A stretch of DNA of 64,000 nucleotides from Streptomyces sp. NBC_01210 (GTDB taxonomy: Bacteria > Actinomycetota > Actinomycetes > Streptomycetales > Streptomycetaceae): positions 6,262,001-6,326,000 of the forward strand of contig NZ_CP108549.1 of the NCBI RefSeq assembly GCF_036010325.1, given 5' to 3'. Position 1 is the stretch's first letter. Each line of letters begins with the position of its first letter. The notes under the pieces are model-generated. The model was not told the origin of the DNA and made no database searches. It saw nothing but the letters and a program-made list of their open reading frames with translations. The translations under genes and the position numbers were made by a program. This document shows, piece after piece, positions 1-64,000 of the stretch.

Positions 1-68
1 TATACACCGCAGGGGAGATCGCAGTGGGCGCTGACCTTCACCTTGGGGGCAAACAGGCGGGAGAGCAT
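1..68 (-). CDS. sodN: Nickel superoxide dismutase SodN, N-terminal fragment
   Basis: Only the first 22 codons are in the window; the gene runs off the left edge. The reading begins MLSRLFAPKVKVSA and continues HCDLPCGVY. The first part is the short propeptide of Ni-type superoxide dismutase. The second is the nickel hook, whose His1, Cys2 and Cys6 ligands appear after the propeptide is removed. The enzyme dismutes superoxide in the cytoplasm. An AGGAAGGA Shine-Dalgarno lies about 7 bases before the ATG. The divergent neighbour sodX encodes the predicted maturation protease. The hook motif is diagnostic, so the call is secure despite the truncation. Confidence 0.96.
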   Translation of the reverse strand, partial: MLSRLFAPKVKVSAHCDLPCGV

Positions 69-218
69 TGAGCTGTCCTTCCTCGTGATCGTCTTCTCAG
101 GTGGGACATTACTCCGTGAGAGACGCGTTTTCGCGGGTGCCCCCTAGGGCTTAGGACAAAAGTCCAGGGTCAGTATGGGACCGGTGGCCGAACATACCGT
201 GGGACTCGGAGGTGGCGG

Positions 219-638
219 ATGACTGAGCAGGGGCGGGAGCCGAGAGCGCCATTCGGGGTCGCCGAAGTGACGGGTCCTTCCATGTACCCGACGTTGAAGC
301 ACGGCGATCAACTGCTGGTGCACTACGGCGCGGAGGTGAAGGCCGGCGACGTCGCCGTACTGCGCCATCCGCTGCAACAGGATCTGCTCATCGTGAAGCG
401 GCTCGTCGAGCGGCGCGAGGACGGCTGGTGGGTGCTCGGGGACAACCCGGGGGCGGAGGGGGACAGCCGGCTGTTCGGCACAGTGCCCCACGAGTTGCTG
501 CTGGGGCGGGTGCGCGGCAGATACCGGCCGCTGGCCGAGGATCAGCGGTCGGTTCGCGGGGTCGTCTCCTGGGCGGCGTCGTCGCTGCGGCTCGTGCTCG
601 CGGACCGTTCCGTCTCGAGACGTTTGCGGGCGCGGTAG
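219..638 (+). CDS. sodX: Nickel-type superoxide dismutase maturation protease SodX
   Basis: A 139-residue S26 (signal peptidase I-like) serine protease. The catalytic Ser is Ser21 in the GPSMYPTL motif, and the general-base Lys is probably Lys60 in LLIVKRL. A GDNP box is present near residues 75-80. There is no clear N-terminal membrane anchor, as in other SodX proteins, which fits cleavage of a cytoplasmic propeptide rather than an exported signal. In this family the protease removes the 14-residue SodN propeptide to expose the Ni-binding His1. A GGAGG lies 6-8 bases before the ATG. The last 97 bases overlap the convergent CGNR gene. Confidence 0.93.
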   Translation: MTEQGREPRAPFGVAEVTGPSMYPTLKHGDQLLVHYGAEVKAGDVAVLRHPLQQDLLIVKRLVERREDGWWVLGDNPGAEGDSRLFGTVPHELLLGRVRGRYRPLAEDQRSVRGVVSWAASSLRLVLADRSVSRRLRAR

Positions 639-1171
639 GCAGCCACGTTGGCGCGGGTCGCGCAGCGGTCCGAGCAGTAGCGGCGTGAGCGGTTGGTCGA
701 GGTGTCGAGGTAGGCGTTGCGGCACGGTGCTGCCTCGCAGAGGCCGAGCCGGTCGACGCCGTACTCCGTGAGATGGAACGCGAGGCCCATCGCGGCGATC
801 GCGGCGTACCCCGCCGTCGCATTGGACGGGTGGTCGGCCAGGTGCATGTGCCATTTCGGGCGGCCGTCCTCGTCCCGGAAGTCGTGGCCCGAGATCTGCG
901 GGTTCACCGGGAACTCCAGCAGCAGTGAGTTGAGCAGGTCGACCGCCTGGGTCTCGTCGCCGGCGTCGGCCGCGGTGAAGACCGCGCGCAGACGGCCCCG
1001 TACGGACCGGAAACGGGTGACATCCGCGTCGGTGGCGCGGCGTGCGGCCTGGGAAGACTCGCCGAAGAGCTCGCGAATGGACTCGACCGAGGTGAGGGAG
1101 TCCTTGTTGCGAGCCGGCTCCTCGGTGTTGACCAGGCGCACGGCATAGTCCGAGTAATAGGCCAGTTCCAC
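542..1171 (-). CDS. CGNR zinc-finger / ABATE-domain protein
   Basis: 209 residues. The N-terminal part (about 1-140) looks like the ABATE/DUF1470 domain of this family. The C-terminal part (about 145-190) has the zinc finger with cysteines in the order GLCEAAPC, then YCSDRCATRANVAAYRARKR. The family is thought to act as DNA-binding regulators, but the targets are unknown. It starts at GTG with an AAGGA about 7 bases upstream. The 3' end runs 97 bases into sodX on the opposite strand, so the two transcripts are antisense there. The basic, Ser/Thr-rich tail encoded in the overlap has no recognisable fold. Confidence 0.88.
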   Translation of the reverse strand: MELAYYSDYAVRLVNTEEPARNKDSLTSVESIRELFGESSQAARRATDADVTRFRSVRGRLRAVFTAADAGDETQAVDLLNSLLLEFPVNPQISGHDFRDEDGRPKWHMHLADHPSNATAGYAAIAAMGLAFHLTEYGVDRLGLCEAAPCRNAYLDTSTNRSRRYCSDRCATRANVAAYRARKRLETERSASTSRSDDAAQETTPRTDR

Positions 1172-1251
1172 TTGTAGTCCTTACCGCGGCGTTCTAGTGT
1201 CGACGTAACAGCTGATGATGCTTCGAGGGTATTACGGACGGGAGGGTTCCG

Positions 1252-2025
1252 GTGGCGGAGGCGGCGGCAGGGACGGGTACGGGGACCGACTGGCGGGCCT
1301 GGCAGGAGAGCTGGGACCGGCAGCAGGAGTGGTACATGCCCGACCGTGAGGAGCGGTTCCGGGTGATGCTGGACATGGTCGAGGACCTGGTCGGCCACGA
1401 GCCGAGGGTGCTGGATCTCGCTTGCGGTACGGGAAGTATCACGGACCGGCTGCTCAAGCGGTTCCCGAAGGCCACCAGTACGGGGGTGGATCTGGACCCC
1501 GCCCTGTTGACCATCGCGGAGGGGTACTTCGACGGCGACGAGCGCATCACCTTCGTCACCGCCGACCTGAAGGACCCCGAGTGGGTCAGGAAGCTGCCGT
1601 ACGACCAGTACGACGCCGTGCTCACCGCCACCGCCCTGCACTGGCTGCACAACGAGCCCCTCGCCGCGCTGTACGGGCAGATCGCGGGGCTCGTGCGGGA
1701 CGGCGGTGTCTTCATGAACGCCGACCACATGATCGACAGCACCACCCCGCGCATCAACGCCGCCGAGCGGGCCCGTCGGCACGCCCACATGGAGCGGGCC
1801 AAGGCCGCCGGTGCGCTCGACTGGTCCGGCTGGTGGGCCCTGGCCGCCGAGGACCCCGTACTCGCCGGCCCGACCGCCAGGCGTTACGAGATCTACGGCG
1901 AGCACGCCGACGGGGACATGCCGTCCCCGCACTGGCACGCCGAGACGCTGCGTACGGCCGGGTTCGGCGAGGCCCGCGCCGTGTGGGCCTCGCCTTCCGA
2001 CACGCTGTTGCTGGCTGTGAAGTAG
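1252..2025 (+). CDS. Class I SAM-dependent methyltransferase
   Basis: 257 residues with a Rossmann-type methyltransferase fold. Motif I is VLDLACGTGS near residues 53-62 and the acidic loop is STGVDLDP near residues 74-81. The post-I strand reads ITFVTADL and the motif IV region is YDAVLTATALHWLHN. The substrate cannot be inferred. The start is GTG with GGGAGGG in the preceding bases. It diverges from the CGNR gene across about 80 bases and ends at a strong shared terminator facing the ABC transporter genes. Confidence 0.85.
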   Translation: MAEAAAGTGTGTDWRAWQESWDRQQEWYMPDREERFRVMLDMVEDLVGHEPRVLDLACGTGSITDRLLKRFPKATSTGVDLDPALLTIAEGYFDGDERITFVTADLKDPEWVRKLPYDQYDAVLTATALHWLHNEPLAALYGQIAGLVRDGGVFMNADHMIDSTTPRINAAERARRHAHMERAKAAGALDWSGWWALAAEDPVLAGPTARRYEIYGEHADGDMPSPHWHAETLRTAGFGEARAVWASPSDTLLLAVK

Positions 2026-2038
2026 CTTCCGGACAACG

Positions 2039-2079
2039 CGAGAGGGCGGTACGGACATCACGTCCGTACCGCCCTCTCG
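2039..2079. terminator. Bidirectional intrinsic terminator
   Basis: A perfect 18-base-pair stem (2039-2056 with 2062-2079) closed by the five-base loop ATCAC lies between the convergent methyltransferase and amino acid ABC ATPase genes. It can serve both strands. Confidence 0.85.
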
Positions 2080-2084
2080 CGTGA

Positions 2085-2846
2085 CTACAGAACCTTCGAG
2101 AGGAAGGACTTGGTGCGGTCGTGCTGGGGGTTGGTCAGCACGTCGCGGGGGTGGCCGGATTCGACCACGACGCCGTCGTCCATGAAGACCAGGGCGTCGC
2201 CGACCTCGCGGGCGAAGCCCATCTCGTGGGTGACGACGATCATGGTCATGCCGTCCTCGGCCAGGCCGCGCATGACGTCCAGGACGTCACCCACCAGCTC
2301 CGGGTCGAGGGCGGAGGTCGGCTCGTCGAAGAGCATCAGCTTCGGTTCCATCGCCAGCGCGCGGGCGATGGCGACGCGCTGCTGCTGGCCGCCGGAGAGC
2401 TGGGAGGGGTAGTTCTTGGCCTTGTCGGCCAGGCCCACCCGGTCCAGCAGGCGCTCCGCGCGGGCCCGGGCCACGGCCTTCGACTCGCCCTTGACCTGGA
2501 TCGGGGCTTCCATGACATTCGCCAGAGCGGTCATGTGCGGGAACAGGTTGAAGCGCTGGAAGACCATGCCGATGTCCCGGCGCTGCGCCGCGACCTCGCT
2601 GTCCTTCAGCTCGTAGAGCTTGTCGCCCTTCTGCCGGTAGCCCACCAGCCGACCGTCGACCGAGAGCCGGCCTGCGTTGATCTGCTCCAGGTGGTTGATG
2701 CACCGCAGGAAGGTGGACTTGCCGGAACCGGACGGTCCGACCAGGCAGAACACCTCACGCGGGGCTACCTCAAGATCGATGCCCTTGAGGATGTGCGCGG
2801 CGCCGTAGGACTTGTGGACGCCCTCGGCCTTCACCATGGCGCTCAT
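2085..2846 (-). CDS. Polar amino acid ABC transporter, ATP-binding protein
   Basis: About 253 residues. It has Walker A GPSGSGKS, a Q-loop in [14 protein letters not shown], the signature [15 protein letters not shown], and Walker [15 protein letters not shown] followed by the switch His in [14 protein letters not shown]. The length and the FPHMT and MGFAREV motifs are typical of GlnQ/GluA-type ATPases that drive uptake of polar amino acids. The ATG chosen overlaps the permease stop as ATGA, so the two are translationally coupled. A longer reading from 2900 is open but runs inside the permease gene and lacks support. It is the last gene of a binding protein, permease, ATPase operon. Confidence 0.93.
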
Positions 2847-3799
2847 GCGACGCCTCCCTTCGGACGGCCGAACGCCAGATTGGCCTTGACCTTCTGCCAC
2901 GGGGTGGGCGGCAGCTGCCGCAGCGATCCGCGGGCGTAATAGCGCTCGACGTAGTACTGGCCGACGCTGAAGACGCTGGTCAGAGCCAGGTACCAGATCG
3001 AGGCCACCAGCAGCATCTCCATGACCGCGAACGACGTGGAGCCGATGTTCGTCGCCGCGCGGAGCAGTTCGTTGTACTGCACCGCGGACACCAGGGAAGA
3101 GGTCTTGAGCAGGTTGATGAACTCATTCCCGGTCGGCGGCACGATCACCCGCATCGCCTGTGGGAGCACGATCCGCCGCATGGTCTTGCCGGTGGGCATG
3201 CCCAGCGCGTGCGAAGCCTCGGTCTGGCCCTCGTCGACCGACTGGATGCCGGCCCGGACGATCTCGGCCATATAGGCGCCCTCGTTCAGGCCCAGGCCCA
3301 GCAGGGCGACCACGAACGGGGTCATGACGTCGACCATCTCGTCCTTGTAGAACCCGAGGTTCAGGACGGGGAAGATCAGTGCGAGGTTGAACCAGAGCAG
3401 CAGCTGCACATACACCGGTGTGCCGCGGAAGAACCAGATGTACAGCCAGGAGACCGCACCCGTCACCGGGTTCTTCGACAGCCTCATGACCGCGAAAACA
3501 ATGCCCAGAATCAGGCCGATCAGCATCGACAGCACGCTGATCAGCACCGTGCGGCCCATGCCCGCCAGGATCCGGTCGTCGAAGACGAAGTCCCCGACCG
3601 TGCCCCAGTTGACGTCGCCCTGCGAGAACGAGTACACCAGCGTGCCCAGCAGCGCCACGACGACGACACCGCTGACCCAGCGGCCCCAGTGCCGTACCGG
3701 GATGGCCTTGATCTTCTCAGGGGGAATGGATGCCCCCTTGCTGACCGCCGAGTCCGCTGGCGGCTCGTCTGCGGGCGTTTTGTCGAACTTGTCAGTCAC
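2843..3799 (-). CDS. Polar amino acid ABC transporter, permease
   Basis: 318 residues. A hydrophilic N-terminal tail of about 35 residues precedes several membrane spans. The region [20 protein letters not shown] followed by QTEASHALG is the characteristic HisM/GlnP-family coupling helix that contacts the ATPase. Only one permease is encoded, so a homodimeric channel is likely. The start is GTG with GAAGGG about 9 bases upstream. The gene lies 42 bases downstream of the binding-protein gene. Confidence 0.92.
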
Positions 3800-3841
3800 A
3801 GTGACTGCCCTTCAGTGAACGCTTGAGGCGAGAACGCCGTA

Positions 3842-4801
3842 TTACTTGCCGGCGTTGACGGTCGCCTCGGTCACGGCGCTGTTCTTGACGTCCCACTTCT
3901 CCAGGACCTTCGCGTACTCGCCGTTCTTGATGATCGCGTTCAGCGCTTCCTTGAGCGCGTCACGAAGCTGCGCGTTGTCCTTGTCGACGGCGATGCCGAA
4001 CGGACCGGCGTCGGTCTGGTCGCCCGCGACCTCGAAGTCCTTGCCGCCGCCCGCGGTCTTCGCGATGTGCGCGGCGACCGGGTAGTCGTTGAGGTCGGCG
4101 ACAGCGCCACCGGACTTCACGCGGGTCTGGGCCTCGGCGTCGGTGTCGAACGCCTCGATGGTGAGCTTGCCCTTGCCGTCCTTGCTGCACTTGGCGGCCT
4201 GGGTCTTGAAGGTGTCCTCGTAGATCGTGCCGCGCTGGACGGCCACCTTCTTGCCGCACAGGTCGTCGAGCGACTTGATGCTGTCCGGGTTGCCCTTCTT
4301 GACCAGGAGCGAGACGCCGGAAGTGAAGTAGTCGACGAAGTCGACGCCCTGGCCGACCTTCTTGCCCTTGTCGTCCAGGCCCTCCTGGCGGGCCTTGGTG
4401 TCGCTCATGGCGGACATGACGACGTCCTGGCGGCCGGTGTTGAGCGAGGAGATCAGGCCGTCGAAGGTGCCGCTGGTGAACTGGAACTTGACGCCGAGCT
4501 GAGTGCCGAGGGCCGCGGCGATGTCGGGGTCGATGCCGACGATCTTGCCGCCCTCCTCGTACTCCATCGGGGCATACGCGGCGTCCGTACCGACCTTGAT
4601 CACGCCGGCGTCCTGGTACTTCTTCGGCAGCTTGTCGAAGAGCGCAGCGCTGCTCTCCTTGGTGCCCCCGGACGCCGAGGTGCCGGAGTTGGTCTGGTCA
4701 CCACAGGCGGTGAGCATGAGTGAGCCGGCGACCGCGATTGCGCCGACCGCGGCGATCCGGGAACGGGCGGCGGTCGTACGACAGGTGTTGCTTGCGGTCA
4801 T
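3842..4801 (-). CDS. Polar amino acid ABC transporter, substrate-binding lipoprotein
   Basis: About 319 residues. The signal peptide ends in a lipobox (SLMLTAC), so the mature protein is predicted to be lipid-anchored outside the membrane. The motifs IKVGTDAAYAPMEY, IVGIDPDIAAALG and a later PFGIAV segment are those of the SBP_bac_3 (type II) family. The ATG at 4801 was chosen because GGAGGATCCTGATC sits directly before it; a longer reading starting at 4897 would put 32 residues ahead of the signal peptide. The substrate is probably a polar amino acid, but residues visible by eye do not settle which one. Confidence 0.92.
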   Translation of the reverse strand: MTASNTCRTTAARSRIAAVGAIAVAGSLMLTACGDQTNSGTSASGGTKESSAALFDKLPKKYQDAGVIKVGTDAAYAPMEYEEGGKIVGIDPDIAAALGTQLGVKFQFTSGTFDGLISSLNTGRQDVVMSAMSDTKARQEGLDDKGKKVGQGVDFVDYFTSGVSLLVKKGNPDSIKSLDDLCGKKVAVQRGTIYEDTFKTQAAKCSKDGKGKLTIEAFDTDAEAQTRVKSGGAVADLNDYPVAAHIAKTAGGGKDFEVAGDQTDAGPFGIAVDKDNAQLRDALKEALNAIIKNGEYAKVLEKWDVKNSAVTEATVNAGK

Positions 4802-5330
4802 GATCAGGATCCTCCGGCGGGTGAGGTGGCAGCCTTTTTGGACATTCCGGTCGTTGTACTCACCTTCGAGTGTCGCGACCTTGAGTGTTTTCGGCATCTT
4901 GCCATTCGGACTAGCCCAATCAGGGGGCCGCGCATGTCAAAATCGGGTAACGGGTCACCCCCGAACCCCAGGAGGCCGGTACATCAAGGCCGTACCTCTT
5001 ACGGGAATGCTTTCACCCGGCCGGAAAATCTGCGGCCTGTCTTGCTTCGCGGACGGTTTTCAGTGCGCAAAGCGGACGTGTCCAGATATTCAGCCATGAG
5101 TCGTGTCACCGCGTGGATAACGACTCGTCGCGGTGCCGTCCGTCCGGTATGAAGGACGTTTACACCCCTCATCCGGGGCTCAGGGCGCGTGTGCGGCGCG
5201 CCCGCGCGTACGTACCTCCCCCTGCCAGGCGGGCCAACCGCTGCGGCAGGGCACGGACGCGGTGCCCGCCCACCCCTCCTCAACCAGGAGTGGCCACCCT
5301 CAACAGATGAAGACTTAAGGGGTCAACCAA
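4802..5330. other. Intergenic region with divergent promoters
   Basis: 529 bases between the divergent amino acid transporter and malic enzyme genes. No convincing coding frame was found. The right-hand part contains a hairpin (CCCTGCC and GGCAGGG arms near 5220-5250) that might be a leader structure for the malic enzyme mRNA. No riboswitch class could be recognised. Confidence 0.4.
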
Positions 5331-6542
5331 ATGGCAGCGGAGATCGTCAATCCTCGCAGCGACAGCGGTACGGAGAGTGCTCCCGAGGAGCCCTTCGATC
5401 CGGCCTTCGCGCTGCACCGCGGCGGCAAAATGGCCGTCCAGGCCACCGTGCCGATCCGCGACAAGGACGACCTGTCCCTCGCGTACACACCCGGCGTCGC
5501 CAAGGTCTGCACCGCGATCGCGGAGCAGCCCGAGCTCGTCCACGACTACACCTGGAAGTCGCAGGTCGTCGCCGTCGTGACGGACGGGACCGCGGTGCTC
5601 GGTCTCGGTGACATCGGTCCGGAGGCGTCGCTTCCGGTGATGGAGGGGAAAGCCATCCTCTTCAAGCAGTTCGGCGGCGTGGACGCGGTGCCCATCGCGC
5701 TCGCCACCAAGGATGCGGACGAGATCGTCGAGACCGTTGTGCGGCTCGCGCCGTCCTTCGGCGGCGTGAACCTCGAGGACATCTCGGCACCGCGGTGCTT
5801 CGAGATCGAGCGCAAGCTCCAGGAGCGCCTCGACATCCCCGTCTTCCACGACGACCAGCACGGCACCGCCGTGGTGACCCTCGCCGCGCTGCGGAACGCC
5901 GCGAAGCTGACCGGGCGCGGTCTCGGTGACCTGCGCGCCGTCATCTCCGGCGCCGGAGCGGCCGGGGTGGCCATCGCGAAGTTCCTGCTGGAGGCGGGCA
6001 TCGGCGATGTGGCGGTGGCCGACCGCAAGGGCATCGTCAGCGCCGACCGCGAGGACCTGACGCCGGTCAAGCGGGAGCTCGCGGAGATCACGAACCGGGC
6101 GGGGCTGAGCGGCTCGCTGGAGACCGCGCTGGCCGGCGCGGACGTCTTCATCGGCGTCTCCGGCGGTACGGTGCCGGAGCCCGCGGTCGCCTCGATGGCG
6201 CCGGGAGCCTTCGTCTTCGCGATGGCCAACCCGAACCCGGAGGTGCACCCCGATGTCGCGCACCGGTACGCGGCGGTGGTGGCCACGGGTCGCAGCGACT
6301 ACCCGAACCAGATCAACAACGTGCTTGCCTTCCCGGGCATCTTCGCGGGTGCGCTGCAGGTGCGGGCGTCCCGGATCACCGAGGGCATGAAGATCGCGGC
6401 GGCGAACGCGCTGGCGGACGTGGTGGGCGACGCGCTGGCGGCCGACTATGTGATCCCGTCCCCGTTCGACGAGCGCGTGGCCCCGGCGGTCACCGCCGCG
6501 GTGGCGGCGGCTGCGCGCGCGGAGGGTGTCGCGAGGCGTTGA
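5331..6542 (+). CDS. NAD(P)-dependent malic enzyme
   Basis: 403 residues, the length of the short bacterial malic enzymes without a phosphotransacetylase domain. Motifs are LSLAYTPGVA with the catalytic Tyr, VTDGTAVLGLGDIG, EGKAILFKQFGG with the catalytic Lys, the metal-binding FHDDQHGTA, and the nucleotide-binding VISGAGAAGVAIA. It decarboxylates malate to pyruvate and so links the TCA cycle to pyruvate. The cofactor preference cannot be decided by eye. An AAGGGG lies 9 bases before the ATG. A strong terminator follows. Confidence 0.93.
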   Translation: MAAEIVNPRSDSGTESAPEEPFDPAFALHRGGKMAVQATVPIRDKDDLSLAYTPGVAKVCTAIAEQPELVHDYTWKSQVVAVVTDGTAVLGLGDIGPEASLPVMEGKAILFKQFGGVDAVPIALATKDADEIVETVVRLAPSFGGVNLEDISAPRCFEIERKLQERLDIPVFHDDQHGTAVVTLAALRNAAKLTGRGLGDLRAVISGAGAAGVAIAKFLLEAGIGDVAVADRKGIVSADREDLTPVKRELAEITNRAGLSGSLETALAGADVFIGVSGGTVPEPAVASMAPGAFVFAMANPNPEVHPDVAHRYAAVVATGRSDYPNQINNVLAFPGIFAGALQVRASRITEGMKIAAANALADVVGDALAADYVIPSPFDERVAPAVTAAVAAAARAEGVARR

Positions 6543-6572
6543 CGGGTCTCTGACGCGTTCGGCGTACGAGAA

Positions 6573-6612
6573 CGGGCCGTGCCGCACCCCCCGAGGGGTG
6601 CGGCACGGCCCG
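6573..6612 (+). terminator. Intrinsic terminator after the malic enzyme gene
   Basis: A perfect 18-base-pair stem (6573-6590 with 6595-6612) with the four-base loop CCGA lies 31 bases after the malic enzyme stop codon. No T-run follows, as is usual in high-GC actinobacteria. Confidence 0.85.
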
Positions 6613-6756
6613 TGCCGTTGGCGGGACCGGCAGAACTTCGTTCCTGGTCTTCGTCCGAACAGGTGGCGACGCCCGGGGCGGCCACGGCACAACGCGGTGC
6701 GTGTCACACCTCGGAGTGGTTCCGTCGCGTCCCGTCCCCGTCCTATCGTCAAGGTC

Positions 6757-7722
6757 ATGTTCGCCGCCTACGCCGCCCGCATTGACCGTGACGCCCCGCT
6801 CAACGGCCTGGAGCTGGGCGAACGCCCGGCCCCCGAGGTCCGCCCCGGCTGGACCACCGTCACCGTCAAGGCCGCCTCGCTCAACCACCATGACCTCTGG
6901 TCGCTGCGGGGTGTCGGCCTCAGCGAGGACAAGCTGCCGATGATCCTCGGCTGCGACGCCGCGGGCATCGACGCGGACGGCAACGAGGTCGTGGTCCACT
7001 CCGTCATCGGTCAGACCGGGCACGGTGTCGGCCCGAATGAGCCGCGCTCCATCCTCACCGAGCGCTACCAGGGCACCTTCGCCGAGCAGGTCACCGTCCC
7101 GGCCTGGAACGTCCTGCCGAAGCCGAAGGAGCTCAGCTTCGAGGAGGCCGCCTGTCTGCCGACCGCCTGGCTCACCGCGTACCGGATGCTGTTCACCAAC
7201 GCCGGGGTGCGGCCCGGGGATTCGGTCCTCGTGCAGGGTGCGGGCGGTGGCGTGGCGACCGCCGCGATCGTTCTCGGCAAAGCGGCGGGCCTGCGCGTCT
7301 ACGCCACCAGCCGCGACGAGGCCAAGCGGAAGCGAGCCGTCGAACTGGGCGCGGAGGAGGCGTACGAGCCCGGCGCGCGGCTGCCGCGGCGCGTGGACGC
7401 CGTCATCGAGACGGTCGGCGCCGCGACCTGGTCGCACTCGGTCAAGTCGCTGAGGCCCGGCGGCACGCTGGTGATCTCGGGCGCGACCAGCGGCGACCGC
7501 CCCTCGCACGCCGAGCTGACCCGGATCTTCTTCCTGGAGCTGAAGGTCGTCGGCTCGACGATGGGTTCGAAGGACGAGTTGGAGGATCTGCTCTCCTTCT
7601 GCGCGGCGACGGGCGTACGGCCGGTGATCGACGAGGTGCTGCCGCTGGACCGGGCCAGGGAGGGCTTCGAGCGGATGGCCGGCGGCGACCTCTTCGGAAA
7701 GATCGTGCTGACGCCCTCTTGA
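6757..7722 (+). CDS. Zinc-binding alcohol dehydrogenase / quinone oxidoreductase family protein
   Basis: About 321 residues of the medium-chain dehydrogenase/reductase family. The N-terminal GroES-like part contains ASLNHHDLW and GCDAAGIDADG. The nucleotide-binding part has VLVQGAGGGVATAAI near residues 158-172 and a downstream YATSRDEAKRKRA that fits NADPH binding. The cysteines and histidines of the catalytic zinc site are not obvious, so a zinc-free quinone-oxidoreductase type is likely despite the family name. The reading frame stays open upstream to 6526, but ATG 6757 begins the conserved N-terminus and follows the terminator. Confidence 0.88.
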   Translation: MFAAYAARIDRDAPLNGLELGERPAPEVRPGWTTVTVKAASLNHHDLWSLRGVGLSEDKLPMILGCDAAGIDADGNEVVVHSVIGQTGHGVGPNEPRSILTERYQGTFAEQVTVPAWNVLPKPKELSFEEAACLPTAWLTAYRMLFTNAGVRPGDSVLVQGAGGGVATAAIVLGKAAGLRVYATSRDEAKRKRAVELGAEEAYEPGARLPRRVDAVIETVGAATWSHSVKSLRPGGTLVISGATSGDRPSHAELTRIFFLELKVVGSTMGSKDELEDLLSFCAATGVRPVIDEVLPLDRAREGFERMAGGDLFGKIVLTPS

Positions 7723-7754
7723 TGGACCGTCAGGTGCGCTGATGGGATCCTCTC

Positions 7755-9164
7755 ATGCGTACGCGCCGAACGATCCGGGCACTGGCGGCGGTCTGCTGCA
7801 CCCTTCTGCTGTTCGCGGGGGCCCCGGCCGCCGCGGTCCCGGGCGGTCCCGGTGGCATTCCCCGGCTGACCGACGACCGCGGCCGAACGCTCACCCTGCG
7901 CGGCTGGAACGTCGAGGACAAGGCGAACCGCGGCGAGCATGCCCTCTCCGCCATCACCGAGAAGCACTTCCGCGATATGCGCGCCAAGGGCTTCAACTTC
8001 GCCCGGCTGCTGGTCTTCTGGGACGACATCGAGCCCAGGCGGGGCCAGTACAGCGCCGCGTATCTGCGCAAGGTCGAGCGGATCCTGGACTGGGCCGAGA
8101 GGTACGGCATCCAGGTGCTGATCGACGCCCACCAGGACGTCTTCGGCCCCGCCTTCGGGCATCGCGGCATCCCCGAGTGGGCGACCCGGACCGACGGGCT
8201 GCCCTTCACACCGCACCCGGACGACTGGTTCTCCGAGTACTTCGAGCCGGCCGTGCAGCGCGCGTTCACCCACCTCTACGAGGACGAGGATCTGCGGCGC
8301 GCGCAGACGCGGATGTGGCGGGTCCTCGCCGACCGCTTCCAGCACCACCCGGCCGTCCTCGGCTACGACCTGATCAATGAGCCGATGGGCGAGATGCGCC
8401 CGGGCGAGGAACTGCCCACGGCGGCCCGCCGGATCGAGCGCGACCAGCTGACGCCGATGTACAACCGCCTTGCGGACGCCGTCCGTTCGGCCGACGAGGA
8501 CAGCTGGATCTTTATCGAGCCGACCCCGATCGTGGGCGAGGGCGTCCCCACGGGCCTCGGGAAGGTCAATGACCCCAAGGTCGTCTACGCTCCGCACTTC
8601 TACAACGGGGCGATGGAGGCGGGCGCGGACTACGACCCGGCGGCGGGCTGGATCGAGTCGTACGAGTCGGCCGTCGCCGCGTACCCCGAGGCACAGGGGA
8701 TCCCGGTCGTGGTGGGCGAGTGGGGCCCGCTCAACAACTCCCTTCCGAACATGTCGCGCTTCTACCGTGAAGCGCTCGCCTCCCTTCATCGCTACAGCTC
8801 CGGCTGGGCCGGCTATGTGTGGTGCTACGGGGGCGGGTACTGCGCGGTCGACGGCGCGGGAGCGTTCCGTACGAACAAGGAGCAGACCGCCGCCCCGTAC
8901 GCCGCGGCCGTGGCGGGCCGGGTGGGCACGGACGCGTACGACCCGGCGAGCGGGACGTACCGACTGGTGTACCGGGCGTCCGCGCGGCCGGACACGACGG
9001 AGATCTCGCTGCCGCCGAGCATGTACGGCTGGCGTATCGCCGTGGCCGGCCCGGCCTGCACGGACACCCGCACGGTGGCGGCCGGCACTTCCCGTGTGGT
9101 GCGCGTCCTGGCCCGCCCGGGGGCGGGGATCACGGCGACCATCACTCCTCGTACACCACGATGA
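7755..9164 (+). CDS. Secreted GH5-family glycosidase (endoglycoceramidase-like)
   Basis: 469 residues. A Sec signal peptide ends near residue 28 (AGAPAAA). The catalytic (beta/alpha)8 domain starts at LRGWNVEDKANRG. The acid/base Glu is Glu209 in DLINEP and the nucleophile is Glu322 in VVGEWG. The spacing and the DAHQDVFG segment resemble endoglycoceramidase-related GH5 enzymes rather than plain cellulases. About 80 C-terminal residues form a small beta domain, usual for this group. The substrate, a glycolipid or a glucan, is uncertain. The last 23 bases overlap the convergent MBL-fold gene. Confidence 0.87.
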   Translation: MRTRRTIRALAAVCCTLLLFAGAPAAAVPGGPGGIPRLTDDRGRTLTLRGWNVEDKANRGEHALSAITEKHFRDMRAKGFNFARLLVFWDDIEPRRGQYSAAYLRKVERILDWAERYGIQVLIDAHQDVFGPAFGHRGIPEWATRTDGLPFTPHPDDWFSEYFEPAVQRAFTHLYEDEDLRRAQTRMWRVLADRFQHHPAVLGYDLINEPMGEMRPGEELPTAARRIERDQLTPMYNRLADAVRSADEDSWIFIEPTPIVGEGVPTGLGKVNDPKVVYAPHFYNGAMEAGADYDPAAGWIESYESAVAAYPEAQGIPVVVGEWGPLNNSLPNMSRFYREALASLHRYSSGWAGYVWCYGGGYCAVDGAGAFRTNKEQTAAPYAAAVAGRVGTDAYDPASGTYRLVYRASARPDTTEISLPPSMYGWRIAVAGPACTDTRTVAAGTSRVVRVLARPGAGITATITPRTPR

Positions 9165-9987
9165 AGTCGCGGCAGGGCCCGTCGTGCACGGCCAGGGCGC
9201 TGCGCAGCCCGCGCAAATGCGCGGTTGTCAGCTGGAGCGGGGGCTCGTCCGGCTGATACGTGGTGCCACGCGGGTAGTCCACGTCCGCGGTGGTCGTCAT
9301 CTCTATGTGGCAGCCGAGGATGTGGGTCACCGGTGTCTTCTCGCAGAACGCCAGCAGGCGGTCGACGGTGGCGGTGAAGGCGGCGGCGTCCTTGACGTAC
9401 AGCCGGCCGGGATAGAGGGAGTCGCCGGTCAGCAGCAGACCGGTGTGCCGGTCGTGGAAGACAACGGCGGCCTCCTGGTGCCCTGGCCCTGGCAGCAGAT
9501 CCAGCACCCGCCCGCCGAGGTCCAGCTCTCCTTGGCCCTCCGGCCAGCCCTTGAACCCGAAGAAGTCCGTCACTTCTTTCAGCGAAGGACCGACGACCTC
9601 GGTCCGCGGGCGGTCCGCGAACTGGGCGTCGCCGGCGATGTGGTCACCGTGCCCATGGGTGTGAGCCACCACCAGTCCGTACTCCGCGCGCGGATTCCGG
9701 TCGAGCCACCCGTCGATCAGCGCGTCCACGGTCGCGCGCAGGGGGAAGTGCGCGGGGTCGGCCGTGGCACCGGTGTCCAGCAGCAGCGCCCGTTCGTTCC
9801 CGAACAGCAGGAAGAGAAACGGGGCTTCGAAGTGCACGGACTTGTTCTGCCGAAGGATCACGGTGTGCTCGGAGTACGCATGGACCTGTATCTCCGGCAG
9901 CGGGTCGTGCTTGGGCGACGGCCAGCCGGCATGCCACTGGACGTCGAGGCTGCCGGTCACGGGTGCGGCGGTACGGAAATCGATCAC
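9142..9987 (-). CDS. MBL-fold metallo-hydrolase
   Basis: 281 residues. The metal-binding signature is HTHGHGDHIAG near residues 109-119, with a further His in LPGPGHQEAA and Asp in LLLTGDSLYPG, giving the two-metal site of the metallo-beta-lactamase fold. No signal peptide is present, so it acts in the cytoplasm. The substrate is unknown. The start is a GTG without a clear Shine-Dalgarno, so the N-terminus is less certain than the fold. It diverges from the small HTH gene over a short region full of GTCAACC repeats. Confidence 0.87.
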   Translation of the reverse strand: MIDFRTAAPVTGSLDVQWHAGWPSPKHDPLPEIQVHAYSEHTVILRQNKSVHFEAPFLFLLFGNERALLLDTGATADPAHFPLRATVDALIDGWLDRNPRAEYGLVVAHTHGHGDHIAGDAQFADRPRTEVVGPSLKEVTDFFGFKGWPEGQGELDLGGRVLDLLPGPGHQEAAVVFHDRHTGLLLTGDSLYPGRLYVKDAAAFTATVDRLLAFCEKTPVTHILGCHIEMTTTADVDYPRGTTYQPDEPPLQLTTAHLRGLRSALAVHDGPCRDFIVVYEE

Positions 9988-10011
9988 GGGACCACGGTAC
10001 GACGGGGCGGC

Positions 10012-10054
10012 GTCAACCGGGGTTGACTGTGGATAACTGTCAATGCAGGTTGAC
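10012..10054. promoter_or_regulatory. Cluster of GTCAA(CC)/GGTTGAC repeats, candidate operator
   Basis: GTCAACC (10012-10018) and GGTTGAC (10021-10027) form a perfect 7-base inverted repeat. A second GTCAA (10039-10043) and GGTTGAC (10048-10054) follow. All four lie in the 71-base gap between the divergent MBL-fold and HTH genes. A regulator binding here could control both genes; the small HTH protein itself is a possible candidate. Confidence 0.5.
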
Positions 10055-10058
10055 AGCT

Positions 10059-10268
10059 ATGGCCGAAGCAACCGATCTCGCCGAGCGGGCGGGCGACCGC
10101 GACCCACGGGTCGGGCTGCGAGCCGTCGCCGCGCTGCGGCGGCTCCTTGAACAGCTCGAAGCCGTGCAGGTGCGCAGTGCCCGTAACCAGGGCTGGTCGT
10201 GGCAGGAGATCGCGGCCGAGCTGGGCGTCAGCCGGCAGGCCGTACACAAGAAGTACGGGAGGCAGTGA
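10059..10268 (+). CDS. Small helix-turn-helix protein
   Basis: 69 residues. The C-terminal half is a clear helix-turn-helix (WSWQEIAAELGVSRQAVHKKYG), preceded by a charged helix. It is too short to hold an effector domain. It overlaps the next gene by one base (TGATG), so it is co-translated with the Clp-N protein. It is likely a regulator or adaptor for that protein or for its own promoter repeats. The ATG at 10059 begins the conserved part; upstream codons are open but lie in the repeat cluster. Confidence 0.78.
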   Translation: MAEATDLAERAGDRDPRVGLRAVAALRRLLEQLEAVQVRSARNQGWSWQEIAAELGVSRQAVHKKYGRQ

Positions 10269-10843
10269 TGTTCGAGCGTTTCACCGAAGACGCCCGGGAT
10301 GTCGTGACGGGCTCCGCGGAACACTCGGAGCGGGCGGGCGAGGACTCCATCACCGAGGAGCATGTGCTGCTGGCGATGCTCGACCAGGAGGGCACGCGGG
10401 CGGCGTTCGCGTTCGCGTCGCTCGGCATCACCGACCGCCGCGCGTCGGTCGAGCACGCGCTGGCGGAGGCGAGGCGGCGTGGGGGCCTGTCAAAGGCGGA
10501 CGAGGATGCGCTTGCGGGGCTCGGCATCGATGTGGCCGAGATCGTCTCGAAGGTCGAAGAGGTGGATGGGCAGGGCGCGTTGCAGGCGGGTGGGAAGCCG
10601 AGGCGGTGGTGGCCGGGGCGCCGTCCGTTCACCGCGGCGGCGAAGGGCGTGCTGGAGCGGTCACTCCGTATCGCGGTGGGCCGCGGCGACCGCTGCATCG
10701 GCGGCGAGCACCTGCTGCTGGCGCTGGTGGCGCGGCCGGGCGTGGTGGCGGACGTGCTGGCGGAGCACGGGGCGACGTACGAGGCGGTGGAACGGGCGAT
10801 GTTCGGCGGCGGCGGCGGCGGTGGCTCGGCGAAGGCGGGGTGA
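10268..10843 (+). CDS. Clp N-terminal-domain protein (ClpC/ClpA N-domain without ATPase)
   Basis: 191 residues. Two copies of the Clp N repeat are visible: FERFTEDARDVV with EEHVLLAML (about 2-50), and FTAAAKGVLERSL with GGEHLLLALV (about 120-160). A basic linker (KPRRWWPGRR) separates them. There is no AAA+ module, so it cannot unfold proteins. Stand-alone Clp-N proteins are thought to bind substrates or adaptors in competition with the Clp ATPases. It is coupled to the upstream HTH gene. A GGGAGGCAG stretch precedes the ATG. Confidence 0.85.
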   Translation: MFERFTEDARDVVTGSAEHSERAGEDSITEEHVLLAMLDQEGTRAAFAFASLGITDRRASVEHALAEARRRGGLSKADEDALAGLGIDVAEIVSKVEEVDGQGALQAGGKPRRWWPGRRPFTAAAKGVLERSLRIAVGRGDRCIGGEHLLLALVARPGVVADVLAEHGATYEAVERAMFGGGGGGGSAKAG

Positions 10844-11491
10844 GGTGTGCGGGGCGTGGTGTTTCCCCCACCCCGCCCCTTCCCGAAACCGGGGGCGGTG
10901 CCCCACGGGCCCCCTGGGCGGGAGGGGTACGTGGGGGCCGACGCCCCCACAATCCCGGAGCGGCAGCTTGGCGTCGCAGACACGGGGCAGTACCTCAACA
11001 AGGCGCGGCATCTTCACGTCGAGGCCGCAGGCAAGGGGCCCCACCCGAGTAGGGGGGCGTTGGAGCCGAGGCCCCTACACCCCGGAGCGGCAGCTTCGCG
11101 CCGCAGAACACAAACGCGAGGCATTGCCCCCCGGGACCGGCGACCTCGCGCCGCGAACCCGGGGGTACTTACCCCGACGGGCGCCCGACGGGTGCCGGAC
11201 CTGTCCCTGGCAGGGGGCGCGCGTCGTGTTCTGGACGTAAAAGCGTCGCACCTCGCGCGAAGCGCGGTGATCACGCGGCGGAGCCGCATATCGGATGCAG
11301 CGCAGTACCGGACACGAGCCCCGGAGCGGACCCCGGACGGCCACCGACACGAGACCGGGCCCGCCCATGCTTCCAGGGCACGCCCCCGGAGCCCCCGTGA
11401 CCTCAAGCGTCCGGGCCCCGCGCCCCGCGGAGGCCGGGCGCGCCCACGCACCCATGCCCCGCACCCCCCAGGGACCCGGCGCCCCCGTTGC
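10844..11491. repeat. Noncoding region of GC-rich hairpins and a repeated 16-base core
   Basis: 648 bases without a believable gene; the long open frames are arginine/proline-rich readings of GC-rich DNA. Two hairpins, GTGGGGGC/GCCCCCAC (10931-10950) and GTAGGGG/CCCCTAC (11049-11078), are each followed by the same core, CCCGGAGCGGCAGCTT (10954-10969 and 11081-11096). This modular structure looks like a dispersed intergenic repeat expanded here. Confidence 0.55.
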
Positions 11492-12532
11492 TCAGGCGCC
11501 CGGTTTGCGCAGAAGCGCTCCGATGTGGGCCGCCGCCGTTGACAGGTGGCGGCGGGTCTCGCCCAGTTGGGACTCCGTCACCCCGTGGTCCCGCGCCGCA
11601 TCCCTGATGTCGTCCCGGAAGCGGTCCAGCAGCCGGTCGAGGTCGCGTGCCGGGTCGCCCGAGTCCGTCGTGTCCCTCGCCCACTCCGGCGCCGCGTCCG
11701 CGCCGGCGTCAGCACCAGCACCAGTACCAGTACCAGTACCAGTACCAGTACCAGCGTCAACGTCCGCGTTCGACGGTTCCGGCTTGGTGAACGGCGGCCA
11801 GGCCGTCCCCCGTGCCAGGCCCCCGAGCTGCGTGCTGAGCTCCGACAGCCCCTCCCGTACCCCCGTCGGCCAGTCGCCCCGCGCAAAGTGGTCCTGCACC
11901 TGGTCCTGGACCTGCTTGGCGATGCGCTGCATCTCCTGGCGGGCCGCGTCCTGGGCCTCCTTGGCCTGCCGGCGCGCCTGCTGTGCGTCCTCGCGGGCCC
12001 GGCGCGACTCGTCCTTCGCGCGGCGCGCCTGCTCCTTCCACTCCTGCTTGGCGCGGCGCAGCTCCTCCTTCGCCGCCCGCCACGACTCCTTGTCGCCGAA
12101 GGCGGACTCCCAGTCGGCCCGTTCCTTCGCGCTGCCGGGCGCGTGCCGTGTCTCCGTCGCCGCCGCGCGCATCTCGCTGCGCAGCTTGCCCGCCGCGCCG
12201 CGCACGTCGTCACGGATCTCCGCGGCCAGTTCGGAGACGGACTCGCGGATCTCCAGCTCGAGGTCGGCCAGCTCGCCGCTGCGCCCGGCCAGTTCCTCGC
12301 GGCCCGCGTCGGTGATCGAGTAGACCTTGCGGCCGCCCTCGGTGGCGTGGGTGACCAGCCCCTCGGCCTCCAGCTTGGCGAGCCGCGGGTAGACGGTGCC
12401 GGCGCTCGGCGCGTACAGGCCCTGGAAGCGCTCCTCCAGCAGGCGGATCACCTCGTACCCGTGGCGCGGGGCCTCGTCCAGGAGCTTCAGCAGATACAGG
12501 CGCAGTCGGCCATGGGCAAAGACGGGCGGCAT
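11492..12532 (-). CDS. PadR-family transcriptional regulator with long coiled-coil extension
   Basis: 346 residues, about twice or more the usual PadR length. The winged helix is at the N-terminus (LLKLLDEAPRHGYEVIRLLEE, then AGTVYPRLAKLEAEGLV). A very charged, Arg/Glu/Lys/Ala-rich helical region (about 90-230) is likely a coiled coil. It is followed by a Gly-Thr repeat and a final helical segment with DLDRLLDRFRDDIRDAARD. It starts one base after the stop of the DUF4097 gene, so the two form an operon. The PadR protein probably represses that operon through the site near 13419-13452. Confidence 0.88.
   Translation of the reverse strand: MPPVFAHGRLRLYLLKLLDEAPRHGYEVIRLLEERFQGLYAPSAGTVYPRLAKLEAEGLVTHATEGGRKVYSITDAGREELAGRSGELADLELEIRESVSELAAEIRDDVRGAAGKLRSEMRAAATETRHAPGSAKERADWESAFGDKESWRAAKEELRRAKQEWKEQARRAKDESRRAREDAQQARRQAKEAQDAARQEMQRIAKQVQDQVQDHFARGDWPTGVREGLSELSTQLGGLARGTAWPPFTKPEPSNADVDAGTGTGTGTGTGAGADAGADAAPEWARDTTDSGDPARDLDRLLDRFRDDIRDAARDHGVTESQLGETRRHLSTAAAHIGALLRKPGA
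11713..11754. repeat. Hexanucleotide tandem repeat inside the PadR gene
   Basis: Two CACCAG units followed by five TACCAG units on the + strand. In the PadR frame on the minus strand they encode an alternating Gly-Thr tract. The unit is a multiple of three, so copy-number change would alter linker length without breaking the frame. Confidence 0.9.
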
Positions 12533-12533
12533 G

Positions 12534-13385
12534 TCAGAGCACCTTTCCGGTGGGGGCTGCGTCGTACGGTTCGTCCTCCGCGGGCGGTCGGCGGAGCAGC
12601 GCGATGGAACCGGAGACCGTCGTCGCCCTGAGCGTCCCCGTGCCCGCGCCCAGCGTGCCGGTGATCTTCTTCGCGCCCCACTGGCCGCTGACCCGCAGGT
12701 TGTCGAAGGCGTTGGAGACCGCGCCGCTCGCGGTGTTCGCCTCGACCTGTGCGTCCGTGGGGTGCGGCAGGCGGATCGCGACCTCGCCGGAGACGGTGGT
12801 CAGCCGGATGTCCGTCGGCTTCCCGGCCGGGTCGAGGTCTATGACCATGTCGCCGCTGACGGACTCGGCCCGTACGGAGGAGCCCGCGCCCGCGATCACG
12901 GTCAGATCGCCGGAGACCGAGTTGTAGCGGAGGTCGCCGGTGACGGACTGAGCCTCCAGGTTTCCGGAGACGGATTCGGCACGGACCGCGCCCGAGACCC
13001 CGACGAGGGTGGTGTCGCCGCTGACGCCGCGTATCGCGGTGGGCCCCTGGATGCCGGAGACAACGGCCGCGGCGCCGACGACGCCGACCTCGACGGCCGA
13101 GCCGGACGGGACGGCGAGGGAGACCACGGCGCTGCGGTGCCAGCCCTTGCGGTCGAGCCACTTGAGGAAGCCCTTCCAGGGCAGGTCCTCGTACGCGACG
13201 GTGAGGGTGGAGCCCTGCTGGGTGACGATCAGCGGGGGTCCTTCGACCTGGGAGATCTCCAGGCGGGCGGAACCTTCTTCCGTGCCCACGACGTTGACCG
13301 TTCCGTTGACGATACGCACGTTGAGTGCCGTCACCGGGTCGTCGAAGGTGAGCTTCTTCGGCTCTGCAACGGACCACTCGGACAT
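12534..13385 (-). CDS. DUF4097-family beta-strand repeat protein
   Basis: 283 residues. From about residue 90 onward it has repeated short strands with the motif SGD or SGN preceded by SV (for example GVSGDTTLVGVSGAVRAESV), typical of the DUF4097 right-handed beta-repeat fold. There is no signal peptide or membrane span. The function is unknown, although the gene is commonly found beside PadR regulators. A GGGAGG sits upstream of the ATG. It is the first gene of the PadR operon. Confidence 0.88.
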   Translation of the reverse strand: MSEWSVAEPKKLTFDDPVTALNVRIVNGTVNVVGTEEGSARLEISQVEGPPLIVTQQGSTLTVAYEDLPWKGFLKWLDRKGWHRSAVVSLAVPSGSAVEVGVVGAAAVVSGIQGPTAIRGVSGDTTLVGVSGAVRAESVSGNLEAQSVTGDLRYNSVSGDLTVIAGAGSSVRAESVSGDMVIDLDPAGKPTDIRLTTVSGEVAIRLPHPTDAQVEANTASGAVSNAFDNLRVSGQWGAKKITGTLGAGTGTLRATTVSGSIALLRRPPAEDEPYDAAPTGKVL

Positions 13386-13418
13386 GGTGCGACCTCCCTG
13401 GGCCGGCCGTGACGCAAC

Positions 13419-13452
13419 ATATCGCGTCTCTTGCTGAACACGATATATCGCG
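13419..13452. promoter_or_regulatory. Candidate PadR operator
   Basis: ATATCGCG occurs twice, at 13419-13426 and 13445-13452. The second copy is part of the 10-base palindrome CGATATATCG (13441-13450). The AT-rich site stands out in GC-rich DNA and lies 34-67 bases before the DUF4097 start, where a self-regulating PadR protein would bind. Confidence 0.5.
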
Positions 13453-13489
13453 GTTGGGCTGTGTCAAGTGTCGGGGTGGCCCCTCGGGT

Positions 13490-13553
13490 CGCCATTGAGT
13501 GCCATCGGGCGCCATATGAGCCCGATTGGGCGCCATATAGGGGCAAATTGCCC
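13490..13553. promoter_or_regulatory. Helically phased CGCCAT repeats and a short palindrome before the 13567 gene
   Basis: CGCCAT occurs at 13490, 13510 and 13531, about two helical turns apart; the last two are part of an 11-base direct repeat, GGGCGCCATAT. They are followed by GGGCAA-A-TTGCCC at 13541-13553. The cluster ends 13 bases before the ATG and may be a binding site for a regulator of this gene. Confidence 0.4.
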
Positions 13554-13566
13554 TAGCGTATGGGTC

Positions 13567-14376
13567 ATGGACGCGACACCCGTGGGAGCGCTGCTGCTGT
13601 GCCGGGCGGCACCCGCCGCCGTACGCCACCCGGCCCATCTACTGCGCGAGCGGCAGCTCCTCGTCGCGGCCGGCGACGAGTGGAGCGTGCTGGTTCCGGA
13701 GGGCAAGCCGTGGCTGGACGGCGGCGAACCGGTGGACCGAGTGCTGGCGGGCTGGGCCGCGGCGCTCGCCGTCGGTGCGAACTGGCCGGTGCTCGCGCTG
13801 TGGTGGGACGGCGACCGGGCCGGGTTCACGCTGGCGTCCGGATTCCGCCGGCCGGTCGGGTACGTGTGGCTGGCGGACGGCAGGCCGGTCGGCGAGGACG
13901 AGGCGATGCGGACGTTCGCGGCGCGGCTCGGCCTCGATCCGGTGCTGGACCTGCAGGCGCTCGAGCCGCTCACGCTGCCCGACCCGGAGGCGGACGCGCG
14001 GGCCCGGCTGCTGGGCCTGATCGCGGTCCTGGCCCGGTCGGGCCTGGCCCTGCCGACGGGCATCGGCCCGGGCGAACCGGCCGACCGGCTGCGGTCGGTC
14101 GCGCGTGCGCAGGGCGCCGAGACAGTGGAGTGGTCGGGCTGGCGCGATGCGGTACGGGCGGAACTGGACGCGGTGGAGGAGGGCCCGCTGGGCCCCTGGC
14201 TCCGTGGCCCGAAGGCTCGTGTCCTGGGCGCGGCCCAGCTGGCGGCGGGGGCACCGCTGGCGGCGTGGGGGCTGCGGCGGCGCAGCGGGGGGTGGGTGGT
14301 CGCGGGGGTGGTGCTGATGGGGCACGGGGTGCTGGGGCTGGCGTACGACCGGATGAGAGGCCGCGGGGGTGGCTGA
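13567..14376 (+). CDS. Hypothetical protein with C-terminal hydrophobic segments
   Basis: 269 residues and not recognised as a named family. The first 200 residues are soluble and Trp-rich (EWSVLVPEGKPWL, WPVLALWWDGD, GYVWLADG). The C-terminus has one or two hydrophobic stretches (ARVLGAAQLAAGAPLAAWGL and GGWVVAGVVLMGHGVLGLAY) that could anchor it in the membrane. The ATG follows a phased repeat cluster. It diverges from the PadR/DUF4097 operon. No function is proposed. Confidence 0.7.
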   Translation: MDATPVGALLLCRAAPAAVRHPAHLLRERQLLVAAGDEWSVLVPEGKPWLDGGEPVDRVLAGWAAALAVGANWPVLALWWDGDRAGFTLASGFRRPVGYVWLADGRPVGEDEAMRTFAARLGLDPVLDLQALEPLTLPDPEADARARLLGLIAVLARSGLALPTGIGPGEPADRLRSVARAQGAETVEWSGWRDAVRAELDAVEEGPLGPWLRGPKARVLGAAQLAAGAPLAAWGLRRRSGGWVVAGVVLMGHGVLGLAYDRMRGRGGG

Positions 14377-14414
14377 GGCAGCAGGCTGCCCCGGTACCGG
14401 AACCCGCCGCCCGG

Positions 14415-14597
14415 CTACTCGTCCTCGTCCTCGTCGTCCAGCCGCGCCAGCCACGTGGCCAGGCGTTCCACCGGGACCTCGAAGTCCGGATTGAGGTCCA
14501 CAAACGTACGCAGCTGTTCGGCGAGCCACTCGAAAGTGACCTCCTCCTCGCCGCGTCGCTTCTCCAGCTCCTCGATGCCGCGATCGGTGAAGTACAA
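14415..14597 (-). CDS. DUF6104-like small acidic protein
   Basis: 60 residues, starting MYFTDRGIEELEKRRGEEEV and ending in an acidic run of Asp and Glu. The sequence is like a short Streptomyces family that I recall as DUF6104, with no known function. The start codon is TTG, supported by AGGAGC 7 bases upstream. The helical prediction and acidic tail suggest a small binding protein. Confidence 0.75.
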   Translation of the reverse strand: MYFTDRGIEELEKRRGEEEVTFEWLAEQLRTFVDLNPDFEVPVERLATWLARLDDEDEDE

Positions 14598-14752
14598 GAC
14601 ATGCTCCTGGTGCGTACGGGATCTACCTCTTCAGACTACGGCGACTTCCGACTCTCCCTTGCAACCGCGCAGGCCAGTAAGGTCGTCGCCATTCCTGCAG
14701 AACCCAAATGCGGTATCGCAGGGACGAGTTGGCCGTGGAGACGGGGGGAACC

Positions 14753-15187
14753 GTGAACGGACGCGTCCAGCAGATCGAATTACCCGGGGGAGCCGTAGTG
14801 CTCGCCAGGCTGTCCACGGCCGGCGCTGGCGGATACGGCGAGGACGACGAGGACGTCGGCTTCGTCGAGAACGTGACCGCCAAGGTCCAGCAGCTCGACC
14901 GGCTGATCACCGAGGTGGGCGCCTCCGTCCTCGAGGCCGCGGCCGCCGCCAAGCCGGACGAGGCCAGCGTCACCTTCGGTGTCGAGCTCACCGCCAAGTC
15001 CGGGGTTGCCCTCGCCGTACTCGCCGCGGGGGAGGCCAAAGCATCCGTCCAGGTCACCCTCACCTGGAAGCTGAAAGATCAGCCGGCCCAGGACCCGGCC
15101 CCGGATCCGGCCCCGGACACAGCCCCGGATCCCGCCCAGGATCCTGCCCCGGACACAGCCCCCACCTCGGGCAGCAGCACCTCATGA
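14753..15187 (+). CDS. Trypco1-like (trypsin co-occurring domain) protein
   Basis: About 144 residues. The core (1-105) contains ARLSTAGAGG, the central helix KVQQLDRLITEVGASVLEAA, and the strands EASVTFGVELTAKSGVALAVL and KASVQVTLTWKL. This matches the small CU044_2847/Trypco1 domain found next to trypsin-like proteases in actinobacteria. The C-terminal tail is a Pro-Ala-x-Asp repeat. GTG 14753 was chosen because GGGGG lies 5 bases upstream; ATG 14708 is an alternative. Codon 10 is TTA (14780-14782), implying dependence on BldA. The stop overlaps the protease start as ATGA. It is probably a substrate or binding partner of the protease. Confidence 0.8.
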   Translation: MNGRVQQIELPGGAVVLARLSTAGAGGYGEDDEDVGFVENVTAKVQQLDRLITEVGASVLEAAAAAKPDEASVTFGVELTAKSGVALAVLAAGEAKASVQVTLTWKLKDQPAQDPAPDPAPDTAPDPAQDPAPDTAPTSGSSTS

Positions 15188-17187
15188 GCGATTCCGACTC
15201 CTTCATCGACGCCCTGACCCGCGCCGCCACCGTCCACTTCACGCCCGCGCGGCAAGGGCCGGACACCGCCGCCATGTGGGGCAGCGGCTTCTTCGTAGCG
15301 CCCGGCTGGGTGTTGACCTGCGCACACGTCCTCGCGCCCCATCTCAAGGGCGACCAGGCACGCGTCTTCCACCTCCGTGGCAGCGAAGTGAACGGCGGCG
15401 AGCCCCTCGAGGCGCAGCTCTCCTGCTGGCTGCTCGACGGCGAGCCGCGTGCCGAGCAGCGGGTGCCCGTCGAGCAGGATCTCGCCCTGGTGCAGCTCGT
15501 CGAGCCCGATGTCGAGCACGAATGTGTATGGCTCACCGACCGCACCGAGTACCCCGGCGGCCGCGGCATGGTCCAGGGCTACCGGCCCGAGCAACAGGAG
15601 GACGGAGCCGAGAAGCGCGCCGTGCGATGGAAGGCCACCGCCAGGATCAACGGCTTCGACGACGACTACGGGATGCGATTCCGGCCAGAGGCGGAGTTCC
15701 CCAGGGGCGGCTCGGGCTCCCCGGTCGTCGACGCCCATACCGGCGCCGTCGTCGGCATCCTCAAGTCCCGGCGCGTCGGCAGGGACGGCGGCATGGCCAT
15801 CGCCGCCACCGCCCTGCGCCGGTTCGGCCCCGCGTACCAGCTCGTCATGGCCGCGCACGACCGCTGGCACGGCCAGTCCCCGAAGGTCACCGGGCACAAC
15901 TGGATCGAGCGCCAGGACCAGCTCCCCGGCGCCGGCGTGCACACCAGCGGCGAACAGTGGAGCCCCGTGGACCGGCGCGAGGCACTGAGCCTGCTCGCCG
16001 GCGTACACCCGCCCGCCGGTATCCGCCCCGTCGCCGAGCTTGCCAAGAAGGCCCGCGGCGGCGTCGCCCCGCCGCCCGGGCAGCTGCTGCCCCGCATCTG
16101 GCGCGACGGACACGGCCTGCTGTACGAGGCGGGGCAGCCCGTCGCCGCCATCGCCGCGCTGCACTACCTCCAGCTGGTGGTGGAGTACGAGCGCAGCCGA
16201 GGCGCCGAAGCCGCGCCGCTCGCCGACTGGGTGGCCCGGCGGCTTCAGGAAGTGCCCCGGATCGTGCACACCGTGGTGACCCAGGCGACGCTGCCGCCCG
16301 GACTCGTACACCCGCGCACCGCCGACGGCCAGGACCGGATCGTCGTCCGCTATCCGCGGCCCGGCGACGGGTCCGCCGTCGTCATCGTCGAGCTGGAGCC
16401 GGTCTGCGACGCCCGGCCCGCCCGCTTCTACTGGCGGATCCGGGTCGACGACGGCCATGACGTCAACGAGCCGCTGCACGAGGAGCACACGGGCGAAGGC
16501 GTCCCGCCGGAGCAGATCGTCCAGAAGCTGCGCGGCCCGCTGGACGAGGTCTTCGCCTCGGTCGATTCGCCCGGTGCCCCGGCTCCGCTCGAAGTCGCCC
16601 TGCCCGCGGACCATTTCGACACCGCCGTGCACCGTTGGCAGCTCACCGAGATGGCCCGGCTGCACCATCCGGCGTATGTCGGCGTACGACGGATGGTGGT
16701 GCTGCGCGACCTCGCGAGACGAGGAGAACCGGACACCGTTTGGCTGCGCCGCTGGGAGGGGATGCTGGCCGCCGAGGCGCTCACCGCCTGCCGCACTCCG
16801 CCGCAGCGCCAGGTCCCCCGGCCCCGCCACTTCGAGGAAATGCCGCCGTCCGCCGTACCCGTCCTGTGCCGGCCCGCAGGCAGGGGCGTCGGACGGAGAG
16901 CCATCGGCATGGCACTGCAGGCCGGACACGGCATCGCCCTGTGGCACACCGACGGCCATCCCGACCACGGCTGTACGGAGTTCTGCGAGGACGTGCACCA
17001 GGGCGCGGCCGTACTGCTCGCACAGACCGCGGGCGCGATTGAGCTTCCCGACCGGCTGCGCCGTATCCGGGACGACATCAGCGGATCGAGGAACAGCACA
17101 CACTGGGCCGAGGGGGTGTCCATGCTCTACGACGACCCGAGCCGCCCGCTGCCCGCCGACGACAGCGGACCGGTGGACTCCCCATGA
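15184..17187 (+). CDS. Trypsin-like serine protease fused to a VMAP-C-like domain
   Basis: 667 residues. The N-terminal trypsin fold has His48 in WVLTCAHV, Asp99 in QDLALVQL and Ser179 in RGGSGSPVVD, so the catalytic triad is intact. There is no signal peptide, which implies a cytoplasmic protease. A middle helical region (about 260-350) follows. The C-terminal half (about 370-667), with IVELEPVCDARPARFYW and a final GVSMLYDDPSRPLP, matches the VMAP-C domain of vWA-MoxR-associated proteins. In those systems this protein is the proposed effector or sensor partner of the MoxR ATPase and vWA protein encoded next. It is coupled to Trypco1 by an ATGA overlap. Confidence 0.85.
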   Translation: MSDSDSFIDALTRAATVHFTPARQGPDTAAMWGSGFFVAPGWVLTCAHVLAPHLKGDQARVFHLRGSEVNGGEPLEAQLSCWLLDGEPRAEQRVPVEQDLALVQLVEPDVEHECVWLTDRTEYPGGRGMVQGYRPEQQEDGAEKRAVRWKATARINGFDDDYGMRFRPEAEFPRGGSGSPVVDAHTGAVVGILKSRRVGRDGGMAIAATALRRFGPAYQLVMAAHDRWHGQSPKVTGHNWIERQDQLPGAGVHTSGEQWSPVDRREALSLLAGVHPPAGIRPVAELAKKARGGVAPPPGQLLPRIWRDGHGLLYEAGQPVAAIAALHYLQLVVEYERSRGAEAAPLADWVARRLQEVPRIVHTVVTQATLPPGLVHPRTADGQDRIVVRYPRPGDGSAVVIVELEPVCDARPARFYWRIRVDDGHDVNEPLHEEHTGEGVPPEQIVQKLRGPLDEVFASVDSPGAPAPLEVALPADHFDTAVHRWQLTEMARLHHPAYVGVRRMVVLRDLARRGEPDTVWLRRWEGMLAAEALTACRTPPQRQVPRPRHFEEMPPSAVPVLCRPAGRGVGRRAIGMALQAGHGIALWHTDGHPDHGCTEFCEDVHQGAAVLLAQTAGAIELPDRLRRIRDDISGSRNSTHWAEGVSMLYDDPSRPLPADDSGPVDSP

Positions 17188-17293
17188 GGAGCCGCCGCCG
17201 AGCAATGGAACGAGCAATGGGACGGCAGGGCGGTGGGTACGTAACGGACGTGGTCCGCCACGGGTCCCACCGACCGCCGACAAGGAGCGAGCG

Positions 17294-18295
17294 ATGGACG
17301 ACTGGCTGATCTACCGTGGCGTCGGCGCACCGGATCCCGACCGGATCCGGCACCTTCCGCCGCCGCCGCCCTGGCGCGCCTTCTCCGGAGAGCCGCTGCC
17401 CGACCCGGCGCCGCCGATCGACAGCTCATCGACCCGGCGGCTCGGCGCGCGTGTCGAGGCCCCGCCCGCCCAGGACGCCGAAGCCCTCGAACTGATCAAT
17501 GCCGCCCTGTACTTGAGGCGGCCGCTCCTCGTCACCGGTGAGCCGGGCTCCGGCAAGTCGACGCTCGCGCACTCCGTCGCGTACGAACTCGGCCTCGGCC
17601 GGGTGCTCCAGTGGCCCATCGTCAGCCGCACCGAGCTGAAGGACGGGCTGTACACCTACGACGCGATCGGCCGGCTCCAGGACGCCCAGCTCGCCGAGCG
17701 CCAGGCCGACGACATCGGCCGGTACATCAGGCTCGGGCCGCTGGGCACCGCGCTGCTGCCCGCCGCGCGGCCGCGCGTGCTGCTCATCGACGAGCTCGAC
17801 AAGAGCGATATCGACCTGCCGAACGATCTGCTCAATGTGGTGGAGGAAGGGGAGTTCGCGCTCCCGGAGCTGGAGCGGATGGCCGACCGGCCGGGTCAGG
17901 ACGAGGTGCGGGTGCTCACCGACGACGGCCGCCGGGTGCCGGTGCGGGACGGCCGGGTGCGCTGTCACGCCTTCCCCTTCGTGGTGATGACCAGCAATGG
18001 CGAGCGCGACTTCCCGGCCCCGCTGCTGCGCCGCTGCATCCATCTGCATCTCGACCCGCCCCGCGACGAGCGGCTGGCCGCCATGGTCCAGGCGCACTTC
18101 GGGGCCGGGTCCGACGAGCGGAACCTCGATCTGATCAGCCAGTTCACCCGGGAGGACGGCGACGGCGAACTGCGTCCCACCGACCAGCTGCTGAACGCGA
18201 TCTTCCTCACGCAGCACGCGGTACGTGAGGAGCCGGGACGGCGCGAGGAGATTGCCGAGCTGCTGATACGTCCTCTCGAGACCAGGCAGCGGTGA
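17294..18295 (+). CDS. MoxR-family AAA+ ATPase
   Basis: 333 residues. After an 80-residue Pro-rich N-terminal arm come Walker A GEPGSGKST, Walker B VLLIDELDKSD, sensor 1 in VVMTSNGERDFP, and the arginine finger region LLRRCIHLHL. MoxR proteins are chaperone-like ATPases that remodel partners carrying vWA domains. It sits between the trypsin/VMAP-C gene and the vWA gene, as expected for a ternary system. AAGGAGCGAGCG precedes the ATG. Only four bases separate it from the next start codon. Confidence 0.9.
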   Translation: MDDWLIYRGVGAPDPDRIRHLPPPPPWRAFSGEPLPDPAPPIDSSSTRRLGARVEAPPAQDAEALELINAALYLRRPLLVTGEPGSGKSTLAHSVAYELGLGRVLQWPIVSRTELKDGLYTYDAIGRLQDAQLAERQADDIGRYIRLGPLGTALLPAARPRVLLIDELDKSDIDLPNDLLNVVEEGEFALPELERMADRPGQDEVRVLTDDGRRVPVRDGRVRCHAFPFVVMTSNGERDFPAPLLRRCIHLHLDPPRDERLAAMVQAHFGAGSDERNLDLISQFTREDGDGELRPTDQLLNAIFLTQHAVREEPGRREEIAELLIRPLETRQR

Positions 18296-18299
18296 CGCC

Positions 18300-21200
18300 G
18301 TGGACGCCGCCCTCCCGGCCCCCGCCGCCCTCCCGCCGCCCGGCGCGCTGACCGCGCTGGTCACGCGGCTGCGCGAGGCCGAAGTGAAGCCGACCGCCGA
18401 GGAGTTGGCCGACGCCCTGTGGCTGGCCCGCTTCGTACCGGCGGCCGCCTCCCGCGAGCCCGGCGCCGCGCCCGCCGCGCCCGCGGGACCGCAGCCCGTG
18501 AACCCTGCTCCCGTGGACGTCAAGGAGACGTCCGCGCCCTTGTCGTTCAAGCCGGGCCCGGTGCCACGCACCCGTATCGACCTGTTCGGGCCCGCACAGT
18601 CGGAGGGCGCGGCCGGCGGCTTACCGGACGGAGGTCTGCGGAGGGTTCCCGTACCGGCCGCCGCGGCGCTCCCCGACACACTCGCGCTGCAGCGTGCCCT
18701 GCGGCCGCTGCAGCGCTACCGGCCGCCCATGCGCCTGGTCCGTCGCGAGCTCGACGAGGTCGCGACGGCCGACCGGGCCGCCGACACCGGACTGGTGGTG
18801 CCGGTGCTCGCCGCGGTACGGCGGCGTGAGGCGCGCCTCGCCCTCGTCATGGACGTCTCCTCGTCGAATGTCGTGTGGAACAAGGCACTCGACGAGCTGC
18901 GGCAGATCTGCGAACGCGCCGGGGCCTTCCGCGAGGTCGCCGTCCACCATCTGCGTGAGGACGAGCACACCCCGGCCCAGCTCGGTGACCCCACAGGTCG
19001 GCAGCTGACCCTGGTGCTCAGCGACTGCGCGGGCCCCATGTGGCGCAGCGGCCGGATGCAGCGGCTGCTGCACATCTGGGCCTCGACCGCGCCGGTCGCC
19101 GTGGTGCAGCCGCTGCCGCAGCACATGTGGCGGCGTACGCATCTGCCCGCGCGGCCCGGACTGCTGCGGCGGCGGGAAGGACCCGCTGGGCGGCTGGAGT
19201 TCAATGCGCCGTACGGAGGGGCCGAACGGGGCATTCCGGTGCCCGTGCTCGCCCTGCGCCGCTCCTCCTTCGAGGCCTGGACGCGGCTGGTGGCCGGCGC
19301 CACCGGCCAGTCGCTGAACGCCGCGGCGGGCCTGGTCAGAAGCCGTCACGAGGCGGCCACGGGCCGGGCCCGTACGGCGCAGGACATCGACGCGGGCGAG
19401 CGGGTGCGGGCCTTCCGCAGAACCGCGTCGCCGGCCGCCGCGCAGCTCGCGGTCTATCTGTCGGCGGTGCCGCTCGTCCTTCCGGTGATGCAGCTCGTCC
19501 AGCGCGCGATGCTGGTCCGCAGCAGTCCCGATGTACTGGCGGAGGTGCTGCTCAGCGGAATGCTGCGACGTGACGACGACGGCCCGGCCGAGGACGAGGG
19601 CGGCCCCGCGTACACCTTCCTGACGGGCGTACGCGAAGAGCTGCTCGGCCAACTGGGCGCGAGCAGCGCGGCGTTGGTGCTCAAGCACTGCTCCGAGTAC
19701 GTCGAGACGCGCTACGGGCGTACGGTTCGGAACTTCCCGGCCATGGCCGCGGCCTTCCTCGCGGGCTCGGTGGACCCGAGGCCCGCGGTCCTCAGCAGTC
19801 CGGACAGCCGCGGTCTTTCGGCCTTCGCGCGGGTGTCGGCGCAGGTGCTGCGGCGGCTCGGCGCGGCCGAGCCGACCGCACCACCGGGCGGCCCGCCGGG
19901 CGGGGGACCGGCCGCACTGGTGGCACAGGCGCGCGCCTGTATGGCGCATTTCGGCGAGTACGGGACTGTACGCGACCTGGACGCGGCGATTCAGCTGCTC
20001 GGCTCCGCCACCCAGGCCGAACGGCGCGCCACCGAACGGGCCGTGCTGTACGGGGAGCTGGCCGAGGCCCTGCTGCGGCGCTGGCTGGTGCGCCCGCTCC
20101 CGGAGGACCTGCGACAGGCGCTCGACGCAGCCCAGAACGCGATCACCGGACAGCCGCAGGCGCATCTGACGCTGGCGCAGGTGCTGGAGGCGATGGCGGA
20201 CGAGGTGGAGGCGGGCCGGCTCAGCCCCCGGCTGATGCCGGAGTGGGTGCGGGTGCAGACGGCCGCGGAAGCCCATGACCCGGGCCTGGTGGCGTCGGTC
20301 CTGCTGGCGACCGCGGACACCAGTCTCGCCGAGCTGACCGACAGCACCCCACGGTCGGAGGGCGCGCGGCTGCTCCGGCAGACCGCCGCGGTGGCCAGGA
20401 TCCGGGTGCTGCGGCGCCTTGCGGTGACCGGCGCGCCGTACGCGCTGCGCGGCCCCGGCCGGCCCGAGGACTGGTTCACCGGCACACTGCAGACCGCGCT
20501 CTCCGTCGTCCATCTGCTGCTGGCCGACGAACACCGTGCCGACGGACACCGTGCCGACGAACACTGGGAGGACGAACACCGGGAGTCCGCGTTGCTCATC
20601 AGGGGCGGACTGCTGCTCGAACTGGCCCGCCACCACCGGGGCGAGGGCCCGGTCGCCAGGGAGGCCGGCGAGGCGGACCGCATCGCCGCCCGAGCTTTCG
20701 CCGACCGGGCCGACAACGATCTGCACGCCGGCATCGACGGACTCGACTGGGACGCCGTCCCGCAGACGGAGCTCTGCCGCGCCTGGCTGGACTACGCCGA
20801 CGCCATCGAGTTCGCCCACGAGGACCTCGACGACGACGACAGGCTGCGTATCCTCCAGGCCCTGGACCAGGCGCGCCGGCACGTGGGCAAGGACGAGGAG
20901 GCCGAGGCCGACTGCCTGCTGCGGATGGCCCGCGTGCTGGACCAGCGGTACGCGTCCACCGGCGGCTGGGTGCACCGCGACTCGGCGATCGCCGCCTGGA
21001 CCTCGGCGCTGCCGCTGCTGCCTCCCGGCGATCCCCGCCGCGCCGTGATCCTCACCGCGCTCGGCAGGCAGCTGACCGAGCGGGGTGTGGACAAGGACTC
21101 GGCCGTCGATGTGCACGCGGCTGTACGGGCACTGCGCGGCGCGATCGACGAGACGCCCGGCGCCGATGCTGAACTGCCGCGCCGCAGGGCCCTGCTGGGC

Positions 21201-21623
21201 CATGCGTACATCGAACGCTTCCGTGCCGAGGAAGCGGTCGCCGACCTCCACGAGGCGGACTGGGCCCTGGGCGCGACGGCCCGCGGCGCGGACGACCCCG
21301 AACTGGCCGCCCATGCCTGGTGGTACCGGGCGCTGGCATCCTCACTCCTCGCCCAGCGCACCGACTCGCCCCCCAGGCTCAGCGACGCCGCCGCCTACTT
21401 CCGCCGCGCCGCCGCCGAACCGAGCACCGGCGACCTCACCGAACGGGCCGTCACCGCCCAGTGGATGAGAGCCACCCGCCTGGAACGCACCGCGGGTCCC
21501 GAGCGCGCCCTGGAGGAACACCGCGCGGTGCTCCGCATGCTGGTCGCCGCGGACGCGGCGGACCTGGAGGCGGCGAACCTCGTCCGCCAGGAGCTGGCCA
21601 GACTCGGCGCCGGGGGCACCTGA
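18300..21623 (+). CDS. vWA-like protein with long helical-repeat C-terminus (SAV_2336-related)
   Basis: 1107 residues from a GTG start. Residues about 120-330 contain a vWA-like domain: VMDVSSS gives the DxSxS metal site with Asp185, Ser187 and Ser189, followed by LVLSDCAGPMW. The remaining roughly 700 residues are Ala/Leu/Arg-rich helices resembling TPR solenoids (for example ALLIRGGLLLELARHHRGEG). A local Asp-Glu-His repeat occurs near residues 742-760. Together with the MoxR gene it completes the vWA-MoxR-VMAP set. Codon 108 is TTA (18621-18623), a second BldA-dependent gene in the operon. Confidence 0.85.
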   Translation: MDAALPAPAALPPPGALTALVTRLREAEVKPTAEELADALWLARFVPAAASREPGAAPAAPAGPQPVNPAPVDVKETSAPLSFKPGPVPRTRIDLFGPAQSEGAAGGLPDGGLRRVPVPAAAALPDTLALQRALRPLQRYRPPMRLVRRELDEVATADRAADTGLVVPVLAAVRRREARLALVMDVSSSNVVWNKALDELRQICERAGAFREVAVHHLREDEHTPAQLGDPTGRQLTLVLSDCAGPMWRSGRMQRLLHIWASTAPVAVVQPLPQHMWRRTHLPARPGLLRRREGPAGRLEFNAPYGGAERGIPVPVLALRRSSFEAWTRLVAGATGQSLNAAAGLVRSRHEAATGRARTAQDIDAGERVRAFRRTASPAAAQLAVYLSAVPLVLPVMQLVQRAMLVRSSPDVLAEVLLSGMLRRDDDGPAEDEGGPAYTFLTGVREELLGQLGASSAALVLKHCSEYVETRYGRTVRNFPAMAAAFLAGSVDPRPAVLSSPDSRGLSAFARVSAQVLRRLGAAEPTAPPGGPPGGGPAALVAQARACMAHFGEYGTVRDLDAAIQLLGSATQAERRATERAVLYGELAEALLRRWLVRPLPEDLRQALDAAQNAITGQPQAHLTLAQVLEAMADEVEAGRLSPRLMPEWVRVQTAAEAHDPGLVASVLLATADTSLAELTDSTPRSEGARLLRQTAAVARIRVLRRLAVTGAPYALRGPGRPEDWFTGTLQTALSVVHLLLADEHRADGHRADEHWEDEHRESALLIRGGLLLELARHHRGEGPVAREAGEADRIAARAFADRADNDLHAGIDGLDWDAVPQTELCRAWLDYADAIEFAHEDLDDDDRLRILQALDQARRHVGKDEEAEADCLLRMARVLDQRYASTGGWVHRDSAIAAWTSALPLLPPGDPRRAVILTALGRQLTERGVDKDSAVDVHAAVRALRGAIDETPGADAELPRRRALLGHAYIERFRAEEAVADLHEADWALGATARGADDPELAAHAWWYRALASSLLAQRTDSPPRLSDAAAYFRRAAAEPSTGDLTERAVTAQWMRATRLERTAGPERALEEHRAVLRMLVAADAADLEAANLVRQELARLGAGGT

Positions 21624-21695
21624 GCACGACAGGCCCGGTTCAGGTCGCGTCGAAGGACCGGTACAGACCGCCTTCTCGTACCTCTCGTATACGCC

Positions 21696-21738
21696 GGAGG
21701 GCCCGGCCCCGCGTTCAGCGCGCGGGGCCGGGCCCTCC
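21696..21738. terminator. Bidirectional intrinsic terminator
   Basis: A perfect 18-base-pair stem (21696-21713 with 21721-21738) with the loop TTCAGCG lies between the convergent vWA and kgd genes. It probably ends both transcripts. Confidence 0.85.
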
Positions 21739-21757
21739 GTGACGTACAACCAACCGG

Positions 21758-24700
21758 TCAGGCCTCGAAGACCTCGTTGACCAGCTGCTGCTGCTCCGCC
21801 TGGTGACGCTTGGCCGAACCGACCGCCGGGGACGAGCCGTGCGGGCGCGAGATGCGGCGCAGGCGCTCGCCGTGCGGGATGTCCGCGCCGACTGCCAGGT
21901 CCAGGTGGTCGATCAGGTTGAGCGCGATGAACGGCCACGCACCCTGGTTCGCCGGTTCCTCCTGCGCCCACAGGTACTTCTCGGCGTTCGGGAACTTGGC
22001 GATCTCCGCCTGGAGCTCGGCACCCGGCAGCGGGTACAGGCGCTCGAGGCGGATGATCGCGGTGTCCGTGTTGCCGCGCTTGACCCGCTCGGCGTCCAGG
22101 TCGTAGTAGACCTTGCCGGTGCAGAAGACGACCTTGCGGACCGCGTTCGGGTCCACCGAGTCGTCGCCGATCACCGGGCGGAAGCCGCCGTTGATGAACT
22201 CCTCCGCCTTCGACGCCGCGGCCTTCAGACGCAGCATCGACTTCGGCGTGAAGACGATCAGCGGCTTGTGGTGCGGGTTGTGGACCTGCCAGCGCAGCAG
22301 GTGGAAGTAGTTCGACGGCAGGGTCGGCATCGCGACCGTCATGTTGTTCTGCGCGCACATCTGCAGGAAGCGCTCAGGACGGGCGGACGAGTGGTCCGGG
22401 CCCTGGCCCTCGTAGCCGTGCGGCAGCAGCAGCGTGACGCCGGAGGTCTGGCCCCACTTCTGCTCGGCCGAGGAGATGAACTCATCCACGACGGTCTGCG
22501 CGCCGTTGACGAAGTCACCGAACTGCGCCTCCCACATGACCAGCGCGTCCGGGCGGGCCAGCGAGTAGCCGTACTCGAAGCCCATCGCCGCGTACTCGCT
22601 CAGCAGCGAGTCGTAGACGTTGTAACGGGCCTGGTCCTCGGAGAGGTACAGCAGCGGGGTGTAGTCCTCGCCGGTCTCCTGGTCCACCAGCACCGCGTGG
22701 CGCTGGCCGAAGGTGCCACGGCGGGTGTCCTGGCCGGACAGCCGGACCGGGGTGCCCTCCATCAGCAGCGAGCCGATGGCGAGCGTCTCGCCCATGCCCC
22801 AGTCGATCGTGCCGTCCTCCACCGAGGCCGCACGGCGCTGCATCTGCGGCATCAGACGGGGGTGGACCTTGACCCGCTCGGGGATGTTGACCTGGGACTC
22901 GGCGATCCGCTTCACGACCTCCTGGGAGACCGCGGTGGTGACGGTCACCGGGAACTCGGCCTGGGCGTCCGGGACCTGCGTCGGGGCCGGTTGGCTGGTG
23001 GCCTCGCGGACCTCCGCGAAGACCTTCTCCAGCTGACCCTGGAAGTCCTGGAGCGCCTGCTCCGCCTCTTCCAGCGTGATGTCGCCGCGACCGATCAGCG
23101 ACTCGGTGTAGAGCTTGCGCACCGAGCGCTTCTTGTCGATCAGGTTGTACATCTGCGGGTTGGTGAACTGCGGGTTGTCGCCCTCGTTGTGACCGCGGCG
23201 GCGGTAGCAGATGAGGTCGATCACGACGTCCTTGTTGAACGTCTGACGGAACTCGAAGGCGAGCCGCGCCACGCGGACCACGGCCTCCGGGTCGTCGCCG
23301 TTCACATGGAAGATCGGCGCCTCGATCATGCGGGCCACATCGGTCGCGTACATCGACGAACGCGAGGACTCCGGGGCGGCGGTGAAGCCGACCTGGTTGT
23401 TGATGACGATGTGGACCGTGCCGCCGGTGCGGTAGCCGCGCAGCTGAGACATGTTCAGCGTCTCGGCGACGACACCCTGACCGGCGAAGGCCGCGTCACC
23501 GTGCAGGGCGACGGGCAGGACCGTGAAGTCCGTACCGCCCTTGTTGATGACGTCCTGCTTGGCGCGGGCGACACCCTCGAGGACCGGGTCGACGGCCTCG
23601 AGGTGGGAGGGGTTGGCGACCAGCGAGACCTTGATCTGCTCGCCGTCCAGACCGGTGAAGGTGCCGTTGGCGCCCAGGTGGTACTTCACGTCGCCGGAGC
23701 CGTGCATCGACTTCGGGTCGAGGTTGCCCTCGAACTCCCGGAAGATCTGGGCGTACGACTTGCCGACGATGTTCGCGAGGACGTTCAGCCGGCCGCGGTG
23801 GGCCATGCCGATGACGACCTCGTCCAGGCGCGACTCGGCGGCCGAGTCGATGACCGCGTCGAGCAGCGGGATGACGGACTCGCCGCCCTCCAGCGAGAAC
23901 CGCTTCTGACCGACGTACTTGGTCTGCAGGAAGGTCTCGAAGGCCTCGGCGGCGTTGAGGCGGCGCAGGATCCGCAGCTGCTCCTCGCGCTCCGGCTTGG
24001 TGTGCGAGCGCTCGACCCGGTCCTGGATCCACTTGCGCTGCTTCGGGTCCTGGATGTGCATGAACTCGATGCCGGTGGTGCGGCAGTACGAGTCGCGCAG
24101 CACGCCCAGCACATCGCGCAGCTTCATCAGGGACTTGCCGGAGAAGCCGCCGACAGCGAACTCGCGCTCGAGGTCCCACAGCGTGAGGCCGTGCTCGGTG
24201 ATGTCCAGGTCGGGGTGCTTGCGCTGGCGGTACTCCAGCGGGTCGGTGTCGGCCATGACATGGCCGCGGACCCGGTAGGAGTGGATCAGCTCGAAGACGC
24301 GCGCCGCCTTGGTGACGTCGTCGTCGTGCGAGGCGTCGATGTCCTTGAGCCAGCGGACCGGCTCGTAGGGGATGCGCAGCGCCTCGAAGATCTCGTCGTA
24401 GAAGCCGTTGTCGCCGAGCAGCAGGTTCGCGACGATACGGAGGAACTCGCCCGACGCGGCACCCTGGATGACACGGTGGTCGTACGTCGAGGTGAGGGTC
24501 ATCACCTTCGCGACGCCCAGCTTGTTCAGGGTGTCCTGCGAGGTGCCCTGGAACTCGGCCGGGTAGTCCATCGAGCCGACGCCCATGATGACCGACTGCC
24601 CGGGCATCAGACGCGGCACGGAGTGCACGGTGCCGAGGCCGCCGGGGTTGGTCAGCGAGACGGTGACGCCGGTGAAGTCGTCCATCGTCAGCTTGTTGTT

Positions 24701-25570
24701 GCGGGCGCGGCGGACGATGTCCTCGTAGGCCTGCCAGAACTCGAAGAAGTTCAGGGTCTCGGCCTTCTTGATGCCCGCGACGACCAGCTGGCGGTCGCCG
24801 TTCGGCTTCACCAGGTCGATGGCCAGGCCGAAGTTGACGTGCTCCGGCTTGACCAGGGTCGGCTTGCCGTCCTTCTCGGCGAAGGACCAGTTCATCGACG
24901 GCATGGCCTTGATGGCCTGCACCATCGCGTACCCGATGAGGTGGGTGAAGGAGACCTTCCCGCCCCGGGCGCGCTTCAGGTGGTTGTTGATGACGATGCG
25001 GTTGTCGAACAGCAGCTTCACCGGGACGGCGCGCACGGACGTGGCCGTGGGCACCTCCAGCGAGGCGTTCATGTTCTTGGCGACCGCGGCGGCCGGGCCG
25101 CGCAGCGTCACGAACTCGGGGCCGGCCGGGGCCTCGGTGGCCGGGGCAGCGGCGGCCTCGGCCGGCTTGGCGGCGGCCGGGGCGGGCTTCGCGGGCGCCG
25201 GAGCGGCGGCCGCGGGCTTCGCCGGGGCGGCGGGCGCGGCCGCGGCAGGGGCCGGAGCGGCCGGTGCCGGGGCCGGTGCCGGGGTTGCCGGCTTCGCGGC
25301 CGGGGTGGCCGATGGCGCGGCCTGCGGAGTGGTCACCGCAGCCCCCGCGGCTGCGGCACCCTCGGGCTTGTCCGCCGTGCCGGACGTACCCGGCTTGTAG
25401 TCGGCGAAGAAGTCCCACCAGGCACGGTCGACCGAATTGGGGTCCTGGAGGTACTGCTGGTAGATCTCGTCGACGAGCCACTCATTGGGGCCGAACGCGG
25501 CGGCAGGGTTCTTACCCTGCCCGCCTTGGTCGGTCGAGATGCTCGCGTTACTGGGGGACTGAGACGACAC
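21758..25570 (-). CDS. kgd: Multifunctional 2-oxoglutarate dehydrogenase E1 / decarboxylase (Kgd/OdhA type)
   Basis: About 1270 residues, the size of the actinobacterial fused enzyme. Order: a conserved N-terminal segment ([16 protein letters not shown]), an Ala/Pro-rich linker (about 70-150), an E2-like succinyltransferase domain with [15 protein letters not shown], then the thiamine-diphosphate E1 domain with [20 protein letters not shown] and a C-terminal transketolase-like part. The E2 lipoyl domain is absent, as usual for this type, so it works with the E2 of pyruvate dehydrogenase. It oxidises 2-oxoglutarate in the TCA cycle; in relatives the FHA protein OdhI/GarA inhibits it. GTG 25570 has GAAGAGGG upstream; GTG 25597 is possible. 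Confidence 0.95.
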
Positions 25571-25860
25571 GGCGGTAACCGCCCTCTTCCGCTTCACAAG
25601 GTGATGGACAGCGGAAATAAAGGCTACGCCTCCCTGGCCGAGAGGTGCAGGCGGGGCGGGCCATCGTCGCGCAAGTCACACCGGACGGCGGGTTTCGGGG
25701 CTGTGAATGGCGGGAAACAAGCGCGGTTCCGCTTCGCCGCGGGTAGGCGACACCGTGGCTGCGACCCGCAGGCCCGCACCCCTGACGACGTACTGGCCCG
25801 CTATTGGCCACGCCCTCACTCCGTACACGCAGAATGCGTGCTTCCGGTTCGAACCCTACG

Positions 25861-26970
25861 TCAACCGCGTGCCGCCCGAAGGCCCGGAAGGGTGACCTGG
25901 ATCCGGCATCCCCGGGAGGATTCGGCCACCCCGATGCGCCCGCCGTGCAGATCTACCGCCCAGCGCGCGATCGCCAGGCCGAGGCCCGTACCGCCGTCGC
26001 TGCCGGGTCCGTGCGGTGAGGTGACGCTGCCGCGGTTGAAGCGCTCGAAGACCCGATGGCGCTCCGGCTCCGGGATACCGGGGCCCTCGTCGAGCACTTC
26101 CAGGTCGAGGGACTCCGGCTGCGGGCCGCGCCTGGCCCGCACCGTCACGCGGCCGTGCGGCGGGGAGTGCTTGACTGCGTTGTCGATCAGATTCGCCACC
26201 ACCTGGTGCAGTCGCTCGGCGTCCGCGTGCGCGGTCAGCTCGGGCGGCGACACATCCAGGTGCAGATGTACGTCCGTACGCGTGTGGTTGCCCGACCCGG
26301 AGGTCAGACCGCGCTGGGCGGCGGCCAGATTGGCCTCCTTCAGCACACCGGAGAGGTACGGCCAGACCTCGAAGCGGCGGGCCCGCAGCGTGACCACGCC
26401 GTTGTCGAGCCGGGACAGATCGAGGAGCGTCTCCACCAGGCGGCCCAGGCGCTCGATCTGCTTGAGCGCGGTGCGCATCGTCTCCGGGTCGGCGGCGGAC
26501 ACCCCGTCCACGACGTTCTCGAGCACGGCGCGCAGCGCGGCGATCGGCGTGCGCAGCTCGTGCGAGACGTTCGCGACCAGCTCCTTGCGGTGCTGGTCCA
26601 CGGCCTCCAGATCGTCGGCCATGCGGTTGATGGTGGAGGCCAGGTCGCCTAGCTCGTCACGGCGGTCGGCACCGCGCACCCGGCGGGTGTAGTCGCCGTG
26701 CGAAATGCCCTTGGCGACGGTGTTCATCTCATCCAGCGGCGCGGTCAGGCTGTGCGCCACGAACTGGGTGATCAGGAGGGTCGCTATCACCGAGAAGACC
26801 GTGATGAAACGGAGCTCGGTCTCGGTGCGCAGAGCGACCACGAGCAGACCGGTGGTGATGAAGACCGAGACGACGACGAGCGTCCCGAGCTTGGTCTTGA
26901 TCGAGATGGAAACGGAGCGCAGCCGGCTCCGCCAGTTGCGCAGCCCGTGCCAGGGCCGCAGCCGTCTCAT
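25861..26970 (-). CDS. Two-component sensor histidine kinase
   Basis: 369 residues. Two membrane spans near the N-terminus (about 28-48 and 53-72) have almost no extracellular loop. A HAMP domain (HSLTAPLDEMNTVAKGI) follows. The dimerisation helix contains the phosphorylated His in NVSHELRTPIAALR. The ATP-binding boxes are NLIDNAVKHS, DEGPGIPEPE and GGTGLGLAIARW. The lack of an external sensing loop suggests detection within or near the membrane. It follows its response regulator by 10 bases. Confidence 0.93.
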   Translation of the reverse strand: MRRLRPWHGLRNWRSRLRSVSISIKTKLGTLVVVSVFITTGLLVVALRTETELRFITVFSVIATLLITQFVAHSLTAPLDEMNTVAKGISHGDYTRRVRGADRRDELGDLASTINRMADDLEAVDQHRKELVANVSHELRTPIAALRAVLENVVDGVSAADPETMRTALKQIERLGRLVETLLDLSRLDNGVVTLRARRFEVWPYLSGVLKEANLAAAQRGLTSGSGNHTRTDVHLHLDVSPPELTAHADAERLHQVVANLIDNAVKHSPPHGRVTVRARRGPQPESLDLEVLDEGPGIPEPERHRVFERFNRGSVTSPHGPGSDGGTGLGLAIARWAVDLHGGRIGVAESSRGCRIQVTLPGLRAARG

Positions 26971-26980
26971 GGCCGCCGCC

Positions 26981-27718
26981 TCATGGTGCCGGCGTCTCCA
27001 GCGCGTAGCCGACTCCGTGGACGGTACGGATACGCTCGGCGCCGATCTTGCGGCGCAGGGCCTTGATGTGGCTGTCGACGGTCCGGGTGCCGGAGGCGTC
27101 CGCCCAGTCCCACACCTCCGCGAGCAGCTGCTCGCGGGAGAGGACCGCGCGCGGTGTGTTCGCCAGGCAGACCAGCAGATCGAACTCGGTGGGTGTGAGA
27201 TGTACGTCCTCGCCGCGCACCCGGACCCGGCGCTGGGCGTGGTCGATCTCCAGCTCGCCGAGGCGGAGGATCCCGCTGCGGGGCGTCACGGCGGCGAGCG
27301 CGGCGCGCTCCACCCGGCGCAGCAGCACATGCACCCTGGCCGCGAGCTCCCGCATCGAGAACGGCTTGGTCATGTAGTCGTCCGCGCCGACACCGAGGCC
27401 GACCAGCATGTCCGTCTCGTCGTCGCGCGCTGTGAGCATCAGCACGGGGACGGGACGCGTCGCCTGGACCCGGCGGCAGACCTCGAGGCCGTCGAAGCCC
27501 GGCAGCATCACATCGAGAACCATCAGATCGGGCTGCCAGGCCTCGGCGGCGTCGACGGCGGCCGGGCCGTCCACGGCCGTCTGTACCAGAAAGCCCTCTG
27601 CCCGTAGACGGGCGGCGATGGCGTCGACGATCGTCGCGTCGTCCTCGACGACCAGCACCCGGCGCTGGGCGCCGGGCGTGGCCGCGACGCCGTTGTGCGT
27701 GGTGTGTGTCTGCTCCAT
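26981..27718 (-). CDS. OmpR-family response regulator
   Basis: About 245 residues. The receiver domain has the acidic pair in VLVVEDDATIVDA, the phosphorylated Asp in DLMVLDVMLPGFDGL, a Thr in MLTARD and a Lys in YMTKPFS. The C-terminal winged helix contains VHLTPTEFDLLVCLA and RTVDSHIKALRRKIG. The ATG at 27718 follows a GGGGCGGGG stretch; a longer upstream reading starting at 27928 is judged non-coding. It pairs with the downstream kinase. Confidence 0.93.
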   Translation of the reverse strand: MEQTHTTHNGVAATPGAQRRVLVVEDDATIVDAIAARLRAEGFLVQTAVDGPAAVDAAEAWQPDLMVLDVMLPGFDGLEVCRRVQATRPVPVLMLTARDDETDMLVGLGVGADDYMTKPFSMRELAARVHVLLRRVERAALAAVTPRSGILRLGELEIDHAQRRVRVRGEDVHLTPTEFDLLVCLANTPRAVLSREQLLAEVWDWADASGTRTVDSHIKALRRKIGAERIRTVHGVGYALETPAP

Positions 27719-27821
27719 CGCCCCGCCCCTGTACGCGTTCTCGCGAGCTGCATGCTGATGTGGATGCCGAAGTAGATGCCGTGTGTAGGTGAGCAGCGTA
27801 AGGGCAGTTACGGCATCCCGG

Positions 27822-28499
27822 CTACGCAGGGCGAACAGCGAGGTGGACCACGTCGGGGACTCCTCGGGCAACCCGGATCTCTTCGGTAGTAACCCCGGTG
27901 AATCCGGCATTCCGCAACGCATCCTCAAACGCGGAGGAGGGCTGCGCGGACCACACGGCGAGGATTCCGCCCGGCTCCAACCGGCCCTGGCAGGCGGCGA
28001 GTCCGGACGGTGAGTAGAGGTTCTCGTTGTCGTCGGTGACGGTCCAGTCGGGTCCGTTGTCGATGTCGAGACAGAGGGCGTCGTAGCGGTCCGTAGTGGT
28101 GCGGAGATACGTGACGAGGTCCGTGTGCAGGATCACGCTGCGGGGATCGGCGAGGGCGTCGCGGGTGATCGCGGCAAGGGGGCCCGTGCGGTGCCAGTCG
28201 ATGATCGCCTGCTCGCGCTCGACGACGGCGATACGGCGCCAGCGGGGGTTCTCCGCGGCCCGGGCCAGCGAGAAGCCGACGCCGAGACCGCCGATGAGCA
28301 CCGACGGTGCTCGGTGGCCGGCGAGCGCGTCGAGAGCCGCGTCGACGAGCAGACGCTCGGAGCGGCCGTCGGAGGTGTCCATCAGGAAGCACCCGTTGGC
28401 GATGATCTCGTGCTGCTCGCCACGCTGCCGCAGCACGACCTCGCCGTACGGCCCCTCGCGCCGGTCCAGGGTGACGGGGCCGTCGGTATGGAGCTGCAT
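27822..28499 (-). CDS. Spermidine-synthase-fold methyltransferase
   Basis: About 225 residues. It has the beta-rich N-terminus of spermidine synthases (GEVVLRQRGEQHEIIANG, then FLMDTSDGRSERLLVDAAL). A Rossmann fold follows, with VLIGGLGVGFSLA, an acidic loop in IAVVEREQAIIDWH and YDALCLDIDNGPDW. The proton-abstracting Asp of true polyamine synthases cannot be placed by eye. It may instead be a methyltransferase or an uncharacterised aminopropyltransferase. The ATG 28499 opens the conserved segment. Confidence 0.78.
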   Translation of the reverse strand: MQLHTDGPVTLDRREGPYGEVVLRQRGEQHEIIANGCFLMDTSDGRSERLLVDAALDALAGHRAPSVLIGGLGVGFSLARAAENPRWRRIAVVEREQAIIDWHRTGPLAAITRDALADPRSVILHTDLVTYLRTTTDRYDALCLDIDNGPDWTVTDDNENLYSPSGLAACQGRLEPGGILAVWSAQPSSAFEDALRNAGFTGVTTEEIRVARGVPDVVHLAVRPA

Positions 28500-28797
28500 G
28501 GCGGTGACCTCCGGGCAATGGGTCTCCCCGCCGGAGGCGGGGAGCGGTCGGACGCGTTGCGGTGGCCATAGTGGCGCCATGGGGCGAGAGGGACAAATGC
28601 TTTGCGGGCCGGTGGGGTTCACCGCCGATGCACAGCCGGGCCACAGCGGGATCACAGCCCGCTCGGCAGGACATGACGTGCGCGCGACGCTCGAGGCGGG
28701 ATCAAGGTTGCCTCGTGTGGCGCAGGTCATAGACGGGGGTGATGGTGATCGCGTTGGGTGGGGGTTTGTTCGGGGCTTGACGAGAGGGGCCTCAGGC

Positions 28798-29613
28798 GTG
28801 GAACAGCTGACGACGCGCGATCCGGTCAAGGGCCAGGAGCTGCTGGGCGGTATTCCGGCCCAGCCCACGGCGCCGACACGGGTCGCGACGCCTGCCCTCC
28901 CGTCCGCACCCGGGCCCGTCCCGTGCCCGCGGCTGCCCCTGTGGCGGCAGGCGCTCCAGTTGCTGCCCACGCCGACCGGGACGCCGTTCACCTTCTGCTA
29001 CGTCCTCGTACTGCTCGCCACGTCGCTCTTCGCGCAGTACGCGGACCCCGCGACCGTCTCCTCGCTGCTCCGTGGCTCCAGCACCGATGTCGCCCACTTG
29101 GTGGACACCCCCCTGCTCGTTCTCGGCGCCAGCGCGCTGTGGGTCGCGGGCGGTCTGCTGGGCCCGTACGCGATCGCGTTCCTCTTCACGCTCACCGCGC
29201 TGGAACGCCGCATCGGCGGCTGGCGCGCCGCCGGAGTCTTCCTGGTCGGCCATGTCGCGGCGACGCTGGCCACCGAGATACCGGTCGCGGTCTCGGTGGT
29301 GACCGGACATCTGCCCGTCAGCTCCCTGCACCGCCTCGACTACGGCATCAGCTTCGGTCTGATGGCGAGCATCGGCGCCCTGGCCGGACTGCTCCGACCG
29401 GTGGCTCGCGGCACGCTCCTCGGCTGTGTGTCCCTGATCCTCGTCCAGGACCTGCTTGCCCTTGAGGATCCGCTCACCAACTGGGGCCATCCGCTGGCGC
29501 TGCTGGCCGGAATCGCCTGCTGGCCCGCGGTGGGCCGCTGGTCGGCGCGGCGGAAAGAGCCCGTGCTCCACGGGCCGATGAGTTTCTCCGGCGCCGACCG
29601 TCGTGATGGGTAA
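28798..29613 (+). CDS. Rhomboid-like polytopic membrane protein
   Basis: 271 residues with about six hydrophobic segments (for example FTFCYVLVLLATSLF, YAIAFLFTLTAL, AAGVFLVGHVAATLA). The arrangement and the YGISFGLMASIGALAGL helix resemble rhomboid-like proteins, but the normal catalytic GxSG is replaced by GISFG. Protease activity is therefore doubtful. The start is a GTG with GAGGGG about 10 bases upstream. The 298-base gap before it, facing the divergent methyltransferase gene, holds nothing else I recognise. Confidence 0.75.
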   Translation: MEQLTTRDPVKGQELLGGIPAQPTAPTRVATPALPSAPGPVPCPRLPLWRQALQLLPTPTGTPFTFCYVLVLLATSLFAQYADPATVSSLLRGSSTDVAHLVDTPLLVLGASALWVAGGLLGPYAIAFLFTLTALERRIGGWRAAGVFLVGHVAATLATEIPVAVSVVTGHLPVSSLHRLDYGISFGLMASIGALAGLLRPVARGTLLGCVSLILVQDLLALEDPLTNWGHPLALLAGIACWPAVGRWSARRKEPVLHGPMSFSGADRRDG

Positions 29614-29634
29614 ACCGGCGAACAGGAGACCGAA

Positions 29635-30030
29635 GTGAGCAGCAACCACGCGATGACTCGCGTCACCCAGGTGCGTACGGTGTCGATCCCGGTCACGGAC
29701 CAGGAACGGGCCCTTGAGTTCTATGTCGGCACGCTGGGCTTCGAGAAGCGCGTCGACACGCCCTTCGGAGCGGGCGAGCGCTGGATCGAGGTCGCGCCCT
29801 CCGGGGCGGAGACCTCGCTCGCGCTCGTCGCCGCGACCGACGACCTGCCCGCCGGCGTCGAGACGGGCATCCGCCTCACGACCGAGAACGCGGACGCCGA
29901 CCACGCGGCCCTACTGGCCGCAGGTGTGGACGCCGGCCCCGATGTGCTGCGCTGGGGCGGCGGGGTGCCGCCGATGTTCGTCTTCCGCGATCCGGACGGC
30001 AACACGCTCCGGATCGTCGAACGCAGCTGA
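29635..30030 (+). CDS. VOC (glyoxalase/bleomycin resistance) family protein
   Basis: 131 residues, a single VOC unit made of two beta-alpha-beta-beta-beta modules. Motifs are VSIPVTDQERALEFYVGTLGFE at the N-terminus and FVFRDPDGNTLRIVE at the C-terminus. It probably binds a divalent metal and acts as a lyase or dioxygenase-like enzyme or as a binding protein; the substrate is unknown. The GTG start has AGGAGACCGAA directly before it. Confidence 0.88.
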   Translation: MSSNHAMTRVTQVRTVSIPVTDQERALEFYVGTLGFEKRVDTPFGAGERWIEVAPSGAETSLALVAATDDLPAGVETGIRLTTENADADHAALLAAGVDAGPDVLRWGGGVPPMFVFRDPDGNTLRIVERS

Positions 30031-30049
30031 CCGCCAAGAGGCGGCCCGG

Positions 30050-30532
30050 TCAGTCCTGCGGGAGTGCGGCGAACACCGCCCGCAGGGCCGGCGGCCGTGT
30101 CGTGTCGTCGGTGGTGACGGTGTGACCGGCGTACGTGAGCCGGTAGGTGAATCCGTCCGCGATCGGGCTGCCCGTGGCCTCGCGGGGCAGGCGGGCGAAA
30201 TCCGCCTTCTCCAGGGCCGTGCGCAGCTCGGTCAGCTCGGCGGGTGTCATCCGGCCGGTCCGGGCGGGGCCGGTCCTTGAGGATGTGGTGTACGTGCCGT
30301 CGTCCCGGACCGCCAGCGTGTCATGTACGCCGGCGATGCCGCCGGTGACCGTCATCCCGACCAGCGGCCGCGCCGGAGCAGGGGTCGCCGAGGGCGACGG
30401 TGCGGGCGAGGGGCTCGCTGATTCCGCCGGGCCCGGCGACCCGGCGCCGCCGCCTCCCGCGCACCCCGCCGTCAGGGCGGCGGCCAGCAGCACACCCGCC
30501 GTACCGCACCGAGCCCGTGTGATCAGTCGCAT
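30050..30532 (-). CDS. Small secreted lipoprotein of unknown function
   Basis: 160 residues. The signal peptide ends in the lipobox LTAGC at about residue 23, followed by a Gly/Ser/Pro/Ala-rich spacer of about 30 residues. The globular part has DTLAVRDDGTYTTSS and GFTYRLTYAGHTVTTDD, suggesting a small beta-sheet protein. The fold resembles a protealysin-inhibitor-like (emfourin-like) arrangement only vaguely. It is convergent with the VOC gene. Confidence 0.75.
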   Translation of the reverse strand: MRLITRARCGTAGVLLAAALTAGCAGGGGAGSPGPAESASPSPAPSPSATPAPARPLVGMTVTGGIAGVHDTLAVRDDGTYTTSSRTGPARTGRMTPAELTELRTALEKADFARLPREATGSPIADGFTYRLTYAGHTVTTDDTTRPPALRAVFAALPQD

Positions 30533-30666
30533 GTGCCCACCTGTCGTCCGTACCGCACCAGTACGTGCCCGCAGTATCGCCTCCGGAGCCCCGACCGGTC
30601 AGGAGTACGGGGCAGTCGGTCGCGCGTACGGGTCGGGCGCACGGGTCGGCCGGTCGGGCATACGGG

Positions 30667-31311
30667 TCAGGCCGGCGAGTCGTAGTAGAGGCTGACCAGC
30701 GGGGCCTGCGTGCGCCAGCCCAGTGACTCGTACAGTGCCCGCCCCTCCGGCGTCGCGCCCAGCACTCCGATGCCCGCGCCCTGCTCGACCGCGGCGTTGT
30801 GGAGCGTACGCATCACCAGGCTTCCGAGCCCCTTGCGCCGGTGCGCCGACGAGGTCTCCACCTGGTCGACGACGGCGGTGGCGCCGGTCGGTGCGATCTG
30901 GCCGCGGGCGGCGAACGAGCCGTCCGCGGCGACCACCAGGACCCGGGTGACGCCGCCGCGGGACCAGGTCTTGAGGGTGTAGCCGTCGGGCACCGCGGTC
31001 TCGGTACGGCGGAGCTCGGCCCACATCAGCCAGCCCGGTTCGTCGACCTTCCAGCCCGGCCCGGCCCAGGAGAGGACCGACTCGGGGTCGGCGAACACCT
31101 TGAGCCAGACGCTCGGGGCCGCGACCGCGTCGGCGATCTTGCGGACGGTCGCCTCGTCGTCGGCGGTCAGCACATGGCGCGTGGCGTGCTTTACCTGGCC
31201 CACGTCGACGCTGAACCCCCAGGGTTCGGCGACGGGATCCGCCGCGCCGCGCGAGGCGACCCAGCCGTGGACCCAGGCCCGGACGGTCTCGGCGGTGGAC
31301 TCGAAGGTCAT
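30667..31311 (-). CDS. GNAT-family N-acetyltransferase
   Basis: About 214 residues. The acetyl-CoA-binding motif A is VETSSAHRRKGLGSLVMRTL near residues 152-171, followed by GVLGATPEGRALYESLGW, the usual end of a GNAT domain. The N-terminal 100 residues are less typical and may bind the substrate. The ATG at 31311 is preceded by GAGGAG at 5-7 bases; an upstream reading from 31347 is weaker. It diverges from lon. Confidence 0.87.
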   Translation of the reverse strand: MTFESTAETVRAWVHGWVASRGAADPVAEPWGFSVDVGQVKHATRHVLTADDEATVRKIADAVAAPSVWLKVFADPESVLSWAGPGWKVDEPGWLMWAELRRTETAVPDGYTLKTWSRGGVTRVLVVAADGSFAARGQIAPTGATAVVDQVETSSAHRRKGLGSLVMRTLHNAAVEQGAGIGVLGATPEGRALYESLGWRTQAPLVSLYYDSPA

Positions 31312-31336
31312 CCGTACTCCTCGGGCAGCTGGATTC

Positions 31337-31367
31337 GTAATAGACAAACTCGATGATTGGCTATTAC
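31337..31367. promoter_or_regulatory. Inverted repeat between the GNAT and lon genes
   Basis: GTAATAG (31337-31343) and CTATTAC (31361-31367) are perfect complements across 17 bases. Three more pairs extend inward with one mismatch. The AT-rich symmetry in GC-rich DNA suggests an operator for the acetyltransferase gene, whose start codon is 26 bases away. Confidence 0.45.
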
Positions 31368-31396
31368 ATCGCGAGGAGCCTCGCCTCGCGAGAGGT

Positions 31397-31413
31397 GATC
31401 GCTGACAGCGAAC
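31397..31413 (+). promoter_or_regulatory. Predicted ClgR box upstream of lon
   Basis: GATCGC, five bases, GCGAAC. The reported Streptomyces ClgR site is GTTCGC-N5-GCG; this matches with one mismatch and extends to a nearly complete palindrome. ClgR is known to activate clp and lon genes in Streptomyces. The site lies 33-49 bases upstream of the HspR-like box. Confidence 0.7.
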
Positions 31414-31445
31414 ATGCCCGGGGGAACATCTCCAAGGCTCCGTGC

Positions 31446-31466
31446 ATTGAGTCCATAAAGCTCAAC
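31446..31466 (+). promoter_or_regulatory. Predicted HAIR element (HspR operator) at lon
   Basis: ATTGAGT, seven bases, GCTCAAC. Compared with the HAIR consensus CTTGAGT-N7-ACTCAAG, 11 of 14 positions match with the exact spacing. It lies 22 bases before the lon start codon, where HspR would block transcription. HspR repression of lon is known in Streptomyces. Confidence 0.75.
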
Positions 31467-31487
31467 TTGACTGCCATAGGGGAGATC

Positions 31488-33905
<2,418 letters not shown>

Positions 33906-33917
33906 CGGTCCGACGCA

Positions 33918-33948
33918 GGGCCCGGTGGTGTGCCACACCACCGGGCCC
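33918..33948. terminator. Intrinsic terminator after lon
   Basis: A near-perfect 31-base palindrome (33918-33932 with 33934-33948) begins 12 bases after the lon stop. It can fold to a stem of about 13 base pairs with a small loop and could act for both lon and the convergent protease gene. Confidence 0.8.
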
Positions 33949-33962
33949 GAGGGCTGTCCGCC

Positions 33963-34038
33963 GGCCGGTCCCGAGCGCAGCGTCCGCCGGCCGGTCCCGA
34001 GCGCAGCGTCCCCCGGCCGGTCCCGAGCGCTGTCCGCC
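33963..34038. repeat. Three tandem copies of a 26-base unit
   Basis: Units begin at 33963, 33989 and 34015 with GGCCGGTCCCGAGCGC; the first two are nearly identical and the third is two bases shorter. The array lies between the lon terminator and the 3' end of the trypsin-like lipoprotein gene. Confidence 0.9.
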
Positions 34039-34050
34039 CGCCGCCGCGGG

Positions 34051-34863
34051 CTACCCCGTCGCAGCCTTCTCGTACAGCTTGCGGGCATCGGCGTTGAAGC
34101 GGACCGCGGTGGTGACGCTGTCCGTGTCGCCGCCGCTGGTCACCCCGATCAGATGGCCCGGATGCTTGGGATCCCGGTAGTCGGCGAGCCAGGGGCCGCC
34201 GCTCGTGCCGTCCCAGAAGCCTGAGCAGTCCATACGTACGGACCCGGCGAGTGCCGGATCCTGCTGGGTGTCGGTGGTGCAGGAGATGGGCTTGTTGGCC
34301 GGATTGTGGTCCGGGTTGGGGTAGCCGACGACCGTGACCCGGCGGGTCGCGGCAGATGCCCAGTCGACAGGGGTACCGCCCACGACCTCCTGGACGTTGC
34401 TGCCCTTGGCGTCCGGCTCCACGGTCAGGAAGGCATAGTCCACGGAGTCGGAGTCCTCGGTGACCTTGCGCCAGCGGTCGTCCACCTGGATGGCGCGGAC
34501 CTTCCACCGCCCGTACGGCGCCTTGCCCGCACCCGCCCCGGTGAAGCTCGGCGCGAAGCTGAAGTTCTCCAGGTAGCTGCCGTACTCGAAGACACAGTGC
34601 GCGGCGGTGGCGATGACATTGCCCTTGGGGCTGTCCACGACGCTCGCGGAACAGAAGTGTTCGCCGTCCTTGTCGAGCAGCACCCCGGCGAACGGCAGAC
34701 CCGCGAACGGAGTCGCGGAGGACTGCGGCTCGGGCGGGTCCGGCAGCTCGGCAGGCTTGCTGCCCGTATCGGCGGAGACCGGCCCGCCGCACGCCGTAGC
34801 GGCGGCGAGTAGGGCTATTGCGGGCCACCTCAGCAGCCTCATCGGGCGAGCGATCCACTTCAT
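34051..34863 (-). CDS. Secreted trypsin-like serine protease lipoprotein
   Basis: About 270 residues. The signal peptide ends in a lipobox-like AAATAC, so the protein may be anchored outside the membrane. The chymotrypsin fold shows VIATAAHCVF with the catalytic His, DSVDYAFLTV with Asp, and WDGTSGGPWL with the nucleophilic Ser, so it should be active. Two further cysteines may form a disulfide around the active site. The substrate is unknown. It follows the TTA-containing regulator gene by 26 bases on the same strand and may be co-transcribed with it. Confidence 0.88.
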   Translation of the reverse strand: MKWIARPMRLLRWPAIALLAAATACGGPVSADTGSKPAELPDPPEPQSSATPFAGLPFAGVLLDKDGEHFCSASVVDSPKGNVIATAAHCVFEYGSYLENFSFAPSFTGAGAGKAPYGRWKVRAIQVDDRWRKVTEDSDSVDYAFLTVEPDAKGSNVQEVVGGTPVDWASAATRRVTVVGYPNPDHNPANKPISCTTDTQQDPALAGSVRMDCSGFWDGTSGGPWLADYRDPKHPGHLIGVTSGGDTDSVTTAVRFNADARKLYEKAATG

Positions 34864-34889
34864 CCGGCCATCTTGCCTGTTTACGGCTG

Positions 34890-35897
34890 TCAGTCCAGCC
34901 ACCCTCGTAAGGTCGCCTGCGCTCCCGCCTGAAAGCGGGTCTCCGCGCCCAGCGTCTCCAGCAGTCGGCTGATCCTTCGGCGCGCCGTGTGGACATGGAC
35001 GCCGAGACGGCGTGCGATCGCCTCGTCCTTGAGCCCGGCGGCGAGCAGCCCGAGGAGTTCCTTCTGCGCCGTGGGCAGCGAGCCGCAGCTGCTGGCGGAG
35101 CCGCCGAGCGGGGTGGCCCGCTCCCACACCGTCTCGAAGAGCGGCACCAGTGCGTTGCCGAGCAGAGCATCGCCGATCACCAGGGCCGAGGCCGTCGGGT
35201 CGGCGGCGTCGGTCGGTGGGAGCAGCGTGATCCGGCGGTCCACGGCGATCAGTTTGGTGGGGACCGCGGTTGCGACGCGTGCCCGCAGTCCCTGCTCGAC
35301 AAGGCCGGTCAGCGAGCGCATCCGGCCCGGGTGGCCGAGCCCGTCCCGGTCCAGGACGGTCCGCACCTCCACCCCGCGGTCCAGGAGGGCCTCGATGTCC
35401 AGGCACGGGGTGCGGGAGCTGTCGTCCCCGCGGGGGCCCTTCACATACGGCGGACGGTCCAGGATCGCGACCTCGCGCTCCGCCGACGCCAGCAGATACT
35501 CCGCCCGTTCGCCGATCTCCTTGGGGCCCGTCACCACCTCGATACCGCCCTCGGGGGCGCTGGGCGAGCCGGACATCAGCCGGCCGGCGAGCTGGTCCGC
35601 GCTCATCCGTAATCGCTCCAACTCGGCCGACCGTAAGTGGAGTTCGGCCTGACGGCGGTGGATGAGGGTACGGATGGCCGCGGCCGGCGCGGCCGGATGC
35701 GGCAGTCCGCCCCCGTCGGCGGGCAGCGCGATGCCGTGCTCGACGAGATGGCCGAGCGCCCGGTCAAGACGCTCGCGTGGCAGCCCCAGCAGGCGCGCCA
35801 ACTCCTCGGCCCCGGCGGCCCGTTCCTTGAGCAGTGCCTCGTAGGTGCGTTCTTCGGCCTTACCCAGGCCGAGGGTGTGCAGTTCCCCCTCGCTCAT
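34890..35897 (-). CDS. TrmB/LuxR-type transcriptional regulator with two TTA codons
   Basis: 335 residues. An N-terminal winged helix (GKAEERTYEALLKERAAGAEE, then LLGLPRERLDRALGHLVEHG) precedes a central domain with GERAEYLLASAEREVAILDRPP that resembles the phospholipase-D-like effector part of TrmB proteins. A C-terminal LuxR-type helix-turn-helix follows (KELLGLLAAGLKDEAIARRLG). Codons 88 and 96 are TTA (35634-35636 and 35610-35612), so translation should need the BldA tRNA. It is divergent from the M4 metalloprotease, with a palindrome between them, and is a good candidate for its regulator. Confidence 0.85.
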   Translation of the reverse strand: MSEGELHTLGLGKAEERTYEALLKERAAGAEELARLLGLPRERLDRALGHLVEHGIALPADGGGLPHPAAPAAAIRTLIHRRQAELHLRSAELERLRMSADQLAGRLMSGSPSAPEGGIEVVTGPKEIGERAEYLLASAEREVAILDRPPYVKGPRGDDSSRTPCLDIEALLDRGVEVRTVLDRDGLGHPGRMRSLTGLVEQGLRARVATAVPTKLIAVDRRITLLPPTDAADPTASALVIGDALLGNALVPLFETVWERATPLGGSASSCGSLPTAQKELLGLLAAGLKDEAIARRLGVHVHTARRRISRLLETLGAETRFQAGAQATLRGWLD

Positions 35898-35930
35898 GCG
35901 TCGGATTCTCACTCTGTCTTCACGGGCCAC

Positions 35931-35952
35931 ACAAGTGTGCGTGTCCACTTGT
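35931..35952. promoter_or_regulatory. Inverted repeat between the regulator and the M4 protease gene
   Basis: ACAAGTG (35931-35937) and CACTTGT (35946-35952), a perfect 7-base inverted repeat with 8 bases between. It lies in the 149-base divergent promoter region, 34 bases before the regulator start, and is a candidate site for the TrmB/LuxR-type protein. Confidence 0.55.
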
Positions 35953-36046
35953 CAACCTGCCGACCACATTGTTCGGTTGGCGTCCCACCGGTTGCATGGC
36001 CATGACCACCTTTACGGCTGACCAGCACGTGGGAGGGGTACGTACT

Positions 36047-38887
36047 GTGCGCAAGCCCAGTTCACGCACGCAGAGACCGGGCATTACCAGGGGGACCGGT
36101 CTCGCCGCACTGCTCGGAGCGGCAGGATTGCTGCTCACCGCGATACCGGCCCAGGCGGTAACCCCGCCGGCCGCCGCACCGCCCGGCGACGTTCTGCCGG
36201 GCGCCCGAACCGCCACTCCGTCGCTCGTCGACGGCATCCGGGAGGCAGCTGACGCCAAGGCGAGCCCGGCCGACGCGGCCCGCGGCCATCTCGCCGCCAA
36301 GGAGAGCCGCTACAGGATCGCCGACGCCCGGCGCGATCTCACGCCGCTGCAGACCGTCAAGCACGGCGCGGAAGAGACCGTACGGCTTCAGCAGAAGCAC
36401 CACGGCATCCCGGTGTTCGGCGGAGAGTACGTCGTACGGATGGAGTCCAAGGGCGGCAAGCGCGTCGTCACCGGCACCTCCGGCAAGTACTTCACCGGCC
36501 TGAAGACCGGCACCAGGGCGAGCGTCAGCGAGGACACGGCGGTACGCCGCGCGGTCTCGGCCACCGCCGCCCGCCTCGGCGGCAAGACGCTGAGCAAGGC
36601 CGACGCCGTACACCGCAAGGGGGCCAAGTCCGCGAAGGCTGCCGCACTCAGCGGCACCGCGGGCGGCCTCGTGGTGATCCCGCGCGGCGAAGGTGTGCTC
36701 GCGTACCACGTGACCGTACGCGGCACGAACCCCTCCACCGGCGAACCGGTGCTGCAGCAGGTCTACATCGACGCCGGCGCCGGCTTCCCGGTGCTCCAGT
36801 TCAGCGGCATCAAGACCCTCACCGCGCCGAAGGCGGCGGCGTCCTCCGCGGCCGCCAAGGCCGCTCCGAAAGCAGGAGCGGCGGCTGCCGACGCCGACCC
36901 GGCCGCCGGCGTCAAGGGCACCGGCGTCAAGCTGGACGGCGCCAAGGTCGGCCTCGACGTCCAACTCGACACCACCGCCAACCAGTACGTGATGATCGAC
37001 TCGTCGCGTATGACGGCCACCACCAAGAACACCCTCACCACCTGGGACGCGCGCGGCCGCGACGTCTCCGAGGTGTCGGGCGTCTGGCCCGGCGGGCTGA
37101 AGGAATTCGCCGACCCGGCGGCGGACTTCGGCAAGGGGGCCACCGAGTCGGGCGCGGTCGACGCGCACTGGGCGGCCGGCAAGGTCTACGACTACTACCG
37201 GAACAACCACGCCCGCGACAGCCTTGACGGCCGCGGCATGACGATCAACTCCCTGGTCGGTGTGACCGAGTTCGGCTCGCCGTACGTCAACGCCTTCTGG
37301 GACGGCCAGAAGATGGTCTACGGCAGCGGGGACGACGAGTACAAGCCGCTCTCCGCCGACCTCGACGTGGTGGGCCACGAGATGACCCACGGTGTCGTCG
37401 AGAACACCGCCAACCTGGTCTACGCAGGCCAGTCGGGAGCGATGAACGAAGCGCTCGCCGACTACTTCGGCAACGCCATCGACACCGCCGCTTCCGGTAT
37501 CTCCATGGACGACCCGGACTCCGGCCTGATCGGCGAGGACCTCTGCCGTACGGCGAAGCCGCGCGCCTGCGCCTTCCGCAACCTCAACGACGGCGCGAGC
37601 ACCTCGAAGAACTTCCTCGGCATCACCTTCGGCACCGACAACGGCGGCGTGCACCTCAACTCCACCATCTTCTCCGGCGCGCTGTGGGACCTGCGCCAGG
37701 ACGTGGGCGGGGAGCTCGCCGACCGGATCGTCTACAAGGCGCTGTCCGAGTACATGACGCCGCTCGACGGCTTCACCGACGGGCGCAACGCCGTGCTCGC
37801 CGCGGCCAAGGACCTCGGCGTCAGCGCGCAGCAGCTCAACGCCGCGAAGCGCTCCTTCAACGCCCACGGCATCGTGCCGGGCTGGGAGGACGCGCTCGGT
37901 GTCGACTCCGACCAGCTGCTCGGCAAGGTCAACACCGCCGGCACCGGAGCCCAGGCCGGCGGCGGCTGGTGGACCGTCTCACAGTCGAACGACGACGGCT
38001 CGGAGCCGTACTCCGTCTATGCCGGCCGTACGGACGGCAAGGGCGCGCCGAAGCTGATGAGCCCCAACGACGGCCGCTACCACGTCTATCCGGCGACCGA
38101 CGGAAAGACGGTCGTCTGGGCGGCGTACGGCGCGACCAGCCTCGACATCCTCTCCCGTCCGATCGCGGGCGGCCCGATCAAGAAGCTGTACACCTCGTCC
38201 AGCGACATCAGCGGTCTGCGGGTCGAGAACGGCGTGGTCGTCTTCGAGACACTCGGGTTCTTCGAGCGGCATGTCCAGTATCTGCGCCCCGGTGACCGTC
38301 AGCCCACCACTGTGGACGGCGGCGGCTTCGAGATCCTCACCGCCCTTCCCGCGATCAAGAACGGGAAGCTCGCGTACGCCAAGCTCTATCCGACCAGCGC
38401 GGGGTACAAGCTCGGCGTCGAGGTCTACGACCTGAAGACCGGCAAGGCAACGCTCACCGAGCAGCTCGGTGAGCCGGAGGTACTCGGCCAGACCGGCATC
38501 AACTCGTCCTACGTCTTCTCGCTGGTGGACGAGAACCTTGCCGACGAGGGCCAGATGTCGGTCCGCCGCTCGGACCTGGACGGCACCGGCACGGTGGACA
38601 TCAGCCCCGAGCGCAAGCCGGGCGCACTGATCTCCTCCGACCTCACGTCCTCCGAGGACGCGGTCACCGTGAACGGCGCGCTGCCGGGCACGGCACTCCG
38701 CAACGAGTCGCTGCCGAAGCTGTGGCAGCTGACCACGGACGGCTCGCGCCGGGAGCGGGTCTCCTGCAACCGTGGCGAGCAGATCTCACCGGCCGCGGTC
38801 TCCGGCCGGCAGGTGGTCTGGATCGACGGCACGACGGGCTGGACCGACCTGGTCACCCGCGACCGGCCGGCGGGTCTGTGCGGCTGA
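36047..38887 (+). CDS. Secreted M4 (thermolysin-like) metalloprotease with C-terminal beta-propeller-like part
   Basis: About 946 residues. A signal peptide of about 37 residues ends in PAQA. A long FTP/propeptide region (about 60-300) precedes the catalytic domain. The zinc site is His444-Glu445-x-x-His448 in GHEMTHGVVE, with Glu468 in MNEALADYF as the third ligand. The last 320 residues contain repeated blades (KTVVWAAYG, then ISGLRVENGVVVFE) like a TolB-type propeller, absent from short thermolysins. GTG 36047 has GGGAGGGG at the right distance; ATG 35996 or 36002 would extend the N-terminus by up to 17 residues. It probably digests external protein during development. Confidence 0.92.
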   Translation: MRKPSSRTQRPGITRGTGLAALLGAAGLLLTAIPAQAVTPPAAAPPGDVLPGARTATPSLVDGIREAADAKASPADAARGHLAAKESRYRIADARRDLTPLQTVKHGAEETVRLQQKHHGIPVFGGEYVVRMESKGGKRVVTGTSGKYFTGLKTGTRASVSEDTAVRRAVSATAARLGGKTLSKADAVHRKGAKSAKAAALSGTAGGLVVIPRGEGVLAYHVTVRGTNPSTGEPVLQQVYIDAGAGFPVLQFSGIKTLTAPKAAASSAAAKAAPKAGAAAADADPAAGVKGTGVKLDGAKVGLDVQLDTTANQYVMIDSSRMTATTKNTLTTWDARGRDVSEVSGVWPGGLKEFADPAADFGKGATESGAVDAHWAAGKVYDYYRNNHARDSLDGRGMTINSLVGVTEFGSPYVNAFWDGQKMVYGSGDDEYKPLSADLDVVGHEMTHGVVENTANLVYAGQSGAMNEALADYFGNAIDTAASGISMDDPDSGLIGEDLCRTAKPRACAFRNLNDGASTSKNFLGITFGTDNGGVHLNSTIFSGALWDLRQDVGGELADRIVYKALSEYMTPLDGFTDGRNAVLAAAKDLGVSAQQLNAAKRSFNAHGIVPGWEDALGVDSDQLLGKVNTAGTGAQAGGGWWTVSQSNDDGSEPYSVYAGRTDGKGAPKLMSPNDGRYHVYPATDGKTVVWAAYGATSLDILSRPIAGGPIKKLYTSSSDISGLRVENGVVVFETLGFFERHVQYLRPGDRQPTTVDGGGFEILTALPAIKNGKLAYAKLYPTSAGYKLGVEVYDLKTGKATLTEQLGEPEVLGQTGINSSYVFSLVDENLADEGQMSVRRSDLDGTGTVDISPERKPGALISSDLTSSEDAVTVNGALPGTALRNESLPKLWQLTTDGSRRERVSCNRGEQISPAAVSGRQVVWIDGTTGWTDLVTRDRPAGLCG

Positions 38888-38917
38888 CGGTTCTGTGATG
38901 GTCTCTCGGTGAGAGAC

Positions 38918-38947
38918 GGACCCCCGGCGCCCGTGCGCCGGGGGTCC
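38918..38947 (+). terminator. Intrinsic terminator after the M4 protease gene
   Basis: A perfect 13-base-pair stem (38918-38930 with 38935-38947) with the loop CCGT, followed by TTC, begins 31 bases after the stop codon. Confidence 0.85.
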
Positions 38948-38961
38948 TTCAGAATGGTTCC

Positions 38962-39795
38962 ATGGACACCGTGCCCGGACAGAGTGAGGACCGCGCCCTG
39001 CAGGCCGACTGCGAGAGCTGCTTCGGGCTGTGCTGTGCCGCGCTGCCCTTCACCGCGTCGGCCGATTTCGCGGTCGACAAGGACGCCGGAACGCCGTGCC
39101 GCAATCTGCGGACGGACTTCCGCTGCGGCATCCACACCCGGCTGCGGCAGAGCGGCTTCTCCGGCTGCACCGTGTACGACTGTTTCGGCGCCGGACAGAA
39201 GGTCTCCCAGGTCACCTTCGGCGGCAAGGACTGGCGGCAGGCACCGGAGACCGCGCAGGAGATGTTCGCGGTGTTCCCGGTCGTACGGCAGCTCCATGAG
39301 CTGCTCTGGTATCTGACCGAGGCGCTGACGCTGCGGCCGGCCCGCTCGCTGCACGGCGAGATCCGCCGGCTGCTCGGCGAGACCGAACGCCTCACCGAGC
39401 TCGGTCCCGATGCCCTCGGGAAGCTGGATGTGGCGGCGCACCGGCAGGACGTCAATGTGCTGCTGCTCCGCACGAGCGAGCTGGTCCGGGCCGAAGTCGG
39501 TCGGGCCGGACGCAAGAAGAAGGACCGCAGGGGTGCCGACCTGATGGGAGCGAGGCTGCGGGGCGCGGACCTCAGGGGCGCCAGTCTGCGGGGCGCGTAT
39601 CTCATCGCCGCCGATCTCACGGGTGCCGATCTGCGACTGGCCGATCTCATCGGGGCCGACCTGAGGGACGCGGATCTCGCGGGTGCGGATCTGACGGGGA
39701 GCTTCTTTCTCACCCAGCCGCAGCTCAACGCGGCGAAAGGCGACGCGGCGACGAGGCTCCCGCCCGCGCTGACCCGCCCCGCGCACTGGTCGTGA
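38962..39795 (+). CDS. Cys-cluster (YkgJ-like) and pentapeptide-repeat fusion protein
   Basis: 277 residues. The N-terminus has a CESCFGLCC cluster followed by further cysteines at GTPCRNL, DFRCGIH and GCTVYDCFG, similar to the metal-binding YkgJ/UPF0153 domain. A helical middle (about 90-180) leads to about 13 pentapeptide repeats of the A(D/S)Lxx type (about 185-250), for example GADLRGASLRGAYL, forming a right-handed quadrilateral helix. The C-terminus lies inside a tandem duplication that also contains the stop codon. The function is unknown; pentapeptide proteins often mimic DNA or bind protein partners. Confidence 0.8.
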   Translation: MDTVPGQSEDRALQADCESCFGLCCAALPFTASADFAVDKDAGTPCRNLRTDFRCGIHTRLRQSGFSGCTVYDCFGAGQKVSQVTFGGKDWRQAPETAQEMFAVFPVVRQLHELLWYLTEALTLRPARSLHGEIRRLLGETERLTELGPDALGKLDVAAHRQDVNVLLLRTSELVRAEVGRAGRKKKDRRGADLMGARLRGADLRGASLRGAYLIAADLTGADLRLADLIGADLRDADLAGADLTGSFFLTQPQLNAAKGDAATRLPPALTRPAHWS

Positions 39796-39854
39796 CCAGC
39801 GGGGCGCGAGGCTGACCCGCCCCGCGCACTGGTCGTGACCAGCGGGGCGCGAGG
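39769..39854. repeat. Tandem duplication of a 43-base terminator unit
   Basis: Two adjacent copies (39769-39811 and 39812-39854) of a unit that starts CTGACCCGCCCCGCGCACTG. Each copy can fold as a hairpin with GC-rich arms (CGCCCCGC against GCGGGGCG) around CTGGTC and GACCAG. The first copy encodes the last residues and stop codon of the pentapeptide protein; the second lies just before the 3' end of the convergent lysozyme gene. Confidence 0.92.
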
Positions 39855-39873
39855 CGGGCCTTATCGGCTCTGC

Positions 39874-40701
39874 TCAGCCGTTGGCGAGCGCCACGACGCG
39901 GTCGTACGCGCCGTTGAACCTGTTGTGGTCGCCGACGATCGGTCCTGACGAGGTGTACTGCCACATCGTTTGGTAGATCCAGCCGGCCGGGAGTGTGCCC
40001 GGTGTGGTGTTGTAGCGCGCGATCCACAGCGGGTTGGTCGCACCGAAGCCGCTGTAGTTGCCCGTGCACTGGGTCCACCAGCTGGTGGCGGTGTAGATGA
40101 CCGCGTCGCGCCCGGTGCGTGCCCGGTAGCGGTTCAGGAAGTCGCGGATCCAGGTGACCATGCCGGACTGGGTCTTGCCGAAGCAGGCGGCGCCGTACGG
40201 GTTCCACTCGATGTCCAGCGCGCCGGGGAGGGTCTTGCCGTCGCGGGACCAGCCGCCGCCGTTGTTCACGAAGTAGTCGGCCTGTGCGGTGCCGGTCGCC
40301 GTGTCGGGGGTGGCGAAGTGGTACGCCCCGCGGATCATGCCGATGTTGTACGAGCCGCCGTACTGCTGCGCGAAGTACGGGTTCTTGTAGTACGTGCCCT
40401 CGGTGGCCTTCACGTAGGCCCATTTCACACCGCTGTTCCACAGCGCCGCCCAATTGACGTTGCCCTGGTGGCTGGAGACGTCCACGCCTTCGGTCTGGGC
40501 GGCGCGGTTGTCGCGCGGGGCGCCGCCCTGACCGTCGTGGGCGACGACGCCCGTACCCAGGTGGGCCGAACCGCGCGGGGGAGTGTCCGTGGCGCCGGCC
40601 GCTCCGGGGAGCGTGATGAGGAGGGTGAGGACTGCGAGGAGAGTGCCGGCGGCTGTCGCGAGGCGTGAGCGGCCGGTCGTTCCGGATCTGTGCACGGGCA
40701 T
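39874..40701 (-). CDS. Secreted GH25 lysozyme
   Basis: 275 residues. A signal peptide of about 37 residues and a short spacer precede the GH25 barrel. Catalytic motifs are GVDVSSHQGNVNW near the barrel start and ALDIEWNPYG with the Asp and Glu, plus YVKATEG and YHFATPDT. The Cys pair in GAACFGKT and WTQCTGNY probably forms a disulfide. It hydrolyses peptidoglycan between N-acetylmuramic acid and N-acetylglucosamine. GGAGG lies 6 bases before the ATG. The 229-base divergent region to the MarR gene contains the 8-base palindrome GACATGTC (40747-40754). Confidence 0.93.
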   Translation of the reverse strand: MPVHRSGTTGRSRLATAAGTLLAVLTLLITLPGAAGATDTPPRGSAHLGTGVVAHDGQGGAPRDNRAAQTEGVDVSSHQGNVNWAALWNSGVKWAYVKATEGTYYKNPYFAQQYGGSYNIGMIRGAYHFATPDTATGTAQADYFVNNGGGWSRDGKTLPGALDIEWNPYGAACFGKTQSGMVTWIRDFLNRYRARTGRDAVIYTATSWWTQCTGNYSGFGATNPLWIARYNTTPGTLPAGWIYQTMWQYTSSGPIVGDHNRFNGAYDRVVALANG

Positions 40702-40930
40702 GGCGTGCCTCCGAAGACCTCGGTGGGGGGGATCTGGCGATGAATCGACATGTCATGGCGGAATATGGTGTGGACATGCCATTCATGAAGCTACGCACGT
40801 AGAACCGCGCAGTGGAAGGGGGGTGGAGTGCTGCCGTTGGTCTACGCCTGCGAAATACTGGCCGAGCTGCGGCAATGGATGCCGCCGGAAGAAACTTTCA
40901 GGATCCGAAAAGCGTGCGAGGGGTGCTGAC

Positions 40931-41413
40931 GTGCACGAAAGCGGTACGGGGAGTGAAGCGGACCCCAAGGGTGAGAGTGGTGTGGACCACGTATTCCTCG
41001 CCCTGGAACGGGAGTTGGCCGTCTTTCTGCGCCGGGCCCGGGCGTCCTCGGGCGAAATGGCGCGCGAGGTCCACCCCGAGCTGGAGCCCGCCGCCTACGG
41101 CTTGTTCGTACGTCTGGAAGAGGTCGGGCAGCAGCGCGCCACCGCGCTCGCCGGATACTTCGGCGTCGGCAAGGCGACCATGAGCCGCCAGCTGCGCGCC
41201 CTCGAGGAGCTCGGTCTGGTGACCCGCGAACCCGATCCGGCCGACGGACGGGCCTCACTCGTCCGGCTCACCGACGAGGGCCTGGCCCGCTTCCGCCGGG
41301 TGCGTGACGCGCGCCGCGACAGCTATGTGAACAAACTGGCCGGCTGGGACCGCGGCGAGATCGCGGAGCTGGCCCGGCTGCTGCACCAGCTGAACGCGCG
41401 GGCGGAGAGCTGA
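40931..41413 (+). CDS. MarR-family transcriptional regulator
   Basis: About 160 residues. The winged helix is YFGVGKATMSRQLRALEELGLVTRE, with the wing DPADGRASLVRLTDEGLARF. Terminal helices for dimerisation surround it. The GTG at 40931 has GAGGGG about 8 bases upstream, and codons before it lack a family-like sequence. It is divergent from the lysozyme gene and may regulate it; the effector is unknown. Confidence 0.85.
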   Translation: MHESGTGSEADPKGESGVDHVFLALERELAVFLRRARASSGEMAREVHPELEPAAYGLFVRLEEVGQQRATALAGYFGVGKATMSRQLRALEELGLVTREPDPADGRASLVRLTDEGLARFRRVRDARRDSYVNKLAGWDRGEIAELARLLHQLNARAES

Positions 41414-41430
41414 GGGAGCCGGCAGCGGGG

Positions 41431-42219
41431 TCAGAGCTCCGCGAAGACGACCGCCGCATCGTCGTGCAACTTCCAGCGGATCACGGCCGTGCGCTCTTCG
41501 GCCGACTTCTCCAGCGCCCTGACCCGGTCGATCAGCCCCTGCGGCCCTTCCTTGCGGATGAGGCCCAGGCACTCGGCCCAGCTGCCCTCCGCGAACATGT
41601 CGACCCAGCGGGACGCGCCGTCGGTGAGCGCGGCCAGCGCCCGTACCTCGGCACGCGGCGTACTGCCCGTCACCGCACGGACCGCCACAGCCGGATCGGC
41701 CGCGGCGGTGAAGAACCCGCCCTCCGCATTGCGCAGGGCGTCCGCCGAGGCGTGCGTACGCAGGGGGGCCCGGGGCAGCCGGTCGATCCGGTCGTCCAGC
41801 ACCGCCCGCACCTCACCGCCCGGTGACTCCAGCAGCAGCGTGGAGTCGGAGAGCACCAGATACTCCACCGCCTCCGTCGTGGCACCCCAGCGCGCCATGA
41901 CCACCGTTGCCTGAGGCGTACGTACGTGAGAAAGGTCACAGGTTTCGCGGTGGGTGTCAGCGGTGCGCCGGATTGCCGCGGAGAGGATCCCCGTCAGCGT
42001 CAGATCCCGTCGCGAACCGGACAGTTCGACCAGCGCGCCGCCGAGCCGGGCGGTGAACCAGGGCACCCCGTGCACACATCCGTCATTCCCCTTCGGGGGC
42101 GTCACGCCGTCCAGCACGACCAGTGTTCCGCCCTGGCCCGAGGCGGGCAGGGTCACGGACACCCAGTCCTCGTTGGGGCGTTCGGGAGCGCCGGGGGCGG
42201 TGGCGAGTTCGATACGCAT
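41431..42219 (-). CDS. PP2C-like protein phosphatase
   Basis: About 262 residues. The metal-binding Asp motifs of the PPM/PP2C fold can be placed: PNEDWVSV near residue 15, VVLDGVTPP near residue 34, ALTDGASRW near residue 212 and HDDAAVVFAEL at the end. The usual DGMGG is replaced by DGVTP, so metal binding and activity are uncertain. It is cytoplasmic, with no membrane segment. It is convergent with the MarR gene and close upstream of the conservon. Confidence 0.7.
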   Translation of the reverse strand: MRIELATAPGAPERPNEDWVSVTLPASGQGGTLVVLDGVTPPKGNDGCVHGVPWFTARLGGALVELSGSRRDLTLTGILSAAIRRTADTHRETCDLSHVRTPQATVVMARWGATTEAVEYLVLSDSTLLLESPGGEVRAVLDDRIDRLPRAPLRTHASADALRNAEGGFFTAAADPAVAVRAVTGSTPRAEVRALAALTDGASRWVDMFAEGSWAECLGLIRKEGPQGLIDRVRALEKSAEERTAVIRWKLHDDAAVVFAEL

Positions 42220-42584
42220 GAGATCCAGTCTGCATGACTCCTTCACATGGCCCATATGACCGTACATTTGGCGCATACCAGCAGGTCACGGGGATCCCAA
42301 GGTCGAGGGACGCGGGGCCGGAAAGCTGCGGGCGCGCATCCTGCCAAAGCCCGGCCGGAAGATCCAGCCGTTGGCCCACATGTCGGCCGACCGGCCGCCG
42401 CCGCGAGTTGTTTGCCAACTCCGGAGTGCTGTTCACTCGTTCGGGTGGCGGAGCGGCCGATGCGCGCCTCCCTCCCAAAAGCGCTGGAATGGTCGGAAGC
42501 CGTGCCAGGGGTGGGGCTCTCGTGTGTGACCGGTCGTCATCTCTGCTTCATGGGTGGACGAGTCAAGTAAGATTGCGAGCACCG
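42220..42584. other. Intergenic region before the conservon
   Basis: 365 bases between the divergent PP2C-like and cvnA genes. It should hold both promoters. No stable hairpin, operator or small gene could be recognised. Confidence 0.4.
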
Positions 42585-45518
42585 GTGCAGAAGAAGCGGC
42601 CTCGGGGCAAAGGCGGCAGGCCCTCCGAAACCCCGGGAATCCCCCCGGCCCTGGCCACTCAGGTTCCTCAGGGCATCCAGCCTCCGCAGGAGGCCTCGAA
42701 CGGCCCTGCCGCGCGCGGGCGGGCCGTGCGTGTACGCAGCCGGCTCGTCGCCGGTGTCGCCGCCGTCAGCCTTGTCGTCATCGCCGCAGGCACCCCCGGC
42801 ATCCTCGCCACCTCCGCCGAACTGACCGAGTCGCAGCGACTGGTCACCCTCGCCGGGCTCAACCGCCAGGCCGTCACCCTCGCCCACTCACTCGCCGACG
42901 AGCGCGACGAGGTCACGGCGTACATCGCGGCGGGCCGCGACGACCAGAAGGGCGACAAGAAGGACCGGCGCGAGATCTCCGGAAGCCGCAGCGCCCGCGT
43001 CGACCGGCAGATCGACGAGATCCGCGGCAGCGTCCCCGGCGACCACGCCGAGCTGCGCCGCGACCTCGCCTCCGTCCCCTCCGTCCGCCGTACCGCCCTC
43101 ACCGGCAAGGGCACGGCGATGGAGGCCCACCGCGCCTACTCCGCCGTCATAGCGAACCTCCAGGCCCTCTCCGACGAGCTCGCCGAGAAGACCCCGCCGC
43201 GCGCCGCCGACCGCACCCGCGCGCCCGCCGCCCTCAGCCTCGCCGTGGAGCAGGCCTCCGCCACCCGCGGGCTGCTGCTCGCCGCGCTCTCCGTGCCCCG
43301 GCAGCGGAGCACCCAGAGCATCGACCCGGTCACCGGCCTCCCCGTCCAGGACGAGGGCCAGGACGACGGGGCCGCCGACCGTACGCGCAACGCACTCAGT
43401 GCCGCCGCCCAGCAGTCCCGGGTGCGGGAACTCGCCGCGCTCGCCGACTTCGACCAGGCCGCGGGCAAGGACGCCCGCGACAAGCTGGCCGCCACCGTCA
43501 CCGGACCCGAGGTCAAGACCGCCGAGCTCTATCTCGCCCGCCTCACCGACCAGCCCGAGCTCTCCACCGGCGACCGCAAGTCCAACCGCGAGAAGCTCGA
43601 GACCTCACTCACCGCCCGTATCGAGCAGATGCGGGGCGTCGAGTCCTCCCTCGCCGCCGACCGGACCGAGGGCTTCGCGCAGCTGCGCGACGACGATGTC
43701 ACCGCGCTGGAGCTGCGGATCGCGCTGCTCGGCGGACTGCTGATCGTCGCCATCGGCGTGTCCGCCGCCGTCGCCCGTACGCTCACCCGCCCGCTCGCCG
43801 TCCTGCGGATCGGCGCGGCCCGGCTCGCCGCCGCCCCCGAGGTGGAGGAGCAGGTCCGCTTCACCGGCCGCAATGACGAGTTCGCTCAGGTCGTACGGTC
43901 CCTCAACACCCTGCACGGCAAGCTGCGGGACCTCGGCGTACGGGTCGAGCGGCTGGACAACGACCGCGTCGACCTGATCGGCACCCGCGACGCGCTCGCC
44001 GCCGAACTGGCCGCCGGACGCGCCGAACTCCAGGAGCGCACCGCCGAGATCACCGCCGACCTCGAGCGGCTGCGGCACACCGTCCACCACACCTTCGTCA
44101 ACCTCTCGCTGCGCACGCTCGGCCTCGTCGAACGGCAGCTCGGCGTCATCGAGAAGCTGGAGGAGCGCGAGCAGGACCCGGAGCGGCTCGCCACCCTCTT
44201 CAAGCTCGACCACCTGGCCACCGTCATGCGCCGCCACAGCGAGAACCTGCTGGTCCTCGCGGGCACCGAGCACGGGCATGCGCACGCGGGACCCGTCCCG
44301 CTCGTGGACGTACTGCGCGCCGCCGTCAGTGAGATCGAGCGGTACGAGCGGGTCGTCATCCAGTCCCTGCCGCCGCACGCCCAGGTCGCCGGGTTCGCCG
44401 CGGACGACCTCAGCCATCTGATCGCCGAACTCCTCGAGAACGCCACCTCCTTCTCGCCGCCGGACGCCCAGGTCGAGCTGTCGGGCTGGCTGCTGGAGAG
44501 CGGCGAGGTGATGCTCTCCGTACAGGACACCGGCATAGGGATGACCAGCGGGCGCATCACCGAGCTGAACGCGCGGCTGGAGGACCCCGAGGCGTACGAG
44601 ACGCATGCGGGCAGCGACGGCGAGGGCCTCGGACTGCGGGTGGCGGCGCTGCTCGCCGCCCGCCACGGCGTACGGGTCCAGCTGCGCGAGCAGAAGCAGG
44701 GCGGGATCACCGCGGTCGTCGTGCTGTCGCAGTCGCTGCTTCCGGCCGGACCGCCGGCCGCCGAGTCGCACACCGTGACGGTGGCGGGCGCGGCGCCCAC
44801 GCAGCATCTGCCCGGATCGGTGGCGGAGGCCAACTCCAATGCGCTGCCCGGCAGCCCGCGGCGGGTCGACCCGCTGGTGCTGGCGGCCGAGCAGGCGATC
44901 CGCGCGGCGGAGCCGGACACGCACGAGCGGACGGCGGACGGCGACCCGGAGACCACCGGCACCGGGGTCGACGAGGCGACGTTCGAGATGCGTCTGCCGG
45001 AGCCCGAGCCGGAGCCGGTGGCCCAGGCGGACCCGCAGCCCGCCCCCGAGTCCGCGGTCGGACCCGAGCCTGTTCGCGAGCCGGCGGTCGGACCCGAGCC
45101 TGTTCGCGAGCCGGCGGTCGGACCCGAGCCTGTTCCCGGGCCGGCGGTCGGACCCGAGCCTGTTCCCGAGCCGGCGGTCGGACCCGAGTCCGTCCCGGAG
45201 CCGGCGGCCCGACCCGAGCCCGACGCACAGCCGGAACCCGAGGCCGAGAAGCCGGCAGGCGGTCCCAAGTGGGAGCGCGTCACCGACAAGGGCCTGCCCA
45301 AGCGCACCCCGAAGGTCGTCAAGCCCGCCACCGGCGCACCGACGGAGCGCACCGGCAGCGTCGACGCCGAAGCCCTGCGGCGCCGACTCGGCGGTTTCCA
45401 CCAGGGCGCGAAAGACGGCCGCCGCGATGTCGAGGCGGAGCTCGCGGAACAGACCGCGGCCGATACACGGACAACAACAGAAGAAGCGGGGGACACAGTC
45501 GAGGAGGCACGCAGTTGA
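42585..45518 (+). CDS. cvnA: Conservon sensor kinase-like protein CvnA
   Basis: About 977 residues. A short cytoplasmic N-terminus and first membrane helix (LVAGVAAVSLVVIAAG) lead to a large external nitrate-sensor-like (NIT) domain. A second helix (ALLGGLLIVAIGVSAAVA), a HAMP region, a coiled coil and an ATP-binding domain follow: HLIAELLENATSFSPP, VQDTGIGMTSGR and DGEGLGLRVAALLA. The usual phospho-acceptor His box is not evident, as in other CvnA proteins. The tail holds a 10-residue Pro/Glu repeat. GTG 42585 was chosen from the family-like VQKKRPRGKGG start, but no strong Shine-Dalgarno is present. It heads the cvnABCD operon. Confidence 0.9.
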   Translation: MQKKRPRGKGGRPSETPGIPPALATQVPQGIQPPQEASNGPAARGRAVRVRSRLVAGVAAVSLVVIAAGTPGILATSAELTESQRLVTLAGLNRQAVTLAHSLADERDEVTAYIAAGRDDQKGDKKDRREISGSRSARVDRQIDEIRGSVPGDHAELRRDLASVPSVRRTALTGKGTAMEAHRAYSAVIANLQALSDELAEKTPPRAADRTRAPAALSLAVEQASATRGLLLAALSVPRQRSTQSIDPVTGLPVQDEGQDDGAADRTRNALSAAAQQSRVRELAALADFDQAAGKDARDKLAATVTGPEVKTAELYLARLTDQPELSTGDRKSNREKLETSLTARIEQMRGVESSLAADRTEGFAQLRDDDVTALELRIALLGGLLIVAIGVSAAVARTLTRPLAVLRIGAARLAAAPEVEEQVRFTGRNDEFAQVVRSLNTLHGKLRDLGVRVERLDNDRVDLIGTRDALAAELAAGRAELQERTAEITADLERLRHTVHHTFVNLSLRTLGLVERQLGVIEKLEEREQDPERLATLFKLDHLATVMRRHSENLLVLAGTEHGHAHAGPVPLVDVLRAAVSEIERYERVVIQSLPPHAQVAGFAADDLSHLIAELLENATSFSPPDAQVELSGWLLESGEVMLSVQDTGIGMTSGRITELNARLEDPEAYETHAGSDGEGLGLRVAALLAARHGVRVQLREQKQGGITAVVVLSQSLLPAGPPAAESHTVTVAGAAPTQHLPGSVAEANSNALPGSPRRVDPLVLAAEQAIRAAEPDTHERTADGDPETTGTGVDEATFEMRLPEPEPEPVAQADPQPAPESAVGPEPVREPAVGPEPVREPAVGPEPVPGPAVGPEPVPEPAVGPESVPEPAARPEPDAQPEPEAEKPAGGPKWERVTDKGLPKRTPKVVKPATGAPTERTGSVDAEALRRRLGGFHQGAKDGRRDVEAELAEQTAADTRTTTEEAGDTVEEARS
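45054..45203 (+). repeat. 30-base tandem repeat in cvnA
   Basis: Five close copies of a 30-base unit (a sixth, degenerate one follows) encode AVGPEPVREP and variants. The first two units are almost identical in DNA, which suggests recent duplication. The repeat forms part of the disordered Pro/Glu-rich C-terminal tail. Confidence 0.92.
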
Positions 45519-45997
45519 CTGCGACCGGCACATTCGGCCTGAGCAGCGAAGCCCGCAATCTGCACTGGTTGTTGAGCAATTTCGTGGAGGAGGTACCAGG
45601 AGCCCGCTCGGTCGCTGTTGTCTCGTCCGACGGGCTGCTGCTGCTCTCCTCCGACCCCGCCCAGAACGCCGTCCCGGCCGCCAGGAGCCGCCCGGAAGGC
45701 CCCAGAGGCTCCAGCGCGGACCTCGCCACGATCGTCTCCGGCATCGGCAGCCTCACCATCGGTGCCGCCAAGCTGATGGACGGCGGCGGCGTCAAGCAGA
45801 CGATGGTCGCGATGGACGAAGGCAGCGTCTTCGTCATGTCGATCAGTGACGGCTCCCTGCTCGGCGTGCACACCGCTCCTGACTGCGACATGAGTGTCGT
45901 CGCCTACCACATGGCCCTCTTCGTCGGCCGTGCCGGACATGTCCTCACCCCCGAACTCCGCAGCGAACTGCGCAAATCAATGGAGAGCGCCCAGTGA
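45515..45997 (+). CDS. cvnB: Roadblock/LC7-domain protein CvnB
   Basis: 160 residues, a single roadblock fold (NLHWLLSNFVEEVPGARSVAVVSSDGLLLL and later SVFVMSISDGSLLGVHT). Roadblock proteins of the MglB type act on small GTPases; here the partner is CvnD. The start appears to be TTG overlapping the cvnA stop (TTGA), supported by GAGGAGG about 8 bases upstream and a family-like N-terminus right after it. Confidence 0.9.
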   Translation: MTATGTFGLSSEARNLHWLLSNFVEEVPGARSVAVVSSDGLLLLSSDPAQNAVPAARSRPEGPRGSSADLATIVSGIGSLTIGAAKLMDGGGVKQTMVAMDEGSVFVMSISDGSLLGVHTAPDCDMSVVAYHMALFVGRAGHVLTPELRSELRKSMESAQ

Positions 45998-46392
45998 CGC
46001 CCCCCAAACTGCCGGTGCGCGGCGACGGCCGACGCCCGGCCCGGGTCCGCCCCTACTCCCTCACCGGCGGCCGCACCCGCTTCGGCCATGTGCTGCTCGT
46101 CGAGACCTTCGTGGCCGCGCTCGAAGCACCGGCCGAGCGCAAGGAGCTGCCGAACGGCGACCTCTCCTCGCGGGTGATGCCCGAACTGCGGGCCATCGTC
46201 GAGCTGTGCCGCCGTATGCGTACCGTCGCCGAGATATCGGCGCTGCTGAAGATGCCGCTGGGCGTTGTCCGGGTGCTGCTCAGCGACCTGGCCGACCAGG
46301 GAAAGATCCGTGTGTACGGGACCGGGCACGGCGCCGGCCAGCCCGACCGCGCGCTGCTCGAAAGGGTGCTGAGTGGACTCCGCCGCCTCTGA
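45994..46392 (+). CDS. cvnC: DUF742-family protein CvnC
   Basis: 132 residues. It has the DUF742 motifs VRPYSLTGGRTR, a helical middle with CRRMRTVAEISALLKMPLGVVRVLLSDLADQG like a winged helix, and a short tail. It is an obligate member of conservons with an unclear biochemical role, perhaps bridging the GTPase and the roadblock protein. GTG overlaps the cvnB stop (GTGA). Confidence 0.9.
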   Translation: MTPPKLPVRGDGRRPARVRPYSLTGGRTRFGHVLLVETFVAALEAPAERKELPNGDLSSRVMPELRAIVELCRRMRTVAEISALLKMPLGVVRVLLSDLADQGKIRVYGTGHGAGQPDRALLERVLSGLRRL

Positions 46393-47008
46393 CACGCTCC
46401 TCGCCCGGCCCCGCCCGCAGCCCGAAGAGGAGCTGCAGGCATGGCAGTTGGACCGCACCCGGGCCCCCATCGCCACCAAGATCGTGGTCGCGGGCGGCTT
46501 CGGCGTCGGCAAGACGACCTTTGTCGGAGCGGTCTCCGAGATCACGCCGCTGCAGACCGAGGCGTTGATGACGCAGGCGAGCGAGGAGACCGACGATCTC
46601 ACCGAGACGCCGGACAAGCTCACCACGACCGTCGCCATGGACTTCGGCCGGATCACGCTCGACGACGATCTGGTGCTGTATGTCTTCGGGACGCCCGGCC
46701 AGCAGCGCTTCTGGTTCATGTGGGACGACCTGGTGCGCGGCGCGATCGGCGCGATCGTGCTGGCCGACACCCGCAGGCTGCCGGACTGCTTCCCGGCGCT
46801 CGACTACTTCGAGAGCTCCGGGCTGCCGTACATCGTCGCCGTCAATCACTTCGAGGGTACGGAGGTGTTCGAGGCCGAGGACGTGCGCGAGGCCCTGACC
46901 GTCCCGCCCCATGTGCCCGTTGTGATCATGGACGCGCGCCATCGGATCACGGTGATCGAATCGCTGCTCGCGCTGGTCGCCCACGCTCTCGAAGCCACCC
47001 CCGAATAG
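46373..47008 (+). CDS. cvnD: Conservon GTP-binding protein CvnD
   Basis: 211 residues of the MglA-like small GTPase group. Motifs are the P-loop GGFGVGKTTFVG near residues 41-52, a Thr-rich switch I, the switch II segment VFGTPGQQRFWFMW and VNHFEG for guanine recognition (a divergent NKxD). It probably works as a membrane-signalling switch with CvnA, CvnB and CvnC. The first 20 bases overlap cvnC. The start is GTG. Confidence 0.92.
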   Translation: MDSAASDTLLARPRPQPEEELQAWQLDRTRAPIATKIVVAGGFGVGKTTFVGAVSEITPLQTEALMTQASEETDDLTETPDKLTTTVAMDFGRITLDDDLVLYVFGTPGQQRFWFMWDDLVRGAIGAIVLADTRRLPDCFPALDYFESSGLPYIVAVNHFEGTEVFEAEDVREALTVPPHVPVVIMDARHRITVIESLLALVAHALEATPE

Positions 47009-47036
47009 CACTGAACTGACGAAAGAGACTCCTTCG

Positions 47037-48272
47037 ATGCGGAAGATACTCATAGTCGGAGCCGGTCAGTCCGGTCTCCAGCTCGCCCTCGGACTCCAGT
47101 CGCAGGGCTACGAGGTCACCCTGATGTCCAACCGCACCGCGGACGAGATCCGGTCCGGCCGGGTCATGTCCACGCAGTGCATGTTCGACACGGCGCTGCA
47201 GCACGAGCGCGATCTCGGCATCAACTTCTGGGAGTCCCAGGCCCCGCGCATCGAGGGCCTCGGCGTCTCTGTCGCCGCCCCCGACGCCTCCCGGCCCATC
47301 GACTGGGTCGGCAAGCTGGAGGGTTACGCCCAGTCGGTCGACCAGCGCGTGAAGATGGCCGGCTGGATGGAGACCTTCGCCCAGCGCGGCGGGCAGCTCG
47401 TCATCCACGGCGCGGCAGTCTCCGACCTGGACTTCTTCTCCCGTACGTACGACCTGGTGATGGTCTCGGCCGGCAAGGGCGAACTGGTCTCGATGTTCGG
47501 CCGGGACGCCTCCCGCTCGCCGTACGACGCCCCGCAGCGCGCGCTGGCCGTCTCCTACGTCCACGGCCTGGGCCCGCGCCCCGAGCACCCCGAGTACGAC
47601 GCGGTCCGCTGCAACCTCGTGCCGGGCGTCGGTGAGCTCTTCGTGATGCCGACCTTCACCACCACCGGCCGCGCGGACATCCTCTTCTGGGAGGGCATCC
47701 CGGGCGGCCCGCTCGATGTCTTCCAGGGCGTCAAGGATCCGGCGGAGCACCTCTCGCTGACCCTCGAGCTCATGGAGAAGTTCACGCCCTGGGAGTACGC
47801 GCGCGCCACCAAGGTCGAGCTGACCGACGCGGGCGGCACTCTCGCGGGCCGGTACGCGCCCACCGTCCGCAACCCGATCGGCCGCCTCCCCGGCGGCGGA
47901 CTGGTCCTCGGCGTCGCCGATGTGGTCGTCGCCAACGACCCGATCACCGGACAGGGCTCCAACTCGGCGTCCAAGTGCGCGGCCGCCTACCTCTCCTCGA
48001 TCACCGAGCATGGCGAGCGGCCGTTCGACGAGGCGTGGATGCAGTCCACCTTCGACCGCTACTGGGACACCGCGCAGCACGTCACCAAGTGGACGAACGC
48101 GATGCTCGGCGTGCCGCCCGAGCATGTCCTCAACCTGATCGGTGCCGCGGGCCAGCTCCAGCCGGTCGCCGACCGTTTCGCGAACGGCTTCAACGACCCG
48201 GCGGACTTCGAGAACTTCTTCTACGACCCGGAGAAGACAGCCGCTTACCTGGCCTCGGTCGCCGGGGCCTGA
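47037..48272 (+). CDS. Styrene/indole monooxygenase-like flavoprotein
   Basis: 411 residues. The FAD-binding motif KILIVGAGQSGLQLALGL is at the N-terminus. Further motifs are YDLVMVSAGKGEL near the middle and VLGVADVVVANDPITGQGSN for the FAD ribityl contact, as in StyA-type two-component monooxygenases. It would need a separate flavin reductase, which is not encoded nearby. It starts 28 bases after cvnD, so it is likely the fifth gene of the conservon operon, where other conservons have cytochromes P450. Its substrate is unknown. Confidence 0.88.
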   Translation: MRKILIVGAGQSGLQLALGLQSQGYEVTLMSNRTADEIRSGRVMSTQCMFDTALQHERDLGINFWESQAPRIEGLGVSVAAPDASRPIDWVGKLEGYAQSVDQRVKMAGWMETFAQRGGQLVIHGAAVSDLDFFSRTYDLVMVSAGKGELVSMFGRDASRSPYDAPQRALAVSYVHGLGPRPEHPEYDAVRCNLVPGVGELFVMPTFTTTGRADILFWEGIPGGPLDVFQGVKDPAEHLSLTLELMEKFTPWEYARATKVELTDAGGTLAGRYAPTVRNPIGRLPGGGLVLGVADVVVANDPITGQGSNSASKCAAAYLSSITEHGERPFDEAWMQSTFDRYWDTAQHVTKWTNAMLGVPPEHVLNLIGAAGQLQPVADRFANGFNDPADFENFFYDPEKTAAYLASVAGA

Positions 48273-48418
48273 CAGGGCTCTGACCAGCGTTCCAGCGGTC
48301 GTCATTGGTCGTTGTTGGTCGACCTTGGCGGCCCTCGGACGGCCCGCACACGGCCCCGCGTATGAACGCTTTCCTGCTGGGCAACGCGCCGGGAAACTCA
48401 GGCAGGACACGGCGGCCA

Positions 48419-48457
48419 CGCGAAGAGCCCCGGACACGGCGTCCGGGGCTCTTCGCG
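48419..48457 (+). terminator. Intrinsic terminator after the monooxygenase gene
   Basis: A perfect 17-base-pair stem (48419-48435 with 48441-48457), a five-base loop and a following TTT. The rest of the 388-base gap from 48273 to 48660 holds nothing I recognise. Confidence 0.88.
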
Positions 48458-48660
48458 TTTCAGGTGCGCTACGAGCATGGGGTGACCAGAAGACCGCCGC
48501 GGTCCCACAGGACAGTGTCTGTGACAGCGAACCTTGAGTCTGCCATCGAAGTTTGCTCACCGCCCGGAGCCGAGTTCGAAGGCCCACTCGTCGGTCGATC
48601 AGGCTCCGCCCGCACTTTTCCGTACGTTTCCGTGCTTTCTTTGCGGCGGCCGTCGATCGG

Positions 48661-49545
48661 TCACAGGGCCATCGGACCGAGGTCGTGAACGACCTTGGCC
48701 AAGGCGCGAATCCGGTCGGTCTCGCTGCTCGTGTGCCAGCTCAAGGCCCAGCGGCTGAGCGGGGCGTCGTGGATGGGGATGTAGGCGATGTCAGGCCGCC
48801 CGTAGTAGCGCAGCGCGTGCGCGTGCACGGGGCACACCGCTTCCCCGCTGGCGACGATGGCGAGTAGTTGCGTGCCGTCGACTGCAGTCGGCCCCTTGGG
48901 GATCGGCCGCCCGCTGGAGGTGTAGGCGGGGATCAGCGCCTCTCGCCAGTAGTCGGGCGCGGCGCCGGTCAGGACGGTCTCGTCGGCAAGGTCCTCGTAG
49001 GAGATGGAGTCTCGCTTCGCCAGGGGGTGGGCGGAGGATACGCACAACACGACGGGTTCGGTGTAGGCAACCGGGCCCACTGTGAGGTCGGGTTCCCGGA
49101 TAGGGAGCCAGGCGAGCAGGACGTCGATCGTGTCGTGGCGCAGTGCGGTGAAAGGGTCGTTGTATCCCACGGCGCGGATCTGCACCATGCAGGCGGGATG
49201 GCGGGATGAGAACTCGTCGAGGACGGGCCTTAGGTCCTCGACGTTACTGGACGTCATGCCCAGGCGCAGCACCTCAGTCTTACCCTGCGCGGCCAGCGCG
49301 GCCCGCTCCAGACTCCGCTGAAGACCGCGGTGCACCGGGAGCAGGTCGTCGTGCAACTGCCGACCGAGCGGGGTAAGGCTGACGTGATGGCTGGTGCGGG
49401 CGAAGAGCGCGCCGCCGATCTGCCTTTCCTGCTTCTTGATGGCCTGGCTGACTCGCGCCGCGGTGACGTGCAGCCGTTCGGCGGTCCGGCCGAAGTGCAG
49501 CTCCTCTGCGAGCGTCAAGAAGATCTCGATGTCTCTGATCTCCAC
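48661..49545 (-). CDS. LysR-family transcriptional regulator
   Basis: About 294 residues. The N-terminal helix-turn-helix is typical (EIFLTLAEELHFGRTAERLHV, then ARVSQAIKKQERQIGG). The substrate-binding domain contains LRLGMTSSNV and DVLLAWLPIREPDL. GTG 49545 was preferred over ATG 49557 because GGGGGG precedes it and because VEIRDIEIFL is a common LysR start. It is divergent from a short open frame that looks like the end of a StyA-type monooxygenase, a lost target gene. Confidence 0.9.
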   Translation of the reverse strand: MEIRDIEIFLTLAEELHFGRTAERLHVTAARVSQAIKKQERQIGGALFARTSHHVSLTPLGRQLHDDLLPVHRGLQRSLERAALAAQGKTEVLRLGMTSSNVEDLRPVLDEFSSRHPACMVQIRAVGYNDPFTALRHDTIDVLLAWLPIREPDLTVGPVAYTEPVVLCVSSAHPLAKRDSISYEDLADETVLTGAAPDYWREALIPAYTSSGRPIPKGPTAVDGTQLLAIVASGEAVCPVHAHALRYYGRPDIAYIPIHDAPLSRWALSWHTSSETDRIRALAKVVHDLGPMAL

Positions 49546-49564
49546 GCGGCCCCCCATCTGTCTC

Positions 49565-49582
49565 GTTAACCGTCAAGTTAAC
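49565..49582. promoter_or_regulatory. GTTAAC-N6-GTTAAC, candidate LysR operator
   Basis: Two copies of the palindrome GTTAAC (49565-49570 and 49577-49582) lie 12 bases apart, just upstream of the LysR start. The symmetric spacing fits a LysR-type autoregulatory site. Confidence 0.5.
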
Positions 49583-49634
49583 GCGCCTTGCGGGAAGCAT
49601 CGTTGCCGGGCGGCTCGGCTTCGTCACTCCGCCC

Positions 49635-49745
49635 ATGGACCAAGAGGAGCACTCACGCATCCCCTGCATGGCCGGCCAACAAGGCTTCTACGACCCGGAG
49701 AGGACCAACGCCCACCTCGGCGAGGTCGCGGGCGCCGGCGCCTGA
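49635..49745 (+). pseudogene. C-terminal remnant of a second StyA-like monooxygenase
   Basis: A 36-codon open frame ends GFYDPERTNAHLGEVAGAGA. The monooxygenase at 47037-48272 ends FFYDPEKTAAYLASVAGA. FYDPE is identical and the final AGA and the intervening spacing agree. The remaining 380 or so residues are missing. The frame stays open a little upstream, but that part shows no recognisable similarity. It is best explained as the leftover end of a deleted or recombined paralogue next to its LysR regulator. Confidence 0.65.
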
Positions 49746-49772
49746 CGCAATGGGGGTTGCCCCGGGTGCTGA

Positions 49773-50912
49773 TCAGCCGGCGCCCGGGGCCGGCTCCGCT
49801 CCGTACGCCGCGTCCGAGCCCGCCGTCGCGCCGTGCGGCAGCTCCGGCCGTGTGTAGCTGCGCAGCGCGGCTCCGTCCGGATCCGGGCGGACCGCGCCCA
49901 GCAGCGGGTTCGCGGCGATCGGCGAGACCTTGACGCGGGTGCCGGGGTGCGGGGCCTGCACCACCAGGCCCTCGCCCAGATAGATCGCCACATGGGTGGC
50001 CTTGGGGAAGTAGATCACCAGGTCACCGGGGCGCAGCCGGCGCAGTGACACCTTCGGGAGCTCCCGCCACTGTTCCTGCGACGTACGCGGGATGGTGCGT
50101 CCGGCCCGCGCCCAGGCCTGCGAGGTCAGCCCGGAGCAGTCGTACGCCTGGGGGCCCTCCGCGCCCCAGACGTACGGCTTGCCAATCTGTTCGACGGCGT
50201 ACTCCAGCGCCTGGTCGCCCTCCTCGGAAGGGGTGCGCTTGCCGTTGAGCACGCCCGTGGAGAGCAGCTTCTTCTGGGCCTTCGCGGTGTGGGACCGCTC
50301 CAGCGCGGCCAGTTCGGCGATCTCCTCGACGGAGAGCGAGGCGAGCAGCTTCTCGACCTCCTTCAGCCGCGCCGTGGCCCTGTCGCGCGCCTGCTTCTGC
50401 TTGTTCGCGAGCGTCTGTTCCTTGTCCAGGGCCTTGCGGGACTCGCTCGCCAGCGTGTCCGCCCGCTTCGCGCCCTCCTCGAGCCGCGCGATCGTCGCCA
50501 GCCGGTCGCTGGCCGCGCGCTCGATCAGATGGTCCTGGTCGAGGGCTTGCCGCGGGTTCTTGGCGAGCAGCAACTGGAGGTAGGAGGAGAGATCGGACTG
50601 CCCCTGGTACTGCTCCCGCGCCAGTCGGCCCACGTCGCGGCGGCCGGCGTCGATCGCGTTGCGCGCTGTGGCCAGGTCGCGGGCGAGCCTGGCCGTCTCG
50701 GCCTGCTGCTGCCTGAGTTTTACCTCCGTGGCGTTGTACGTCTCGCCGGCCTCCTCGATCTGGCGGTACAGCTTCTGAAGTTCGGTCAGCATTCCGGAGA
50801 CGGTCGTGGGCGCGGGCGGCACGGCGGCGGCCGGTGGTGCCGGCACCGCTGCGGTCACCGTGGCGACGGCCAGCGCCGCCGTACAGACAGCACGGAGCAA
50901 ACTGTCTGACAC
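49773..50912 (-). CDS. Secreted NlpC/P60 (C40) peptidoglycan endopeptidase
   Basis: About 379 residues. After a signal peptide (LLRAVCTAALAVATVTAAVPAP is its core) comes a long coiled coil (about 45-225) rich in Ala, Arg, Gln and Leu. The C-terminal NlpC/P60 domain has the catalytic Cys in YDCSGLTSQAW, His in ATHVAIYLG, and a polar residue in VVQAPHPG. It resembles RipA-like hydrolases that cut peptide stems during growth and sporulation. GTG 50912 follows GGAGGTGAT at the right spacing; a longer reading to 50999 lacks such a site. Confidence 0.9.
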   Translation of the reverse strand: MSDSLLRAVCTAALAVATVTAAVPAPPAAAVPPAPTTVSGMLTELQKLYRQIEEAGETYNATEVKLRQQQAETARLARDLATARNAIDAGRRDVGRLAREQYQGQSDLSSYLQLLLAKNPRQALDQDHLIERAASDRLATIARLEEGAKRADTLASESRKALDKEQTLANKQKQARDRATARLKEVEKLLASLSVEEIAELAALERSHTAKAQKKLLSTGVLNGKRTPSEEGDQALEYAVEQIGKPYVWGAEGPQAYDCSGLTSQAWARAGRTIPRTSQEQWRELPKVSLRRLRPGDLVIYFPKATHVAIYLGEGLVVQAPHPGTRVKVSPIAANPLLGAVRPDPDGAALRSYTRPELPHGATAGSDAAYGAEPAPGAG

Positions 50913-51062
50913 CACATCACCTCCGGCTGCCGGGGGTGGGCCGTCCACGCCGGCCACCTCGCAGCCGATGATGCGAGCGCGCCGCTCGCACCGCCCCACG
51001 AGTGGTCGATTCGGCGCAATGCGGTCACTCGTTGTGGCGGAGTACGGGGATACGTCGGCGTG

Positions 51063-53642
51063 TCAGTCCACCGGCAGGGCGTAAAAGGTCCGGTCCCGCC
51101 GGACGACGAGATTCCGGCCGCCACCGGCGAGGGGCTCGTAGCGGGGTGTGTCGGTTCCGCTGTCCTGCGCGCCCGTCTCCTGGAACTTCCACAGCCGCTT
51201 TCCGTCGCGCGCGGCGAACGCGGTGAGCTGGCCGCTGTCGTACGCGAGTACCGTCCGGCCGCTCGTGCTGACGCCGGTCCCCGGAGTCTCGTTCGACACC
51301 GGCGCGTCGGTGGAGCGCTGCCACAGTCGACGGCCGTTCGCGGTGTCGACAGCGGACACCTGCTGGTGGTGGTTGGCGACGTACAGCATGGGGCTGCGGA
51401 GGATCGCGCCGCCGAAACCGAAGACTCCGCTCTCGCCGGGAGCCGTATCGGCCGGGGCCAGCCGCCACAGCAGCGCGCCGGTGCTGATTGTGTACGCGTT
51501 CAGCCGGTCGGCCACCGGGGCGAACAGCCTGCCCGGCGCATCGCCCACCAGGGCGGCGGCGGGATGGACGCCGGCCAGCAGCAGTGACTTGAGCTGCTTG
51601 CCGGTCTTCCGGTCGAAGGCCAGCAGCACGGATGCGCCCTTGGCGGCCTTCTGCTGAGCGGGGGTCAGGGTGGACGCGTACTGCCGTACGACGATCTCGG
51701 CGGGGCGCACACCGATCAGCTGGTACTGCGGCGCATGGGGGGCAGGTGCGCCCGGGATCCGGGTGCGCCACAGCCACTTCCGGGCGACGAGGTCGTACGC
51801 GAGCAGGTACGACTCCAGCGCGGCGCCCTTCTTGACCTGGCCGGTCATCCAGAGCGTCGTCCCGTCCAGGCCTGTCCTGCCGGTGAGCGTCAGGACCTCG
51901 CCCGGACCGGCCAGCGCGGCCTTGGCGATCCGGTGCTTGACCTGTCCATCCTGTGCCGCGATCCACAGGAACGCGTCGGGGGTGTCCACGAAGCAGAGCA
52001 CGTCGTCGACGGGTACGGCGCGGGAGGCGGACGCGGCCTCCTTGCGCTGCCAGAGCGGTCTTCCGGTACGGAGATCGACCCCGGTGGACTGCTCCTTGCC
52101 GGTCAGGACCAGCACCCGGTCCTGCCAGACGGTGGCGGACAGCGGTTCGGCGGCGGTCGCCGGATGCTCGTACCGCCACACCGGCTCCGGCGGCAGCCCG
52201 GCCATCGGGGTGCGGCGCGGAGCGGGGGCGGCTTGGGCGGGTTTCTTGTCCGAGTCCCCGGCGGCGACGGCGTACACCGCGGCGCCGCCGACCACGAGCC
52301 CGGCAGCCGCGCCGACGATGCCGGTGAGCAGCGCACGCCGATCGGGCGCGGGCACGCCGGGGGGCAGCGCTGCGGGAAGGGGCGCGGTGGGAACGGGCGC
52401 TGCGGGAAGGGCCGGGGTGGGGAGCGGCGCTGCGGTCGCAGGAGCGACGGCCGGCCGTGCGACTGCGGCTGCGGTGCTGGTCGGTGCGCTCCGCGCCGCA
52501 GGTACGGCGAGCGCGGCGGTGACCCGGTCAACGCCCGCCCCGAGCCCGTCCGCCCCGGGCGCGTTGCGACCGCCGCCCACGAGCAGGGTGTCCGTGTCCC
52601 GCAGGGAGCCCGGCCCCGCGCCGACGGCGACCGCGTGCTGTGCCGCCACCGCATCCGCAGGCTTCGCGTCCGCCGGTTGGAGGTCTGCCTTCGACTGGCC
52701 GGAGCCCGAGCCGGGACCGGCCCCCCACGTATCCCCCTGCTCCAGCGACCTCACCCGCGCCGCCTGCGCCTCCACCGCAGCGACCAGGCTCGGGGGCAGC
52801 CAGCCCTCCCGGGCCAGTGCCGCCGCGCCCTCCGGGGCCAGGTCCGCCGCCACCGTGCTCGCCGAAGGGCGCTCCTCCGGAGACTTGGACAGGCAGTGGG
52901 CCACCAAGGGGCGCAACTCGCCGGGTACTCCGCCCAGTTGCGGCTCTCCGTGAGCGATACGGTCCGCGTCCGCCAGTGGGGTCGTACCCGTCGACGCGTA
53001 CGCCAGCAGCAGGCCCAGGACGAAAATGTCCGACGCCGGTCCGGGCTTCGCGCCCGTCGACTGTTCCGGGGTCAGATAGCCGAGCTTCACCGTCAGTTGC
53101 CCGTCCGGACGCGCCTCCGCGACGGCGGCCGCGCCCAGTGCCCCGAACGCGGTGAGCCGCGGTCCGTCCGCCGCGAGCAGCACCGTGTCGGGCGCCAGCC
53201 CGTGCAGCACCGTTCCGGTCGCATGCACGCGCGAAAGGATCTCCGCAAGAGCCGCGCCCAGTATTCGTACCGCCCGTTCCGGAAGTGGGCCGGCCAGCGC
53301 GATGGCCTCGCGCAGCGTCAGCGCCGGGACGTACGGGCTCGCCGTCCACAGCGGCTCCCCGTCCCTGGCCTCAGCACCCTCGGTCCCTTCCGTGCCGTCC
53401 GTACTGGACTCGATCGGCGCCACCCAGCCCCCGGCCAGCCGCTGCGTCCGCCGCGTCTCCGACCGGAAGCGGCGCCGGAACGCCGTCAGCGCCGCCAGCT
53501 CCGGCCTGGCCACCGAGACGACCGCGATCGCGCCGTTCGGCCCGTGCGCGAGGTAGCGGACGCAGACCGCCGAATCCCCGTGGCGCGCCAGGGTGGTGAA
53601 CGGGCCGATCTGGCGCGGATCGTCCTGCTGCAGCGGCTCCAT
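51063..53642 (-). CDS. Pseudokinase-like protein with membrane anchor and PQQ-type beta-propeller
   Basis: About 859 residues. The N-terminal 290 residues follow a Ser/Thr kinase fold, but the catalytic HRD is HGL (147-149), DFG is AFG (165-167) and the VAIK Lys is missing (VVSVAR). Phosphotransfer is therefore unlikely. A long Ala/Pro linker and one membrane helix (TGIVGAAAGLVVGGAAVYAVA) lead to an outside beta-propeller with repeats such as VDLRTGRPLWQRK and VDTANGRRLWQRS, of the PQQ/BamB type. It may sense or scaffold envelope signals. ATG 53642 has AGGGGGG 9 bases upstream; ATG 53651 is too close to it. Confidence 0.87.
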   Translation of the reverse strand: MEPLQQDDPRQIGPFTTLARHGDSAVCVRYLAHGPNGAIAVVSVARPELAALTAFRRRFRSETRRTQRLAGGWVAPIESSTDGTEGTEGAEARDGEPLWTASPYVPALTLREAIALAGPLPERAVRILGAALAEILSRVHATGTVLHGLAPDTVLLAADGPRLTAFGALGAAAVAEARPDGQLTVKLGYLTPEQSTGAKPGPASDIFVLGLLLAYASTGTTPLADADRIAHGEPQLGGVPGELRPLVAHCLSKSPEERPSASTVAADLAPEGAAALAREGWLPPSLVAAVEAQAARVRSLEQGDTWGAGPGSGSGQSKADLQPADAKPADAVAAQHAVAVGAGPGSLRDTDTLLVGGGRNAPGADGLGAGVDRVTAALAVPAARSAPTSTAAAVARPAVAPATAAPLPTPALPAAPVPTAPLPAALPPGVPAPDRRALLTGIVGAAAGLVVGGAAVYAVAAGDSDKKPAQAAPAPRRTPMAGLPPEPVWRYEHPATAAEPLSATVWQDRVLVLTGKEQSTGVDLRTGRPLWQRKEAASASRAVPVDDVLCFVDTPDAFLWIAAQDGQVKHRIAKAALAGPGEVLTLTGRTGLDGTTLWMTGQVKKGAALESYLLAYDLVARKWLWRTRIPGAPAPHAPQYQLIGVRPAEIVVRQYASTLTPAQQKAAKGASVLLAFDRKTGKQLKSLLLAGVHPAAALVGDAPGRLFAPVADRLNAYTISTGALLWRLAPADTAPGESGVFGFGGAILRSPMLYVANHHQQVSAVDTANGRRLWQRSTDAPVSNETPGTGVSTSGRTVLAYDSGQLTAFAARDGKRLWKFQETGAQDSGTDTPRYEPLAGGGRNLVVRRDRTFYALPVD

Positions 53643-53678
53643 CGAGTGCATCCCCCCTGGCGACACGGTCCCGTGATC

Positions 53679-53954
53679 TTATGGCGCGCCGTTCGGCTTC
53701 GACCAGGGCCACCTCAGCGTGCGGCGTTCCACGCCCTCCGGGGCGTACTCGTACTTCCAGCCGCGCTGCAGCCTCAGCCGTTTGGTGTAACCGGCCGGTA
53801 CGCGCCGGTACGCGTACACCGTCGGCGGGCTGCCGTCCTCGTTCGGTACGGGGATCTCGTACCACTTCGGCGGATGGCCCGTCATCCCGACCAGGACCGG
53901 CAGCACACGCCCGTCCAGTGGCCCGCCCACGAAGGGGGTGTTCTCGCTTCTCAC
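53679..53954 (-). CDS. Small conserved-looking hypothetical protein
   Basis: About 91 residues. The sequence [16 protein letters not shown], then [22 protein letters not shown], suggests a small beta-sheet protein. No family is recognised and no signal peptide or membrane segment is seen. GTG 53954 opens the plausible frame; upstream codons to 54056 are Arg-rich and unlike a real N-terminus. It is the nearest gene upstream of the pseudokinase gene on the same strand. Confidence 0.6.
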
Positions 53955-54084
53955 GTGAGCCAGTGTCACGCAGGCCCCACACGCCGTCCGCACCGGGCGC
54001 GCCCGCCGTCCGGAAGAACCCGTCTGCCGACGTGCTCGGCAGGGTCCGGGCGGCACTTCCGGCCGATCCGCTCGGCTTGTGGCA

Positions 54085-54128
54085 TTGACACGCCAAATCC
54101 GCCCCGATACTTTCGGCCCAGGCCGAAA
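54085..54128 (+). promoter_or_regulatory. Predicted promoter and palindromic operator of the sugar ABC operon
   Basis: TTGACA (54085-54090) and TACTTT (54108-54113) form -35 and -10 elements 17 bases apart. The perfect inverted repeat TTTCGGCC-CA-GGCCGAAA (54111-54128) overlaps the -10 end and the likely start point, where a repressor would block transcription. The site ends 45 bases before the binding-protein ATG. Confidence 0.6.
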
Positions 54129-54173
54129 CTAGCCGGGCTCTGGCTCCCTTTCTCAGGCCTTCCGGAGGCCCCC

Positions 54174-55433
54174 ATGAAGACAGGCTTCAAGCGCGCCGCC
54201 GCACCTCTCGCCCTGTTCACGCTCGCCGCCCTGCTCGCCGGCTGTGGCGGAGACAGCGATTCGGGGTCGAAGAAGGTCACCGTCTGGATGTACCCGGTGA
54301 TCGCCGATCCCAAGGCCAGCTCCGCCTACTGGGCGCAGATCGAGGCGGACTTCGAGAAAGCCGCGCCGGGCACCTCGCTCACCATCGAGCAGCAGCCGTG
54401 GGAGAACCGCGACCAGAAGATCGCCACGGCGTTCGGCGGCGGCAAGGGGCCGGACGTCGTCCTGCTGACGCCGGACCAGATTCCGCAGTTCTCCGCCAGC
54501 GGCGCCATCAGCCCGGTGGACGGGGCGCTCAAGTCCAGCGTCGGCAAGTTCCTGCCGGCCACCCTTGACGCGATGAAACAGAAGGGCAAGATCTACGGCG
54601 CGCCCATCTACCAGACCATCACGACCACCGTCTACAACAAGAAGTTGCTGACCGCAGCCGGTGTCGCCACACCGCCCGGCACCTGGGACGAGATCAAGGC
54701 CGCCGCCCCCAAGCTCAAGAAGAACGGCGTCGCGCTCCTCGACTACTCCGCCAGCAACGAGGCCTCGCTGAACCTCAACTTCTATCCGCTGTTGTGGCAG
54801 GCCGGCGGCAGCGTCTTCACCGAGGACGGCAAGAGGGCCGCCTTCAACAGTCCCGAGGGTGTCGAGGCGCTCACCTTCCTCACCGACCTCTACAAGGCGG
54901 GCTCGGTCCCCAGGTCGTCGATGACGAACACCAACCTCCTCGCAGACCAGGCACTCGGCAAGCAGCAGGCTGCCATGGGCTTCTCCGTCGTCCTCGCCGA
55001 CGCCGAACTGGCCGCGAAGACCTGGGGCTCGGAGAACGTCGTGGTGGGAGCGCCGCTCAGGGGCCCCGCGAAGGAGGTCGCGTTCGGCATCCCCGGTGCG
55101 CTCAGCGTCAACGCCAAGTCCGGGAATGCGGCGGGCGCGGAGAAGTTCCTCGCCTTCATGACAGAGCCGGAGCAGGTCAAGTCCCTGGGCAGGGCCAGCG
55201 GTTACTTCTCACCGCGTACGGACGTCACGGTGCCGAACGCATCTCCGTACGCGAAGCAGTACCAGGCGGCGCTGGCGGACGTCAGTCCCGGTGAGCCCAA
55301 CCCGGCCGCGCGCCAGCTGATGGGTCTGCTCGCGCCGGAGATCCAGGCGGCGCTGGCGGGGAAGAAGAGCCCCAAGGAAGCGCTCGACTCGGCGGCCAAG
55401 GCGGCCGACGACCTCCTGGCGCGGCAGCGTTGA
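54174..55433 (+). CDS. Carbohydrate ABC transporter substrate-binding lipoprotein
   Basis: 419 residues. The lipobox ALLAGC is at about residue 24. Motifs such as KVTVWMYPV, the internal PDVVLLTPDQIPQFSASG and YNKKLLTAAGVATPPGTWDE match the SBP_bac_1 (MalE-like) family of sugar-binding proteins. It delivers a sugar or oligosaccharide to the permeases encoded downstream. GGAGG sits 7-8 bases before the ATG. The sugar specificity is unclear. Confidence 0.92.
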   Translation: MKTGFKRAAAPLALFTLAALLAGCGGDSDSGSKKVTVWMYPVIADPKASSAYWAQIEADFEKAAPGTSLTIEQQPWENRDQKIATAFGGGKGPDVVLLTPDQIPQFSASGAISPVDGALKSSVGKFLPATLDAMKQKGKIYGAPIYQTITTTVYNKKLLTAAGVATPPGTWDEIKAAAPKLKKNGVALLDYSASNEASLNLNFYPLLWQAGGSVFTEDGKRAAFNSPEGVEALTFLTDLYKAGSVPRSSMTNTNLLADQALGKQQAAMGFSVVLADAELAAKTWGSENVVVGAPLRGPAKEVAFGIPGALSVNAKSGNAAGAEKFLAFMTEPEQVKSLGRASGYFSPRTDVTVPNASPYAKQYQAALADVSPGEPNPAARQLMGLLAPEIQAALAGKKSPKEALDSAAKAADDLLARQR

Positions 55434-56488
55434 GCGAGGAGATCACACGCGAAACGGCCTCGCGCGAGGCGGCCACAGGTGAACCGGCCACGCGCGAGGT
55501 GGTCTCGCATGGGGTGGCCACAGGTGAACCGGCCACGCGCGAGGTGGCCACCGTCCGCGTGCAGGCCACCGGCAAGCGGGCCGTTCGCAAGGCGGGCCGT
55601 CACCAAGGCCGGCCCGGCACCCCCGCACGACGGCGCGAGGCCCTCGTCGGCCTCGCGTTCGTGGCCCCCATGCTGGTGCTGTTCATCGTCTTCCGATTCG
55701 GCCCGACCATCGGTGCGGTGTTCCTCTCGCTCACCGACTACCGGCTCAGCGGCGAATGGCGGTTCATCGGGGCCGAGAACTACACCCGCCTGTTCGAGGA
55801 CGACCTGTTCTGGGGGAGCCTGGGCGTCACCGCCGTCTACACCGCGGTCTATGTCCCGATGACCGTGCTGCTCGCTCTCGGCACGGCCGTGCTGCTGCAT
55901 CGCACCATCTGGCTGCGCGGCTTCTTCCGCGGCCTGTTCTTCCTGCCCTACGTCACCAGCATCGTGCTGGCCGCCGTCATCTGGAAGTGGATCTACCAGG
56001 TCGACGACGGGCTCCTCAACGCCGCTCTCGGCGCCCTCTCCCTCGGCCCGGTCGACTTTCTCGGCGATGAGTCCCTTGTCCTGCCCTCCATTGCCGCGAC
56101 CTCCGCCTGGAAGGGCTTCGGCTACACCATGCTGATCCTTCTCGCCGGGCTCCAGTCCATCCCCCGCGAGATCACCGAGGCGGCGACCATCGACGGCGCC
56201 GGCGCCTGGCAGCGCTTCCGCTGGGTGACGCTGCCGCTGCTGCGGCCCGTGCTTTTCTTTGTACTCGTCATCGAGGCGATCCAGGCCTTCCAGGTCTTCG
56301 ACGCGATGTATGTCATGACCGCGGGCGGACCGATCCGGGCCAGTTATTCGCTCGTCTACTTCCTGTACGACTCGGGGTTCAAGTACTTCGACTTCGGGTA
56401 CGCCAGCGCGGTCGGCCTGATGCTCTTCCTCGTAGTCCTGATCTTCTCGCTCATCCAGCGCCGGCTCATCGGAAGGGAGGCCGACTGA
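55430..56488 (+). CDS. Carbohydrate ABC transporter permease (MalF-like)
   Basis: About 352 residues with six membrane spans from about residue 70 onward. The EAA coupling loop reads EITEAATIDGAGAWQRFRWVTLPLLRP. The N-terminal 65 residues are hydrophilic and contain a 15-residue repeat encoded by a 45-base direct repeat. The start shown is a TTG overlapping the previous stop, without a good Shine-Dalgarno; an internal GTG could be the true start, which would shorten the repeat-bearing tail. Confidence 0.88.
   Translation: MSEEITRETASREAATGEPATREVVSHGVATGEPATREVATVRVQATGKRAVRKAGRHQGRPGTPARRREALVGLAFVAPMLVLFIVFRFGPTIGAVFLSLTDYRLSGEWRFIGAENYTRLFEDDLFWGSLGVTAVYTAVYVPMTVLLALGTAVLLHRTIWLRGFFRGLFFLPYVTSIVLAAVIWKWIYQVDDGLLNAALGALSLGPVDFLGDESLVLPSIAATSAWKGFGYTMLILLAGLQSIPREITEAATIDGAGAWQRFRWVTLPLLRPVLFFVLVIEAIQAFQVFDAMYVMTAGGPIRASYSLVYFLYDSGFKYFDFGYASAVGLMLFLVVLIFSLIQRRLIGREAD
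55471..55547 (+). repeat. Direct repeat in the 5' part of the sugar permease gene
   Basis: A 32-base identical segment beginning GGCCACAGGTGAACCGGCC occurs at 55471-55502 and 55516-55547. The 45-base period is a whole number of codons and duplicates ATGEPATREV in the permease frame. Confidence 0.9.
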
Positions 56489-57291
56489 TGGCGCGGCTCA
56501 GACTCCCCGTGCTGCTGATCCTGGTCGCGTTCGTTACCGTCACGCCGTTCCTGGTGATGGTGCTGGTCGCCTTCGCCCCGCCGGGCGGTCAGACCCTCCC
56601 CGGTGCCTTCGACCTCACCCGCGCCACCTGGCAGAACTTCTCCGACGTCCTCAACGGTGCGGACATCGGCCGCTGGGCGCTCAACTCCCTCGTGTATTCG
56701 CTGGTTTCGGTCGTGCTGATCCTGCTGTTCTCGTCGATGGCCGGATACGCCTTCGCCAAGAAGCGGTTCCCCGGGCGCGAGATCCTGTTCTGGGCATTCC
56801 TCGCGACGCTGATGGTGCCCTTTCAGGCCACCCTCATCCCGTACTACATCCTGGTGTCGAAGATGGGCGGCGTCGACACGTACTGGGGGCTGATCGTGCC
56901 GACGCTCGCCAACTCCCAGGCGGTTTTCCTGATGCGGCAGTTCATGTACCAGTTGCCCGACGAGCTCTTCGAGGCGGCGAAGATCGACGGGGCGTCGGAG
57001 TGGCGGATCTACACCACCATCGTCATTCCGCTCATCCGGCCGATCCTGGCGACCCTCGGGGTGTTCGTCTTCCTGTGGCACTGGAACGACTTCCTCTGGC
57101 CGCTGGTGATCGGGCAGTCCGAGCAGATGCGCACCCTCACCGTCGGCCTCGCCACGCTGCAGGGCGAGAACATGGCCGTGAACCAGATCATGGCCGGCGC
57201 CACCATCACCGTGCTGCCCTGCCTGCTCGTCTTCGGACTGCTCCAGCGGTATCTGACCGACTCGATCGCCACCACCGGTCTCAAGAACTGA
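56488..57291 (+). CDS. Carbohydrate ABC transporter permease (MalG-like)
   Basis: 267 residues with six membrane segments. The EAA loop reads ELFEAAKIDGASEWRIYTTIVIPLIRP. It starts on the last base of the previous gene's stop (TGATG) and pairs with it to form the channel. No ATPase gene accompanies the operon, which in Streptomyces is common because a shared ATPase (MsiK type) serves several sugar importers. Confidence 0.93.
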   Translation: MARLRLPVLLILVAFVTVTPFLVMVLVAFAPPGGQTLPGAFDLTRATWQNFSDVLNGADIGRWALNSLVYSLVSVVLILLFSSMAGYAFAKKRFPGREILFWAFLATLMVPFQATLIPYYILVSKMGGVDTYWGLIVPTLANSQAVFLMRQFMYQLPDELFEAAKIDGASEWRIYTTIVIPLIRPILATLGVFVFLWHWNDFLWPLVIGQSEQMRTLTVGLATLQGENMAVNQIMAGATITVLPCLLVFGLLQRYLTDSIATTGLKN

Positions 57292-57325
57292 CACCGTCGG
57301 CGGTGGGCCATCCGGCGGCGCCCGC

Positions 57326-58324
57326 TCAGCCGGCGAGGCCCGGCAGCACCTCGGTCCCGAACGACTCGATTGCGCTGAGAGCGTCCGTCTGCGGCATGCC
57401 GGGCGGCTGGATGCGCAGCACTACGCCATCGGCGCCCATCTCGCCGTACTCGCCGAGCCGCTGCACGCACTGGTCCACCGAGCCGATCACGGAGCGCGCC
57501 TCGATGTCGTCCCACTGCTGGGCATATCGCGCGGCATCGGCCGAGGTGCGCTTCCAGTCGCCGTAGGCGTCGTACAGCCCGCGCAGCGGGCCCTCCAGGG
57601 CGGCCCGCGCCTGCTTCGAGGTGGCGGCGGCGTAGCCCTCGCGGCAGACGATGACTTCCGCGCCGAGACTCGCCGCGCCGCGTGGGTAGGAGCGGTACTC
57701 CGCGATCTTGCCGGGCAGTTCGGAGTCGAGCTCGTTGAAGGAGGTCGTCCAGCCGTCACACATCCGGGCCGTACGCTCCAGAGCGGCGGATACCCGCCCG
57801 CCGTTCCAGATGCGTGGCCGCGGGGACTGCACCGGGCGTGGCGCGAGAAAGGCATCGTCCACCGACGTCCAGCGGCCGTGGTGGGTGACCTCGTCCTCGG
57901 TCCACAGCCGGGTGACCAGCTCCAGGCACTCCTCGAAGCGGGACACGCGCTCGCGCGGCTGAGTGCCGTACAGCGTGAACTCCTCGGGCCGGTAGCCGAG
58001 TACGAAACCGGCGGTGAGCCGCCCGCCGGAGAGCACATCGATGTGCGCGAGGGTCTCGGCCAGCCACACCGGCTGGTAGACCGGGGCGATCAGCCCCGCC
58101 GTGGCGAGCCCGATCCGCTCGGTGTGCGCGGCGAGATACGCCAGAGAGGTGAGGGCCTCGTGGTAGCCGGGCCGGTGCAGATGGCGTTCGCCGAGTACCA
58201 CCCAGTCGAATCCGGCCTGTTCGGCCAGCCGGACCTGCTCCACCGCATCGGCGAGCCGGGGCCGGTCGGCCTTGTCCGCGTAGAGATTGACGTAGAGGCC
58301 GACACGCATGGAGCGCTGTGACAT
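57326..58324 (-). CDS. LLM-class (luciferase-like) flavin-dependent oxidoreductase
   Basis: 332 residues. A TIM-barrel of the bacterial luciferase family is shown by FDWVVLGERHLHRPGYHE, HTERIGLATAGLIAPVYQPVWLAE, and GGRLTAGFVLGYRPEEF. It uses reduced FMN or F420; the substrate is unknown. AGGAAGGG lies upstream of the ATG. It is divergent from the DapA-family gene across 81 bases that contain a strong palindrome. Confidence 0.9.
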   Translation of the reverse strand: MSQRSMRVGLYVNLYADKADRPRLADAVEQVRLAEQAGFDWVVLGERHLHRPGYHEALTSLAYLAAHTERIGLATAGLIAPVYQPVWLAETLAHIDVLSGGRLTAGFVLGYRPEEFTLYGTQPRERVSRFEECLELVTRLWTEDEVTHHGRWTSVDDAFLAPRPVQSPRPRIWNGGRVSAALERTARMCDGWTTSFNELDSELPGKIAEYRSYPRGAASLGAEVIVCREGYAAATSKQARAALEGPLRGLYDAYGDWKRTSADAARYAQQWDDIEARSVIGSVDQCVQRLGEYGEMGADGVVLRIQPPGMPQTDALSAIESFGTEVLPGLAG

Positions 58325-58338
58325 TCTCGCTGGCCCTT

Positions 58339-58370
58339 CCTTTACGGTCCGGGCCGTAAAGGCTAGCGTG
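58339..58370 (+). promoter_or_regulatory. Strong inverted repeat with overlapping promoter-like elements
   Basis: CCTTTACGG (58339-58347) and CCGTAAAGG (58354-58362), nine perfect base pairs with six bases between. A plausible -35 TTTACG (58341-58346) and -10 TAGCGT (58365-58370) place the repeat within the promoter core of the DapA-like gene. A repressor here could control both divergent genes. Confidence 0.6.
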
Positions 58371-58405
58371 TCGCCAACGACCGCAACAGACGGGAGAGAT
58401 CGCCC

Positions 58406-59374
58406 ATGTCTGCGACGGAGGACCTGGTACGCGGGCTGCGCGGCACCGTACTGCCCGCGGTGGCCACGCCCATGGATCCCCGGGGAGTCGTGGACCTGGA
58501 CGCGCTGCGCGGTTACGCCGAGCGGATCGCGGCCGAGCGGATCGGCGGCGTGGCCGTCTGGGCACACACAGGCCGCGGTCTTCATCTCTCCGGGCCCGAC
58601 CGTCATCAGGTGCTGCGCATCTGGCGGGACGTGGTCGAGGGGCCGATCGTGGCAGGAGTGGGGGTGCCACGCTCGGTCCGCCCCAGCAACCTGCGGGAGG
58701 CATGGGACGCCACCGTCGCGATGGCTGTGGAGGCGGCCGGTCTCGGCGCTGACGCGGTCATGGTCTATCCGCTGGCGCAGTTCGCCGAGCGCCCCGGGGG
58801 ACAGTCGGAGGCGGTACGGCTGCATGAGCGGGTGGCCGAGGAGAGCGGGCTGCCGGTCCTCGGCTTCTTTCTGCACGGCGAGGCGGGCGGCTATCCCTAC
58901 CCGCCCGAGCTGATCCGCCGGCTGCTCGCGCTGCCGTCCGCCGCCGGGGTCAAACTCGCCACGCTGGACCGGGCGATGGCCTGCCAGGACGCGATCCGCG
59001 CGGCAGGCGAGAGCGGCAAGCTGGTCATCACCGGCGAGGACCGTATGTTCGGTCCCTCGCTGATGTGGGGCGCGGACTCCGCGCTGGTGGGCATCGCGGC
59101 GGCGCGGGTGTCCCTGACGACGGCGGTCCTGGACTGCTGGCGGGCGGGTGACCACACCGGGTTCGTACGGGCGTCGGCCCGGCTGGACCGGTTCGCGGAA
59201 GCGACCTTCCTGGCGCCCATCGAGGGCTATGTGCAGCGGATGCTGTGGGCGGCGGTCTGGGAGGGGCTGATCCCGGAGGAGGCGGCGCACGATCCGTACG
59301 GCCCCACGCTGCCGCCGACGGAGCGGCAGGTCGTGGTTGATTGCCTGGCGCAGCTCGCGAAGGACGATGACTAG
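58406..59374 (+). CDS. Dihydrodipicolinate synthase (DapA)-family aldolase/lyase
   Basis: 322 residues, a TIM barrel of the DapA/NAL class. The Schiff-base Lys is probably Lys183 in AAGVKLATLD. The usual catalytic Tyr of the YNxP motif is replaced (GFFLHGEAGG), so it is not a lysine-biosynthesis enzyme and likely acts on another keto acid or is a divergent aldolase. GGGAGAG lies upstream of the ATG. The partner gene is the divergent LLM oxidoreductase. Confidence 0.85.
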   Translation: MSATEDLVRGLRGTVLPAVATPMDPRGVVDLDALRGYAERIAAERIGGVAVWAHTGRGLHLSGPDRHQVLRIWRDVVEGPIVAGVGVPRSVRPSNLREAWDATVAMAVEAAGLGADAVMVYPLAQFAERPGGQSEAVRLHERVAEESGLPVLGFFLHGEAGGYPYPPELIRRLLALPSAAGVKLATLDRAMACQDAIRAAGESGKLVITGEDRMFGPSLMWGADSALVGIAAARVSLTTAVLDCWRAGDHTGFVRASARLDRFAEATFLAPIEGYVQRMLWAAVWEGLIPEEAAHDPYGPTLPPTERQVVVDCLAQLAKDDD

Positions 59375-59604
59375 TCCGCAGCCCGACCTGAGCCGGCCCG
59401 GACCGCGGCAGCTTCACCCTGAAGAGGCAAACCCGTATGACTGCCGCACGGGTGTGACCTGCCGCAAAGCAAGACCACTAGTGGATCGTGGTGGCCTTGG
59501 AGTCGGCGGTGTTCACAGTCCCCTTGTGCTGCCGGTCGATGCGGTTGAATGCGGGACCGCCGGCCGCGCCTGGCTGCTGCCGGGGACTGCCCTTGCCGAC
59601 GGAT

Positions 59605-60606
59605 TCAGCGGCGCTGACCCGCCTTGTCGACGATGTCGGTGGAGACCCGGGTGGCTGTGGCGATCACTGTGCCCTTTGCCACGAAGGGTCCCCCCGATGC
59701 CTTGCCGCCCACGTAGTAGCCGACTCCGGCCACGTAGCGGACGCCCCGGTAGGCGTGGGTCCTGGGGTCGAGCAGCACCTGGATGCTGTTGCGCTCGGTC
59801 GCGTAGTCGCGAAAGTTGCCCTCGATGCCGATCGCGACTGCCGTCCGTCCCGCGCCGTCGGTGACCTCGGCCGGCTTCGTCACCCCGTCAAGACCGGTGA
59901 TGATCCTGTAGATCGTGCCGACTTTGTCGGGCGCGACCACGGGTGATCCGGAAAGGATCTCAACGATCTCCGTGAAGTCCCGCTGCGCCTGGGTCATGCG
60001 CGGCGCGCTGACGCTCCGGCTGGGGATGGACCGCTGACGGATCATCCGAAGCGCGGCGGGCGGGTCGTCGGGGAGGTCGGCCACCAGGGCGTCGGAGAGC
60101 CGGGGCGAGAGCATCTCCCACCCTCCCTGATAGCGGTCGTTCCACACGTCGACGTCGTTCGGGTCCTTCGAGCTCTCATCCGGCGTGGCCAGTGCCCCGC
60201 CGTCGTAACGGACCCACTTGTCCTGGTAGAGCGGCTTCGCCGGCTTGGCCACGCACGGCTGTGAAGAAGGCCCCAGATTGAAATAGCCGGCTTCGCTGTA
60301 GCCGATCGTGCTGGCGCCGCTGCCGCACTGCCACGTGTCCCACCGGACCTGTTGGTGCACCCACTGGCCGGGCCGGGGCGTGGGTACCGCGGACGTGTTG
60401 TCCTGCTGCCTCAGTGGCAGTGTGGTCAGCAGGGCGGCGGCCGTCACCGCGGCGGCCGCACCGACGGCCGCGAACTTCCATCCCCCGCGCCCGCGCCGTG
60501 GCTTGGCGATCTCGTCCAGCAGACGTTGCCGGGCCGGGGTGAGCCGGGCGTGGTCGGGTACGGGAGCGTCGGCGCGCAGCTGCCGGACCGCTGTCATCTC
60601 ATCCAC
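59605..60606 (-). CDS. CU044_5270-family membrane protein, likely partner of the ECF sigma factor
   Basis: About 333 residues. A short cytoplasmic N-terminus (HARLTPARQRLLDEIAKP), one membrane helix (FAAVGAAAAVTAAALLTTL), and an external domain containing QQVRWDTWQCGSG and DPRTHAYRGVRYVAG. The layout matches the CU044_5270 family, found downstream of sigma-70 genes in actinobacteria. It may tether or inhibit the sigma factor. GTG 60606 has AGGAGG 9 bases upstream and overlaps the sigma gene by 8 bases. The 230 bases after its stop hold no recognisable gene. Confidence 0.82.
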   Translation of the reverse strand: MDEMTAVRQLRADAPVPDHARLTPARQRLLDEIAKPRRGRGGWKFAAVGAAAAVTAAALLTTLPLRQQDNTSAVPTPRPGQWVHQQVRWDTWQCGSGASTIGYSEAGYFNLGPSSQPCVAKPAKPLYQDKWVRYDGGALATPDESSKDPNDVDVWNDRYQGGWEMLSPRLSDALVADLPDDPPAALRMIRQRSIPSRSVSAPRMTQAQRDFTEIVEILSGSPVVAPDKVGTIYRIITGLDGVTKPAEVTDGAGRTAVAIGIEGNFRDYATERNSIQVLLDPRTHAYRGVRYVAGVGYYVGGKASGGPFVAKGTVIATATRVSTDIVDKAGQRR

Positions 60607-61204
60607 GGCCCGCCACCTCCTGGAAGTCGTATACGAGCGTGGGGTCGACGCCGCCGAGAGCGCTGCGGACCTTCTTGCGGGCCCGGTTGAGGCGGGAGCG
60701 GACCGTGCCCACCGGGATGGACAGTGCTTCGGCGACCTCCTGGTAGCCGAGGTCGGCCCAGGCGACCAGCAGCAGTACATGCCGGTCACCTGCCGACAGG
60801 GCGGCCAGGGCACCCGCGAGCAGCCCCTGTGCCGCCTGGGCAGCGACCCGGTTGTCGGAACGGTCGGTCCAGGACTCGGCCACGGGGTCGTGGCGGGTGC
60901 GGGCCAGTGCCCTGAGCGCACGTACCTCGGTGCGGCGATGCCTTCCGATCAGGTTGGCGGCTATCCCGTACAGCCAGGGCTGGGCGCTTGAGCGTGCGAC
61001 GTCGTAGCGCGCACGCATGCGAAATGCGGTCAGGAAGGTGTCGGCGGTGATGTCCTCGGCCGACCCCTCGCCGAGCCGGCGGGCCGCATAACGATGAATT
61101 CCCGCGGCGTGCCGGCGATAGAGCTCGCCGAAGAGCTCGGGGCGCTCAAGGGAGTCGGCGATGATCGTGGCGTCCTCGTCAGGTCTGCCGGGCGAGCCGT
61201 TCAC
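60599..61204 (-). CDS. ECF-type RNA polymerase sigma factor
   Basis: About 201 residues. Region 2 is PELFGELYRRHAAGIHRYAARRLG followed by AEDITADTFLTAF, and region 4 is GDRHVLLLVAWADLGYQEVAEAL followed by PVGTVRSRLNRARKKVR. The start at GTG 61204 is supported by GGGAGA 5 bases upstream; GTG 61279 is an alternative. It is co-transcribed with the membrane protein gene downstream. Confidence 0.92.
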   Translation of the reverse strand: MNGSPGRPDEDATIIADSLERPELFGELYRRHAAGIHRYAARRLGEGSAEDITADTFLTAFRMRARYDVARSSAQPWLYGIAANLIGRHRRTEVRALRALARTRHDPVAESWTDRSDNRVAAQAAQGLLAGALAALSAGDRHVLLLVAWADLGYQEVAEALSIPVGTVRSRLNRARKKVRSALGGVDPTLVYDFQEVAGRG

Positions 61205-61400
61205 GCGGTCTCCCGTGTCTGCTGTCGGTGGGGGGACATCCTTTATTGCCCGAAGCCCGCGAAGGGGTTCACGGTTCACGGCTGCGCCCTGGCGCGAATC
61301 CCTACCGGCTCCCGGCCGCGGTCATGGGCGTGAACTCGTTGCCTGGCTACGGGCAAGTAGAAGTGACCGATCATTTTGAACCGTGGGGAGTGGAGTTCTG

Positions 61401-62564
61401 TTGAGGCACTCGGTGAGAGATGTGGGGAGCAGATGGGCCGGGGCGCTGCTCGCGGTATTGGCGCTGTTTACGTCGATGTTGGTTTCGGCAGGCCCCGTCC
61501 AGGCTGCCGCGCCCCTGCCAGGAGGTAAGGCGAACTGGGTCGTCTCCGTCGGCCATATGGATCTGGCCTCGAAGGACAACTACCGCAACTGGGTGCGGCT
61601 CGGGTACTACGTCTTCAACACCAACGGCACGGTGACCACCAGCTACTGGAACTGGAACCAGCGGGACCAGCCTCGGCGGGTGGATGCGATGACCGCGGAC
61701 TGCGGCGGGGCTGTACCCACGTGCACAGTCCGGACGGTCGATGGGTTCGCCGACGACCCCACGGGGGGTTTCCAGGGCACCTTCGGCTACACGACCGACG
61801 GACGGCTCGCCGTGACGTGGAACCAGGACACGGCTGGGAAGCCGCTCACAGACCCACTCACCGAATACTGGAACCTGGAGACCGGACTTGCCTCCGGAGG
61901 GGTGGCTCGGATCACCAGCCCTACGTTCTACGGCGCATACGGCAATGACGTTGAGGTTCCAGCCCCGGGGGTTTTCTCCACCTACACGGCCAACTTCGGT
62001 GTCGGATACGGCAGCAATGCTTCGCTGGACCGCGCGAGCAGGGCGACCATGAGCCAGCTCATCAATGACCCGCGCTACAACGCCCAGCCGTACAAGGGTG
62101 CTTTCGTCGTGACAAAGGCATCGTCGTCGGACCCCGACACCCGCACAGGCATCGTGGGACGCGAAGGGGCGGGCGGAACCTGGTCCTTCGGCGCCGCATC
62201 GAATCCGTGGCGGCTCTGCAATGGCAGTCCGTGCATGGGCTGGCTCCAGCCCAACAGCAGTTGCAGCGGGACGGACAAGGACCGCGTGCGCTATATCGGA
62301 GAAGTCGGCGGGGGCAGGCGCAACACCGAGGAGTACTGGTGCCAGTCCCTGGCCCAGGGGCAGCCCTGCTACAAGCACAACTCACATCCCCGCCCGATGC
62401 TTCAGGTCATCGACGACTCCGGAAAGTTCCAGGGATGGGTGGGTGTTGAAGCGTTCACTCACGTGAGCACCAGCACCGGGCTGCCGGACAGCAGCTGGGT
62501 CGCAGGCTATTGGGGCATCTTCGACACGGTCTCGGCAGCTCTCCAGCCAAAACTCCCGAACTGA
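61401..62564 (+). CDS. Secreted protein of unknown family
   Basis: About 387 residues. A signal peptide (WAGALLAVLALFTSMLVSAG) ends near GPVQAAAP. The mature part is Trp-, Asn- and Gly-rich with strands such as NYRNWVRLGYYVFNTNGTV and GYTTDGRLAVTWNQDTAG, and about six cysteines, including CNGSPC and SSCSG, likely forming disulfides. This suggests a beta-rich extracellular domain, perhaps carbohydrate-binding, but I recognise no family. TTG 61401 with GGAG upstream was chosen; GTG 61383 and GTG 61413 are possible. Confidence 0.75.
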   Translation: MRHSVRDVGSRWAGALLAVLALFTSMLVSAGPVQAAAPLPGGKANWVVSVGHMDLASKDNYRNWVRLGYYVFNTNGTVTTSYWNWNQRDQPRRVDAMTADCGGAVPTCTVRTVDGFADDPTGGFQGTFGYTTDGRLAVTWNQDTAGKPLTDPLTEYWNLETGLASGGVARITSPTFYGAYGNDVEVPAPGVFSTYTANFGVGYGSNASLDRASRATMSQLINDPRYNAQPYKGAFVVTKASSSDPDTRTGIVGREGAGGTWSFGAASNPWRLCNGSPCMGWLQPNSSCSGTDKDRVRYIGEVGGGRRNTEEYWCQSLAQGQPCYKHNSHPRPMLQVIDDSGKFQGWVGVEAFTHVSTSTGLPDSSWVAGYWGIFDTVSAALQPKLPN

Positions 62565-62669
62565 CCCGCTCGACGTGGCGTCAACCATCAGGCATGTACC
62601 GAAAGTCGAGCATCTCATTCCTTCTGGGATGGCGCGGCGCCTGGTGTGGATCGGCTGCTGATCAAGTTG

Positions 62670-62702
62670 GCTGCCCCGGCTACGGGGAGTCCCGGGGGCA
62701 GC
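62670..62702 (+). terminator. Intrinsic terminator after the secreted-protein gene
   Basis: GCTGCCCCGG (62670-62679) pairs with CCGGGGGCAGC (62692-62702) with one bulged base and a 12-base loop, between two convergent genes. Confidence 0.55.
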
Positions 62703-62708
62703 TTCCCG

Positions 62709-63470
62709 TTACGGGCAGGGGCGGGTTGGGGACGGAACCGCCCCCAACCCGAACAGCTCCGCCGCGTTGCGCCACAGCACCCGCTCCAGCTCCGCCATGG
62801 TGAACCCGGCGTCGCGGATCACACCGAGCGACACACACGGGTCGATCAGCGTCGCGTCCGTCCCGAACAGCAGCCTCTCCACCGGCACCCCGGCCTCGCG
62901 CGCGTACGCCACGCGGCCCGCGTCCGTCGCCGTGCGGCAGTGCTCCAGGTAGAGCCGGTCGCACGCGGCCGCGGCGTGTGCCGCCTCGCGCCAGGCGTCG
63001 CCGCCCGCATGGCCCATGATCACGCGCAGTCCGGGACGGGACGCCAGCAACTCGGGAAGCAGCGTGACTTCACGGCCCCAGGTGTGCAGCAGCAGCGGCA
63101 CACCGGCCTCCGCGACCACGTCGAAGGCCTCCGCCATCTCCCGTGACCCCGGCAGCCGTCCCGGATAGTGGGTGTGGATCTTCGCTCCCACGAACCTCCC
63201 GGTGTCCAGACAGCGCCGCAGGTCCGCAGCGCTCTTCTCGGGCCGGTTGGGGTTTACCACCGCGTATCCGTACAGCCGCGGCTGGTGCGCCAGCACCTCG
63301 CGCAGTGCCGCGTTGCCCGCCACCGCGTCGTACACCACCGCCTCGGCGGACGACACGAGCTGCAGATCGATGCCGTACCGGTCCATCTGCCGCAGATTGG
63401 TGTCCGCGTCCCCGGTGGTCAGATGGAACTGCCAGCGGCCCACATGCGCGTGCACATCGATGATCGGCAT
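62709..63470 (-). CDS. Amidohydrolase-family (TIM-barrel) protein
   Basis: 253 residues. It begins MPIIDVHAHVGRW, giving the first metal-binding HxH motif of the amidohydrolase_2 family. KIHTHYPG, LLLHTWG, MGHAGGD and LLFGTDATLID supply the later His and Asp ligands. It probably hydrolyses or decarboxylates a small cyclic or aromatic acid. It overlaps the next gene by one base (TGATG), so the two are coupled. Confidence 0.87.
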   Translation of the reverse strand: MPIIDVHAHVGRWQFHLTTGDADTNLRQMDRYGIDLQLVSSAEAVVYDAVAGNAALREVLAHQPRLYGYAVVNPNRPEKSAADLRRCLDTGRFVGAKIHTHYPGRLPGSREMAEAFDVVAEAGVPLLLHTWGREVTLLPELLASRPGLRVIMGHAGGDAWREAAHAAAACDRLYLEHCRTATDAGRVAYAREAGVPVERLLFGTDATLIDPCVSLGVIRDAGFTMAELERVLWRNAAELFGLGAVPSPTRPCP

Positions 63471-64000
63471 CAGGCCAGCAGCTCCTCGACGTTCTTGGTG
63501 GTGATCGCGGCGCGGTCGTCGTCCGAGATGTCCGCGTACCGCAGCCGCAGTGTCTGCGGCGAGATGTCCATGAACGGCGTGCGCGAGCCGAAGACCAGAT
63601 GCCGCGGGCCCACCGAGTCCACCACGCGTTCGATGGAGTCGGGCCCGGACAGCATCCGGGTGGTGGCCCGGAAACCGGGTTCCTCCTGGGCCAGCAGCAG
63701 GAAGTCGGCCAGCAGATAGGCGTGCAGATCGAGGAAGACCACATCGGCGCCGCGGCCCGCGAGCGGCGGTCCGAAGCGGCGCGGGTCGCCGTCGTGCAGC
63801 AGCGCCATGCCGCGGTCCAGGGCGAGCGAGACCACCCGCCGGTAGCCGGGGAAGCCGGGCTCGGCCGCCTGCTCGACGGTGAACAGCCGCAGGAATCGCA
63901 CGCCGGCGGCGGAAAGTTCGTCCAGCCGGGCCTCCGCGGTCAGCGCGTCCCGTACGTCGACCGTGCCGACCGGCAGGAGCTCCGGGCAGTCCGCGAGATC
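63470..64000 (-). CDS. Second amidohydrolase-like protein, 5' end outside the window
   Basis: The reading runs unbroken to the right edge of the window, so the N-terminus is missing; 176 codons plus the stop are present. Visible parts are VRFLRLFTVEQ, VVFLDLHAYLLADFLLLAQ, RHLVFGSRTPFMDIS and a C-terminal DRAAITTKNVEELL, which match the end of amidohydrolase_2 barrels. The final Asp ligand region (GSRTPF) is changed from the usual GTD, so activity is uncertain. It may form a heteromer with the downstream coupled protein. Confidence 0.75.
   Translation of the reverse strand, partial: DLADCPELLPVGTVDVRDALTAEARLDELSAAGVRFLRLFTVEQAAEPGFPGYRRVVSLALDRGMALLHDGDPRRFGPPLAGRGADVVFLDLHAYLLADFLLLAQEEPGFRATTRMLSGPDSIERVVDSVGPRHLVFGSRTPFMDISPQTLRLRYADISDDDRAAITTKNVEELLA

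Follow-up and report, generated by a model that had tools for sequence, protein, structure and literature searches.

A compact VMAP ternary system in Streptomyces, derived by loss of a peptide/STAND-ATPase module

Four genes of Streptomyces sp. NBC_01210, lying on one strand at 14753-21623 of the window (the whole 64,000-nucleotide stretch of DNA analyzed here), encode a Trypco1 protein, a trypsin-VMAP protein, a MoxR ATPase, and a vWA protein. The locus belongs to the VMAP ternary systems that Kaur et al. (2020; PMC7159879) had predicted, and its kind is already known. Its compact form is a derived state, since the module-less clade to which the window belongs nests among systems that carry a peptide/STAND-ATPase module. 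With middling confidence, we read it as a VMAP ternary system minus this arm, in which MoxR would gate a cytoplasmic trypsin, VMAP-C would serve as a pseudo-CHAT platform, and proteolysis would be the output.

The four-gene locus

The Trypco1-domain protein (14753..15187, + strand, 144 residues) matches PF19493 (E 5e-17) and NF041216 (1.7e-19) and has an Ala/Pro-rich C-terminal tail. Its gene begins with a GTG at 14753, and the same start residue is seen in most homologues shown. An ATGA overlap joins it to the gene for the 667-residue VMAP protein (15184..17187, + strand), which consists of an HtrA-like trypsin (about residues 1-221), a helical middle (about 225-385), and VMAP-C (about 385-660). 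The same-strand arrangement and this overlap had both been described in the original prediction, and they are as described. The MoxR AAA+ ATPase gene (17294..18295, + strand, 333 residues) starts 106 nt past the VMAP stop. Its product matches AAA_5 (E 2e-6), with Walker A (GEPGSGKS) and Walker B motifs, and bears the N-terminal motifs WLIYRG (WxhapG, residues 4-9) and PPWRAF (PsWRxa, residues 25-30); relaxed versions of these two patterns are each present in 88 of 99 systems. The vWA gene (18300-21623) opens with a GTG 4 nt past the MoxR stop. Its vWA core, the SAV_2336 N-terminal region (18300..19724, + strand), scores 430 bits against NF041121 (SAV_2336_NTERM; cut-off 200, E 1e-128), and has a MIDAS-like DVSSS at residue 185 (DxSxS in 81/99 systems). 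Judged by eye, the candidate counterpart of the N-terminal [DE]xxx[DE]xxx-aromatic motif is EELADALWL, with the acidic spacing kept, but Leu in last place and Trp one residue earlier.

The rest of the vWA protein is a 632-residue C-terminal tail (residues 476-1107; 19725..21623, + strand) in which no domain is recognized, with no Pfam match up to E 1. Against the TPR half of FxsT it scores 18.75, no better than shuffled sequences can (60 shuffles, with a mean of 16.3 and a maximum of 24.2). The prediction of a vWA plus helical-repeat protein thus holds for the vWA part, while the helical repeat is plausible and unproven. Similarity of relatives to this tail runs from 988 bits down to none. TPR-only vWA tails do occur in FxSxx-type systems, according to the survey of Kaur et al. 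(PMC7159879). Our literature search found no papers on SAV_2336 or CU044_2847.

Gene linkage and the chromosomal site

VMAP-C, Trypco1, and SAV_2336 each have exactly three loci in the 9.2 Mb genome, all at the same three places, and because of this coincidence the gene linkage is not due to chance. Where all three core genes are visible, their order is VMAP, MoxR, vWA in 74/74 near relatives and 29/29 surveyed sites. Trypco1 lies next to the core in 73 of 78 near-relative loci (of the five loci without it, L018 begins right at the edge of its contig) and in 25 of the 29 surveyed sites. The vWA-MoxR-VMAP system of linked genes that had been proposed is therefore confirmed by both profiles and gene order: PF20028 (VMAP-C, E 7e-37) and the Trypco1 profile, whose failure to match would have refuted it, both match, as do AAA_5 (to MoxR) and SAV_2336.

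The locus occupies one fixed site. Upstream, on the - strand, are a PadR-type regulator (11492..12532; PF03551, 7e-22) and a DUF4097 protein (12534..13385; PF13349, 4.6e-14); downstream is a multifunctional 2-oxoglutarate dehydrogenase (21758..25597, - strand; NF008907, 2107 bits), which we take to be of the odhA/kgd type, from whose short name we call the site padR/DUF4097-odhA. Among 60 other genomes drawn evenly from the same genus, 29 have a complete VMAP core at this site and 19 have it empty, so it is not a core gene locus. Occupancy requires at least 15 changes on the flank tree (shuffled mean 16.7, with 81 of 300 shuffles as low) and looks random across it; the tree covers the 49 of 61 genomes having all three flank genes, and was made by a quick search that left 14 of 46 inner branches open. 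Flank and system distances are correlated at r = 0.33 (24 loci, 0/2000 permutations as high). Purely vertical inheritance was rejected because this correlation is just 0.33 and the changes are not clearly fewer than in shuffles. A mobile island was rejected as well, given the fixed site, the same flanking genes, and the lack of a phage or close plasmid match: VMAP searches gave no match in phages and two partial ones in plasmids. Occupied and empty sites provide ready-made comparisons.

Relation to known systems

The VMAP ternary system (vWA-MoxR subsystem 1, PMC7159879) shares with the window its gene order, a trypsin-VMAP protein with a Trypco1 neighbor, the MoxR N-terminal motifs, a vWA C-terminal extension, and several paralogues per genome. 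It differs in that the window vWA has no recognized effector domain, and that the window lacks the peptide/AP-ATPase module of close relatives. In the survey of Kaur et al., such systems are by far the commonest MoxR-vWA ternary systems, and a Trypco1 or Trypco2 neighbor of trypsin-VMAP is frequent but not universal (PMC7159879). VMAP systems may act in conflicts with invaders, and keyword searches of the literature returned no experimental test of them. None of the PADLOC (2023) families covers the locus, the lowest E-value, 4.9e-6, being that of mad8 to MoxR, where the best stretch spans 32 residues. The NCBIfam MadB ATPase model also hits MoxR (2e-14), though its 53.5 bits fall short of the 475 required. 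The MoxR-vWA pair RavA-ViaA follows the same logic of a MoxR protein plus a vWA partner. It differs in that it is not known to have a VMAP or protease partner.

Loss of the downstream module

In 28 of the 29 complete cores of the even draw, a peptide-modification (RiPP-type) gene and an FxsT-type (TIR/NB-ARC/TPR) gene lie downstream. The FxSxx/YxD-module VMAP systems (FxsB TIGR04269, FxsT NF040586, NF041709 peptide; PMC7159879 section 24) share core, chromosomal site, and tree with the window, but all three module genes are missing from the window site. Downstream of the vWA gene there are 134 bp (21624..21757) to the dehydrogenase gene; precursor, FxsB, and FxsT are absent from them, and no precursor remnant is seen by eye. 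The predicted compact system is thus right in gene content, while its compactness is a derived state. L034 lost the module separately from the window clade.

The core tree holds 99 systems, 94 of which have a module state (L041, L052, L054, L078, and L089 have none). Left out were L012, L024, L031, and L037, whose vWA gene is truncated at the end of a contig; L079, whose MoxR falls below threshold; L158, part of which is masked; L010 and L011, the too distant paralogues from the window genome itself; and loci missing any core gene. The identical systems L137/L055 and L130/L047 are present in both sets.

The four genes could in principle be a decaying remnant left after loss of the effector module. 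The missing module is consistent with this, as are leftovers at other sites (L116 and L129 each keep a lone HExxH gene), but in the window all four frames are open with motifs intact, and the core has a dN/dS well under 1 across the five-genome module-less clade (10 pairs, but 6 each for vWA and the dehydrogenase control). The core is kept under purifying selection, so decay is disfavored and we consider it very improbable.

A trypsin joined to VMAP-C

The N-terminal part of VMAP matches Trypsin_2 (Pfam, E 9e-14), and besides the ATPase this trypsin is the sole recognizable enzyme of the locus. Counting from the start at 15184, its catalytic triad is His48 (15325..15327), Asp99 (15478..15480), and Ser177 in GxSGxP (15712..15714), all on the + strand; the catalytic serine had been given as Ser179, which is a wrong number. 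Of 78 loci, 75 keep the whole triad; the exceptions are L052 (Ser to Cys) and L066 and L075, which have no N-terminal part in the open frame. By fold, the protease half comes closest to MucD, DegS, and HtrA, all of them stress proteases, and a full-length search found, among the matches listed, the trypsin domain only. Unlike these proteases, the window protein has no PDZ match (Pfam), is judged cytoplasmic by eye since no signal peptide is visible, and has its trypsin fused to the VMAP middle and VMAP-C.

VMAP-C itself (16336..17163, + strand) scores 127.9 bits against PF20028 (cut-off 27). The domain had no known fold in 2020. The model and the profile support a CHAT/separase-like (caspase-clan) fold. 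Aligned to a CHAT profile (29 rows over 180 residues from 30 loci, a subset of the matches listed), the VMAP-C alignment (90 rows, 65 from A3 and 25 from survey sites) scores far above shuffles, at an hhalign probability of just 3-20%; the reported scores were run with -mact 0. Without context pseudocounts the score is 25.3 (4%), and default and global settings give 16 columns (0.04%). In these profile alignments Cys562 (16867..16869, + strand), invariant in 90/90 rows, falls on the CHAT catalytic-Cys column, and the column of the CHAT catalytic His falls in a VMAP-C gap, with no matching His. Since no catalytic His aligns, we do not count VMAP-C among the CHAT peptidases; its appearance is that of a disabled caspase-type relative. 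Searched with Foldseek against PDB and viral models, VMAP-C gave no match at E <= 0.001 (most of the top PDB rows were RNase H-like and covered about 80-150 columns), and its profile found nothing meaningful among PDB sequences (best E 0.23). TPR-CHAT (Csx29, Craspase) and separase resemble VMAP-C in predicted fold, in the preceding helical region, and in a Cys on the catalytic column; VMAP-C differs by its missing aligned His, 6-11% identity, and fusion to trypsin. If VMAP-C is a pseudo-CHAT domain, a component without a fold gains a structure, a mutable residue (Cys562), and a tie to caspase-clan immunity.

More speculatively, every VMAP might be a two-protease-fold protein, with a live HtrA-like trypsin under a dead CHAT/separase-like domain whose Cys is kept as a ligand- or peptide-binding residue, the whole being driven by the MoxR ring. 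Variants would be swapped at one Streptomyces socket, where the output of most would be a TIR/NB-ARC ATPase together with a peptide that is cross-linked or modified in some other way; the window lineage would have dropped that arm, leaving the protease as sole output. We put this broader scheme forward tentatively, as a possibility we would sooner doubt than accept. If true, a bacterial switch would hold both classical immune-protease folds in one chain.

Sensor, effector, or stress protease

In its original form (PMC7159879), the model has the VMAP middle as sensor and the trypsin cutting vWA to free its C-terminal tail as an effector. In its favor, VMAP-middle and vWA tail both evolve fast in module-bearing relatives, and the vWA tails of both paralogous systems of this genome are effector-type, one kinase-like plus TPR (kinase-like at 25.4 bits, below the Pfam cut-off of 31.7) and the other tubulin-like. 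Against it, the window tail has no recognized effector domain, and in the module-less clade this usually fast region evolves at about core pace (one clade, five genomes, 6 scorable pairs). The slowdown may predate module loss, since a low value (1.31) is already seen in L016-L043, the sister pair that bears the module, and the VMAP-middle versus trypsin rate measure overlaps between groups (0.42-1.22 vs 0.90-3.26). For the window, we find this model possible but doubtful.

Purifying selection, the slow tail, and the MucD/DegS/HtrA likeness would also fit a proteostasis or stress protease kept vertically in the window lineage instead of a defense system. The turnover of the site across the genus, with occupancy changes not clearly fewer than in shuffles, is unlike a housekeeping gene, and we hold this reading to be somewhat less probable still.

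It is also conceivable that the trypsin acts as leader peptidase on the cyclophane peptide, and that the window system now serves an FxsB-locus peptide made elsewhere in the genome. Two FxsB/FxsT pairs are indeed present, one at 2.06 Mb and the other at 8.83 Mb; their possible action in trans also counts against the MoxR-gated trypsin reading. The HExxH gene of the relatives, taken to be the metallopeptidase of Kaur (PMC7159879), matches the aKG-HExxH peptide beta-hydroxylase family TIGR04267 in the one gene scanned (L121), so that the trypsin would be the sole recognized peptidase at these sites; by eye, many precursors have an Arg upstream of the YxD tail. However, precursors belonging to the other module type have a similar Arg, the hydroxylase assignment stands on a family name, and the cleavage is putative. 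We regard this as unlikely.

Returning to the MoxR-gated trypsin, the prediction of the MoxR-vWA pair as sensor with the protease as effector agrees with an alternative model in a later paper (PMC10907252, PNAS 2024), the reverse of the proposal of Kaur et al. By its family, MoxR would be an ATP-driven ring remodeling a putative vWA-VMAP complex. VMAP would pair its cytoplasmic HtrA-like trypsin with a pseudo-CHAT domain acting as a docking and gating platform and not as an enzyme, and Trypco1 may be a partner of the trypsin, chaperone or inhibitor. From a presumed off-state, an intruder or stress signal sensed by way of the vWA tail, the VMAP middle, or both would trigger MoxR and turn the trypsin on; any anti-phage role would be a putative consequence. 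Controlled proteolysis is the most likely output in the window lineage, because vWA has no recognizable effector domain and the FxsT-type gene is gone from the site. The window clade is in this sense a natural experiment, in which the core survives at its site although the peptide and STAND-ATPase arm is gone from there; the output is therefore testable in the four-gene system, which is small enough for transfer among laboratory Streptomyces strains.

The system and its site

Four genes on one strand of the window (14753-21623) encode Trypco1, trypsin-VMAP, MoxR and vWA proteins, and gene calls and profile matches bear out the quartet of the original prediction. Its assignment to the vWA-MoxR-VMAP ternary kind also holds, since the gene order, the VMAP-C domain, the MoxR motifs, the vWA domain and Trypco1 all agree with the description by Kaur et al. 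(2020; PMC7159879). The locus is thus a VMAP ternary system, a kind already described there. The window lies at 6.26-6.33 Mb of a 9.2-Mb genome, and the top VMAP match is from Streptomyces lunaelactis (92% identity). VMAP-C (PF20028) had matches in 3 genomes, this one counted, among 119 drawn evenly across the phylum, two of them above cut-off. In the genome itself, VMAP-C, Trypco1 and SAV_2336 (vWA-gene family) have three loci each, which coincide at three places and so form three systems. The other two are also Trypco1-VMAP-MoxR-vWA systems, and their vWA tails differ from the window's: that at 7.505-7.512 Mb is kinase-like (under the Pfam cut-off) with TPR, and that at 8.804-8.814 Mb is tubulin-like (PF13809, 3.7e-69).

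Among 78 related loci, most with enough contig have PadR and DUF4097 genes upstream and an odhA-type gene downstream. To avoid choosing genomes by presence of the system, a survey of 61 evenly drawn genomes of the genus, the window's included, was anchored on the odhA-type gene, and the other 60 sites were fetched and classed by a stated rule. The VMAP, MoxR and vWA core was complete in 29 (DUF4097 also within the fetched stretch in 24) and partial in one; in three the contig ended and FxsT stood next to the odhA-type gene, four had module genes without the core, 19 were empty (DUF4097 at most 4 kb away) and four fell outside these classes. In a tree built from the flanks of 49 genomes, occupancy changed at least 15 times; shuffled labels gave a mean of 16.7, with 81 of 300 shuffles as low, so at this resolution the state of the site does not clearly follow phylogeny. 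Distances between systems correlate weakly with those between flanks (r 0.33, 24 loci). One site (L142:10173-17861) has, in place of a VMAP system, an AAA gene of chelatase type, one that by eye resembles vWA and one of the FxsT family. In the window, a 302-aa gene between the DUF4097 and Trypco1 genes (13468-14376, + strand) had no match in Pfam or NCBIfam; by eye, similar genes occur at some empty sites.

The downstream module

An FxsT-type gene follows vWA in 28 of the 29 complete surveyed sites, always accompanied by FxsB (a cyclophane radical SAM protein), an HExxH gene or the two together, as judged by comparison with reference copies; in the 29th (L137) a long vWA gene directly adjoins the odhA-type gene. 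The reference FxsT (L022) carries TIR (slightly below cut-off), NB-ARC and TPR by Pfam, and matches NF040586. Among the 78 nearest loci, FxsT lies downstream in 52 of the 74 with all core genes. The other 22 comprise eight reaching a contig end within 1 kb, five resembling the window (L013, L014, L015, L017, L034), six with long fused-type tails (L055, L058, L059, L060, L062, L067) and three in no class (L052, L054, L089). Three long tails were scanned by Pfam: L062 has TIR, AAA and TPR, L058 has NB-ARC and trypsin, and L055 matched nothing there but contains a stretch that weakly resembles FxsT (71 of 300 bits). Precursor-like short frames, picked by pattern and counted by eye, occur in 54 of 58 FxsB-only and 11 of 12 FxsB+HExxH systems, and 44 of these 65 overlap the vWA stop. 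Of two precursors scored with the NCBIfam YxD-tail model (NF041709), that of L088 is over the cut-off and that of L016 under it.

Kaur et al. reported AP-ATPases, both fused and separate, as well as FxSxx peptides, in association with about 20% of the VMAP systems of actinobacteria; the fixed site, co-inheritance counts and module losses come from the present analysis. The HExxH gene is apparently the one described there as a metallopeptidase. The one copy scanned (L121:14055-15335) matches TIGR04267, an aKG-HExxH peptide beta-hydroxylase family, which may leave trypsin as the sole peptidase of such sites; trypsin could also process the peptide. HExxH genes were noted in L121, L105, L116, L129 and L142; in L116 and L129 a lone copy adjoins the odhA-type gene.

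Loss of the module

On a tree of 99 systems, the module state changes just five times among the 94 with an assigned state, a count that by itself cannot separate gain from loss. The window groups with L017, L013, L015 and L014, all module-less (100% SH-aLRT, quick search), and the neighbours of this group, L016 and L043, bear the module. L034 lacks it and its neighbour L048 has it, at 92-96% identity by segment; by eye, the GTGA overlap survives in L034 together with the opening codons of a precursor-like frame, up to where the two sequences diverge, so a deletion is visible there. The nesting and this remnant speak for two losses or more. The four genes stand as first proposed, but their compact arrangement is a derived state. 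Elsewhere in this genome, the stretches at 2.0587-2.0667 and 8.828-8.832 Mb each have an FxsB gene (591 and 460 bits) and one of FxsT type, which could act in trans.

In the window's lineage the core is maintained and the vWA tail evolves slowly. Within the module-less clade, dN/dS is 0.25 for trypsin, 0.20 for VMAP middle, 0.22 for VMAP-C and 0.12 for MoxR (10 pairs), and 0.26 and 0.31 for vWA core and tail (6 pairs), these pairs sharing ancestry within one clade; in 73 module-bearing pairs matched by MoxR identity, it is 0.56 for the vWA tail and 0.48 for VMAP middle. The tail/core dN ratio, a within-pair control, is 1.01-1.16 in the six module-less pairs and 1.47-4.02, with a median of 2.28, in 527 module-bearing pairs of matched synonymous divergence. 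VMAP-middle/trypsin is also lower, with overlapping ranges (0.42-1.22, median 0.72, versus 0.90-3.26, median 1.33). The module-bearing sister pair L016-L043, just under the synonymous-divergence window, gives 1.31 and 1.05, respectively, which, like the shared ancestry within one clade, speaks against a simple reading; the mixed pair L034-L048 also has no fast tail (dN/dS 0.26 versus 0.32 for the core). Module loss may be the cause of the slow tail.

Mechanism and VMAP variants

In the model of Kaur et al., VMAP is the sensor and its peptidase releases effectors on vWA; in that of a second paper, on DGRs (PMC10907252), the vWA tail senses and the VMAP peptidase is the effector. Both fit the window's system. 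For this lineage we favour the second, with about an even chance of being right, because no recognised output remains apart from trypsin. A conflict function we infer only from turnover, variability and family context.

The catalytic Ser of the VMAP trypsin is Cys in L052 and P0106 (Streptomyces typhae). Two VMAP frames (L066, L075) lack the trypsin half, through either a broken gene or an assembly error; the neighbouring genes look intact in L066, and L075 stops before MoxR. On a linear plasmid of Streptomyces sp. A144 (L195), one of two serine protease genes adjoins a Trypco2 gene, and no product named MoxR or vWA occurs in the 13 kb viewed. VMAP-C residues 592-605 (about 16957-16998 in the window) form a conserved HxxxxCxxxCxxxH-like cluster, possibly a metal site; across 90 VMAP-C rows, C597 is conserved in 69, C601 in 89, and H592 and H605 in 65.
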